Source of the DNA: Tachypleus tridentatus
Lineage: Eukaryota > Arthropoda > Merostomata > Xiphosura > Limulidae
Direction: 5' to 3'
NCBI RefSeq assembly: GCF_004210375.1
Contig: NC_134834.1
Span: 145,671,009 to 145,735,008, forward strand
Length of the DNA: 64,000 nt
Shown here: positions 1 to 64,000 of the stretch, one piece after another
How positions within the stretch are numbered: the first letter of the stretch is position 1
Layout: each line of letters opens with the position of its first letter
Made by a program: the position numbers and the translations under genes
Notes under the pieces: generated by a model
Database searches by the model: none
Seen by the model: only the letters and a program-made list of their open reading frames with translations
Told to the model about the DNA's origin: nothing

Positions 1-2613
1 AAAACATGAGTTGTTGCTAATTAAGCATGCTTTGAATTTGATTAGTTTATTAACAATTAAAATGTATGATTGTTTTCTCTACCATGTTAATCAAAACTAC
101 ACATTGTATGTTTATTGTAAACTCAGTACTTTGAGTTTACTTTTATAATTTGGCATCTTAATTCTATTTTGAAAATTAGTTTTCTGTGAGGATGCAAATT
201 GAGAACAGTGCTAACTCTATCCGAGATGGTATGGAAAGTTTGTACCTGTTGCTGACAAAAATGTTCAGCTAATTCTAGTTCCTTTTTCTTTCTTTTTTTC
301 ACATTTCTACATCACATAAAATTATGAAATATGTTGCTCTAATATATCACCAGTTTTGTGATTTTTAAAATTGTAAGGCTTATTTGTTTAACAACTGTTC
401 ATTCTGGATTGCAAGTAATTTGCTCATTTTTCCTTTCATTTTGTTACAGTTTATTGATATCCAAGCATTAAAAGATACTATATGAAATATCTATGTACAA
501 AAGCCATTGCTTCTTAAGTTATGAAAAAGGAACTCTAGATTTTTTGTTTTTTGGCAGCTTAACTTAGCACTAGCAGATATTTTAAGAACAACCAAAATAT
601 TCAGTTACCCAATACATAACATGGGAGAGAGGTTGTTTACATGTATACAAACAGCTTTCACAATAATAATAATAAAAAAATATGTTCTTATAGATATGCA
701 GGACTCAAGTCAGTGAAAGTACAAATGTTTAGGGTTTTGACCATATGTCTGTCAAAAATAAAGGTATGTTTGGAAAAAGATGGTCACTAGAAGAATTTCA
801 TGATGCTTTTCTGCTTTCAGGTTTAAGTAGTGGTTCTCTGGGTTTTATATAAGTGTATAATTAATACACAATTGTATTTTATTACAATTTTTTTGTGGGC
901 CACCTGTGGAGAAGCATGGCTTGTACTCACCAATATAAAATAAATTGATTCAGGAATCTCACCAAATGTTAAAAAAAAACGGACTTAAAATTATGTGTTT
1001 ATAGTATACCCATTATTGTCTAGTTGCATAGAAATCCATAGGTATCCCATCAAGTAACTTGTAAATATTTCAGAGAAATAGTATGAAGACTTGCTTCATT
1101 CTTCAGTTGCTTTATATATGTGATAGTTGAACTGACATATTATGAAAGCACTTGTGTTGCATACTTTTGTTTGAAACACAGATTTCTTTACAACTTTTGG
1201 AGTTGTTAATTGTTACCTGTTACAAAATGATACACTTTTCTTGCTACATTTGGTGAAGATTTGTTGCAGTTCTCTTTCTGGATGGTTCTGATATCCCCAC
1301 TTTGATCCTTATTCCACTGTTTTCACTGCCATTAAGTATAAAGGATATCCTTATTCTGGAAATCCTAAATATGTAATTTGAATAGATAAGTGTTTGGTGT
1401 TGTAAAGAGCTATTACATTCCCATCCCAAAAGCAGTCCTGGTACATGCCATTTCACTGCAACTATATCACCTGCAGTTAATGTATGGCTTGTATCCTTAA
1501 AATCATTATAACACTCTCAACCCTCTGTAAAAAAGGTACAGTTTAAAGTGTGCCATACTTGACTGCAGGCATTGCTTTTGTCAATTGATATTTAAACTGT
1601 GCTGGATGGTGGATAACTGGATTGCATGCATATTAGTGATGAGTATTTTTTTATATACATGCATGGGTTTTAATGAATACTCAGTTTAAGTTTGTAACAT
1701 TTTCAGACTTGGTTTATTGATATCAAACAAATACCAAGGATTTTTGTAAAATTTTTAAAAGAAAATGTACCTGCCTCATGTGGTTGTCAAATGAAATAGC
1801 TCAACTGCTCTTTACATCAATAACTGTAAAATTTGTAACATATATTTTTTATTAATCTGATCTTGCTGTTCAAAGTTAATGTTAGTTTCAACCATCATAA
1901 ACTTCAGTAACAAGCTTAACATATCACATGCAGACAGGATTTAGAGATGCAGTATAAAGTATATAAAAATATTATACCCTATTACAGGTTTTTTGTACAA
2001 GTTAGGCATTGGTGTGTCTAGTATTATCTTTATGAAACTTAAGTCAATATAAATTGAATAAAAAAACAACCATAAATCATTTGTTGGCCCTTTTAGTACA
2101 AGTCCTCAAGAATTGGTTGAATAAAGCAAATTAATTTCCCCTCTGTGCATGTAAAACCATCAAAAGATAAATAGCCATAATGTTTCTTCTGGACTAGGAA
2201 GATCTAGTGTGAATAAACATGGTGACAGGGTTTTAGTTGGTATTACTACACTGTACACATGAAATTGTTAAAAACAAAAAGTACAAAAATACACATCTAT
2301 GTTGGAATCCCCTCCCCCTGCAGGATCTGCTGAAAAATGTTTGGAGTAATAAGTTTTCTTCAGCAAACTAGGTTCCTCCTTGTTTGTATATTTCTAAAAT
2401 ACAATAAATGTTTAGATTACGTTGCCTGTAATGGAACATTGATAGCTTATTTATATAACTCTGATACCTTGTTATTTAGAAGTTGTACATGAACATATAC
2501 TAATGTTTTATTCTTAGGGCACATTATTTCAACCAGCTTGTACTCATGTCAGGTCTTTATTAGGCAATAACTTACATGCTGGCAGGTAAAAAGTTATTTG
2601 AAAAAGAAATTTG
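1..2613. other. AT-rich stretch with no recognisable gene
   Basis: I see no open frame with family resemblance, no exon with convincing splice sites and no recognisable repeat. The sequence is AT-rich with many short A or T runs. It could be untranslated or intergenic DNA of a gene left of the window. The short open frames here look like chance. Confidence 0.5.
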
Positions 2614-2615
2614 TA

Positions 2616-3649
2616 ATATACTCTTTAAAAAAAAGAAACTCAAAAGGCATAATTTGAGACATATTGTTGACAAGTTTATTCCGGGTAGTTCTGTATGACA
2701 TGTGTGAAACTTTGCACATTCACTGCTGAACATCCAAAGTCTGCAAAGGCGAAGTCCACGCTTCACTAGTTGAAGTTTAACGTCACTCAACGTCAATAAT
2801 GAGTATGCCCCCCCGTGAGCATCAATAACTGCTTGGCACCTCCTGCCCATGGAAGCGATGAGATGACGAATCACATCCTGTGGAATGGCTGTCCACTCAG
2901 CCTGCAAAGCTGCTGCAAGCTGAGGTAGAGTCTGCGGTTGAGGTTGTCGCAGACATCAGTCCAACTCGTCCCAAAGATGTTCGATGGGGTTTAAATCTGG
3001 TGATCTGGAGGGCCAGGTAAGAACGTTGATGTTGTGGTGTCTCAAGAAGACAGTGGTGAGTCGAGCTGTGTGAGGATGGGCGTTGTCATGTTGGGTTGCA
3101 CATGGGGCCTAAGAATTTCGTTGATGGTTGCGTACGGTCTGATACGAAATCCTACGCAGTCCTGGTATGGTTGAGGCAGTAGACGTCACAGTGGTGGTCC
3201 TATCCCAAAGGAGGCGTAACCAGATGTAGCGATCGTGTGCGGGAGTGGTCACACAAGGTCTGCGAACGGTCACAAGTTGATCCATGTTGTTGGTGACGAT
3301 TCCATAGCCTTGTGATGGTGCTTGGGTGGACATTCACATTTCTGGCAACATCTGATCGAGATTTGCCTGCTTTCAAGCGACCAATGGCGTTGTTGCGTTG
3401 TGCTTGTCGGTGGCTTAACACTAAGCTATGGAAACTGAGAACCCCTCACTGTTATAGGGATTTTGCACATGTTGCACTTGCACAACATGCGGATCTCTCA
3501 AATTTATTGGACATGAATGCGTTTTGGTGAAAAATCAGTGCCTTAACACGTGTAACATCACATACTCTGAGCTTGTAACGTTATTACATATATTTCTCTT
3601 TAAATTAACAAAAATATCCCTTTTGCATTTCTTTTTTTGAAGAGTATAT
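2616..3649 (-). mobile_element. Internally deleted Tc1-family DNA transposon
   Basis: The ends are inverted repeats of about 32 bp (2616-2648 and 3618-3649, starting ATATACTCTT) flanked by TA dinucleotides at 2614-2615 and 3650-3651, the Tc1/mariner target duplication. The minus strand holds transposase pieces in several frames. Around 3421-3280 is a helix-turn-helix N-terminus (AIGRLKAGKSRSDVARNVNV, then HPSTITRLW). Around 3290-3150 is a second DNA-binding segment (RPCVTTPAHDRYIWLR, GLRRISYQTVRNH). Around 3060-2830 is a catalytic part with DNARPHTARL-like and [14 protein letters not shown] residues and the C-terminal RCQAVIDAHGG. The stretch between the HTH part and the catalytic part, where the first catalytic Asp should lie, is missing, and several frame changes occur. 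It is a dead copy. Confidence 0.85.
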
Positions 3650-3651
3650 TA

Positions 3652-6600
3652 TAAAATACATTTACATGTATTACTTAAAGAAATGTAAGTTTTGGAAGAA
3701 TATAATCTGTATAAACCACTAAGAATAAAAGAAAACCAAAATGGAGATTATAAAATGTACCTGATAATTTTGTTTTAATGTGATAAACTTAGAGAAAAAA
3801 ACGTTTTTGCCAAGCATTAATTACATATGTGTGTCTAATGGACAATTTCATATGATTTGAAGTTAAAGGGTTAATTTTCTTTAATTCCACATATGAAAAC
3901 TGCAAACGTAATTGGAAGCTGTTAAGTTTTTCATATTTTAGACTTTGTTGCTTGTTTTACATGTCCATGTTGGTTTTTATATATATAAAACTGTTTAAGA
4001 TTCAAAGAAAACAGTTCATTGCTGTATTTCTTAAAGTGTACACCTATTAAAAGTGACAAATTCTGTACTTGCAACATTATAAAAGTACTCATTGTTAAAA
4101 AGGGCTTCTCAGTTCAGGACCTTTGGCTGTATAACAAACACATTCAGTGTCTAATAAATTTTGGAAACAATATTACAAATATTTAGAATATTATTTCATA
4201 AATGTTTAAAACTGTGTGTGAATACCCCTTTTTTTTTTTTAGAAATATTCAGTTGCAAGTTAATTTGTAAACTAAACTGTCATAGTGGTGTCATTTCCCT
4301 TTTGTTTCAATAAAACACAAAGAATGAAGCATTGTTATAGATTTATTTCTCAAAAATACTTAAGATGGTGACTGATTTATCATAAGTTGCTAATCCAGTT
4401 CTCATGTAACTTTGACTCTTAAAAAGATAAGGTAGAAATTTAATGGTTGACAATGGTTGCATTAATATGCCTAAATAGTCTGGAAGAAGTGACAAAGTGT
4501 ATTGAGTAAAGAACTGTTTAAAAAAAGTAAATATCTTACAATACAGAACTTTAGAAACTGTACTATTGATCTACAAAGGAAAATTTATCTCATGCTTTAA
4601 TGTATTATGTAGTTTCTCAAAAATGGAACTTGGCACTCAACTTGCAATTTGAAGAAACAGGTTCCAATCCACTTCCCTTTCCAGAGGGGGCTGTTATAGG
4701 TTATGGCCAATCCCACATTCCATAATGAGTAACCTAAGCATTTCTTAGTGAGAGATCCTAACTATCTGCCCTTCCTCTACTCTGTCACTTTTTAGTTGAT
4801 GACAACTACTGAAGACAGCCCTTAAGTAGCTTTGCTCAGAATTCAACAACAAACTAAAGCTCACTAAGTGACACCACTGATCATAATGTAGCAAACTGTT
4901 CTAAACATTTTCTGGAACTTTAATTCCTTTTTTACCAGCAAGCTGTCTTAAACAAAATTATGAAGAAGAAGAAAAAAGACTTAACCATGCAACATATAAA
5001 GTTAAATCTATCAATTATTGTGTTAATAAGTTGTGCTACATTAAACAATTTTTCTTTACATTACCAGTTTAAAAATAGTTAAATATTTTCCTCTAGATGT
5101 TGGAAGTTAATTTTTGTACATTAGAAGTTTGTGTGTGTTCTTATAAATTTCCATATCAAGTTAGATTTATGTACAGATTCATCACACTGTACCTTATGTG
5201 AAGAAATTAAAATGTATACAAATGCCAAGAAATGGAATATGAATTAGTATCACCATGGCAAAGCTATTCAAAATCAATACTTGATTAGTAGTAACTTCTA
5301 GTCAGAGCTATGCATGTACAATGGTAGTGAAAGTCAACCTGGCAATTAGTATTGCTAATTACAGCATTGGGTTGATGTGAGGTGTATGTTATCAGTTCAT
5401 GCTAATGAGTTGTAACAGTCTCGTCCCAATTGTTACGTAGAAATGAGTCAAGAATGTAGCATTTTAAAATTCTTGAGCCATAGTTAACACTAGAATGTCA
5501 GCATTAAATTTTCAGTCATTAACACCAGCTGCTATGGGGTTCACTCTGACCCCATGCTGGCTTTCTGGGATAAAGACCTTAAAGAAAACATTTTGAAGTT
5601 TTGAGTGGAGATCCAGTTTACAAATGAAAGCAAGTGAATTACAGGAAACTGTAACAAATCAGTTACAAATTTCTCAAACTGTCATTAACAGGATGTAGAA
5701 GTGGTTTCAACTGTTGCTACAATGTTGTGTACCTGTTTGCAGCTGTAGCTGGATGTTTTGTTGAGTAAGACAATTACATAACTGGCTTATATTCTATCCT
5801 GCTTACCACAAAGCACTAAATGTCTCATCTGTGATGATACCATGAATGGTACCAGTGAACCAATGATCTATCAAACAATCATCTGTTTATCTAATAGTAA
5901 CACAGAGTCACATGACATTTTATCAGTGCTCTGCTCATCACTGATAAAGACCAGACTGTTAGTGTCATAAGCCTGCTGAGCAAACAATTGCAATACATTT
6001 TTGTGGACAAAATTCAAAACTGGGGGTACATCAGGTTAAATGGTATTACTGAGACCACAAAATATAAACATTATCCAAAGATAACATGCTGTTGCTGTGT
6101 CCTTAAGCGATTAGGCCAAACTTCAGCCTAATGTATGATCATGTCCACCCGACCAACACATTCTTGAATAAAAAGGGAATGGTGTATGAGCTCCCTTTGA
6201 GGCTGTATAGAGTGCTCCCCACATCAAGTATTACTAACCATTAGATGTTTTGGAAATGGCCTTTTGTAAGTGGTTGAAGATGCAAGGTTGGTGTATATTC
6301 AAGAATCTTTTGTCTGAAACAGACCAGAGCAAGTTACCTGAGGAATTGTTTGTCACAGATGCACAGTAAAAGATTTTATAAACATGTTTATTTTTATAAT
6401 ATATACCAAAATTTTAAGAATAAACAAAAATAAAAATTAAAGTAGGCCAAAAAAGATCAACATAATGATAGCTAAATATATGCACAAAACCTTTATTTGG
6501 AGATAAGTAGGTTTGTATTTTTATTTTATAATGTAAAATTAGCACAGCATGGGTTCTGATCTCAGTAGACCAATAATATTTAAGATAATACAATGTTTAA

Positions 6601-8857
6601 TATTGATCAAGACTAGAAAAACCTATAGAACACAAAAAAGGGGAAAATTGAAATAAATTTCAAATATCCACAAGACATCAGTGTATTCATTCTTTGATCA
6701 AACAAAATACTTCACTTGGAATAAAATATAGAAAAAAATCATTTTCTTATGGAAGGGTACAATACTTGATTCGCTTTGAATAACCTTGAAGCATGGAATG
6801 TTAAAACAATACAGTCAAACATGTCACTGTTAGGAATATATCTGAAGAACAAATACAATTTTAGACTACAGATGCTTGAATATAAGCCTATTAAGTTCTG
6901 TTGTGCATAAAGAAAAACTGTGCAAACATATCTTTAGAAAAAATATTACTATCATGGGTTTGATGTTATAATTGTAGCTGTGATTAGAAAATTAAAAACT
7001 CATTTAAACTTGGGAAGTTTTGTTTTCTCAAAGGGATGAACCACTAGTTTTTGCAACATCAGTGTGTGTTTTCCTTTATGCTGTAAAAATGTTACAGTTC
7101 ATAAAAACTTCTCTTAAGTTATGTACATCAAAGGAGAAGGGTTTACACTAAAGATTTTGCACAATTCCTTGGCCACGTGTAAATTCCATTGTAGACACAA
7201 GTTCTGTGGATACCAAGAAACTGTACTTGTTTCTTTAGCATTACACACTTAGACACAATGTATAAAACATTTGCAATATTCTGATTTTTTAATTAAACCT
7301 TTTACACAAATTACTAATCAAACATCAAGTGAGAGAAAGTTTAAACTATTAAAAAATGTATTAACTGCAAAATGTAACTGCCCTCATTAACGTATACACT
7401 TACAAAGAGTCACATATCACAAAACGAGAAAATATTACTGGTTAACTCGCATTAGCTGTACGTTTACAATTTCTGCACGACAAATCCAGGTCTTTTTCAA
7501 CCACTTCTAAGTATTACAAAATAAATTATTTCAAAAACTTGTTAATTCAAACACTATGCTATATTTTTGAAAGAACAAACAGTCTGAAGTAGTTTTTCAT
7601 TTCAGAATATAAAGGAACTTGTCTTAAAACTTTGAACTAAATCTTTAATGAAGTGCTACTTGAGAATAAAATAAAAAAAACAAAACAGTACGAGACATCC
7701 AAATAAAAAAAACAGAAAAGAGAATAAAACAAATGAGAAAATGGAATATTTGCCTTGTTTCCTTACATATTCTGATTGTACATTTTATCAGGTACATACT
7801 AGCTCATGCATATCTGACAAAAAGACAATACCCAAAAGTCATGCAAATACAGTAGTACTGCATGATGAATGTACTATGTCATTCCAGTGTCTACATAATT
7901 TTGGTGGATATTTTATTACATCCTGTGCAAATATCCATCTTAAATGTTGATGAAATTACTCTGCCATGTTTAGTTTCAATGGACAGAACTTCTCAAATGC
8001 TTGTCAAGGGAATCTTTTTAAATATCAAACCACATGTAAAAAGAAATCATGTTTAAATTATTTTAAAGCTTGCAAAAAACTTCCTTCAATCAGTCATTGT
8101 TGCTCTCTATGGTAAAAAAGCTTTACTAATACATAAACTCAAATTACAAATTTAACTGTTTGACAAATAGAATTATTAAAACTATCTAAACTGTAACTAC
8201 TTGTTCACGATTAATTAAATTAAATAAGTAATTTTATCACATTCAATTCAGATGTTTCCAACTCGTGCAAATACGTCTTGCCTTACTTTGTTCTAAGCAC
8301 CAATGTTAAGTGCTGTTTTAATACAGGTAAATGTAAGAGAATACATTGCAACTGAAGTATGTATTAACACTAAAAGAGTGAAACACTTTCTATTTATGTA
8401 TTCTTTCCTAATAATTTTCCATCATATTTGGTTGTTTATGTTGATAATAACTTCTTCTTCAGTCTATTTCATACTTACATTGATTACTAAACACTTGTCA
8501 TCCTTTCTAAATTCATTTTTCCTGTCACTTCACTAGAAACAAACCCTCCAGATATTATCTTTTTATGTTACTTCAAATCACTTTCTCAGTCACAATATTA
8601 TAACACTCTTTCTTTATATTTTTGGAAAACTCAGGACACACACAAACTACTACACTTCTATGCCAAAGTCACAACTTCTATTGATATTGTTTTAATATAC
8701 CATTCAACCCCCATCATTTCTCAATTCTCTCCACAAACTAAAAGCCTTTACTTGCTCATTCTCTGAAATTTCATTTTTCACTTCCAGACGTCTATTAAAA
8801 TATTAATTTACAAGTAGATTTCTGGCATCATACATGTTAATGTCACAAAAATATTGT
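3652..8857. other. AT-rich non-coding stretch
   Basis: No supported gene. A plus-strand AATAAA lies near 4309, so the left part could be the 3' end of a plus-strand transcript, but no coding exon supports that. The right part could belong to a long minus-strand 3' UTR of AGTRAP, which also cannot be shown from sequence. Short open frames (for example 7741-7950 and 8303-8536) resemble no family. Confidence 0.45.
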
Positions 8858-9202
8858 AAGCACCTAGTCCTGTATCTGTGTACCAGTATCAAGTGACAAC
8901 TGTGTAATTTTTATCATCAGACAACAGTAATTAATACCTACAACATAAATGTCATTCAAGACTAGGTGCTTACAAAGTGAAAAATTTGGTCAGAAGAGAA
9001 CAATACTTGATACCTACAATATAAAAAGTCTTAGACTATGTGCTTACAAAGTGACAATTTTGCACTTTTGGTTATTAAGCAACAGTAATTAATACCTACA
9101 ATATAAGAAGTTTTTATACATGACTAGGTGCTTACATAGTGACAATTTTGCAATTTTGGTTATTAAGCAACAGTAATTAATACCTACAACACAAGTCTTG
9201 TA
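8858..9202. repeat. Degenerate tandem array, about four units of 74-88 bp
   Basis: Units starting near 8892, 8975, 9048 and 9137 share the order AAGTGACAATTTTG, then GCAACAGTAATTAATACCTA, then GACTAGGTGCTTACA. The second unit is the most diverged. The left edge (8858-8872, GTAAGCACCTAGTC) is the reverse complement of the repeated GACTAGGTGCTTAC, so the array is bounded by an inverted copy of its own motif. It lies 600 bp beyond the AGTRAP stop codon. Confidence 0.75.
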
Positions 9203-9816
9203 CATTTCTATGATCTAACTAGCAACTATTTAGTGTTGATAAAATAAATCCTGTTATTTCTGAGAAGTGTTAACACCAAGAGCCTCTTAAACATGTTAAA
9301 AAAAAAACTCATTTGCAGAAGAAATTTTGTGAGATCACAAGCTTGCTGCAAAGATCACTATTAGAGCTTGAATAGTTCTGTTCACAGTATATTACTTACT
9401 TACTGCAGTGGTCTCAGTAGTGCTATTATGGTGACACTGTACCAAGTTTCAGCTTACCATATTATAATATCAAATCAATGTTGACCCTAAGTATTAATAT
9501 CAAAAAAAGCTAATTATTGTTTGTAATGGAGATAAGCCTAATACGAAATCAAATAATTTTGGATAAGTCTATGATTACAATTTTTTTTCATATAATGTTC
9601 TTGAAATATGTTTATCTTATAACAAGTTTGAGTTAAATATCTTTAACATAATCAAATGGTTTGAACCAAATAAAATCAGTATAGTTATCAATGAAGCCTT
9701 TGCCACTTCAATATCTTTATAATAATGATGTGAAAAGCTTAGGTTTGCACAATGTATTTAAAGAGTACATGTATGCAAATAACAAACCCAAAGCAAGCTG
9801 CATAAAGATTCACAAG
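9203..9816 (-). other. Probable proximal 3' UTR of AGTRAP
   Basis: This lies immediately downstream of the AGTRAP stop codon on the minus strand and has no other assignment. I found no canonical AATAAA on the minus strand in this interval, so the cleavage site is either further left or uses a variant signal. Confidence 0.4.
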
Positions 9817-12800
9817 TTAAGGATTTTGGTATGGAGGTGGCATACTGGCTGGCATGTAATCATGTGTGGGACTTCCGGTATCGACTGTTGTCTTAGGTAC
9901 ACTCTGCTGGTTATGTTGATCAATGTCATTGTAATTTCCTGAAAAGGAAAAATATTTATATTTGTAATCTAACTGTCAAGGTTCAAGATATCACTGTTGT
10001 GTGACTTTTACAAGGAGTACCTCCCTTCATCAATGCTCCTTCTATACCCATGAGTGAAAAATCCTTATTCAAAGTACACCAAGAAAGTAAAGAGAAAGGG
10101 TGTGAACATGACACTGAGATATCTATCGGAAACAGATTATCATGTAAGGAAAATGTTAACTTTGACACAACAACTCACCTTTGTGAATACATTAGCTAGG
10201 ATCTCATGTTTAAATGTTGCAGGAACTGGATGAAACTACTTTGAAGAGTACCAAAAGGAAACCCATGGGGTGCAAAACCCTATAGCAAGTGCTCCATATG
10301 GGAACATTTGTGGTAGATTGCATCTTTATTTCAATCAGGTTATACTCTTTGCTCTAGGGATATTAATCCAGAGAGAGAAGAAAAGTGAGGAAGGAATTAG
10401 AAATGAATACTCATATTTGTTGCAGGTGTAGAATTTATTGAATAATGGCCACTAGAGGAAGCCTGTATGCTAATGAAGAGGACACAGCCATCTGAGAGTT
10501 TGTACACATGTAGAGAAATTTGGGAACAAACACACCTTACAAAGTATACTTACCTCCATGACCATATTGATCAATACCAGCTCTAAAAGAAGGAGAGATG
10601 TGTGAAGTATCTGTGCACAGCTCCTTACCTATAAGATACTAAAAGTTCATGCAAGTCTCAGGACAAGGACATTAGAGTAAACACAAAATAAGGATACTTT
10701 GAAACTACTGCTCAGCCATTAGCCATTTTAAGCTGTGGGAAATGGATTAATAGGTGATACATCACAATTGAATACTAAGAAATATCAATAACTGTGCAAA
10801 CATAATTGATGGAATAATGTGTTTGAAGGAGTAAGTAAAGAAGAATAGTGTAAGTAAGAGTTTGAAATCCAAATGAATATTGTGATGTATCTAGACAAAC
10901 TGGGATTGTCCATACACAAATATCCCTGGCCCAATTCTCAGTGTTGAAGGGCTTTGTGTTTTAGCACCTTTCAGATTCCAAATGCTGAAGATTTTCCATT
11001 GTGACTGGGAACTGGTGAGTGTCAAGGGTTTCCCATGCTCTAATTGAGGGAAGGAGAGGATTTCACACAGGGAAAACACACAGAATGAGCCCAGATTGTC
11101 ATCAGATCATCAGTCTGAAAAGGTCTTTTACTGAAGACAATGCAATGGGTAAACATATTTTGAAAGCCAGCAAGTGCTAGTCAGAGAAGTGGACAGAAGC
11201 AAAACTCCAGTGTTGGAATTTTTCTTGAGAGTCCATGGATATTGTCTAGATCAGAGTGGAAAAAGTTATATATAAGTACCACAAGTATAACTCCACTGAT
11301 GTTGTGGAACCTGATGCAGTGAGGAAGGAATTAAAAATGAATACTCATATTTGTTGCAGGTGTAGGATTTATTGAAGAATGGCCATTAGTGGAAGCTTGT
11401 ATGCTAATGGAGAGGACACAGCCAAATAGTAGATGATTGATTGTAAGTTAGTCCACATGGCAGCCCATATAAGAGGGGAAAGCTGAAGAAAGGAGACTCA
11501 AAAGAGAATAAATCATCTGCCATCAGGAGGAACTATACAACATATATGAGCTGGTGGATACAATCTGTAATTGGGTAAGAAGGGGGGCCCCAACTGAAGG
11601 AAACATCCCAGTTATATGAAGAGAGTGAGAGAAACCACATGGAGGAAAAATGTGACAAAATACTCACCAGCTTAGGCAGTACAAGAGCATATGTCCAGAA
11701 CAAAAATAACATCAAGAAGAGAAACAAAGCTTACATCATAGGAGTGGTAGCCCCCTAGCTTGTAATACACAGAGCCATTTGTAAAAATTTAAAAGCAGAA
11801 AATATGATGTGAGCAATTATCTTCATTAGCACAAAAACTGTATAGCCCCCTCTGAGAAACCTTCCATGTGCCTATGTTAAAGAATAAAAACAAGAACTAA
11901 AGATTAACATGAATGTGTATATAGCAAGAAATAATTAACCATAACTAAACTTTATCTTCTATGTGTACATGTGAAGAAGTAATGAACTAGAATTATACTA
12001 TTATGCATGTACACATTAAAGAATAAAACCTCTAGAATCAAACATTAATAATTATGTATACATGGCAAGGTATATTCAATTAACTTATTCCATGTGGGTA
12101 CTTTTTCTGCGCGTTTCAAGTTTTTATCATCCAGAGAGAGTTGATATTGAACAGTTACGTACAATCAAATAAAACAAAATTAAAAGGAAGGACTGCATGA
12201 AAAACAGCAAATCCAAACCTGTGATTAATGATAATTTGTTACAAACAAAAACAAGCCCAAATAAAAATAAACATTGTACCAATTGAGACAATCCACAGGA
12301 TACAGGTTATAATATATAAAACAGACTTGCATCTGGATGATCTGAAGAGCCAATTTTTTTATATTATTAGTTGTATTCTAAAAGTATTTTTTCAATAATT
12401 CAACAGTTTGTTTATTTACAGACAAGAAAAATAAGGAGTTAAACAACTACAAATAAAGAAAACTTACAAAGACTGCTATTATACTAAAAGTGTTGTGCAA
12501 TTTGTTTCATGATTCAACCAAAGTTAAATCACAACCAATGTAATAATTGTGTTTTTTCTTTAATACTGGGTTTATTTTGTATTTTTAAAGACACTGGAGA
12601 TGAACAAATATGAAAAATAAATCACTAACCTGATGGTAATCCTGGAATACCAAGGTCATCGTAGCGACCACCTCTTTCATGAAAGATCTTCAGCAAGACA
12701 AAAATTGACACTACCCTCAGAATGAGGTTTAAGATGCACATGCTAAATTCATAAGCTAAGGAACTTTTGCAATAAACCTTCTGGGTTGGACTTTTCAGCT

Positions 12801-15800
12801 TAAGTTGGCAAAGAAACAATTATAATTTAAGCATGATATAAATGTGAAACATTGAAACTCCAACCAAATATTACCTGGAATTTCTAAATTTGCACACATT
12901 AGGCATAACTGCTTATTACTATTTTTTTTTTTTAACCTTCAATTATAATATCTTTTTTAGTTTTTTTAGCTACATTTAAAATTTTCAACTTGAAAAGAAG
13001 AAAGCAAGTTGTACAACCAATTTCTCTTTAATGTGGTCTGGTTAGTTTTGCTTTATATATTATTTTAATAACTCATTTTTCATAAATTTGCAAAGAATTT
13101 ATTCGTACTTTCTTCCTACAAACTCGAAAATTTTTAAAGTTTAATGGCTATCTACTGGAGTGCCATCTATGAGTTTTATCATGACTTCTAACTACAGTTG
13201 CAGTATTACTGTTGAGCAGCCAACCTTTGTGGTTTCTTGACAACTAGGAATAAAGAATGAATCGGTGAAATTGATATTACAAAAATCCAAAACAACAATA
13301 AACAATAAAACAGTATATTTATGTGTGTATGTGTAGTAATAAAGTACACAAATGGTAAGAATTTTGTAAAATATTTGAGTTTACTATAACAACTTTTTGA
13401 TTGAAATAAATGGGACAGATGAAGGAATGTTCAGTAAGTTACTTAAATTCACAAATTATATTGCAGTTTGGGGTGTTGATAGCTGTGAAGAGGGTGCTGC
13501 TGATTTATAAAAGGATTCAGATAAATTAGTGAGTTGGGCAAATAAGTGGTAGATGGATTTTATTAGGTTGTCCAGAAATAAATGTCAAAATTCTCACAAT
13601 GACATTTAGAAGCTGAATTCTGAGTAACTTATCATTGATTGGTTGGTTTAATCCAACATTTGACATTTAGAAGGTGTTGTAATTGCTTGCTGTTTCAACT
13701 CTACTTGGAGTAAATTTTGAAGCCCCAAGGCAGCATGGACAAGAAGGACTTCTGTCTGATTTTACTCTACAACTTCAAACTTGGATGAAAAGTTACCGAA
13801 ACTACATGGAACATAAACCAGGCATTTGACCATGGATCTGTTACTGAACATGCAGTTCAGCATTGGTTCCAAAGGTTTTGACGTGGAGATGAAAGTCTTC
13901 AAGACCACAAAGGTCATGGAAGGAAGCCATCCTTAGATGAAAACACATTAAATCCAGCATTGCCAATCACCCAAGTGCATTTGGAAATAAGAAAAAGTTG
14001 GATAAGTGGGTTCTGCATGAGCTAACTGAAGATCAACAAAATTGGCATTATGAGACCTGTCAAGAATGATGCTCCAAAAATTGAATGAATTGGGAATCGA
14101 GGTTCTGCTTCATCCACCTTATTCCCAAGACCTTTCCTCTAAAGATTTTAATTTTTTCAAGCACGTTGACAACTTTTTGAACAATAAAAGTTTTCAAAAC
14201 CAGGCAGCTGCAGAATATGCTTTCAGGGTGTTAACTGACCATAAAAACAGCATCAGTACATATTGGCAAGTGTGTTGAAATAAAATGGTGCATGCTTTAA
14301 TTAAAGCATGTTTTACAACACTGGTTTATGCTCTTCTAAACTCTGCAGTTCAAAAACATTTATTTCTGGACAACTTAATAATTATAATAAATGCAATATA
14401 ATGAATCTTGGTTATCACAATTTGAATTACGAGTATAATTTTGATTAGAAAAACTTTAACGGTGTTATAGAAGAAAGAGATCTTAGCATTCTGGTTGTTC
14501 ACAATCCACAGAGCCAGCCAAGCAGTGTGTTGTTGCTAGTGGCAAGGCAATTAAGATTTTAGGTTGTATCTAATTGTATTTTTTCCCTTATATATCATCT
14601 AGTGTAACGTTGTTTATGAGAAAATAATTAGCAGAAACCAAACAATTGCCAGTTGTTAAAATGGACAACATAACTAGTCAGATTCTAACTGTGCGACACT
14701 TTGTTTCCCTTTCATATATTTTCATCAGTTACGATTAATATTCACAAATACACTAGGATGTTGCCTAAAATAAAATAACTTTTCATTCTGCACAGTTTAA
14801 GTTTTAATAATCATTGGTAGCTTCAAATGAACATTTCTTCCAAACTTCTTGCATTCATATACTATCATAATAATGTTAATCAAATGGTATATAATAAACC
14901 AAGTTATGTCACTTTTGAAAACAAATCTCCACAAAAAAGATACCCAGCACAGAAGAGAAAATTGCCTCCATCATCATAATCTAGAGAGACAAAAAAAAAT
15001 ACAGTTTAAAAAATACACACTTTTTATAATTTTCTAAAGAAATTAGTTCAGTAAGGAATTATTTCAATGACCATCAATTTTTATTATTATTATTATTATT
15101 ATAGGCAAATTGCACACTCCTGAAAGCCATCTTAAAAACAGTGCTGGTGAAGAAAATATAGTCAAATTAATGTAGGAAACTAGTAAGAGAATAAGTGGAG
15201 TACAATTACAATTGTTACAAGAAAAACTAATAAAAACACAAAACATTCACCAAAATAAACTTGAAAGTTAATGATGTATAAAGCATTTTATAATCTGGTA
15301 AACAAACAAACAGAAAAAGAAGAAAGCTTACATTAATTTACAATCTAGTAGATGCATGCTCATTAACAATCATGTATTTGTTTAGAAAATATACACTAAA
15401 TATAGATTTGTGAACAAATCATGTTCACACATTTAAATAAAGAAGGGTGTGAATGTCTCGAGGACAATCTTATAGTTCTGTTACAAACACAGAGATACTT
15501 GAACAGAAGCTCCATTCTTACAAAGCATCTAGCTACAGATGCAAGTTCTGGCAGTTTGTATTATCTTTTTGTTTGGTTAATTGCAGGTTTCCAACCATTT
15601 GGATTAAAATCCTGGTGCAGATTAACTGGTATCATGATTCTTTCAAAAGATGGATATTCACAGAGTGAGATTGCTAATGAGGTGGCAAGACAATTCACTG
15701 GTCCCTGTGGACACAAAAATCTTTCATAGCAGTAGTTAGGAAAGCAACAGGTTCTCAAACCAAACCTCAAATCACTTTCAAGCAATGCTATCAAATAAAG

Positions 15801-18800
15801 GTTATGGTTACAGAAGAGAAGCTTTCAATTCAAAAGGTCACTAACAAGACAGAAGACAAAGATTTGAATTTGGTAAAGGCTCACAATCCAAAATTTCACA
15901 AGTTTCCAACCACATCTCAAAATAAACAACTGTGTGTGTTCTTTTGTTAAGAAAAAGGTGGCTGAAGAAACTGGAATCACAGCAATTCCTTTATCTCCTT
16001 GTCAAGTCCTCCAATAAAATAAATAAATACTTGTGTGTTTAGTCATGGTCTCTGAAGTCTTTCAATACACATTTTAAAACTGACTCATCCTTTGCAAAAG
16101 CTTGTTGCAATAAAAACTATCATGATGTCAGGTAACAATATGACCATCATTAATGATGAAAGAAGTTTAAATGTTTCACAGAATCTGAAACATCATTCTT
16201 AAAAAAAATGTTAACCCTTCAGTATATACTGCACGATAGAACAAGCAGATGAAACATCTTGAAAGTTGTCCATGAAATATCAAAATAAATTTTGTAAAGC
16301 CACCATAACAGTCATAATGAACAAAGTTCTACACTTACCATGAGTTAATGGATAATAAATGGAAATAACAATGATGTCCAAAAGAACAGAAGCTCCATCA
16401 ATCACTAGGGCCTGTGTAATCCAAAGAAACATTTGTAAAGAACCATTAAAAAACAAAGTAATATACTTCACAACAAAGCTGTTCAGTGACACAATGAGCA
16501 TTTGTACTATACAGAAAACATGCTGTAAAAATTATTGATGATAAAGGTCAATTGCTTTAATATACATTGTCACATGAGTTAATGCCATTTGTTGGATTTG
16601 TTTGTTCCACTAAAAATCTTATTTCTGATCAGAATTTCCAAGCAAGTAATACATGCAGTAAAACTACTGGGAACAAAGTTTCATTGTAATAATAATATTC
16701 TGCAACCAAATTGAATACTTTTACAAACATGGGCAACTTTGTTTTTTTTTTTTTTTTTTTTTTAAATATACACCACACTTAAATTACACTTGTAGCAACC
16801 AACATCAAAATCTCATGTCTTCTATGAAAAAATATTTTCTCAATTTCACAGAAAGAATGTTTATTCAACTTTAAAATCAGTCTATGCTAATAAGTGGGTA
16901 ATATCTGTAGTCTGAATATATAACAAATTTAATTTAATATGAATGTAAAGTCAAAGAATACAAATTAGCTAGTGCCTGTATACAGTGTATATATATACAC
17001 ACACACACACATACAATTTTGTTTTACATTGCTGCACGTACTCCATGATCAGATCTTTTACAGTTCTAAAACAAGATGTGTCTCAGAAGTATGTTACCTT
17101 GTAAATTAGGATTTTTTAAACTTGTAACTTCAAAAACAATGCATAAATGGAATTTTTCACAAATATAAATCTTTTTTTTCCAATGTGTCTTCAAAATCAA
17201 AATTGAGAACTTTCTTGAGCATTTACATTAGAATTAGCACCTACCAATCAATGGTCCAAAATATATATGCCATTCCAAAAATTGTTACTCTTAAAACTTT
17301 TTTATATTGTAAAAGCTATAGGCTATTATGGAAATAGCTTGTTTAGAAAAAACTAGTATTAATCCAAGAGACTGCTACAAAGTTTTTTAGGTATGGCAAT
17401 GTAAGTGTATTCACAATCAAAACCTTAATTTTAACATACACTATTTAAGGTACCATGGCTTTTGTGCATGTTAAAGTACATATTTGTATACAAGATCAGG
17501 GAAAGAAAAATAAAATAAAATAACATTCACTTGATGGGAAGCTATTGGGAAGATTACATTCCCTCATGTAAAGTTATGTTTCCTCAGAAATGAGGAAACT
17601 TTCACTTTTGGCAACCATAACTAAAGGACTGTGTATGAACTATGGATTCCTAATTGCAAAAAACAACTAAAAACAATGAAATTCCTCTGGAATGCAGGAA
17701 TGAACTATTTCAATCCAAATCCATGAAGAAAAGGATTTACATGTAGGATACAAAAAATATATAAAAAACTCACTTTCCTGAAACTTTTTACACTGTAAAC
17801 CTTCCTTGTGATAGTTCTTGGTTTATCAAATGTTTGCTAACATCTTTAAGTTAAGTTAATTTTGTATAGTATAAAAAATATGGCAAAAATCAAAAAACGT
17901 TTTCTTTGGAAAATTTTACTTAAATGTGCCTATATTATACTAAAAAAGGTTTTTTGTAAATTTATTGTTGTAAGTTATAAATGGATATATTACACATAAG
18001 TAACTGTTCAACTGAAGAACCAACAGAATTAATTTCATTGTTCATTTAGGGCACTGAGCTACAGAAATAATGTGTATGTTAACTAATACTTTAAATGTGC
18101 TGTTAATATTGGTATCCAGACTTTGTTAATTCATCTGGAAGATTGTTCATATAAACATTTTCAATGGTTCACAGCTCAAGTTTAATAAGCTACAAGATTC
18201 TTTTAAAAACAAAATTTTTCTCACCATAAACACAGGTTCTTCAGAGTCTTTACAGTGAAGACTCCACAGCAACGTTGCCATGAAGATCAAATTGTAGTAC
18301 ATGTATGACATTGGAAGCCATGAATGTTGCAAAGCCCTGCAATTGGAAATCTCTATATCAAGTAATACTGTTTTTTGTCTTTATTACAAGTACAGTGTAT
18401 GTTTTTCAAATTATCAATGACAATTTCCTACAAACTTATGATACACTAGTCTTCTGATTCAAATTGAGTTATCTCTTTGATACACTGGATAGTCTGGCAC
18501 CTCCAATCCATTTTCCAGCTTTGACATTTTTCTTAAATTTGGGTCAGTTTCTCGCAACTGGGGGTCTCAAAAAAACTTAGCTACTGAGTTCAAAGGTCAT
18601 AACTAGAAAAAGTAATTGTTTACTTCTTTACTTACTGTTCTATATTTTAAGAAAAGTAAGTTTAATAACCTATTTCTAAATAGTGATAACCTATATACAT
18701 ATAAAATGTTTATTAACTAAAAAATCACTTTGTATTTGGACTAGTAACAATATTTTCACAAACATACTTAGTAAAAGTACCTTATTAAAAATACAATTTT

Positions 18801-21800
18801 CTCTGTTTACAATCTAATCTTCACTAAATATATTCCAAATTTTGTGAAAATACTTACACTCCATCAAAAGTTATAGTATAAATACTTAATGTGTACATAT
18901 GTGTATATTATACTGAAAGGGTTAAGGAGGGCAATCTCATGTAAAAAACAGGCTAAAAATACTTAACACTATACACAAGGTGGCTACAAAAAACAAACTT
19001 TCATTTTCTCTAAGTTCAAATAGTGTAAAACTATAAATCAAGCAATTTGACCTCAAATTATGAGTAATTTTTTCTGACACTATCAAATTTTCCATATCTG
19101 GTGGCCATCATGATATAAAATCTGCAATTGCTAGTTGAGCATTATCATTGTTAACTGCACACTTGGTCTTAATCCATACTGTGTCTGAGATTCAATCAGC
19201 TTATGAGTTCAAGTTAGGCCTAAATATAAACTCTACAATAGTAACATCAGTGTGTATTTTGATAAAAATAGAAAATACCTAATGTGTCACTAGCAAGCCC
19301 TGCCAGACTGCAAGTTGCAAGCATTCATGTTGTCTCACATACTTCATATCATTTGCAAGGTGCATCAAAAAGACTTGATATCTAATAATCTGAATTAGCT
19401 TTTATTTATGTGAAAAAACAAACATTTGCAACTTCTACCAGGCAAAGATCCAATACTACCATGACTATTATCCTATATCCACAACTTCAGAGTCCAAAAC
19501 TGTAATTATATCTCAAATTGGTCAAGAAATGACAGAGTTATAAGCTAAAAGTTTAAACTGAAAAATAAAAATAATGTTCTATGATCCACTACATCACAGC
19601 TAAAATAATGTTTGTTTACAAAACAAAAAAAATTTATAAAAAATACTTACCATAGTGATAGGATGAAGTGCATAAAAAAAACTCCCTAAACAGAAAAAAA
19701 ATAAAACAAAAGTATCAGACATGTAATAAATACTTCCCTAACATAATGATGAAACCCTAACAAATATCAAACATTTATTTTAACAATATTGTACTAGCAT
19801 TATGGTGAATTCCAGAATATTTTGGTGTATTATGCATATGCAATAAATAGTTAACAAATATGGTAGTGAATTTTTAATAACCTTTAAACATTAGATACTT
19901 GTGTAAATATTTTGCTAACATGTTCACAAGTTCGAAAATTTTGAAACATTAGACATATGGTAAATGTATTTCATTAACACAACTGTAAATTTTTTAAACA
20001 TAAAGTGCCTAATATAATTAATTACTTAACATTGATAACCGAAGATTCTTTCTTCAAACACCTTGTAACAATTACCATACTAACTGCTCACTTATCAATA
20101 CATTTTAATGGTTATGTTAGTAGCAGGCTTCTATAACAAACTGCACTTATTGCAAAAAACATTTATTTAAATACTGTTAACATGAGAGCTAAGAGGACAG
20201 TTGTAATTCACAGAACAAAACCAATATTTAGATTCCTAAATAAAACAGCAGTTATTATAGTTAATACTCAATATTTCTTTCAGTTTCTCAGAGTTTATTC
20301 ATTTACTCAAAACAGAAATACAACATTCTCATAAACAGCTCTAAGAAAATGAAGGAGGCAAATTATATATTTAAAATTAATGACTGTTTCACACCAATGA
20401 CAATGACAAAATATTGGTTAATAAATAGCTTAAACTTTCTGAAGATATCAAAGGTCAAGGATGTTGTTGGCTCAGATAAAGAATCTGTTGCTTTACAGAA
20501 GGGTTCAGAATATTTGGTGAGTTGAGCAAACAAATGGCAGATGGCTTATGATTATAATAAATGCAAGGTGACGCATATAGGTTAAAATTTGACTTAAGTA
20601 AAAATTTGATTAAAATAACCTCAAGTATTATGGTAGAATGATTTCTTTGTTTTGAGTTTTGTGCAAAGCTACAAGAGAGCTATCTGTGCTAGCCATCCCT
20701 TATTTAGCAGTGTAAGATCAGAGGGAAGGCAGCTAGTCATCACCACCTACTGCCAACTCTTGGGCTACTCTTTTACCAATGAATAGTGGGATTGACTATC
20801 ACATTATAAAGCCTCCACAGCTGAAAGGGCGAGAATGTTTGGTGTGATAGGGATTCAAACCTGCAACCCTAAGATTATGAGTCAAGCCCCCTTAACCACC
20901 TGTTCATGCTGAGGTCAGTAGAATATGAACTTGGTTTTTTGGTTGATCAGTCTCTTAAGCAATCCAAACAACATAGTGTTACTAGTGGTAAGGAAAATAG
21001 TGATTTTAAGTTGTATCTACAAAAATATTGAATCTACATCTAAAAATGTTATACTTTCATTTTACAGATCACTCACTCAGTCTCATTTAAAGTGTGTTCA
21101 ATCTTGGGGTAAAGGTCTAAGGGAAGAACACTGATTTCTAAAACAGATTCAGATGAAGTCTATGTTATGTGTGATGGAAAAGTTTGTTGTGAGGACAGGT
21201 TAAAGAGAGAGAGCTGATTAAGGTGTTCAGGATTGTTGAGAGAATTGATCATGTTATTTTATCATCTCTTTGTATACTTACTGAGGATGACGGTAAGAAA
21301 AGCGGACAAACAAACTTTAACCAGATTGAGTGTTTTCTAAATTTAAAGCCCTTTGCTTGAATTTCTAATATGTAATGAAAATGAGCTATTATAATTTAAA
21401 ACTGAGGAACATAAAACGAAAGTTAGTGGTAAAGGTGAAAGGAAGGACAAGGGTGCATGCAAATGATATTTGGTCAACTTGTGAAGAACCTGTCAGAAGG
21501 TTCATTTAGAGAAAACCAACAAGTTCTCCACATAAAACAGACAGTTCTTGTGCAAAATAAAAAGATAAAACTGGATTAAGTTTAGAATTAAAGAATATCA
21601 ATGTGGTGGATAAATTAAAAATGGGTGAGTCAGTTTTGACAGAACATATGACAAATTCTGCACATTTTATTCACTGAGATAATATCAAAATATTTAAACA
21701 GAGATTGGAAATGGTGAAATAAACAAGAGAATCCTTAAAAATTGTGAAAAACAAAATGAATATAAAGATTTAGGCCCATGAGCCCTGAAAGTAAATTTTT

Positions 21801-24704
21801 AGAAGTTGTTGTTGTAAGTGACACTGGTGTAAAAATATGCTAGTTATATATACACATGGTTTATAAAAACTTCATGTGCACTTTGTGGTTTATATTTATG
21901 AAGATGGTGGAATTATTTACACCAAAACATGTGTAGTTACTTTGGCTTTTTTTTTTAATCTTTATAAATAAATTATTGTACAAGTAAAAACAAAAAACAA
22001 AGAACTTTGATATCTCATTTGATTAATTATATTTAAAACCAGCAAGGTTTCTTGAAATCTTTTCTAAGTATTTAATCTCAAGTCCTAAATCAGTGAAGAT
22101 AATGATTTTGAACCCCATAGAAGGCCTGAAACATGTGGGCTGTTAGATCATTTTACAAGTTTGGAGGCCTTTAGTGGAACAGCTTGTGGAGGTGAACTTG
22201 ATCAGTTTAAAATACTAACAGTTAGCAGATTTATGGGCATTAATCAGTTTGTTATCAAGCAGCAGGTAGAGAATTTTCATACAGCAGTTGTTTGCCATAA
22301 ATTTACGATTGTCTATCAATACAACTGATGTAGAACAGGGACTCAGAATTTCATTTAAAATAAAAACCACAAGTTAGAAGTGTGATACTTAGAAGGACTG
22401 TCCTTGAAAGATAACCTATCACTTTACTTAATTTTAAACAATTTGTCAAAAAAGATGTCATTTACTAAGGGATGATTACTATGAAATGTTTTATCCATAA
22501 TTACAAAATACACTACTGCTAAGCCTTTTTTGTGACCTCCTTTTTAACATAGACTTCTTTTATAATGAACCTTTTGGTTTTACTGCATATAAATTGTAAG
22601 AAACTTAAAATTTAAATTTTACTAAAGTGTATACCCATAATACATCATAACAAAACAAATGCTTGATGGTGTGCTAATTACTGTGACAACATTAAGTTAT
22701 ATAGCTACACTAAATGTCAGATGATTCCAAACATTTCCTGCATTTCAAATGAACACTATTGACAAATGTTACTGATTCTATTGTGTTTCTATAAATGTGT
22801 TGGTGACATTATTCACCACTGTAAGCATCTGTCCTAACAAAGAACTGGTGGTTTGGAGATAGCTGCAACAATTAAAAACACCAATATGTGACAACCTTGT
22901 TGAAATCTATGTTGCAAATATTTTATCAGAGTATGTTGCTTCAAATACTCAATTATTGCAACTTTTACAATGTACTGATTTGTAAAAGTAACTCATCCCT
23001 TATACAAAGAGCTCCTTTACCCCTTTTTTAAAGTCTAAAACTGTTATGTAACCTGAAATACCTCAATATCAAAATATACTCCCCAAATATAAATAAGTTA
23101 CAGTAATTTCCCCAAAACATTTGTTTCTTTCTTTCTTGTAAAGTAGAGCCAAAGAATGATGTATATGTAATGTGCACCCCCACGAGTATTGAAACCTAGT
23201 TTTAAGTCTTGGGACATTATTTTGTTTCTTATAAAACTAACATTAGAACAACAGCAACTAAGATTATTCTTAATCTCACTGTGCTTATCTATAAACATAT
23301 TTACCTTTAAAACTAATCTTTCACTTATGCTTTAAATTTCCTACTTCCATGTTTTTGACTACCCTGACTGTTCAGCCAATTTATTAACATATTGAAAGCT
23401 TTCTCAAACACCCTACACTTAACCAACTTAAAACTATCACCACAAGCCTAATAAAGAAACCTATTCAATGTCCCCTCCTCTTCTCATTCCCCAGTACTTG
23501 ACATTCATTTATGTTATGGACAATAGCCTCCAAAATATACATGAGACTACAAGAAATATTCCCAAAAGGGCCACACTTCTATATCTGAATGGGTTCTTTA
23601 TGCATATTAAACTCTTCTAATTTGCACTACAAAAAGGGAAACACCTTGGTAACAACTAAACTGTCAATATGAATTATAACATCCTGCACTTTAGTATCTG
23701 ACAAAGAAATTATTCTCCTAGACTTTTCATACTTCTGCTACAAAGACCTTTACTAGTATACTCAATGCAAAAGTTTCTCACTATATAAAATCTCTAAAGC
23801 CTGCTAGACAATGTATATTATTTAGTAATAATAAAAACAAGATTTTATGTTGTATGGATATATAATGTATACAAATTGAAATAATTCATCAGTTCAGTTT
23901 AAAAGATGCTGGTTAGATTTAATTAGAAATATATGTTATAAGTTCTGGTTGCCTTATTAGAGAGAGAATATAAAATAATTGGAGTAGTTTTAAAGAACTA
24001 GATTCAAACCGATTTTTGCTGAGTTACAAGTTAAAATAACATTTGTTTTCTAAAGAAAATATTAAGAAAAGGTTTTTATGTCTGTTAGAAATTGAGTTCA
24101 TAAATCCAAAGAAAGCTTTCAAAAAATATGCAGGTAGAAAACTAAGGGATCCATTTTCAAGATATAGAATACACAAACATCATTCCAGTTAAGGAAGTGC
24201 TATTTCTTCCCTAACAGAAATAATTTGTCCATCAAATGTGTTAAATGTTCCATCATAGATTGAAACACTGTTTTAGGAATCAGGACTGGATATTCAAGAA
24301 AAATAAATTCTTTAAAGTAATAAGTAGAAAATCAGCCAGCATAACCAAGGCTGAGAAGCAACAGATAAAAAGAATTTACAGAAACTTTTTTTCAATTACT
24401 TTAATTTCCATTTTCTTATATTAATATTTATGCTGAATATTCTTGGAGTAGCATCACCATTTTCAAAATAATACAAAATTGATTTCATTCATTTGTGGAA
24501 ACAAACACATACAAGTACACAGGATGTTGGCCTTCATGAGTGGTTACCTTTTGAAAGTTTTAAAATGTACAACAAAAAATTACCCATTATACAGATAAAC
24601 CAACAAAGTTAAAGCGAAATAGATTTTTTTTGTTTACTGTTATTTATAACTAACTTCAGAAATACATTGAAACTTACCTTCAGAGGTGCATTAGGAATAT
24701 TCAT
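9817..24704 (-). CDS. AGTRAP: Type-1 angiotensin II receptor-associated protein (AGTRAP), six coding exons
   Basis: Exons in coding order: 24704-24678, 19685-19651, 18336-18225, 16411-16339, 12755-12630 and 9938-9817. All have GT donors and AG acceptors, and the phases agree throughout (0, 2, 0, 1, 1), giving 164 residues against 159 in human AGTRAP. The protein begins MNIPNAPLK. It has about four hydrophobic helices (near residues 10-32, 35-52, 59-78 and 86-106), with SVLLDIIVISIYYP aligning to human ATIFLDIVHISIFYP and KIFHERGG to human HMYRERGG just after the last helix. The family is known as small multi-pass proteins of endoplasmic-reticulum, Golgi and endocytic membranes that bind the tail of the AT1 receptor and promote its internalisation. 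Arthropods lack a clear AT1 receptor, so the partner here is unknown. The cytosolic tail (about 107-164) is unlike the human tail and has PPPY at 158-161. The start is the first ATG of exon 1. An AG about 20 bp upstream (TTTCTAG) could be a 5'-UTR splice acceptor. The introns hold several transposons. Family assignment is firm; function is inferred. Confidence 0.92.
10385..10490. repeat. Direct repeat, copy 1 (106 bp)
   Basis: About 90% identical by eye to 11319-11424, same orientation, 934 bp apart, in the last AGTRAP intron. It runs from GTGAGGAAGGAATTA to GAGGACACAGCCA. The flanks of the two copies differ. No coding potential was recognised inside or between the copies. It could be a dispersed repeat or the ends of an unknown element. 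Confidence 0.75.
11319..11424. repeat. Direct repeat, copy 2 (106 bp)
   Basis: Partner of 10385-10490. Shared core: ATGAATACTCATATTTGTTG, then CAGGTGTAG and GGAAGC. Differences are single-base changes. The sequence continuing to about 11760 (repeated GAGA and AGAG runs) has no recognised identity. Confidence 0.75.
13468..14620 (+). mobile_element. CR1/L2-like LINE fragment, split by a mariner copy
   Basis: This is a relic of the end of a reverse-transcriptase domain and the region after it. Left of the mariner, 13468-13562 reads like DSCEEGAADL, then DKLVSWANKW and MDF. Right of it, 14379-14620 continues NYNKCNIMNLGYHNLNYEYN, then EERDLSILVVH and QPSSVLLLVARQ. These match the order DKLVEWANKWQMEFN, DKCKVMHIG, EKDLGV of CR1/L2-type LINEs. 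Stops are present, and the fragment is truncated at both ends. It lies in AGTRAP intron 4. Confidence 0.7.
13563..14378 (+). mobile_element. mariner element with internal deletion
   Basis: The terminal inverted repeats are nearly perfect: TTAGGTTGTCCAGAAATAAA at the left and the complement of TTAAGTTGTCCAGAAATAAA at the right, flanked by TA at 13561-13562 and 14379-14380. Inside are mariner transposase parts on the plus strand. The N-terminus (about 13735-13940) reads NINQAF, SVTEHAVQHWFQRF, GDESLQDHKGHGRKPSLDEN. The C-terminus (14066-14275) reads KLNELGIEVLLHPPYSQDLS and FNFFKHVDNFLNNKSFQNQ. The middle of the catalytic domain is missing, and the length of 816 bp compares with about 1.3 kb for intact mariners. 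There is at least one stop. It is non-autonomous. Confidence 0.88.
15080..15103. repeat. (ATT)n microsatellite
   Basis: About eight uninterrupted TTA/ATT units in AGTRAP intron 4. Confidence 0.9.
15612..15910 (+). mobile_element. Possible Tc1-like transposase N-terminal relic
   Basis: The translation has a helix-turn-helix-like segment (ILSKDGYSQSEIANEVARQ) followed, after a frame break, by KTEDKDLNLVKAHNPKF, which resembles the REDRLLVRLAKKNPR segment of Tc1 transposases. No inverted repeats were found and the rest is unrecognisable. It could also be chance resemblance. Confidence 0.35.
16742..16763. repeat. Poly-T run
   Basis: Twenty-two consecutive T bases in AGTRAP intron 4, upstream of exon 4 on the minus strand. 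Confidence 0.95.
16988..17012. repeat. Compound (TA)n(CA)n microsatellite
   Basis: A short TA run passes directly into a CA run in AGTRAP intron 3. Confidence 0.9.
20430..21290 (+). mobile_element. CR1/L2-like LINE fragment, split by a SINE
   Basis: Same LINE type as 13468-14620. Left of the SINE it reads LQKGSEYLVS, ANKWQMAYDYNKCKVTHIG. Right of it (20918-21290) it reads VEYELGFLVDQSLKQSKQ, VTSGKENSDFKLYLQKY, VILSFYRSLTQSHLKCVQSW, then RERADLRCSGLLRE in another frame. This matches the order DLGVLVDQSLKPS, LGFI, LYRSLIRSHLEYCVQ, RRIRGDLIQVFKI of LINE proteins downstream of the RT core. It is in AGTRAP intron 1, with several stops and frame breaks. Confidence 0.75.
20646..20913 (-). mobile_element. 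tRNA-derived SINE (Thr-SINE)
   Basis: Near full-length copy on the minus strand. It runs from the A-rich 3' tail (left) through the central block (GTAGCCCAAGAGTTGGC type) to a tRNA-like head (right). The sequence GTAGAAT lies on both sides (20633-20639 and 20918-20924) as a probable target duplication inside the LINE. It is diverged from the younger copies. Confidence 0.85.
21291..24677. other. AGTRAP intron 1, unassigned part
   Basis: Non-coding, AT-rich. The first few hundred bases may hold further decayed LINE sequence. Nothing else was recognised, and no exon with proper splice sites is seen. Confidence 0.5.
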
Positions 24705-25248
24705 TTTGAAACGACTCAAATCCTAGAAAATGCTTGGTAGTCGCGGCTTGAGTCTTATTTACCAATTAAACTTCAAATTTCAATACGTTATCTCTTTCAA
24801 GATTCTTACACAAAATACACTCACAAGTTAGTCTTATTTTCAGTAGACCACTGTGCGATGATCCAGTAGTAGTTGGAGAACTTGAATTAGAATGACCCGA
24901 AAGGCTGCAATAATAATACTTTGTAACAAAGTCCAAATCTTGATGACGAGAAAACCCACTGCGCTGTATATTTTAACACATTAACCACTAATGATATAAA
25001 ACAGTTTCAACCCACAGAAACGCTATATTTGTTTATAATACAATTGCTGAAACAGTTCTTAACCACTAGCAAAGGAATAAGCTTGGTATAGTTTAATAAA
25101 TGTTATAACGAAACAAACAACCCTTGCTTTACTTTCACAAATTACCGAATCATTGCCTAAAATAATCAAAACTTGTGACTACAATAAGTATGATCAACAG
25201 AGGGCGATAATAACACCAAAAATCATTATAAAAAATTATATTAAGTCT

Positions 25249-25410
25249 TTTGTTTGTTTGTTAAGTGCAAGGCTAAACAGTGGTCTACATAGTTATTCTT
25301 ATATTTTGTTATTTTCTCAGGGCATGGGCTATCTGCACTCTAGAGATCGTGGAAAATCGAACCTCGTATTTTAATATCGTAAGACTGTAAACTTACTGTT
25401 GATCCATTGG
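25249..25410 (-). mobile_element. tRNA-derived SINE of another family
   Basis: Minus-strand copy. The left edge is a TTTGTTTGTTTG tail; the right end has a tRNA-like head with the B-box GAGGTTCGATTTTCC. The piece GGGCTATCTGCACTCT resembles the GGGCTATCTG of the other SINEs, but the body differs from the main family. It lies about 550 bp upstream of the AGTRAP start codon. Confidence 0.6.
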
Positions 25411-26682
25411 ACGATTATCAAGACAGAAATTTTATTGTTTAAGTAGTGCATACATTAATAAAAAAAAAACAATTTGTGTTAATAAAATATTTAATTCCAA
25501 AAGTTATATTCATGTTATTTTAACGTACAAATTCATTTACATAATACTAGTAAAAATAAATTAACATATATAATATAAAAATCAAGTTTCTCAATAATTA
25601 AATATCACTCTTACCTAACGGATACAAATATATTTACATGCACTTTCAATAAAATTCACTAAGGAACCAGCATTTTTTAGAAATAACAAGTTTCGAGGCA
25701 TGAAAAGTAAAATTTTCGTAAAACACATTTTCATCTAGGTTTCCAAACTTCACTTTTCTGTTGTGTGGTAATTTATATACTTTACACATTTATAACACAG
25801 CTTTTTGAAGAAAAAAAAAAAACTTTACATACTTTTATATTCCACTATTAACTGTTTCTTATCTTCTTTAGCTACTAAGATCAGCTTTCAAGTTCACCCA
25901 GAATTTTCAAGTGTATGCCTCTAGCCACGTGTCTAGTAAAACGTTGGTCAAGGAATATGACTAAGTTCTCATGAGTTTTCTAAATGGGAGAGACTGCGTA
26001 AGATAGTATATTCAAAGTGAAGATGGACAGCGATATTTCTACTTGTGGGGTAGGTGATATCTGGCGATTATGATATACCTTGTAGATAATGACAGCGATT
26101 GTTTCTCGTAACAAACAGGGTGATGCCTTGAAGGCTTAATACACCTAGTTGATTTAAAAACAACCCCCAGTCAAGTGGACGACTCAGGCATTTAAAGAGA
26201 GAATGTGTTTGTTTGTACATATTACTGTTTTCCTTTGTTATTTAGATTTTAAGGATATTTTGCCACATCTGACTTTTATTTTGAGTTTTAAAAAAGGTTA
26301 TATTTTTAGCTGAGGTGTAACTGTTCTTAGTAAGCTTTCAGTTTGGGTATAGCTAGTTTTTAATGTTTTCAGTAGATTAATTTGTGTAGCTTGATATGTT
26401 CAAAGTTTAATTTTGAACTTTGGCATTTTGTTTAGCCTTGTGATATCTTTCTAGTTGCTTATACTTTTGGGTTCACAGCTTGACTGCGGACTTCGTTGTT
26501 TTGAGACTTAATAAAGGTTTCTCTTTCTCCAATTCTTCAACATACTATAAATAATTGTTTTTGTTCAATTTATATTTTTTAGTAGAGTGTGATTAATAAA
26601 TATGTTGATTTGTGCTTCTTAACGATCACTCACTTACTTTGCGTTAGAGTAAAGAAAAGTCGGACCTATACCTTATGATCTT
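25411..26682. other. Intergenic AT-rich stretch
   Basis: It lies between the AGTRAP upstream region and the LINE cluster. No coding or repeat signal was recognised. Confidence 0.45.
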
Positions 26683-29213
26683 GTTTGTTTGTTTTTAAAT
26701 TTCGCGTATAGCTACACGAGGGTTATTTGCGCTAGCCGTTCCTAAGTTTCACTGTGTCGGTATTTGGGTATTGATATTAAATACCCAGGAGGGTCAGGTA
26801 CATTAGACCTCTTCCAGCCGTTCCTAGTTTGACTGTGTGGGTATTTGGGTATTGATGTTGTTAAATACCCAGGAGGGTCAGGTACATTTGACCTCTTCCT
26901 CCCTCCCGAACGATTATAGCGTCTGTCTTTAGGGTTTTTTTTTGTTTTTTTTTAGAGCTTTGGGCCAGAGTAAAAGTATATCATACTCAGGTCGATTTCA
27001 GGGCTCAGTCCATGCATGGACAAACAAGAAGTTTTTGTGGTTTTTTTTCTTCATTTAATTTTTTTTTCATATATTTTTTTTTGAATTTTCATATATATAT
27101 ATATATTTTGTATTTTTCTCCTTTTTTTCTCGATTGAGAGAATGCTACTACTACTTGTAGTAACACAAACACACACACAGAAAAGAAAGTAATAATAACT
27201 ATTATTATTCAATACTTGAATAATAATTCAAAAAGAGAAAAAAATAAAATAAAATAATAAAAAAATAATGATTAAAAAAGAAAATAATAATTATAAAAAT
27301 AAAAAGAAACAAGGACTAAGTGTCTGGTGCATAGTGGCCAGCTTGTGTTACATTTCTTAAATATATGTTAAAAGGGAAGAGGTATTTAGGACCATTTACA
27401 TCATGTACGTGATATTTGTCGAGATCACACATTAAGTCATTTTTATGCCAATTCTTATTGAAATATTTTAGAGAATTATGCAAGAGTCTTTCAGCTATTG
27501 TATCTATGTTTGCATACTTGTGCATGAATGTGGTTGAGGTGCTACGTGGTACTTTATATGCTGAAGTTAGTACAGAATTGTGTATACGTTGAAGTTCCTG
27601 TACATGTGTGGGTGCTATGTTAATCCAGGCAGGTGATGCATATTCTATTGTTGGTCTAATGTACGTTTTGTAGATTTTAAGTATGTTGTCTGGTGATGTT
27701 CCTTGGATTTTATCTGAAAGACTTCTTGCATAGTTTGCTCTTTTCCAGATTCGTATCAGTACATTTTTAATATGTGGTAGCCACGTTAATTTTGAGTCAT
27801 AGATTAGACCTAGAAATTTAGCAGAAGTAGCAGTCAGTAAAAGTGATCCATTCATATAGAGTTTTGGTGGATCTTTTTTCAGCTTATACAGTCTGCTGAA
27901 TACTATGACTTGGGTTTTTGGAATATTAATTTTGATTCTGTATTTCTGGCAGTATTCTTCGATGTTATTTAGGACTGGTTGTAGGTTCGTTGCTGCTATT
28001 GACGGAGTGGGGGCACTTTTCCATACTGCTACCTCGTCAGCGAACTGTGATGCATAACCTAAATTTAGGTCCGACAGAGGCATATTACTCACGTACATGA
28101 TAAATAATATAGGGCTAACAATCCCTCCCTGCGGGACTCCTGCTTCGGGTGAAAAGGACCCTGAGTGGGCCCCATTTACATTTACTTTACACATTCTGTT
28201 ATCCAGGAAGTTGGACAGCCAGCGAATAGTTTCCTGGGGTAATGCCATTTCAAGCAATCTATGTCGTAAGCCGTTATGCCACACTGTGTCAAATGCTTTC
28301 TCAATGTCGAGAAAGCAAGCTACAGTGCATTCTTTTTTGTTGAAGCTGTCGGTAATTGATTCTGTAAGTCGAATCAGGTGGTCTGTAGTTTGACGGTTTT
28401 TTCGAAATCCGTTTTGAATTTCTGGTAATTTTGAATTTTCTTCTAAGTAAACTGACAGACGATTACTAATTATCCTCTCTAATACTTTGCCAATACAACT
28501 GGTTAAGCTAATCGGGCGGTAGTTGTTTGGTTTATTCGCTGGCTTTCCTTCTTTCTGGAACATTAATATTATTGCTTCCTTCCAAGAAACGGGGATATAT
28601 CCAGCTGATAATGAGAGATTAAATAACGCTGTTAGGTGTTCATATAATCTCCGAGTGCCTTGTTTTAGGAGGATAGCTTGAATACCATCTTCTCCAGGGG
28701 CTTTGTTTTTTGTGTTGTTAATAGCAGTTACTACTTCTGTTACAGTGATATGTTTTACCAGTTGATGAGTGCTCCAGTCTTTTGTTTTTTCTTGGTGTGT
28801 AATAGTGTTGACTGGAAATTTAGGTGTAAAATGCTTCTGTTTTGATCAATATAGTTTGTGACTGTATTATAAAAGTATCTGTTCATGTCTGGTTCATGAT
28901 GTGTTTTGAACGTGTTTTCTAGGTGTTTTTTAAATATCTCGGCTTTTTCTGTGTTAGTGTATGCTGTTTCTCCATCCAGTTCCAGTGGTGGATATACTGT
29001 GTTTGTTGTTCCTGTGTTTGTAAATCTTTTCAAATGTGTCCAGAATTGTTTAGGATCAGTTTTGTGATTTAGATAGGAACAGAAAGTGTCCCAGTTTTCT
29101 TGTTTCTGTTGTCTGATTAAGTTTCGTATTTTATTCCTTATTGTGTTTATCTGAGTTTTAAGTGTGGGGTTGCGATTTTGAATGTACTGTCTGCGGAGTA
29201 TACGTCTGTTTTT
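26683..29213 (-). mobile_element. Jockey-like LINE, 5'-truncated, RT domain nearly complete
   Basis: The minus-strand frame from 28563 to 27316 gives 415 residues with RT motifs in order: NNYRPISLTSCIGKVLER (13-30), CFLDIEKAFDTVW (83-95), AGVPQGGIVSP (141-151), then FADEVAVW (174-181) and the C-terminal thumb. The same frame stays open upstream to about 28850; a frame change there separates it from 28755-29033 and the part up to 29213 (INTIRNKIRNLIRQQKQ). The endonuclease and first ORF are missing, so the copy is 5'-truncated. The catalytic FADD is FADE (GAG at 28033-28035), expected to abolish activity. The 3' UTR contains two tandem units of 82-84 bp (26734-26815 and 26816-26899), each with a GGGTATT/AATACCC stem. 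It ends in a tail like that of the local SINE (26683-26760). Clade assignment is by eye. Confidence 0.85.
27090..27106. repeat. (TA)n microsatellite in the LINE 3' region
   Basis: Short alternating TA run in a very T-rich stretch (26930-27130), followed by an A-rich stretch (27180-27310). Both lie in the putative LINE 3' UTR. Confidence 0.8.
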
Positions 29214-29235
29214 AGCCGTTCCTAATTTAATAGCG

Positions 29236-29508
29236 TATTTGTTTTTTGAATTTCGCGCAAAGCTACAGGAGGGCTATCTGCGCTAGCCGTCCCTAATTTA
29301 GCAATGTAAAACTAGAGGGAAGGCAGCTAATCATCACCACTCACCGTCAACTCTTGGGCTATTCTTTTATCAACTAATAGTGGAATTTACCGTCAAATTG
29401 TAATGCCCCACGGTTGAAAGGGCGAGCATATTTAGTGTGAGAGGGATTCGAATCCCCGACCCTCGGATTACGAGTCGAGTGCCTTAACCGCCTGGCCATG
29501 CTGGCTTG
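29236..29508 (-). mobile_element. tRNA-derived SINE (Thr-SINE), full length
   Basis: Complete copy on the minus strand: tail at 29236-29260 (TTTGTTTTTTGAATTTCGCG), central block, then a tRNA-like head ending CATGGCCAGGCGG on the minus strand. It sits about 20 bp right of the 5' end of the Jockey-like LINE. Confidence 0.9.
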
Positions 29509-29539
29509 GGGTAAGACTAGAAAAGTGGATTATAGGATG

Positions 29540-30760
29540 GTTGAACTCACTCTTGCTACTAGTGGAGTAGTTCATAAGTCCGTTCTTTGACCCTGGCTTT
29601 TTTTTTAAATTGATGATATAAAAAAGTTATAATTAAAATATTTATGAATGACATTAAACTATTGGTTATTTTTAACTGTAAGGAGGATTTCAAAGCACTA
29701 CAAAATTATTTGTTACTTTGTTGGACAAATATCTGGCAAACGATTTTCAATAGCATTTCGTTTATTATAATTTTGGTTATACTTTTTGTATAAATGGTAA
29801 CTCATTCAACAGCGTGACTAAAGAAAAGGATATGAGCAAAGTTGTATATAAATCATTCAAACTATCGAATCAGTGCTCTGTTGCTAGCAGTAATTTAGTA
29901 GGATTTTAAGCCATACCTGTAGACATTTTGATTATAAGTCCTTTAAAAGGAAGTCAATATTTCTAATTAAAACACAAATAAAATCTTCAGTTGGAATATT
30001 ATGCACAACATTAGTCTCCTTATCTAGAAAAGATCATTGACTTATTGAACAAGGTTCAGATGGAAACTACTACGGTGATTACTGGGATTTAATGTTTCTC
30101 TTATGAGGCCTTGTGAAGGTCTTTTAACTTATGTTTTATTTGTTTGATTTTTTAATTTCGCGCAAAGCTACATGAGGGCTATCTGCCCTAGGCGTCCCTA
30201 ATTTAGTAGTATAAGACTAAAAACAAGGCAGCTGGTCATCATCACACACTGTAAACTCTTGGGCTACTCTTTTACCAACAAATAGTGAGACTAATCATAA
30301 CATTATAACTTACCAACAGCTAAAAGGGCGAGCATGTTTGCTGTGACGAGGTTTGAATTCGCAACCCTCAGAGTACGAATCGAACGTCCTAACCATAAGG
30401 CCATACCAGACAGACCAACTTATTTTTTCTCGAGAAGAAATGGGTAAAAGATGAACCTATAGAAATTTACAAGTTTAGCCAGAAGATTGATAGGACAAAG
30501 GATTCTGATCTCTCTATGCTATGTTTTGAAGTTAATAAAGGGATACAAATAAGTTTAACAATTGAAAGGAACAAGATAGACTCCAGATAAAATGGTTTAC
30601 TTTTTCAACAGGATGGTTGGCTTACGGAATGAGTTACATTCAAAAGTAATAAAGGCTGATGTATTATGAGACTTTAAAAGGAAAATTGATAAGTTCCTGA
30701 AAAATAAAGGGTGGGTTTATAGTTTTTTTAGTCAATAGCAGGTGTGTAGAACAGCCTTAA
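29540..30760 (+). mobile_element. CR1/L2-like LINE relic interrupted by a SINE
   Basis: Plus-strand traces follow the order of a CR1/L2 RT and its C-terminus: VVHKSVL, PWLFF, IDDI (for VPQGSVLGPLLFLIYINDI, about 29565); NDIKLLVIFNCKEDFKALQN (29645); WTNIWQTIFN (29725); KSFKLSNQCSVASSN (29850); LLNKVQMETTTVITG (30045); and after the SINE FFNRMVGLRNELHSKVIKAD and DFKRKIDKFLKNK (30600-30710). There are many stops. This is the third fragment of this LINE type in the window. Confidence 0.7.
30138..30416 (-). mobile_element. tRNA-derived SINE inserted in a LINE, with target duplication
   Basis: Full-length but diverged minus-strand copy. AACTTATGTTTT (30126-30137) and AACTTATTTTTT (30417-30428) flank it as a 12-bp target duplication with one mismatch, and the LINE reading continues on both sides. 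Confidence 0.88.
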
Positions 30761-32085
30761 AGGATCAAATGGTTCTTTTTGTATATGTTTTGTTGCTGTT
30801 ATGGTAGTGTTTCTAAAGTGCTGTCACCTATTGAATATGTTTTGTCACTGTGCAATGGTTTGCTTTTGTTTACTTCTCTTTACAAATGAAGTGATAAAAC
30901 CAATAGTTTAGATGAAATTATTATTTTCTATTTATAATTTGTTCATTATGTTTCTAAATATCCACATTAAACAAGTTTCTAATGTTTAACAGGGAATATA
31001 ACTTTTTTTTTTAATTTTCAGTAATAAAATGACATAATTTTCTAGATTATAAATTGTTAATTATTAAATTGCTTTATATGCATAAAAACAGCTCTTACAT
31101 TAGATTTATTTGAATAAATAGCCAAAATTTATTATGTATTAAATATATATTATATAGCAACAAGTAATTAAATTATTCCCTATACGAAAGATGTGCAGAT
31201 GTCACTTTTTTGTGGGAGATTGGGATGTGACTGAAATTTTCAAAAATATGATTTCGAAGTTGTAGTTGATATGGAATTGTGAAAATAAATATACTATGTT
31301 AAAATTGTAACTTAGAAAAGAAGTAATTGAAACAGTAAGGCGTTATTAAATTAAGCCAAGTAGTAATACTTACTAATAGTATTGGTAAGTACTGTAAAAG
31401 TGAGATGTGTCGAACGTTTGAGAAAAACCCTTGAAGACTATTTTTTTTTAAGTTGGCTTTAGTTATGGTAGTTTCAGCGTAAGCATAACAGTTAGAATCT
31501 GAAATTTGTCGTTGTTCATAATATTAGTATATTTCCAATAATTTGGTATCAATACATATACTGTTTACCGTAATTCAGTATAAATGGTAAAGTATAACAA
31601 AACTAAAGAAGGTTAAAAAGGTTGACTAAGCCTAATTAGGCGTATTAATTTTACACCGTTTACCTACAAAATTCAGCATGCGGATAAAAATGTCGATTTG
31701 GGTTTTAGTCTTAAGAGCTGATTCTGCACGTACAACTTTGAGAAAAAGTAAAGGCTTCAACCAACCTATTATTTTTCCAGGAATTTATCGAAGACAGCTT
31801 TGAAGTTGAAACTTTGATTTCGAGAAACAAAATTATCTCTTGCTTGTTAGAAACAAATGAGTTGAATGGGTTTATTAATTCATTGTTATTGTTTGTTGTT
31901 ACAATATAATTTGGTTTTAAATTTCAAACGTGAAAATGCTTGTTTGGAAACCTAATTTCTGAAAATAAATGAATACAAACCAGGAGGAAACTGTTCATGT
32001 TCAATTTCCTTAGTAATAACCAAAAAATTTGTAGTTTTTTTTTCTTTTGCTGCTGAGAGTTGTATTTCAAGAATACTTTAATATT
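30761..32085. other. Region upstream of AURKAIP1
   Basis: AT-rich and non-coding. It may contain the AURKAIP1 promoter or a 5'-UTR exon, but no core promoter element could be assigned. Confidence 0.4.
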
Positions 32086-32242
32086 GCATTCAGGTGGCTG
32101 GTATGGATATTTATTAGCACTTCAATTAAAATAGAGTACAGAATGTTTCGACCTTATTAATGACCCAAGAAGGTTGAAACATTGTTTTGTACTTTATTTT
32201 AACTAAAGTACCAATAACCATACCAACCACCTTGAGAATACG
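32086..32242. repeat. Fold-back palindromic repeat (about 157 bp)
   Basis: Two arms of about 70 bp are imperfect reverse complements: GGTGGCTGGTATGGATAT on the left pairs with the region ending AACCATACCAACCACC on the right, and AGTACAGAATGTTTCGACCT pairs with GGTTGAAACATTGTTTTGTAC. The loop is about 10-15 bp (near ATTAATGACC). No coding capacity. It looks like a fold-back MITE. It sits about 390 bp upstream of the AURKAIP1 start codon. Confidence 0.85.
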
Positions 32243-32460
32243 TTTTTACTTCAAGTGGGTCACAAATTCACATTTAGGCTAATATTATACTAGTGGTCTA
32301 AAGTGATACTTTACCAATTTATCAGGACTTTGAATCCCAAGTAGGCAAAACAAGAATCATTACACACTTGGATTTGTTTTCTTATGTCAAATTGGGCATT
32401 TTCATTCTAATACTGATCTCTGTTTAATAATGAATGTTTATTCTTTGTTATATGTTCCAT

Positions 32461-32575
32461 AGCTGGAAAGCTGGCAGTCTGCAGATTTACAATGCTAAAA
32501 TTAGAGCTTTGATTCTTCTTACAAGACACAGCAGGTAGCCTGATGTGGATTTGCTGTAAGAAAATACATAAACAC
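32461..32575 (+). mobile_element. tRNA-derived SINE, second family
   Basis: Plus-strand fragment: CTGGCAGTCTGCAGATTTAC, then AATGCTAAAATTAGAG, a decayed B-box (GCTTTGATTCTTC), then GCAGGTAGCCTGATGTGGAT and TTGCTGTAAGAAAATACA. It matches 63351-63440 in reverse (same GTCTAC, GATTCCCC and GATAGC..TGTGGCTTTGCT order). Confidence 0.6.
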
Positions 32576-32630
32576 TTTTTATGTATTCTTATATAAGAAT
32601 ATTATTTTTTAGGAAATCTTCTAGTTTGAC

Positions 32631-34437
32631 ATGATCATTTCAAGACTTTTAAAGTTTTGCCGTGGAGTTCCTCAGTGTTTTACAAAACCTTGTGTATGGA
32701 ATGGTGAAAGAAATGCCAAGATGAGCACTCAAAGAGGTACACCCATTCTTTCAGAGACATGCTTGATAGGTTATTCTACTTAGAAATACACTCAAAATAT
32801 CTTTATTTAGCTGACTCTTTTTGACTATTGTCAAAGTGATATCTGAGTTAAAGAATAAATATTTTCATTAGTGCATCAACTGATGGTGTGGTGCTTGTTT
32901 TCATCACAGTAAAATTGTACAGGTCTGTTTTAAGATTTTTCATTGGGAAGTTGTTTTATAGACAAAGAAAATATAAGTAAGTTTGTGATTTGTGGTGGTG
33001 TTTGTTGTTTCAAAAAATAAAATTGGATTAAAATGCTCTTATCTGAAAATTAAATATTTTTGATTTAGACAAAATTCAGATATTTTTCATGGTATGTGTG
33101 AGTGTGTTTGTATTATGTAATGTCTTATGTTGATTTAAAAGTACTAATTTAAATGAAGCTATATATATACTTTGTTAAATTAAATAGTCTCCTTTTTTTT
33201 GGGGGGGGGGTTATTTGGTGAAACATCTCAGTTTGCTATGGAAAGCCTCATCAAAATTTGATGAAATGTGTGTCCAAACAACAACAACAAAAAAAAAAAC
33301 CTTATGGTCAGTTGCTTCAATTTCACTCATACCTTTTTAAGCAGCCTAAGGTAAGAATGTACATGTAGAAATGTTTTAAAACAAGTATGATTATTCATCA
33401 TGTTGTACCACATGTTATTATTCAATGAGAAACAAAAAGACCATACTAATTTTTCTTTGTTTTGGATATTTTATTTTTTGATGAATGAAGTTCTCATATT
33501 TGCTATTTGAATTTCAATGGAATCTTTATTGAAAGGATATTAAAAAAAATGAATATTTACTTTACAAAGTTAGTTCTCTCTTCAGGTGTTCATATATGGG
33601 AATTATAAATGGAAGAAAATCAAGTTCAAACGTAGGTCTGTTTTGTTTTTAAATCTGTATTGTGATTATTTCTGTGTCTGTTTTGATGTAACAAATTAAA
33701 AATTGTGCTTAAGTTACATACATAAAAATTATTTGAATTTTTTTTCTTAATTCTTTCCAGTTTCTAATGTCTTTGGTCAACATAATGAAAGCTATCTTGT
33801 GAAAGATAGGTTGCTGTTTTCAAGCATTATGTCAAACCTTCAGCTGTCAAAGACCAATTCCAGCAAAAGTGCCTTGGTTATGGACAGTGCTTTAACTTGT
33901 TGTGGTATTTCAGCTCTTGAGTCTAAAATAACCTGCTTAATTTTACCTGAGTACAGGAATCACAGATATGAGAACTTTTCTCTACCATCTATGAAAAACC
34001 AGGATGTAATTTTTTACCATGATCTCCCATTTCTGAAGATTATACCAAAGGAAGCCCCAACTGATAGAGCCTCAAATATGATAGAACCACCATTGTCACA
34101 TCAAGAGGTTGTAAAACGAGCAGCTGTGATGATTCAAATACGAAAAAGGAAAATGAAAAAGCACAAGTTGAAAAAGCTTCGCAAACGTATGCGCTTTGTT
34201 TGGGCAAGAGTTCGACAGAAGAGAGAGAAGCGTAAAGAGAAACAGTTTCAAGCAGAACTTCTGAGTCAAGTTCGTGAAGCAGAATCATTTAATGCTAAAG
34301 AATATGTTCATGACATTCTTCATCGAATCCAAAATAAACCGAAACCTGAAACCTATGAAGAAAAAAAGGAGAGAATTAGAGAGTTAATAAGAAAGAATCG
34401 TGGTGAGATTAACTACGTCAAGCCAAAATTTGATTAG
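32631..34437 (+). CDS. AURKAIP1: AURKAIP1 / mitochondrial small-subunit ribosomal protein mS38
   Basis: Exon 1 is 32631-32736 (ends AGAG before GTAC, phase 1); exon 2 is 33761-34437 after a TTCTTTCCAG acceptor. Together they encode 260 residues; human AURKAIP1 has 199. The start MIISRLLKFCRG is a basic, amphipathic mitochondrial-presequence type. The middle (about 50-150) is weakly conserved. The diagnostic part is the very basic segment at residues 162-195, RKRKMKKHKLKKLRKRMRF, matching RRRKMNHHKYRKLVKKTRF of human mS38, followed by a helical charged tail. The family is an rRNA-binding component of the mitochondrial ribosome small subunit; the human protein was first described as an Aurora-A-interacting protein. 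The ATG at 32631 is chosen because it gives the targeting peptide; TTTTTTAG at about 32611 may be a 5'-UTR splice acceptor. The intron contains a T8G10 run near 33200. Confidence 0.9.
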
Positions 34438-35069
34438 TTTATTAACATTAGCTATTAAAGTTTCAGTGCACATCTGCAAATATTTGTGTGTGTTTTTTGT
34501 CTAATAGTTGAGACATCTGTGTATGGAAAAGTTTAAGTTGGTTTCAAACTCAGACATTGTGTATAAATAGTGATGCATTTGTAGCAGAATATTTTCTGTC
34601 AGTAAACTTTAAGTTGTAGATTTGAGACTATTTCAAAATGAAAGTAAAATATCATTTGCACTTATTTGATTCTGAAATTTCAACTTTGCTTAAGCTTTTC
34701 TTAAAGTTGTTCACATGGACTTTTAACAGATAGGTACAGGAGACAGGTTTTAGATATACACTGCAGACAAAAATTATTTTGGAGTGAATTGTTTTAATTG
34801 ATTTCACTTTTGTCTAATATTATATATTAGTTATGGTCACCTGGTGTTTCATTATTGGGTTTTAAGGCTTATAGTGCTAGAATTCAGGATTCAAATTTGT
34901 AGCAGTCACAGATTGTACTTGCATTGTGTAACTTTATGTTAAACTAAAAGGAAGTTGAACAGAGAATCACAAGTGTAGTTTTCGAAACATGAAGTTAGCC
35001 ATAATTATTATTGCTCTAGAAGCTACAGTGCATTAGAAAATTCAATTCTGTCTTTATGTCAGTTTTTGG

Positions 35070-35075
35070 AATAAA
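35070..35075 (+). terminator. Candidate AURKAIP1 polyadenylation signal
   Basis: AATAAA about 630 bp after the AURKAIP1 stop codon. A second AATAAA is at 35172-35177, and an ATTAAA variant is at about 34453. Which is used cannot be decided from sequence. Confidence 0.45.
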
Positions 35076-35223
35076 GAATTTATGTTCAAAGACGTGATTC
35101 CAAAAAGTAAACATTGTTTTGAGGTATACAAATTTTAATACTTTTGGCATGTCAAGGAATATATTTGATCCAATAAAGGCATAAACCAACACATGTTGGT
35201 AAGGTCTGAGAAATAGACATCTA

Positions 35224-35888
35224 AATTAGTTAGTTGTGTGCATACTGAGTGTCACATTATTAATAGGTTCATGAGAAGCTAGTACTTGAAAGTCTTTAAA
35301 CCAGCTATACATAAATATTGGGCTCACCCTCTTCAGGTCAAATTGTGAGACGTTTAGTGATTTGACTGCAAATTTTTTTGAAAACTGATAAAATATTTGG
35401 ACAACTAGAACTAGTTTGTGATTAACTTTGGACATGTTATTCCATGTTTGGGGGTGGATGGCAAGGGAAGTCTATAGAAATGGATGTCATTTCCAAACAG
35501 TGCATGATCTTTGTGAAGCCATCTTCAACACTTAGAATAACATTCCAGCCAGCCTTCTGCAAACGCTTATATTGACCGTGCCAAAGCGAATGTTTAAAGT
35601 TATTCGCAATGACGGTCGTGCAACTCACTACTGAGACCTCTTGTTGGGCATTTCCAACCTTGTTTAAGACTTTGGTATGGTCTTAAACTTTTGACCAGCT
35701 AGTATTTAGGCAAATTTCATAGTGTTTACATTTTCCCTATTAAATGCTAAAAAGTTTTTTTTTTATTTTCCCTTTTCTTATTTTCATCTTTCAAAGCTCT
35801 ACTCAAAATAAGTGGTCGAGTCTAACAATGCAAAATGCATATTTTTTCTTTATGTTCATTGGCCTTAAGATTTTGGCCAACAGTGTAT
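35224..35888 (+). mobile_element. Tc1-family relic, 3' part
   Basis: The plus-strand frame 35452-35634 reads GWMAREVYRNGCHFQTVHDL, CEAIFNT, (stop), NNIPASLLQTLI, PKRMFKVIRNDGRATHY, then stop. This is the C-terminal end of a Tc1-like transposase (compare LIKSMPRRCQAVI-type endings). The right edge CTTAAGATTTTGGCCAACAG with GTGTA is a Tc1-like terminal sequence. No matching left inverted repeat was found, so the copy is 5'-truncated; the left limit is approximate. Confidence 0.65.
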
Positions 35889-35892
35889 CTCT

Positions 35893-38810
35893 ACTAATAA
35901 ACGAGAAATTATGCTGCCTACCAATATTCTTATGTTGATATTCATATTGTTACTGTGAAGGCAGGTTATTTGTATTTTTAGGTATCATATACTCCTAACC
36001 CTCCTGTATGTTTTTAGTGTCAGTAGTTCAGTCATTTGAAGACTTGTCATGGTTCTGTGATGTATGCTTGTTGTGGTGGCAAAGACCATGATACCTACAA
36101 GTGTCAGTTGTGATGATTCTCATTCATCTTATTTTCCTCCTTATCCTAATTGTGTAGAGAAAAAGGAGGTACAGCTTTAAAAACTATTAACATTTCTTCT
36201 CCAGAAGACCAGAACTTGTTGTCACCTTTTCCATCATGGACATGTACTGCTGTACTACATCCCACTACTACAGTGGGGGTGCAGACAGATCTTTGTGATT
36301 TTAACAGCCTTCCTTACACCATGTAAAGAGTTTTTTGCTCTCAATGGATAAAAGAAGTGACAAGTCAAAGCCTATTATTATCTTTGTTCTTACTGACTGT
36401 TTGGGTCCATCTTCTTTGTCTGTGGTTTGTAGTGTCTGCTTGGGTTAATCCTTTTTTAGCCCTGAGATGTAGAATTACTATTCGTTCACCTCTTAAGTTA
36501 TTGGAGTCTGCTTCAACTGACTGAGATTGACCCAAGACAGTTCCTTGGAGGTTTACAGTACTCCTTGTACTGAAGTAAAATGGTATGGTTGCAAGAAAAG
36601 AGGTTTCCTTCCCAGTTCTCCTCCACCTAAATAAAAATAGCCACTCATTTTGATATAGCGGATGTGTCAAAGTCCTCATTCTAATTTGGATGACATTAAG
36701 GCCTAGATCAATTTCTATCATCTCATATGTATTTCTTTACAGGAAACATTCCTGAAATTTTCCAATGCTGTTGCCTTTTGGCAGTTTTTTGTTACAGAAT
36801 GATAGGTTGTGTGATGGAGGGGTGACAATGGTGGCTGACCAGCATTTATCTGCCTTGTCTGTACCACTGGATATACATTCTTGGAGGCTGCAGCCATCTG
36901 TATCTCCTTGATTTGTACCATCTTAACCCATCTCCTGAAAAGACTTATGATCAGTCAGACCTTGATGCTCTTATAGAGCAGTTGTCCTGTCCATTTTTCA
37001 TCTTGGGCGACATTAACGGACACAATTCTCTGTGGTGGTGCTTCTATGTATGGGAATGGTCATTATGTGGAGGATATACTTTCAGATCATAACCTTTTTT
37101 TTCAGTAGTGGTTTTTACCAATTTCCATGCACCTAGCCAGTCTTTTACTGCTGTTGATCTATATCTGTTATCCTTCATTTTTCTCTTGTTTTTTTTGGAA
37201 AGTTGACAGTGACCCACAGGATAATGATCCATATTCCTATCATTTTGACGGAGATTGGCCATCGTCCAATTCATCCTACCCGAGCTCCACTGTAGAAGTT
37301 GGACCAGTCTGATTGGTTCTCTTTCTCTTTGGATTTAATTTTGCTGTCATTAATCTTTCATCTGTTAATTAACGATTGTATGGAGGTAGTAACGGATTGT
37401 ATCATTAAAACAGCTGCTCAGACTATACTTAAAACCTTTATAGTTTCCCATGGTATCGTCACTTATGGTGATCTCCAGCCTGTTAGCAGGCATGTAATGA
37501 TTATAAATATGCCTGGCATATCTTTTGCAAGTACCCCACTTTTCCCAACCACATTGCTTTCCAGCATGTCTGATCTTGGCAGTTCTGATATCAAATTCAA
37601 AAGGAATCTTGGATTAAGTTCACAAACAATATCTCTTCAGCTACCAGTTCCAAAGTCACGTGAAGCATAATTCGCAAGGACAGTGGTTGGTGTGCTTCCT
37701 ATCCTCTTTATCAATCTTCAATGACTAATAAATTGATGTGCAGAAAATCCCCAGTACTCTCAGAGAGTGCTTTGCTTATCTTTCTAGCATTTCTGTTACC
37801 TTCCCCCACCTTCTTGATGATCAAGTCTTAAGCAGAGTAATTCTTTCCTTTTGGGCTGATCATCTCTGTTATTATAATTACCCTTTGTACTGATGGAACT
37901 TAAGCTAGCTCTTTATCTGTCTGACAGTACATTGGTCAGACCCAATGACATTCACTATGAGATGCTGTGCCATAACACTCCTACCTTGCTCTTTTTCTGG
38001 TTGTTTTTAACCAGATTTGACAGGAGAACATATTTTTTTTCTGATGCTTGGCACAAAACTATTGTCTGTCTTACCTTTTTCTTATCTTGGGATGATTCTC
38101 TCTAATTATTATACAATTGTTTTAACTGTCTCTGCAGAATCACATCTACAATTTTGTGTTCATTTCCGATTTTTTTTTTGCTATTTCTCTTGTCTTGGAT
38201 CGTAAAGATGCTACATAGTATACTGGCTGTACCTATTACGTGGACTCTCCTAGCTGTCTACTGGTACTGAAATTGCATAGTGATTAGTTCTCACCCTGTT
38301 TTCGTCAATATTCAGCAACGACTGGACCATTTTAGTCTTCTTTATCGATCTAAGCTGTCTATGTTGGTATTCACGGAAACTAACTCGCTGACGCTGCATT
38401 TAAGCCTGTCTGTTCTGATGCTGTGTCTTTCCTTTGTGTAGATTATGAGCCTCTATTCAAGGTTCCAGTTAGCCGTATGTTTGGGATGAACTATATCACA
38501 ACAAGCTTTTCCAGATTAAACCTGTTGCTCTCTGGTCATCTTGTTTTGGTAAGGATCAGAAGGACTGTTTTGGTTGATCTACGTATTTGTCACAGTTTTA
38601 TAACTCGTTTTAAATCTGACACTCACCCTTGAACAGGTAGTCTTGGTGGCATTAAGGTCCTAGTAGCCCACGTTTTACTTTCATGCCGTCATTACGACCG
38701 TGAGCAGACTCACCGTTTTAGACATATGCTTTCTACAGACTTGTCCCTGATGTGGAATGGGTTATAAGCGATAGTGACACTGTTCAGCTTGATCGTGTTT
38801 AAAATCTATT
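35893..38810 (+). mobile_element. Heavily decayed LINE with gag-like, endonuclease, RT and RNase H traces
   Basis: Traces in several plus-strand frames follow LINE order. From 35905 to 36170: VKAGYL-like, then YTPNPPVCF, a CCHC knuckle (C-x2-C-x4-H-x3-C), then CCGGKDHDTYKC. From about 36650 to 37330, endonuclease: LQETF-like, then KTYDQSDLDALIEQLSCPFF, ILGDINGHNSLWW, then HRIMIHIPIILTEIGHRP. From about 37920 to 38200, RT entry: RPNDIHYEMLCHN, FSDAWHKTIVCL. From 38530 to 38810, RNase H tail: RLRICHSFITRFKSDTHP, then VLLSCRHYDREQTHRFRHM. RNase H suggests the I/Jockey-related group. There are many stops and indels, and most of the RT is missing. Confidence 0.72.
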
Positions 38811-39178
38811 TTATTTTCTTACTGACTTTTTGATACTATTTAGCCTTTAACTTGTTTTTACTTTTCACCAAAGTTCTATCTTTTGGTTTTATTTTTACAC
38901 TGGTGGTTTGGTATAGATACGCACGTTCCTTTGAACTAATAAACTCCACTATGCAGTAAACCAGCCCATTAGAATTGTGTAGTGAAAATAATTCAACATT
39001 CAGTCCACGCAAAAGGACAGATTATATTTTCCCTTTAACAGTTGTATGTTGTAGGTTACAAATTTTATTCAGAACTTCAACAATACTAGGACTAAGACAA
39101 AGTCAAATACAATTCAACAAACTTCATCAACTATCTTGTATTCTGAGAACATTATCTGTGTTCTCGTTCTATGTTATT
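38811..39178. other. Spacer after the LINE relic
   Basis: No recognised gene. Its T-rich left part may be the 3' end of the LINE. Confidence 0.4.
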
Positions 39179-39310
39179 GGCTTAGTATGGCCATATGGGT
39201 TAAGGTGTTCGACTCGTAATCTGAGGGTCGCGGGTTCGAATCCCTGTCGCACCAAATATCGAGCGCAGATAGCCCTCGTATAGCTTTGAGCGAAATTCAA
39301 AAACAAACCC
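39179..39310 (+). mobile_element. 132-bp mini-SINE (head joined to tail) with 8-bp target duplication
   Basis: The tRNA-like head (39179-39255, with TTAAGGTGTTCGACTCGTAA and GGGTCGCGGGTTCGAATCCC) is followed at once by the SINE 3' end (GAGCGCAGATAGCCCTCG, then GCGAAATTCAAAAACAAAC). The central domain of about 150 bp is absent. ATGTTATT occurs exactly at both edges (39171-39178 and 39311-39318). Confidence 0.92.
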
Positions 39311-39318
39311 ATGTTATT

Positions 39319-41094
39319 AATCGTTTTGATCTGAACATCATTATGAGAACCTGCAGCTCCCTCTAGTTAACACTTGTATTACAATGTTGAAAATATAGTT
39401 TATAATACTACTCTCTATCTTTATTGTGAAATCTCTCAAGCTTTCCAAACAAAAAATAAAATACTATACTAACCTGCTCGTTTACAAAGTATTTTTGGTG
39501 GTTTTCTCTTCTAAAGCATCTAATTTTGTCACTGTGAGAGTGCTTACTAGGTAGATGGTGAGATGAATCCACTGGCGATTCTTTAAGTTTTCTGATTCTC
39601 TAAGTCTTCATAGGAATTCTATTTTCTTTCAGCAGATTGTTTCTGCTAACAAGCTCTTTTCTTGGCTATTCTCTCACCAGGGCACTTTGAAAAATGATCA
39701 TAGGGGATGACCTTTGGTTCAGATTACCACTCCAAACATTTATCTTCAGATTTTGTCCTCTTTCACGACGAGATCTTTTCGTCATACCGTGTCACCTCAG
39801 TGAAATCCAGTTTTATCAGTACCATTTGCTTTATCCCAAGCAAATTTTGAGTCTATCCTTGGAAAGGTTGTGTATAACACTTTTGTTTTATACATCCAGG
39901 AGAATTATTCCAACCACCAATCCGTCATTGTGCGAAGCTAACCTAACCTCACATCCAAGCCAATTCTTAAAATCAGTTCCGAAACTTTTTTTCTCAATAT
40001 CAATTACCCACACGTTATGAGGCACAGAGAAACATTCTACAATAAGAATAAGTTCCAACTTTCTTTGTGCTGAAGCTTTATATCCATCTCATTTTTGCAT
40101 CAATTCTTCTTTCTTCATCTTTGAGGAATCTTTGTTTTCATAACTGTACCTGTAGCATCAGCATACTGTAAGACTTTTCATTAATAAGCCCACGTACACG
40201 TGACTATTTTTCTCAAATAATGAACTTTTTTTCTTGTTATATGCAGATGGAGTATTTCCATCAGAACTCTACAAATCCAACTAATTATGTTTTCGTGATA
40301 CTTCATTAGCCCTTTGCTGTTCATTTAGCTTGATATCAGAGTTAATTCTTTATAGTCTTGGTTGTAATGACGATTCATCCAAACAGTTATAACAGTTACA
40401 CATTTCTGGTGTCCTCTGAGGAGAACTATTATTCCATGCTGGTTTTTGCCTGCAGTTTGTGACCATATATCCTTGAAAGTTGTGGATATTTTTTCCATTG
40501 GGTATAACCATCTGTGTTGTAATTTATTTTTTCGATTCTCTCACATTATATTCAGGGGAGAGTTGATGTTTAAATTCTTCAGATTCTTACATTATAATAA
40601 TTTTTAGATGATGCCTTTATGTACATGAAATTAATGTATTCAACTTCCATCAAAGCCTTCTTTAACTATGTAAATGCCTACTTTACTTCAGCCTGATTCT
40701 CATATCCTCATCTGCTATGGCATCTATAAATTGGTCACACGCCAAAGCACCCATTGTTTCGTAGAAGTATTTCGGTAAGATAATTGGGTAAACATTTCTA
40801 AGTATTCAACAAGTGTGGCTAATATATTTTTTTCCTTTGACCTTATTCCACAAAATATTAAAAATTATGAATTTTAAGATGAAATAGGGACCTTGCTACA
40901 AAAAGTAATGAATCAAAAGTTCAAACTACAATAACAAATTTTTAAAATGTAATTATTACTTCGGTCTACAGATATAAAGTTGCCAAACTAGGGATTAAAT
41001 TAATAAGTTTGTGATTTTAATTTCAATTCTAGTTTTATTAGTTTTTATAGCATAATCCCCACTTCATTTTAATGTTTAATACTTTTGTTTGTTT
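39319..41094. other. Intergenic stretch without recognised gene
   Basis: The open frame 39694-40020 (108 codons) has no family resemblance and no splice or start context. The stretch is T-rich. A fragment CTGCAGCTCCCTCTAGTTAAC (39353-39373, one base longer than its core) recurs inverted near 51306, suggesting an unclassified dispersed repeat. Confidence 0.4.
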
Positions 41095-41104
41095 ACTTTT
41101 ATGT

Positions 41105-41370
41105 AGGCATGGCCTAGCGCGTTAAGGCGTGCGCTTCGTAATCTGAGGGTCGCGGGTTCGCGCCCCAGTCGCGCTAAACATGCTCGCCCTCCCAGCTGTG
41201 GGGGCGTTATAATGTGATGGTTAATCCCACTTTTCGTTGGTAAAAGAGTAGCCCAAGAGTTGGCGGTGGGTGGTGATGACTAGCTGCCTTCCCTCTAGTC
41301 TTACACTACTAAATTAGGGACGGCTAGCACAGATAGCCCTCGAGTAGCTTTGTGTGAAATTCCAAAACAA
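41105..41370 (+). mobile_element. tRNA-derived SINE (Thr-SINE) with 10-bp target duplication
   Basis: Complete plus-strand copy: tRNA-like head GGCATGGCCTAGCGCGTTAA, anticodon-loop region TTCGTAA, B-box GCGGGTTCGCGCC, central block GAGTAGCCCAAGAGTTGGCG, tail GAAATTCCAAAACAA. ACTTTTATGT occurs at 41095-41104 and 41371-41380. It is close to the family consensus, hence young. Confidence 0.95.
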
Positions 41371-41380
41371 ACTTTTATGT

Positions 41381-42166
41381 TATACCTGTATCAAGCATAT
41401 ACTTTACCTTTAGAAACTTACATCTCTATCCATCGATACGTATCACCATCTGTTGGGTTGAAAATATATTCAAGTACGTGCATGATATGTTTACCACTTG
41501 TACCTGTATGTGTGTGTGTATATATATATTTACATCGGGATATCAAAAGGAAATATCCTCAGGCCAGTTAGGCAAGCTGTAGAAATCTTTTACTGATAGT
41601 CTGAGCTGTCTAGGACTACTGCTGGTGTGAGCAGATGAGTAGGTGGGCACTATGCAAAAGAAAAAGTTTTAGAAATGTTTTATTGTTACACTGGAAAAGT
41701 TAGTGACCCTTTGAGTTCATTATTGGTATATATGCATGTATCATAAACAATATTTTGAATGGTGTTTTTTTTTTTTTTGCTTAGGAATTCGATGGGGCGG
41801 TTTTTCGGTATGTGAATTATAAGGAATCCTTGTTAATTCTTACTATTAAGTATTATCATATTCAAAATCACTTTTTTTGTGGCTACTGCTATCCGTAATG
41901 ACACTCTGAACTGTTATACAAGGTAGCTTACTAATGTTTGATAGTTATTACAACTGTAAGCTGTAAAGTTATTTAACGTTGTCAAAGCTTGTCTTTTCAG
42001 ATAGGCAGCAAGAGGAATTGCTTGTTATTCACCATTCCGACCATTCACTGAAAATTATTTCCAATTACCATTCTATGACTCCCATGATACCTTCCTATCA
42101 TAATTCATTGTTTTTCTTTGGGATAATGTTGAATTGGCCGGCTGAATTCTGGAACTGGATTTGGTA
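41381..42166. other. Spacer without recognised gene
   Basis: Contains a short TG/TA run (41510-41530) and nothing else I can name. Confidence 0.4.
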
Positions 42167-42404
42167 GTGTTTGTTTGTTTTGAATTTTCGCGCAAAGATA
42201 CACGAAGGCTAGCTGTGCTAGCCATTCCTAATTTAGCAATGTAAGACTAGAGGAAAGGCAGCTAGTCATCACCACCCACCGGCAACTCTTTTACCAACGA
42301 ATAGTGGGATTCATCGTACCATTGTAACGGCCCCACGGCTGAAAGGGAATCCGCGACACTCAGATTATGAGTCGAGCGCCCTAACCACCTAGCCATTCCA
42401 GGCC
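42167..42404 (-). mobile_element. tRNA-derived SINE (Thr-SINE) with small internal deletions
   Basis: Minus-strand copy. The block GGGCTACTC between the central motifs and part of the head-body junction are missing; the B-box region and head (GAGTCGAGCGCCCTAACCACC on plus, one base over the core) are present. Confidence 0.88.
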
Positions 42405-43430
42405 TTTGATTGTGTCACAGCTGGAGCAGTCCAGTGAGGCCTTTCACTAACAGACACAGCAATTGAGTAACAGGTGTAGATCAGATAAGTTTTTTTTTTT
42501 CCATATTTAGTAGCAGATGACATGCTAAGTTGAAACTCCTGAGCCAAGGTAGGAAGAGTTGTGACTGGTTTAATCATGACATCTAATGATTCATTCTCTA
42601 CATCTTTTATTCTTGTATTGATGTTATTTTCCAATTCAAAGATATTTTTACTTCATTTTTGACTCTGTTAATTTTGCCATTAGGGCATTTTTATTCTTAC
42701 TTTTGCAACATTTATGTACGTCTCCAATAGTTTAATTAACCCTATTTTCAATCAGATTTAGTTTGAATTTCAACTCTTTAAAAAGTTAAGCCCATTTAAA
42801 AAAAAATACGTTTTCTCTTAAATTTCTATCGTGGACTTCCTGATCATTATTCAACTTTCTTGTTGTTTTTTTTATTTTTGGGCTCTTCTTAATCATCTTT
42901 AAGTTTTATCTTCTTACTTCTTATCTTGTCGTAATAAATTATTATTCTGAAGTAATAGTTCTCTCGCTTTGATCTCGTGGTTGACATCTTTAACAAGTTA
43001 AGTTCTTTAGTGTGTTTAACGTTTCATTTCGGGTTCATCAGATTATTACCCCTTTTCTGACACCGAAAGTAGTAGCATTGTTCTTTCGTAGGCATGTTCT
43101 TCTAAAATTATTTGGTGAAAATAATTCAACGCAGTCCTCGTAACAAAAACAAATTACTTAATTTCTTCCTTTTAATTTTTGTACAAGTTTAAATTTGTAC
43201 ACAGTCGTAATTCATAGGCCTACGTCACAAATGACATTAACGCGAAACGAATCAACTTATTTGTACAACGTAACGCAATGTTCACGATAGCAAACACAGT
43301 TCTTCTAAATATTTTACGAAAATACGCACTGGCTGATTCAACTTTTCGTGTTGAAAAAACCTACTTAACCACCACTTGATGCTTTATAGAACATCGTGCT
43401 TATAATTCTCCACTTGTTTCACATAATTCT
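42405..43430. other. Spacer with Lys-rich minus-strand frames
   Basis: The minus strand reads several Lys/Asn-rich frames broken by stops (for example 42634-42389, 81 codons, starting MENNINTRIKDVENE). They look a little like a decayed coiled-coil ORF, but no family could be assigned. Confidence 0.3.
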
Positions 43431-43687
43431 GTTTGTTTGTTTTTTAATTTCGCGCAAAGCTACTCAAAGGCTATTGCGCTAGCCGTCCCTAATTTAGCAG
43501 TGTAAGACTAGAGGGAAGGCACCTAATCATCACCACCCACCGCCAACTCTTTTACCAACGAATAGTGGGATTGATTGTCACATTATAACGCCTCCACGGC
43601 TGAAAGGGCATGTTTAGTGTGACGTGAATTCGAACCTGCGACCCTCGGATTACGAGTCGAGTGTCTTAACCACCTGGCCATGTGGCC
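43431..43687 (-). mobile_element. tRNA-derived SINE (Thr-SINE), left member of an inverted pair
   Basis: Minus-strand copy, nearly complete, with a short internal deletion (the GGGCTACTC block) as in its neighbour on the right. Confidence 0.92.
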
Positions 43688-43732
43688 TGTGGGAGGAGGC
43701 ACTAGACAAAGGACACAATCACATAAATATTC

Positions 43733-43990
43733 GGGCCCGGCATGGCCTAGCGCGTTAAGGCGTGCGCCTCGTAATCTGAGGGTCGCGGGTTCGCGCCAAA
43801 CATGCTCGCCCTCCCAGCCGTGGGGGCGTTATAATGTTACGGTCAATCCCACTTTTCGTTGGTAAAAGAGTTGGCGGTGGGTGGTGATGACTAGCTGCCT
43901 TCCCTCTAGTCTTACACTTCTAAATTAGGGACGGCTAGCACAGATAGCCCTCGAGTAGCTTTGTGCGAAATTCCAAAACAAACAAAACAA
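43733..43990 (+). mobile_element. tRNA-derived SINE (Thr-SINE), right member of an inverted pair
   Basis: Plus-strand copy beginning GGGCCCGGCATGGCCTAGCG. It lacks a few bases of the B-box to body junction (TCGCGCCAAACATGC) and the GTAGCCCAA block. A 7-bp ATAAATA flanks it (43723-43729 and 43993-43999) as a possible target duplication. Confidence 0.92.
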
Positions 43991-45429
43991 ATATAAATAA
44001 TTTGAAAAAAATATTAATGATTTGTCATAAACTGAGTGTTAACATTATAATCAGTTGGTCGGTATTTTTTTACAAATATTTCTTGAACTTGTTTCGCTTA
44101 TTACTTTTATTTTGATAAATATAAGGTATCTCTTTCTAACTCGCATGTGGATGAAATTTACAAAATTACTAACAATCGAAATCAAGTAACAATATATGCT
44201 GTAAAATCTAAAAACTACAAACATAGTAACTAAATTGACAAAAAAAGTAACAACCAATCTTCTGTCGAAACTCGTACTGTATTCTCAGAAATGAAAACCA
44301 TCTCATTACGCTTGTTATAAATAGCTTTATTAATCTACCATTAGCCAAAGAATGACATGGTGTATCTCTCAAGTTGACCATAGCCCAATTTGTAAATTCT
44401 AAGTAGACCATAAATGTTTCGGGTAGTTCTGTAGCGTTTTTTTGTTGTTGTTTTTTTTTTTGTTGTTTTTTTTGACAGTTTGAAATTCATCCCGAAGTCA
44501 GTTTTATTCTTCTATTATTAGTGTTAGTGGTTAATGTTAAACTTGTATAATGGCCACATCAAACTACAGTTTGGAGTTTGAGGATGTATTCCTATGTTAA
44601 GTTGTAAAAGATCCTATTAGTTCTTGTTGTTTTTTAAAATTCTGAGGGAAATATAGTGGGACCTATATTTCATGGCTCCTAGGACCGCTAACTTTGCTGT
44701 TGAGTAATTTTGGATTTCTTAAAAAATTACTGTAAAGTTTTACACGATATTAAATTTGATTTTGACTTTGAATTCTTCCATTTCTTCTTCTTTTGATAGC
44801 TTAGTTTGTAAACTAATGTTTTACTAGCAGATTCATAGTTCAGTGCTGCTATAAATTACAGATTGCAGACGTTAGGTATAACTATTTATTACAGGGGAGT
44901 TCAGGATTTTCAAAAAGGGCAAAGGGCGTAACCTAGTGTTTGTGACCAGCTTGGTCTTTACACAAGAGGATTTGTCAGGTTGATTAGAATGTCAATGTAA
45001 AAAATACATGAAACGTCCTGCTTTCTATTGATTTCTGACAGTTAAGATATGAAGAAAGAGTCACCTGTCGAACGTCAAGTTGATAACAATTTCCAAACTA
45101 TGAAAGCATTATTATAGGTTTTTTTTGGATATGGGAACGAAGAAAGTTTGTTTCTCTCATACACATCTTGATTTGTCGTTCTACCACCGAAATCTGGATG
45201 TCTGATGACGTCAGAGTGACTAAACGTTAAACAGTGAGATCTGTCTCATCTGGAATGAAATTTGATAAAATGGGAAATTGTATTCATTAAAAATATACTT
45301 ATTTTCCAAGATTTATAATTTCAAAATTTCAATGCGTGCGTTGAAATAGTTTCATATTCTAGAAAAACATATGCAGAAGGATATACGGATTGATTAGATA
45401 TTGTCCCATTACATATTTTCCCGTAAAAC
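43991..45429. other. Intergenic stretch without recognised gene
   Basis: AT-rich. Includes a T/G run at 44438-44470 and a TGACGTCA octamer at 45206-45213. No coding signal. Confidence 0.4.
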
Positions 45430-45645
45430 CCAGGAGGCATCTATGATAGCCGTCATTAAAGGTAAAGAAATTGTTCTCCACCCACCGCCAACTCTTGGAC
45501 TATTCTTGATCAATGAATAGTGAGATTGACTGTCACATCATAACGCACACACTATTGAAAAAGTGAGCATGTTCGTTATGGCAGAATTAGAACCTGTGAT
45601 ACACAGGTTGAGAGTCGAGCTACTTAATCAGTAGACCGAAGTTTT
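45430..45645 (-). mobile_element. Old, degraded tRNA-derived SINE (Thr-SINE)
   Basis: Minus-strand copy recognisable from CACCCACCGCCAACTCTTGG (45479) to the decayed head (GAGAGTCGAGC, 45609). A deletion removes the LINE-like tail and part of the body. It is among the most diverged copies. Confidence 0.75.
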
Positions 45646-48322
45646 AGAGAGAGATAAAAGTATATACCAAACAAACTAGAACACTGAAAAGAGGATATGA
45701 AGCGATTAGTGATAGAAAAATAAAAACACACAAACACAAGATAAAATGCAACATGATTTGTTCAGGAAAACGTGAAGCTATATGATGTTCATTCAAGTTG
45801 AATTTATTGGTCAGAACAAATATTTTCCCATTGAGCCACTATATGAAAAACATCACAATTTAAATTATCCCGTAAATTATAGCTCGTACCTGTTTTACAG
45901 ACAAATGCATTGCTCTCTTTAGGAATAAATCACGTCTTTGGATGTCACTTTTTTGTTGTTCGCTAAAAATGCCAGAACACAGAGTTTTTTCTTGTTTTTA
46001 TTTGGCACATAAACTAATACATATATTTTCATTATACATATAACACCTTTTATAATATATTGTTGTACTAAATATGACACATATCAAAGCTATAGTTATA
46101 ACAGATGTAACAAACAAATTGACCAACTGGTTCATTTACATCATAAATAGCATTACCATGTTGTGCACAGGATGAGAGGAATGAATCATATAAGCTACTT
46201 TATAATTTAGTATTATTCAATTATTAGAATAATTTACGTGCAAGTGTATATGCTGTGTTATCCATTTTAATATCTACTTGATTCGCCATAAAGCAAGAAA
46301 ATGCAAAGTTGAAAGAACCAAAATTTCGGAGTTTGTTACGAAACCCTTCAATGCTTTTAACAGCCTGAAAATTCTGAAGTGCTCTAAAACCATGGATAGA
46401 AAATCTCAACATTTCGGATTTCAGATTCAAGGCACAAGAAAATTTCTAATGTTTGATTATTTTTTAAGTGAAATTGCGTGTTTTGTATTGCGAATTCTTG
46501 CATGTATTCAGAACTATACTCGTATCTGAAAATATTATTTTTCGTAGTTTTCACCATTATTTTTTGTATAACATTTTGAGTATTATTTGAAAAGTTTGTT
46601 TCGTAAAATAGCCAACGGGTGGTGCCACTGAATTAAAGATATTGTAGCCTACGGGTATCTAGAACTCAGCTAACATCGTTCTGATAGTTGTTTGCCCACC
46701 TACTGTCTGGCCTTTTGTTGCAATCACAGTGTACATAAAAAAGAATATGTACCAGAGAAATGCAACGGAACGTAATTATAACCACGTCTGTTCATCCTCA
46801 ATAAATCAATTCTTGGAATAGTTTATTGAATATAACAACTTTTGTTCTTCGCTCGAGACACGTACAACATGGAAGAAAAAAAGAGATAGTAACAGACATC
46901 AACCTTTGTTTGTTTTCGAACATATTTCTCTCGGTGTTTTCTACTCCTATGTTAACTTTCAAAATGTAAATGCACACACATACATACACACAATGTATAA
47001 TTAGTTGTGACTCGGTACCTTGCCAACGCATTCATACAACCAATTTCCAAAATAAACCTTCTACGCCATCTATAAGATTATGCAATAAAAATGGTCAAGT
47101 TTTTAACCGTGCTTATTTATACTTATATTGCTTCTTTTTTTTCTAAAATATTTTGACTTTCGTTTCAAATTAAATTTTTTTAGTCCAAAATAAATCAATA
47201 AGCCTGTGTTGCTAAAATACACAAGCTGCTTAATGTTTTTCAAAAGTGGAAATTTTACCAAAAATAATATATTCTTCTAAAGATTTATTAATTAAAGAAA
47301 ATCGTGTACTTTTTAACATTTAATTCACAAAGGTGATTTGCATTTATTTATAACGCTATATTTTACTGAAATTAAAAAAAAAAAAAATCATTTGTAGGAA
47401 ACTTTGTTTTAAACGCTCAGCAACACTTCGTTTTATTTAAAACAAAAATGAAATATTTAATATTATATATAAATCCTTCTGAAACGTACGTTTTTCAACT
47501 TCTAACGTTTCTTACAAAGAAACGGGCACGCTTCTGGAAGATTTAGTATTGTTGTAATGTGTAAAGTGATATATTTTTGTATTAAAGTATCATATGTGTT
47601 AATGAGGGGATGAAATACGAAAAATTTCAGAACATCAAGAAACTGAAAACTGAGTATTACATTTTATATAAGAGAAATATTAGTATAAGTGTTTTCAAAA
47701 AGAAATAATAAACTTTAAATACCCAACATAACAGATCGATTTCTTTTTAAGTTGGTAGAAACTTCCCTTTTTCTTTCAGTATCAAAACCACTTTAAAAAA
47801 TCGTGTTTAACATTTTGATAAAAAAGCTTTTTTAATATACAGCATGTCTTTCGGCCGATATCTTAGATAATCGTTTACTATTGATATTGTTATAGCTTTT
47901 AACATGGTGTTGTATCATGAAAATTTGACCATGCCATTCCTGTTTTTGTTTTTTTAATTTTGCAAGTATCCATGCCGTTAAAATTAATGTTATTATTAAA
48001 CATTTCACGTTTCGAGATTGACTAAATTACCCACTTTACCTAATTTTAAGACAATACTTAATATAAAAATTGAGTGGTACGAAAAGTAAAATAACCGACA
48101 ACAAATTTACGTTATCTTACATTTTTATCTAGAGCAGCGCCACTTCTAAACCACAAGTTTCGAACGTAGATATAGTTTTGAGACATATTAAAATTTCTCG
48201 ATAAAATTAATTAAAAAGATACATAATTAAGTGCGAGTTTATAGGTTCGTGAAAACGTGCAATCTTACTTAAAAACATGTAATTATTTAACTGTAGCATG
48301 TTACACAAATCACATGAGTGTT
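45646..48322. other. AT-rich stretch downstream of the Dickkopf-like gene
   Basis: It includes the probable 3' UTR of the minus-strand gene ending at 48323. The overlapping open frames at 46224-46529 on both strands lack any family resemblance. Confidence 0.4.
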
Positions 48323-51300
48323 TCAAGGAATACCAACCACTTCTGGTGGTTTACAAACTCCCAATGGGGCTTTGTCGTTTTTCCCGGGCTTTTCCTTTTT
48401 GGCAGACGATTGTTCGAAATGACATACTAGGCCTTCTTTACACATACAGGACTCTTGACATCGCTGACCTAAGCCTAACTGGACCTTGTTGCAGGTTAGT
48501 TGTTTTCCCTTTTTGCTCTGGCAGCAAAACCCTAAAAGATATGTATATATTTAACCTTTAAAAAAATCATGTTATGCATTCAAACAATGGTAACAAACAT
48601 TAATAAATAGCAAACAAGAATAGTGTTTCTCAATCAGTGGTATAGATTGCATTATTGGAATCGTAAGGAAGTTAACAGATGCATTATTATATGCCAAACA
48701 TGTCAATTCGTTTGAATCTGTGGGGTACTAGAATATTAGATACGTAGAAATATATATTTTTAACCTTCATATACAAATTTATGTCTGTGTGCTTGTATTG
48801 GGAGATCGTCAAATACCATATACAAAAGTAAGTTGGCGCTGCTTAAGAAAAATAATTTGAAACCATTAAGAATGAAAAAATGCACCAAAATTGATTGTTA
48901 ATCATATTTAACAAAACAAAGGAGGAACAGCAATATTAGACTAAACGCGATAAATTTTAGGTACGGATATTTGCGTGCTTATTTTTTAATTTCGCGCAAA
49001 GCTACACGAGGGCAATCTGCGCTAGTCATCTCTCATTTGATAGTGTAAAACTACAGAGAAAGCAGCTGCTCATCACCGCCCACTGTCACCTCTTAGGCTC
49101 TAGTTTTACCCACGAATGGTGGGATGGACCGTACCATTATAATGCACTTACGGCTGAAAGGATGAGCATATTTGGTGTGACAGGGATTCGAACCCTCAGA
49201 TTACGAATCGATCGCTCTAACCACCTGGCCATGCCAGCCAAGCACAGAGATCTGATGAAGTATCCATTCATAGATTTTTATTGGTGGACATGGTTTGGAT
49301 TCCTAAATGAAACCTTTTTCAGAGATAAATATTGAGGCTGAAATGTCTTTTGACACAAGAACTATAAATACACAAAAACTTAAACAATAAATGATAACTT
49401 TCAATCATGGAAAATAGTTGTAATTGCATAAAATGGATTAAGTATTAAGACACCCGTATTCAAATCATACCACTATGTTTAAGTAAAAACCTTCTGCAGA
49501 GTCAAACGTTTTAATCTGTATTGTTTAATACAAACTGAAGTTTATGAAAAACGACCACATGAAATTTGACACAAGTTTTAATTTCAGCGTTTGTTGTTAT
49601 TTCTTCTTCTTTGTCTGGTGGGGTAGGAAGACCTTGCATCTTACATTCTGATGCATCATCGGCGATTCTTGGACAGGTATCATGTGGGAACACTTACCCC
49701 TTCGAATTCCTGTCACACCAAACATGCTCGCCCTTTTAGCCGTGAGGGCGTTATAATGTGATGGTCAATCCAACTATTCGTTGGTAAAAGAGTAGCCCAA
49801 GAGTTGGTCGTGGATGGTGATGACTAACTACCTTCCCTCTAGTCTTACACTGCTAAATTATGGATGACTAGTGGAGAAATTCTAAACAAACAAACACTTA
49901 CTCTAGCTAGCAGTTCATAATTTAGCAATGAAGGACTAGAAGGATGGTAGCTAGTCAACACTATCTCCTGCTAACTCTTGGACTAATCTTTTACATGACG
50001 AAGAATGTGATTGGCCGTTTCATTGCAATGCCCTCTCAGCTGAAAGGGGAATCATATTCGGCAATGGGAATTCGAACCCATAGATTGCGAATCAAGTACC
50101 CTTACCATCAGGCACCTTTTATATAATGTAAATAAATAGCTTAGTACGGACCTCTTAAGATTTAATTATAGCTGGACCTCTCTGTAACACTTCACAGACG
50201 ACTGAGCCCTCATAAACTTGTACCATACAGCGGCCCATTATATTTAGATTTATAACAGAAGTAAGATGGCCAGTCAGCTGTAGGTTACCATTCTCCATCC
50301 ATACTGAATGTCATTCTAATAATGCACCAACAGCTTAGAGTATGGGAAATATTTATCAGTATTACCGGAAATGATTCGTTTTCAAAATAAAAAAACTGAA
50401 TTACTGTTTAAAGTTGTATATATTAGAATACTTAAAATAAGAACTGCACAAGAGAACGTGATGAAACAATTTGTTTAAAAAATGATAATGGACACAATGT
50501 GTAAGGAGTGTTCTCTACGTAAGCTTACAAAAACCAAATACAGCACTAGCTACAAAGAAAGTGGAATGGAACAAAACTTAGTAAAAGAAGTATCTAATAC
50601 AGACGAACTCGTATACCAACGAGGGCACATCATCTATCAGGTTTAGTGTCTATTAATAAGCCTCACATATAGGATAACATAAATATAAAAATAGAGGCAT
50701 ATACACGTGCTGAATCTCAGATCGAGGTCCAATCTATCCAATGTTGTTGAAACCAGTTATGATAAAATGATTCTTAAAGATATTGATATAAATTTAAATT
50801 AATATTTTGTGTTACCCTTATTTCACAGTATGAATATACGTTTAAAAAAAACATTTATGGAATTATAATGTTAGTTCTAAATAATAAGTTATAATTTATT
50901 GGTCCTACGGTTTTTCATTAATAGCCTTTTTATTAGATTTCTTATATCCCTCAACTCGTTTCGCAATAGGCTGTGGACAGCGAACAATAGTTTATGGAAG
51001 GGATTTTGTGGTCTACGAATGTTAATATTAAGTGCATCTCCTAAGTGAGGCTTATGCCTGAATAAAAAATGTAAATTGTGCAAACAAGTTATGCGAGTCT
51101 TATCCGAATGATTTATATATTTTTAAATAAAACTTTCTACTGCTTACAACCAGCATAATTTTATTTTTTATTCTGGTTGTTAGACGTAAACTAAAGAAAT
51201 GTCATGGCTGATTTTCAGATTTTGTTTTATGCTCTTTTCTCTTTAGATGTTAAAATTAAAAATTGTGTTGTGAGTTATATTTCACATATTTTAATTTAAT

Positions 51301-54300
51301 ACTTTACTAGAGGGAGCTGCTAACATGCTGATAACATTAGATTTAAAGTTTATAAAATAGTCCTTGAATGATTAGAATGTTTTTGAATGTTGATAATCGA
51401 AAGACTGAAATATTCAGAAACAAAGAGTCATTATGAGTATGAGAATCAGTGAAACGTTGAGCCAGTTTCAATTCCTTCAGTGATTGAGAAGTTAGTGAAG
51501 AATTCAGTATATTCAGTTACTCACTCGATTAGCGGTAAAGTTGTAGAAGAAAATGTATTTATAATTTAGTCGTACATCATAGTACTGTTAGCCAGTAAAT
51601 TTCTGTCAAAAATAAAAAAGGTATTTGCGAACTTAGGCCTACAACTGTGTACAAGTTATAATAGCCTGCGACAAACTTCAAAAGACGTAAAATAATCTGT
51701 TATCATTACGCGGAGCAGACTTTACACCATTATCAGCAAATAATTTAAAATAAAGTGACCAACGAAAAAACATGTTACAACACACATTAGCCCATAAAAC
51801 GGAAATAAAGAGGCAGAAGGTTTTGTAGCAATTTTGGTTTTTAGACCAAGAAATGTTGACGTCATTTGATTTGTAAATGAACTGATTTTCTTTGCTTATC
51901 ATTAATTTTATTATTTGAAAGACCACAAACGATACTATATTTTCTAAACCTAAAACAGTATCGATAATAAAGCTCGCTAGAACACATGATAACGGAAAAT
52001 GCTGCGATATTTATAAAGCAAGCAGCGTGTTCAAGTGTGGAATGTACCAACACTCCACATTTTTAGGGGAGCACACAGCACAAGATTAATTACCTGGTTG
52101 ACAGTCAGTACTAGAAGTGCAAGTTCCTACTGGTTTTTTTTTCTCTGTGTTCTTTGTTTCACCTACGGGTTCTACTTGTATTTTAGTTGGATCTTCATTT
52201 TCTTTCCATACAGTCTCTTTAGTAGCTTCAATAGGTTCAACTTTCTTTCCCCCTCCTTCTTGAATCCCGGGAACTGCTACGGGATCTTCCTTCTCGGACT
52301 TCTTCTCTTCTCCCTCTGGCTGGTACTTTGTTTTCTTTGTAACCTTTTCAGGCTGTGAGATCGTACAGAAATTCTTTAAGAAGGACTTACGGATATCTAG
52401 CTAAATTACCATGAGGCCTAGTTCAACAGCTAGTTCAAAGTGATGAGAACACACGTAAGATTTATTAAGAATATTGTGCTATTCAGAATTTTAAAAAAGG
52501 TATAACGAAGAGGTGCATAACGCTAGATCGACTAAAAAGTGCTTTTCAAGTTGTGGTGAAGCGAATGGTGGGTCTACTAAAAAGAGCTTTTTAAGTTCTG
52601 ACGAAGCGAATGGTACACGACGCTAGGTCTACGAAAAATCGCTTTTGACTGGTTTAACCTGTTCGTTCTTCGACACCAGAAGGCGGGATTAATGTGAGCT
52701 ATCTTGTTTGATACACAAATCTTCTGTAATTTACAAATTTATCGCAGAAACGGACACTAAAATATTGGTATAATCTAAAGGGCTGCTAATCTCTCATTGT
52801 TACATAAAGTTTGGAGACAACTTGAATAAGTAGCGAAATAAATTTCTTTACAAATATACACTCGTTTACAAGTATAGGACGTTTCGATATCAACTTGTTT
52901 GAAAAGCAGGTTCTTTCTCATCAAACGTGAGGCTTAATCTTATTAGATTTATTTCCTTATTTGTTGTTGGTGTTTTTAATCAAATTTCCTTTTGATACAA
53001 AACGGGTACCATATTTTTTATTAATTTTTAGTAGAAACAGAGCTAAAATCAGGATTTTTTCTTAAATAAAGTAGTTTCGAGACAGTTATTACAATATTAA
53101 AGAACTAATTCGCGTTCGGGCTTGTGAAAAACATATCCCGCAGAAAACAAAACTGTACGTGAATTATTACTCAGAATGACGTCACGCACATATTTTCATT
53201 TCACAGTTGTTGTTGTTTTTTTTACAATTCGTGGCTAATAGAATGAATAGCAATGCTCTGTATTTAATGGATTTTTATAATGGTTTTTAAAATATTTATT
53301 TTTGCATTGAATATTATTTTTATTATTTTAAATAACCCTACAATTACTTTGAATTACACCTATAGTCCTTTCTGCCTAATGATCTAATCGGTTAATGGTT
53401 ATTTTGCATAATATTATATTATCAAGTTGTCGTAAACCAAATAAATGTATATATATTTATGAAATTGTAATATACTCTTTAAATTTGCTGAAATATTTTA
53501 TGTGGAAAGTTTCCAAGGTTTTACGCAATAATGATAAATAAATTATGTTACATAAAAACAGAAAACAACAAAAAACCAACTGAAGATGTTTCCTCCAAGT
53601 GTTCCAATATTACATGGAATGATATCAAAAATCGCATTAATTAATTAGTAGAGATTTGAAAAGTAGTAAAATACAATGTTTGAAGATGTTAAAAGTTAAT
53701 ACTGACCTTAGTTGTTGCTTCTTTGGTTTTCTTTGGCGGTTTAACTGAAAAAGAGTAATGGACAAAAGTCAGGTTATAAAGCTGTCAGTGGTAAATCATG
53801 GAAATACGAGAGTTAAGGATTCGGAAAGTAGAAAACTGAAGGTTAAAAAATTCAGGTTCAATCAAAAAATATCACACGTTAACTGAAGAAATTTTTAATG
53901 CGTTTCAATTCCTGATTTATTCTTGAAAAGCTAAGGCAATTGCTCATAATTCGAATCGTAAAAGCTTATATTGAGTTTATGGAAATGAATTTATTTTTAA
54001 TAATGTTTGAAACTTTTTTGCACAGAATGATCTGGATGTTTTAATGGATGCTATATATTTCAAACGAAGACCATAAACGTGCTTCGGAAATGGTAAACAC
54101 ATATACATCAAGACTACAGGGAATCGAAGTCCGCCACGAGGTATAGATCAACTCACAGAAAGCACCAATAACACGTCGACTTTATGTTTAATTGGATCGA
54201 TGCGGATCGAGTGTTATAATTTAGATGGTTAATAGTACAGTGCCCGGAGGATTGAAAACAAACCCAGCGTGTGTACAGTAAATCAGATAAAATACTGTAA

Positions 54301-57300
54301 CGACACCCAAGACAAAACACGAAGCTTGGTTACAATAATTGTCCATTCTCCCCTACTTCAGCTGCCCATTAGACTTCGCAGAAATGTTTTCGGGAGGAGG
54401 GGGAAGGCAAGGCGGTGTGAAATTGTGAAGCAAATGTGCAATCGTGTACACATGTTGTGCGAATAAAAACAGCATTATGTTTTTGTTTTTTTTATTCATG
54501 GAGCATTCCACCTCGCGGTGCCGATTCTAATGTAACCTCATGAAGGTGAGAAATAAATAACAGCTTTATTAAAATCATATACACTCCTCTGAGCCAGCTT
54601 GGATATGTTCAGAACACCACGTACATCGGTGTCATTTATTCGTATTCCTCACGCATCTACATCCAAAGCTTTCTCTCACTATCCATTTCGCTTTTAGAAT
54701 CCAATTAAAGTTTATTTAAAATTATTGTGCGTTTTGCAAATATGTATTGATTAAAACAGTTTTAAAAAATGAGGATTTTCACCTCAATTTTACACCAACG
54801 AAATAACAACAAATGATTAAAATTATTCCTAACGTGTAGGCCCGGCATGGCCTAGCGTGTTAAGGTATGCGATTCGTAATCTGAAGGTCGCGGGTTCGCA
54901 TCCCGGTCGCGCCAAACATGCTCGCCCTTTCAACCGTGGGGGCGTTATAATGTTACGGTCAATCCCACTATTCGTTGGTTAAAAAGTAGCCCAAGAGTTG
55001 GCGGTGGGTGGTGATGACTAGCTGCCTTCCCTCTAGTCTTACACTGCTAAATTAGGGACGGCTAGCACAGATAGCCCTCGAGTAGCTTTGTGGGAAATTC
55101 AAAAACAAACAAACAATCCTAACGTGTAAGCAAGCAATGTTGTAGCTACCCCTAGAGCAGAGATCACGATGAGTTGGGGAGAGGAGAGGCTGGGATACCC
55201 CATGAAAGCTAGACAATGTAGCAAATTTATTCTGTGCTAAGAAACAGGGGGCGGACGAAAAGTGCCCCCCCTGAAAATGTTGTTAATTTGTTATATATTT
55301 TATTAGAAAACAGAAAAGTATCTAAAAGTATATGTTTTTAGAACGCACTCGAAGATCTCTTGAAATATGATTTTAAATCATAATTCTAACACTGGCTTAA
55401 GTAAATACCGGAACTTTTCATGGTTTTAGTTACATTTTCTCATAAAAAGTGTCGTACACCTTCTGTAGTGTTTTAGATCTTTTTATTCCAGTTAGCCTAC
55501 AATATGATCAAACAAGTTTCTCTGCAATAAACCAACGTAGAAATGAAACTCAAAATCACATAAACCAGTTTCACAAGTTAATATTTAGTCAGCCTTTCCT
55601 TGGATTTCAGTACTGCTTTACATCGACATGGCATGCTTTTAATGAGTTTGTACAGATGTCCCTGAGTGATTGACTGCTATCCTTCTTTGAGTACTTCAAA
55701 AAGTTTGGTTTCCCATCTCTCGTTAACCGTTTTAACACAGCCCACAAATTTATAAATGGATTTATATCAGGTGACTGACCTGGCCATTCTATAATATCAA
55801 TTCTCCTATTCCTAAGACATCTTTTAACGCCTCTACAACTGCAGAGAAACTTGTTTGATCATTTTGTATGTTAATTAAAATAAGGTTTGTTTGTTTTTTT
55901 GAATTTCGTGCAAAGCTACTCGAGGGCTATCTGCGCTAGTCGTTCCTAATTTAGCAGTGTAAGACTAGAGGGAAGGTAGTTAGTCATCACCATCCACGAC
56001 CAACTCTTGGGCTACTCTTTTACCAACGAATAGTGGGATTAACCGTAACATTATAACGCCCTCACGGCTGAAAAGGCGAGCATGTTTGGTGCGAGGGGGA
56101 TTCGAACCCGCGCCCCTCAGCTTACAAGTCAAGTGTCTTAACCATCTGGCCATGTCGGGCCGAAGCAGAATAAGAAAATCTAAACTACAGCATGTGCACA
56201 ACACTTATTATGAGAAAATGTAACTAAAATCATAAAAAGTTCAGGTATTTACTAAAGTCAGCGTTAAACTTAGGATTTGAGAGCATATTTGAACAGATCT
56301 CGTCGAGTGCGTTCTAAAAACATATACTTTTACATATCCAATAATATCCAATTATTATTATTATTGTTATCCAATAATAGATATAACAAAATAACAACAT
56401 TTTCAAGGGGGTGTCATTTTTTTGTTTACCCTTGTATGTATATTTGTGGAGGGGGCAAGAAATAGTAGTTACGATACTGCGGGTAGGAAAACTTGACATT
56501 AAGCTCTTGAATATCAACATTAATGATATCAACATTAACCATTCATATTTCCATAGTTGTACTACCTATTACACTTATCACATTTCGAAACAAAAACAAT
56601 AAAAATCTTTTATTTTTTAACTGGAAGAGAAAAAGACTATTTTGCTACCCTACTCGTGAGTAATGAAACTAATTAATACGTAAAAAGACAAGAACTAAAT
56701 TATATTTTCCATAGTTAAAAACAAGAGGAAATCCTCAATAGCCGTGGCACTTGAAATTCCTTTTGGCAGAATCAGGGTAAATTAATTTATGAGACCTTCC
56801 TCTCACTTTACTTTTGCGCCACCAATACCAAAGGTGGGGCAGGCGTATGCCCGATTCGATTTGATTCCTCCTCAAAAACAAATGGCTTTTCAACAATATT
56901 TTATGCAGTCGAAAAATTTTCTGTTGAGAAGTTATTTCTTTGAAAGTTGAACTTAAACTTCGAAACACAACTATTTTAAATATACATAGGAAATAATAAT
57001 AGTAATTAATTTGCATCTTAGTGACTAATTGTTATCAAACAATGTTTCCCATAGCTAGCTGAAACAATAGTTATTATCTACATAATGTTTACCGAAGCAA
57101 GCTAAAACAATAGTTACTATCTACATAATGTTTTCCGTAGCTAGCTAACACAATAGTTATTATCTACACAAAGAATTAATTACATGTGAAGTTAATTGAC
57201 ACGACATTACCAAGAGTACAAACAAAAAGTAATGTTTAGGAGGAAGCGATATTAAAAAATAATAATAATAAATACCCGAATCTTAGAAGAAAAGCTTGAT

Positions 57301-60300
57301 TCTATAATTAAAATATAACAATGTTATGTGTAACAGAAAGCAGTATTTGAACATACTATTGTCAGCTTAAAAAAACCTATGTCACTTATCAAAACACATG
57401 AAACAGGCTACAGGAAGTATAAAAAAAATTAAGTCTTTTGTAAAGATGATAAATTTCAAGAAAGTTCAACAACAATAATTAGGCTTAGAAAGAGAAGTTG
57501 AAACATATAGAGAAAGTTCAGTAATAATAGGTTTAGAAAAGGAAGTTTCAAGAATCATGACTATAGAAAATAAAGTAATTAGCAGAAACTGTTTGAACTT
57601 AAATAATGACGTATAATGTCACATTATATACGGAACTGTTAACTTTATATATATAATAAGTTTAAACTAAAAGGAGGTAAAACCAGTGTCGTGACATCCT
57701 GTAAAATTTCTAACCCTACAATCAGTAGCAATAGGATTGTCTGAAATTCCCACAAAACTTATGTACAAAGCTTTATTATATTATTTATTAATTAGATTTA
57801 TTATGTATGAAATTCTAGCTCAAATAAATATAAATATTTAGCTTGTGGATTGAAGTTACCTTCCATTGGAAATCCTTATAATGTTTAGAAGATATGTTGG
57901 CTATGTTTAAAGCCTCCCAACTTGGGAGTCTTAAAACTCGTATTACTAAATTAGAAACGGGCCATTGTGTATATTTGCGCATACAACAAACAAACTTTAT
58001 TTTAAATTTAAAAAAAAATTGAAGAGAAGAAGTCCCACACAAAATAGCTACAAATTTGAAAAAAAGAAAAGAAAGGTAACTCTGGTTTAGTTTGGTTTTC
58101 ATTTCGCACCAAGTTTTTCGAGGGCTCTTTGCGCTAACCCGTCCCTAATTTAGCAAAGCATGGGCTACTCTTTTACAAATGAATAATTGGAATGACAGTA
58201 ATATTATAACGTCCCAACAGCTGAAAGGGCAAGCTTGTTTGATGATGGCATTCTAAACAGCGATCCTCAGATTGCGAATCTGATCACCAGGCCATGCCAG
58301 GTAAATAAAAGGTAACACAGGTAACATTAAATAATAGATAATGCCTCACTTAACGGTACCTACAAACAACACCTGTAAGCTTCAAATACTGTTGTAGATT
58401 TCCTGTTCGTTGAAAAATATAAAACTACCTACTATTCTAATTAAAGAACGTAAGCTGTTTACAATCATAACTAAAAAACGTAAACTGTCTATAATCCTAA
58501 CTAAAAAACTGTAAACTGTCCGCAATCCTAACTAAAGAACTTAAACTGTCCACAATCCTAACTGAAGAACGTCTCGTGACCATTGTTGAAATATTCTTTG
58601 ATCGAGAATTTAAACTTGAAAAATTGTTAAGTAATTACCTTAATGATCAACGTTGTTTTAGTGACATCAGTTGTTAAGCAATTACCTTGTTGACCAACGT
58701 TGTTTCAATAACATCAGTTGCTGGTCGCATTCTCAATGAAACAAAATATAAAACCTTCAAAAATTCGTCCTATGTGAAGGAATGGTAATTTCCATGTGTC
58801 ACTGTCAGAGCAACTTGGGTCTACTGACGCTGGACATTCATAAAATACTTGAAACTATTAAAGAAAACCAAAGAAGCGTCATGTAAAGATGAGTGAACTC
58901 AAAAGCTTCTATCGTTTCAGCATCGAAGATTCTTCTTCTCTCGATTTATTGAGATTGCTGACGATGATGAACGGACTAGCATCGGTTCTCTTTATCGTAT
59001 TAGAACTCACAAATCCGTAGTAGTAGCTTTTCTATCTCAGATAACAAACACCTGTATTTTTATGGTTTGAGAATCCAAAATACTTTAGGTATTACAAAGT
59101 AAGGTTTAAAGGAACGTAAAAAAAGTCTGATAAGTTTGATTATGTATATAAGCTGTTACATGTATGGTTTAACGTTTTCGTACACCTTGTTAACCGAGGA
59201 TTTTAATGTTTTAAAATTAAACACTCGTTCTTTAAATAAATTTGAAAAAAATCTAACATAACATTTCCAATGGACCTTTTGAAGCTGGAATGAAACCGAT
59301 AGAGCACAACGATAAATCTGCAATAAAAGGGAGCTTTAAAACAGTGACAAAGCATACGTTGCCCAACATATCTACTAACAGAGTGACAGACATTTCATAT
59401 TCTAATGCAACAAGCGATGCACGACGTCATATCTAATTCAAAACATATTTTAAAGTTGTGATGGACCAAACAGGACAAAACACAAACTGTGTAAAAAAAA
59501 AAAAAGAGCTTTTCAAGTTCTGACGAAGCGAATGGTGCACAACACTAGATCTACTAAAAAGTTTTTTAAGTTGTGATGGAACAAACGATACATAACATTA
59601 AACTATCGATATTTCGACCACCAACCTGTTTAATTACATATTTTAATCATTATATAACATTCTTCAAATGTTTCCTTTCGTTGTAATGTATAATATCGTG
59701 CAGAGTTTGTCGATAACATAGTCACCTCGTACCGTTGACGTCACTTTTCCCTGCTTCACGATGTGGTAACAGAGATGTCGGAGGCAAATTAAAAGGGGGA
59801 AAGGTTTATTTGACCGAGGGAACTTGCGCCAATGACGCGTCTATTACGGCCGGGGGTCCATAATTCCCTAGAAACGCTTGGGTTTTGGATTAAATTTTAT
59901 GTTCTCCTACTATTCTGGAGATTAATTTTCCTAATTTTGGTGCATTTTTAATGAGACGGATTAAAAAGTGGAAGTCCGTCATAGTGTATACTGTATAACT
60001 TTTTTAAACATGTTTAGTGAATCTTCACGAAAATGTTCAAGCTTTTAGTAAACGTTAGGTAACAAGTTTCTCGTAGATGGAAAATAAATTAGAGTTTTTA
60101 ATTAATTACTCATACTAAAAATATCTTCGTGAATATATGGAGTAAGAATATCGCCTGCTTCACGTGACTGCATATATACGACCAAATAGTAATAATTTTT
60201 ATTATTTGTACACTTGTATTTAAAACAAAGGGTATTTTTTGGGCACCCTATGTTTAGTGTTTCTAATAAACATGACGAATATCATATGAAAGGCAACACT

Positions 60301-63300
60301 GAACTGTACACTTCGTTCAATACGCCATTCTTACTGTGATATCACGTGATAGTGGCTGTCCGCAAGGGGGAAGGTGGATCTCCTCCCATGGAAGATGAGA
60401 AAGATTTATTTCTTTATTCATTTGCTTTGTTTTATCTGACTTGTGGGCCGTTCATGAAATACTTTCTGATAACCTCACATAAAGAAAATCGATCCATGAT
60501 AATCCCCAACAATATTCACCAGGGACCCAATTGAAAAAACGAAGCATCCAACAAAAATCGAACAAAATGTTTGCTATTGTACTGCTACAAAAGGGACTTC
60601 TATCCCATTAGTGTGTACAGAAAGTTTCTTACCATTCACGTGCTATACGTTAAGAACATCATGAACGTTTAAAATATCATCCCACACATAATGATTATTC
60701 TAACGTGGAACAGCAGACAGGTGGTGCAATTTCTGCAGTTCATTTTAAAGACTCGAATCTGTTCTAATACTAATGGTGAGGCGATACGAGTATCGAATCC
60801 TAAAGACGAGATACGACAATTTTCTTCACGAAATTTGGCATGCTTTCAGTAAATATTATAAATCTTTTGTACAGAGGAAAAACAGAATTTCCAGTGAATT
60901 ACTTTTGTTAAAACTTAATTATTCCATAAAGATAGATGAGTATCTAATACTACATGTTGTATTAATTTATTTTATCAAAACATTTCAAAACAAATTAACA
61001 ATAATAAAATAGACTGATATTAACTTTTTCATTTTACTTCTCTTGACAGTTGCCTTTAGTTAATAAAACCTGATAATTTGAAAAACATCAAAAACAGTGC
61101 AAACTGTGAAGTATGTAAGACAATGTTAGTGATATAGTTAATAAATTACAGACAAGAATGTCCAACTTTGTAATAAACCGGTGGTGAAACTTCTATATCT
61201 AGTTGCGTATCGTATCGATTACCATGACGATAATACGTACTGCCAAATAAGACTCAGATTATTGCGCGCGCACTTCATTTTAACCAAAGTGAACAAAGAG
61301 CGGATGTAAATATATTTCAGAAGATATTTTGTACAATAATATATTAAAAGCTTATCAGAATTTTTAAAAAGGTCTAATATTAGGTCGTATTATAACATTT
61401 GTTTTTTTTTTTTTTTAATTTCGCACAAAGCTACTCCATGGCTATCTGTGCTAGCCGTCCCTAATTTAGCGGTGTAAGACTAGAGGGAAGGCAGCTAGTC
61501 ATCACCACCCACCGCCAACTCTTGGGCTACTCTTTTACCAACGAATAGTGGGATTGATCGACACATTATGACGCCCCCACGGCTGAAAGGGCGAGCGTGT
61601 TTGGTGCGACTTGGATTCAAGCCTGCGATCCTCAGATTACCAGTCAAACGTCTTAACCCACCTGGCCATGCCGGGCCCTATTTACTGGAAGTATTACGTA
61701 AAGTTTGGTCCTGACTAAATCAAGAAAAATACAGAAGTGACACAGGTCGTATTTAATGAAGGCTTAACTAACGTTAGGCTTAAGGTAAGCGGAGTTACGG
61801 TTTTCCATGTCTGTGATTAAAACTTCTTTCTATTAAAAAGTACTGTTTTAATAATTATGCTAATTTGATTACAAATGTTTTGCGAGTCTCTGCCAATAAA
61901 AGATATATATATATAGATTTAATTCTAAAGAGATGCAAGTGAACCACACTCTTCTGTTACCAAACCATACCTTTCGTTACGTGAATTTTAATGAAAATAA
62001 TTAACCGTCTGTGTTACCTGCCACCTAGCAGCGAACGTTTGAAGTTTGATCCTGTATTTTAGTTTATCGGTTGACATTCTGAGTGGAATAGTAATTAAAT
62101 ACTTCACAACACTAGTCGGATTAGCGACAGAAAGTAAATAATGTTCATGTATTTGGTAAATTATGCTGGTGGGTGATAGTTTAAAAACGTGGGTGAACAT
62201 AACTGACAAACACCATGATGTATGTATATATATGAAGTAAGAGAGTGGATGAATCGTTTTATCCGTCGTAATTTACAATAGATCTGAAGCGTAGATATGG
62301 GTCCTTCCCCGTGAATACCGAGGCATATTGATCACATATTATCTTTCAGTTTTTATGTGCAATAAACTCCTTTTGTATCCCTTAATAAAAAAATAAAACT
62401 TCCATAAACCCTATTACATTTGATATATGATTTTATTTATTTTAATGTTCATTTTATAAAAAAAAAATTAGATCAATTTCAGCCTTCAATATAAATACAA
62501 TGAAGTAAAACACAGTTCTTCCAGTTTCAACAATAACTCACCACAGGTATCGAAACTCGGTTTGCGGCGACATAACTTTGTAGGCTTGCCACTGTTCCAC
62601 TGGAAGGAGTACATAGAAGGTGTAGCTAACTTTTAGCATTTGGTGTTGTAATTCCTCTCCCAGTTATCCTGTCATTTGTGCTCGTTATGGGATTAAACCT
62701 TGAATTTTATCATTATAAACTCTCAATATTACTATTGAGTTGTTGAGAGGTATATACAAGCATGGGTCTGATGCCTTGAAACCAAACTGTTACATGCAAT
62801 TTGAACTGATTAAATATGAAAGGCTTAATCGAGTTGCTAGCTATAAAGTCGGTTCACAATATTAAATTAAAGAAACAACAACAATAAAACATGTGTTTGA
62901 AACATTGCAAAATGAAGAAAGATTTTAATGTGGGAAATATTGCTAATAATTTCATTCCACAGTTCCTTAAGTTACGTTATAGATCTAGAACAACGAATGT
63001 TACATTTACGATCACCATTAAATTTACAATAGATACAAATGTTTTGGGCCTGGCATGACCAAGCGTGTTAAGGCGTGCGACTCGTAATCTGAGGGTCGTG
63101 GGTTCGCATCCCCGTCGCGCTAAACATGCTCGCCCTTTCAGCCGTGGGGGGCGTTATAATGTGACGGTCAATCCCACTATTCGTTGATAAAAGAGTAGTT
63201 CAAGAGTTGGCGGTGGGTGGTGATGACTAGCTGCCTTCCCTCTAGTCTTACACTGCTAAATTAGGGACGACTAGCACAGATTGCCCTCGAGTAGCTTTGT

Positions 63301-63916
63301 GCGAAATTCAAAACAAACAAACAATACAAATGTTTTTGTTGCGCGTGCTTATTTTTAGAGCAAAGCCACATTGTGCTATCTGCTTTGTCCACCGCGGGGA
63401 ATCAAACCCCAAATTGTAGACTTCTTGCCATCCTACCAGGATACATTTGCTGTGAACTTTTTAAACCATAACAACAACCAAAAACACCCACCTTCTGGTG
63501 GCGATGACTTTAATAATAATTTAAATACGATGTAATCAGGTTCGCGGTTCGTCTCTTAATTGAACCAAGTATTGTGTAATAAATTCCTTGGAGGGAAAGT
63601 TTTGTTAAAAACTGTTCATAAAGCTATGTCTAAAATTGATATATTCCAAATCAAAAACAACATATTAGAGATTTAAACAACATACGATACTTTGTTTAAA
63701 AAAAAACTCGAATAAAAAGAGAGGAATGTTAGAGGTATGTATCTTACCACATCTGGTAAAGGACTCAGAATAGACTTGAAGACCAAACTTTGGCATGAAC
63801 TGTTACAACTCAGTTTAACAAAATCCAGTCTTACCTTGTTCTTCTTTTTCTTTAACAATGTCCTTAGGGGTCTTATTGTTTTTCATGCCTTTCCAGTACT
63901 TCTTTTCATATTGGGC
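48323..63916 (-). CDS. Dickkopf/prokineticin-like ten-cysteine protein with Lys/Glu-rich stalk (5' end outside window)
   Basis: Four exons with matching phases: 63916-63835 (phase 0 to 1), 53744-53707, 52352-52094 (ends phase 1) and 48531-48323 with TGA. They give 195 C-terminal residues; the start and any signal peptide lie beyond 64000. Residues 1-115 are hydrophilic and rich in Lys and Glu (AQYEKKYWKGMKNNKTPKD, KPPKKTKEATTKPEKVTKKT). Residues 116-190 have ten Cys at 118, 124, 129, 130, 140, 151, 155, 157, 163 and 186: CTSSTDCQPGFCC, CNKVQLGLGQRC, ESCMCKEGLVC, GVC. This matches the colipase fold of Dickkopf C-terminal domains (CxxSSDCxxGLCC, CxxVLxEGQxC, RCxCxxGLxC) and prokineticins or astakines. 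The Dickkopf loop between Cys 6 and 7, about 14 residues in DKK1, is only three residues here, while Cys 9-10 are spaced by a Lys-rich insert. A secreted ligand-type role is inferred. No truncation was seen within the exons. Further exons inside the 10-kb intron cannot be excluded. Confidence 0.8.
48980..49239 (-). mobile_element. tRNA-derived SINE (Thr-SINE), diverged
   Basis: Full-length minus-strand copy in the last intron of the Dickkopf-like gene, from TTTTTTAATTTCGCGCAAAG (left) to CCACCTGGCCATGCCAGCC (right). Confidence 0.88.
49698..49892 (+). mobile_element. 5'-truncated tRNA-derived SINE with 9-bp target duplication
   Basis: Plus-strand copy that starts inside the B-box (TTCGAATTCCTGTCACACC) and lacks the upstream part of the tRNA head. 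AACACTTAC occurs at both edges (49689-49697 and 49893-49901), so the copy was truncated when it integrated. Confidence 0.9.
49902..50115 (-). mobile_element. Old tRNA-derived SINE (Thr-SINE) abutting the previous copy
   Basis: Minus-strand copy, strongly diverged, without the 3' tail; TAATTTAGCAATG at the left, a head relic GCGAATCAAGTACCCTTACC at the right. The neighbouring younger SINE integrated at or next to its edge. Confidence 0.78.
50116..52093. other. Intron of the Dickkopf-like gene, unassigned
   Basis: No exon of matching phase and no named repeat was recognised. The open frame 51083-50889 (minus) resembles nothing I know. Confidence 0.4.
52515..52650 (+). repeat. Tandem units of a dispersed repeat (about 45-60 bp period)
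   Basis: Two and a half units share GACGAAGCGAATGGT, GACGCTAGGTCTAC and AAAAAGTGCTTTTCAAGTT. The same units occur at 59495-59580. They lie between exons 2 and 3 of the Dickkopf-like gene. Confidence 0.75.
54839..55116 (+). mobile_element. tRNA-derived SINE (Thr-SINE), young, 12-bp target duplication
   Basis: Complete plus-strand copy close to consensus. TCCTAACGTGTA flanks it at 54827-54838 and 55117-55128. The head GGCCCGGCATGGCCTAGCGT resembles a tRNA with anticodon-loop TTCGTAA. Confidence 0.95.
55240..56438 (-). mobile_element. Tc1-family element with long (about 200 bp) inverted repeats
   Basis: Left arm 55240-55450 and right arm 56205-56438 are imperfect reverse complements over about 200 bp. 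Matching blocks are TTTTTAGAACGCACTCGA (left, 55335) with TCGAGTGCGTTCTAAAAA (right), and TTTTAGTTACATTTTCTCAT (left, 55425) with ATGAGAAAATGTAACTAAAA. The minus strand between them (about 55865-55600) reads RRIDIIEWPGQSPDINPFIN, LWAVLKR, then CTNSLKACHVDVK, the C-terminal part of a Tc1-type transposase with SPD and NLW motifs. The N-terminal half is missing, and a SINE occupies the centre. TA dinucleotides lie at 55238-55239 and 56439-56440. Long arms are known from Minos- and Sleeping Beauty-type elements. Confidence 0.8.
55885..56161 (-). mobile_element. tRNA-derived SINE nested in the long-TIR Tc1 element
   Basis: Full-length minus-strand copy from TTTGTTTGTTTTTTTGAATT (left) to CATCTGGCCATGTCGGGCC (right). 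It lies in the internal part of the Tc1 element and so is younger than it. Confidence 0.93.
57040..57170. repeat. Three tandem units of 43-44 bp
   Basis: Units begin near 57041, 57084 and 57127 with AATGTTT; they share GTAGCTAGCTAAAACAATAG and TTATTATCTACA. Located in the large intron of the Dickkopf-like gene. Confidence 0.9.
58089..58301 (-). mobile_element. Old tRNA-derived SINE (Thr-SINE) with internal deletion
   Basis: Minus-strand copy lacking the block between TTTAGCA and GGGCTACTC. AAAGGTAAC near both edges (58072-58080 and 58308-58316) may be its target duplication. Confidence 0.82.
58433..58573. repeat. Tandem array, 4-5 units of about 31 bp
   Basis: Unit AATCCTAACTAAAGAACGTA followed by AACTGTCCAC. 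The units vary by substitutions and one-base indels. Confidence 0.92.
59340..59640 (+). repeat. Dispersed repeat related to 52515-52650
   Basis: Contains GACGAAGCGAATGGTGCAC, CTAGATCTACTAAAAAG and more diverged variants (GTTGTGATGGACCAAAC near 59454, GTTGTGATGGAACAAACG near 59571), ending near CTATCGATATTTCGACCACC. It appears to be a tandem-structured element of unknown class. Confidence 0.65.
59736..59743. promoter_or_regulatory. Consensus CRE octamer in a CpG-richer island
   Basis: TGACGTCA, the palindromic CREB/ATF site, at the left of an unusually GC- and CpG-rich, repeat-free stretch (59720-59890, with GCGCCAATGACGCGTC and TTACGGCCGGGGGTCC) inside a large AT-rich intron. A role as enhancer or internal promoter is only a suggestion. 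Confidence 0.35.
61400..61678 (-). mobile_element. tRNA-derived SINE (Thr-SINE) with long poly-T (A-tail) edge
   Basis: Full-length minus-strand copy close to consensus. The left edge is a run of 16 T (an A-tail on the SINE strand) rather than the usual TTTG repeats; the right edge is the head, CACCTGGCCATGCCGGGCCC. Confidence 0.93.
63046..63323 (+). mobile_element. tRNA-derived SINE (Thr-SINE), young, 13-bp target duplication
   Basis: Complete plus-strand copy. ATACAAATGTTTT flanks it at 63033-63045 and 63324-63336. The head has the loop CTCGTAA and B-box GTGGGTTCGCATCCC. Confidence 0.95.
63351..63440 (-). mobile_element. tRNA-derived SINE, second family
   Basis: Minus-strand copy: TTTAGAGCAAAGCCACATTG, then GCTATCTGC, then the complement of a tRNA-like B-box (GGGGAATCAAACCCC), then TAGACTTCTTGCC. 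Related to 32461-32575. It starts about 15 bp after the target duplication of the preceding SINE. Confidence 0.65.
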
Positions 63917-64000
63917 CTGAAACAAATTAGATATTCCATTCTGTATTTGATGTATATGACGAAGAAGCTCTAAAACTTTGGGATTTTCACTAATGCATCG

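What the first reader, a model, noticed from the sequence alone, without database searches (positions are those of the whole stretch)
48323..63916. Stalked Dickkopf/prokineticin-like ten-cysteine protein with a nearly absent Cys6-Cys7 loop
Four exons in consistent phase encode a Lys/Glu-rich stalk plus a colipase-fold module. The cysteine order fits Dickkopf C-terminal domains and prokineticins or astakines, but the loop between Cys 6 and Cys 7, which in DKK1 is long and lies near the LRP5/6-binding surface, is cut to three residues, and a Lys-rich insert sits between Cys 9 and 10. Neither a classical Dickkopf (two Cys-rich domains) nor a short astakine has this layout, so it may be a chelicerate-specific secreted ligand. 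The cysteines and exons are seen; the fold is from family knowledge; the function is inference.
Basis: partly seen in the sequence, partly recalled or inferred. Interest (0 to 1): 0.72.

Follow-up and report, generated by a model that had tools for sequence, protein, structure and literature searches.

The report
Draxin-like secreted ligand in horseshoe crab
The window holds the last exons of a horseshoe-crab gene whose cysteine-rich tail most resembles Draxin, a nerve-guidance protein that published papers describe as absent from invertebrates, so that kind of guidance cue may be older than thought, although its function here is untested.

Summary
The four exons are real: canonical splice sites, one frame, 195 aa ending in a ten-cysteine domain with a three-residue Cys6-Cys7 loop. 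The genome is a horseshoe crab's (Coagulin). Draxin is the top Pfam family for 3 of 3 paralogous domains (30.0, 20.4, 18.0 bits; only the window's passes the cut-off of 27), the best PDB sequence match and Foldseek's first match for exon D. Spacings of 10 and 3 residues around Cys6 match Draxin, not Dickkopf; this genome's Dickkopf and vertebrate DKK1/2 domains list no Draxin match. Relatives lie on C6 and C8; a C13 pseudogene lacks the C/D intron exactly where predicted. Another exon lies outside the window. Against: no signal peptide found, no netrin-binding peptide, three of five alignable DCC hot-spot residues changed, and alignment scores and tree tests do not exclude Dickkopf. Best reading: a Draxin-type ligand in an arthropod, contrary to published statements. 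I do not file it as a Draxin proper.

The parts
63835..63916 (-). Exon A: stalk, AQYEKKYWKGM..., starts in phase 0, leaves one base over at its end
   Evidence: Splice sites and frame; conserved in both C8 copies (QYEKKYWKDVKANETPK, E 8e-7 in a small local database); not found on C6. The upstream neighbour exon Z (C10:145746333-145746423 by my arithmetic, outside the window) ends in phase 0
53707..53744 (-). Exon B: 38 nt, stalk (VKPPKKTKEATTK)
   Evidence: Splice sites and frame only; no paralogue found, the least certain exon
52094..52352 (-). Exon C: Lys/Glu-rich stalk plus Cys1 and Cys2
   Evidence: matching exon C on C6 and C8 with the same phases
48532..52093 (-). Intron between Cys2 and Cys3, after the first base of a codon
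   Evidence: Same intron position on C6 and C8; absent in the C13 pseudogene
48323..48531 (-). Exon D: Cys3 to Cys10, C-terminus and TGA stop
   Evidence: Cys domain 65% and 56% identical to the C6 and C8 domains; dN far below dS; Foldseek first match Draxin 5z5k_B

Best explanation
This is the 3' part of a horseshoe-crab gene for a secreted Draxin-type ligand: a long, charged, probably disordered stalk ending in a compact ten-cysteine domain of two finger sub-domains. Shown here: gene structure, paralogues, selection on exon D, and closest profile and fold similarity to the Draxin C-terminal domain. Inferred: the disulphides, secretion (signal-peptide exon not found), retention by the charged stalk in the extracellular matrix, and binding of the Cys domain to a cell-surface receptor. 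The likeliest receptor is of the DCC/neogenin/Frazzled class, which the genome encodes; second is LRP5/6. The likeliest action is to modulate axon guidance or Wnt signalling. The netrin-tethering half of vertebrate Draxin's mechanism is probably absent.
For: Draxin is the top Pfam family for 3 of 3 paralogous domains: 30.0 bits (cut-off 27), 20.4 and 18.0. Draxin 5z5k_B is the best PDB sequence match (E 2.3e-5; next, a DKK4 chain, 0.14). Cys5-Cys6 of 10 and Cys6-Cys7 of 3 equal rat Draxin; human DKK1 has 9 and 16, this genome's own DKK 9 and 14. Controls: horseshoe-crab DKK, human DKK1 and DKK2 list no Draxin match at E up to 10 (HMMER's filters drop most matches above about 0.1), nor do 8 of 8 Cys-fixed shuffles. 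Foldseek's first of 26 matches for the exon D model is Draxin in the DCC-Draxin complex, probability 0.99. With the loop removed, DKKs separate from Draxin plus the three window-type domains in 80% of 200 bootstraps. Neogenin_C gives 12 matches, 12 of 12 over the cut-off, on C2, C7, C9, C11 and C13. Of the DCC hot spot, Met302 is kept in 2 of 3 domains and Arg282 is Lys in 3 of 3.
Against: 2 of 3 paralogous domains score below the Pfam cut-off; the full 195 aa only just passes (27.2 against 27); the genome search with the Draxin model found only the window's exon D, below cut-off (17.4 bits, E 3.86, no control genome rang); a profile of the three domains weakens the PDB match to E 5.7e-4. Alignment against Cys-fixed shuffles does not favour Draxin over this genome's DKK (z, Draxin then DKK: window 5.0 and 5.1; C6 3.9 and 6.6; C8 3.3 and 3.2) and human DKK1 gives 4.0, 3.4 and 3.6. 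The tree test rejects neither alternative (AU 0.249 and 0.118). The netrin-binding 22-mer is not recognisable (402, 1572 and 1868 of 2000 shuffles score as high). Residues aligned to His270, Leu281 and Phe298 are replaced in 3 of 3. Foldseek's E is 0.095 and TM 0.46, from a model without Cys1 and Cys2; the five models' mean pLDDT ranged from 73.3 to 47.6. No signal peptide was found and there are no expression data.
Confidence: 0.57

Rival explanations
1. A chelicerate branch of the Dickkopf family that shortened the Cys6-Cys7 loop independently of Draxin (and perhaps lost the N-terminal Cys domain); it would act on LRP5/6 or on a new receptor.
For: Shuffle z-scores to this genome's own DKK equal or exceed those to Draxin for two of three domains; AU does not reject grouping with DKK; Dickkopf_N and DKK C-subdomain models give sub-threshold matches.
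Against: Two spacings and the Cys-Met-Cys motif (2 of 3 domains) agree with Draxin and not DKK; DKK domains list no Draxin match; Cys1 to Cys9 of the genome's DKK lie in one open frame, whereas this family has an intron between Cys2 and Cys3.
Confidence: 0.28
2. A secreted defence or haemocyte cytokine of astakine type, or another arthropod colipase-fold peptide carried on a stalk.
For: Same general fold class; Foldseek also lists colipase (rank 2) and MIT1 (rank 8). The C6 domain has a negligible match to Pfam Toxin_12 (E 6.6).
Against: No Prokineticin, MIT-like or colipase family listed at E up to 10 for 3 of 3 domains, while DKK domains do list such families below cut-off.
Confidence: 0.1
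3. Not a functional gene, or exons wrongly joined.
For: Signal peptide not found; exon B has no paralogue; no RNA data; a C13 copy with stops and a frame-shifted C8 copy exist.
Against: Exons C and D and their phases at three loci, exon A at two, purifying selection on exon D, and a pseudogene that confirms the C/D splice.
Confidence: 0.05

Closest known systems
Draxin (neucrin), Pfam PF15550, PDB 5z5k
   Same: Long cysteine-free stalk then a C-terminal ten-cysteine domain; Cys5-Cys6 of 10, Cys6-Cys7 of 3, Cys-Met-Cys in 2 of 3 domains; best Pfam, PDB and Foldseek match
   Different: Cys4-Cys5 of 9 instead of 6; no recognisable netrin-binding 22-mer; three of five alignable DCC hot-spot residues changed; arthropod, whereas Draxin is described as absent from invertebrates
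Dickkopf 1/2/4 C-terminal domain
   Same: Same superfamily and cysteine order; Draxin and DKK share one disulphide pattern (PMC5871715, passage)
   Different: Loop of 14-16 between Cys6 and Cys7 and 9 between Cys5 and Cys6; a separate Dickkopf gene sits on C12 of this genome
Prokineticin/AVIT, astakine and MIT-like peptides
   Same: Colipase-type ten-cysteine fold (PMC6832493, passage)
   Different: No family match for the three domains; short proteins without a stalk (recalled)

Membership tests
Draxin | Pfam PF15550 score above the curated cut-off | tested here: inconclusive
   Window domain 30.0 against 27 met; C6 20.4 and C8 18.0 not met; six-frame genome search 17.4, not met
Draxin | Ten-cysteine C-terminal domain with Draxin spacing | tested here: met
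   5-4-0-9-10-3-1-5 against 5-4-0-6-10-3-1-5 over Cys1-Cys9; only Cys4-Cys5 differs; Cys9-Cys10 of Draxin was not seen
Draxin | Netrin-1-binding 22-residue peptide just upstream of the domain | tested here: not met
   No similarity above shuffles in 3 of 3 stalks
Draxin | DCC Ig4 hot-spot residues | tested here: not met
   270, 281 and 298 changed in 3 of 3; Met302 kept in 2 of 3; Arg282 is Lys in 3 of 3; Arg322 could not be aligned
Draxin | Signal peptide and secretion | tested here: inconclusive
   No shared signal-peptide exon in the upstream sequence held
Draxin | Binding to netrin, DCC or LRP; axon-guidance function | not testable with these tools
   Needs binding and expression assays
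Dickkopf | DKK Pfam models above cut-off | tested here: not met
   Window domain: Dickkopf_N 18.0 against 25, C-subdomain 2 14.9 against 27. The genome's true DKK C-terminal fragment also stays below its cut-off (23.4 against 27)
Dickkopf | Two Cys-rich domains | tested here: inconclusive
   No cysteine in the 147 stalk residues examined, but first exon(s) unseen
Dickkopf | Long Cys6-Cys7 loop | tested here: not met
   3 residues against 14 and 16
Prokineticin/astakine | Pfam PF06607 | tested here: not met
   No match for the domains; the genome search also found none, but no positive control rang

The most novel reading that the evidence does not exclude
A true orthologue of Draxin exists in an arthropod, so Draxin was present in the bilaterian ancestor and was lost from flies and worms. 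Its receptor-binding Cys domain came first, and the netrin-binding peptide is a later vertebrate addition.
Probability: 0.33. Interest if true: 0.78.

Novelty: new variant of a known kind. Interest (0 to 1): 0.55.

Why it matters
A 2021 review by the group that identified Draxin and a 2023 study of the fly Frazzled interactome both state that Draxin is absent from invertebrates (passages seen). A Draxin-type ligand in a horseshoe crab would suggest that the family predates the protostome-deuterostome split. It would give arthropods a candidate extra ligand for DCC/Frazzled, and make it testable which part of Draxin's link between netrin and DCC is ancestral.

Tried and rejected
Rejected: a tick salivary protein (ixodegrin, astakine; literature listings only), since window GC is near 33% and Coagulin points to a horseshoe crab. 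Rejected: astakine/prokineticin. Tried without result: a signal-peptide exon in 22.8 kb (C8) and 38.6 kb (C10) upstream of exon Z. One search listed 3 and 9 candidates, which I compared by eye only, and crashed before C6; the scored comparison (shorter stretches) had 3 candidates on C10, 0 on C8 and 1 on C6, with no convincing pair. Netrin 22-mer search. NCBIfam gave only weak bacterial families. Window synteny: the one neighbour gene identified is single copy and does not help.

Literature limits: 'draxin' with 'invertebrate' is in 23 papers, 20 listed, of which I read passages of two. 'draxin-like' is in 0 papers and 'draxin' with 'chelicerat' in 0. A six-term search asking for any two terms found 3,273 papers; none of the 15 listed held Draxin. 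'draxin' with 'evolution', 'gene family' and 'Dickkopf' is in 3 papers, one read in passages. No paper was read whole.

Dropped rows: protein 4 was mistyped by me (its first letters come from no sequence) and is ignored. In one search the tree with the loop included did not finish; only the loop-removed tree is used. One search crashed and was rerun.

Full report
Observation. They chain in one frame to 195 aa and a TGA; the other two frames hold many stops. The domain has ten cysteines with spacing 5-4-0-9-10-3-1-5-22, so the three-residue Cys6-Cys7 loop is real.

Organism. The window lies in contig C10 of a 2.17 Gb, 205-contig assembly. The Coagulin family gives 19 matches, 19 of 19 over its cut-off. 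Coagulogen is, from general knowledge, specific to horseshoe crabs. The species is not identified.

A gene family. A protein search of the genome gives 6 matches: the window, two near-identical copies on C6, two on C8, and one on C13. The C6 pair is 98% identical over 13.6 kb and the C8 pair about 99% over three pieces totalling 26 of the 30 kb compared, so these pairs may be recent duplicates or unmerged haplotypes. I count three distinct genes. One C8 copy has a frame shift inside the Cys exon. The C13 copy has no intron between Cys2 and Cys3, the C and D coding sequence being fused exactly at the predicted junction, and carries stops: a retro-pseudogene and an independent record of that splice. 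Its match to exon A, 0.7 kb upstream, is weak (E 0.91). Exon D shows dN 0.23-0.24 and dS 1.9-3.2 (near saturation; 36-38 synonymous sites) among the three genes: old duplicates under purifying selection. Three rounds of genome duplication are described for horseshoe crabs (PMC7815833, passages including the abstract); that these paralogues date from them is inference.

Beyond the window. Exon A is conserved on C8 but was not found on C6; exon B was found at neither. A further upstream exon, Z, is conserved on C10, C8 and C6 (RHEAGHQ[ED]K core; E about 1e-6 to 4e-11 in a small local database), with the same acceptor phase in 3 of 3 and a phase-0 end that fits exon A. On C10 it is at 145746333-145746423 (my arithmetic), 11.3 kb outside the window. 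A genome-wide search with Z plus A gives 8 matches up to E 10: the two C10 exons (1.9e-11, 8.4e-10), four on C8 (0.044 twice, 0.62 twice), one on C6 (4.45) and one with a stop on C19 (5.24), so genome-wide the paralogous exons are weak matches.

What it is. Pfam: Draxin 30.0 bits for the window domain (cut-off 27), 27.2 for the 195 aa, 20.4 for C6 and 18.0 for C8. Draxin is top in 3 of 3, ahead of Dickkopf_N at 18.0, 14.3 and 16.7. PDB sequences: Draxin 5z5k_B E 2.3e-5, then two DKK4 chains at 0.14 and 0.19 and DKK1 at 8.4 and 9.1; with a three-sequence profile, Draxin 5.7e-4 against DKK4 0.096. Controls: this genome's own Dickkopf C-terminal fragment (C12, L045), human DKK1 and DKK2 list no Draxin match; they list DKK families, Prokineticin and, for DKK1/2, Colipase_C, the non-DKK ones below cut-off. 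The horseshoe-crab fragment also stays below the DKK cut-off (23.4 against 27). 7 of 8 Cys-fixed shuffles list nothing and 1 lists an unrelated family. Spacing: Cys5-Cys6 is 10 and Cys6-Cys7 is 3 in the three genes and in rat Draxin, against 9 and 14-16 in the DKKs. Fold: exon D alone, single-sequence AlphaFold, best of five models pLDDT 73.3, pTM 0.52. Foldseek's first of 26 matches is Draxin in the DCC complex (probability 0.99, E 0.095, TM 0.46), then colipase (0.75); 0 of 26 reach E 0.001.

Results that weaken this. The genome search with the Draxin model found only the window's exon D, at 17.4 bits, below cut-off. Alignment against Cys-fixed shuffles puts the three domains about as close to this genome's Dickkopf as to Draxin, closer for C6. 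A 46-column tree without the loop separates DKKs from Draxin plus this family in 80% of 200 bootstraps, but AU does not reject the two alternatives (0.249, 0.118). Since the netrin peptide and most DCC contacts fail, I call it Draxin-like, not a Draxin.

Mechanism. In vertebrate Draxin the Cys domain binds DCC Ig4, with His270, Leu281, Phe298, Met302, Arg282 and Arg322 named as contacts, and a 22-residue peptide upstream binds netrin-1 EGF-3 (PMC5871715, passages). Draxin also represses Wnt signalling through LRP (PMC6829301, passages). In the window, C6 and C8 domains the residues aligned to 270, 281 and 298 are S/T/N, S/S/S and Q/E/R; 282 is Lys in all three; 302 is Met, Thr, Met. Arg322 could not be aligned. 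The netrin peptide is not detectable. DCC/neogenin genes are present. So a receptor-binding, stalk-borne ligand is the likely mode, with the DCC class first and LRP second; netrin tethering in the vertebrate way is unlikely. The stalk (147 residues on C10 with exon Z, 42% Lys/Arg/Glu/Asp, no cysteine) resembles the disordered Draxin region in kind, not in sequence.

Status in print. A 2021 review and a 2023 paper say Draxin is not in invertebrates (passages). Searches of the open library for 'draxin-like' and for Draxin with 'chelicerat' found none. This does not cover database annotations or subscription papers, so a predicted horseshoe-crab record may already carry the name.

Confidence moved from 0.58 to 0.57, the novel case from 0.35 to 0.33 and interest from 0.56 to 0.55, because exon A proved absent from C6 and the genome-wide Draxin search was negative outside the window.

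Noticed in passing
33754-34434 (+): Single-copy ORF with a COX24_C domain (28.7 bits, cut-off 23): an AURKAIP1/mS38-like mitochondrial gene; the AURKAIP1 name is recalled.
   Followed up: partly
27319-28845 (-): 509-aa ORF with a reverse transcriptase domain (RVT_1, 124 bits), probably a non-LTR retroelement.
   Followed up: no
C6 at 159.49 and 159.82 Mb, C8 at 97.68 and 98.03 Mb of the same genome (L008-L011): Two near-identical pairs about 330-345 kb apart on the same contigs; possible unmerged haplotypes in the assembly.
   Followed up: partly
L045 (C12:117809300-117809650): A Dickkopf gene: Dickkopf_N over cut-off at C12:117812804 and, 3 kb away, a C-terminal domain with a 14-residue Cys6-Cys7 loop.
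   Followed up: yes
54833-54982, 55980-56204, 61495-61677, 63059-63187: A short repeated element whose translations share a motif like KHARPFSRGGVIM, on both strands.
   Followed up: no
C6 second copy (L027), about 16 kb upstream of its Cys exon: His-rich stretch (KHWNHKHHGKK) similar to part of the C13 pseudogene region; origin unclear.
   Followed up: no
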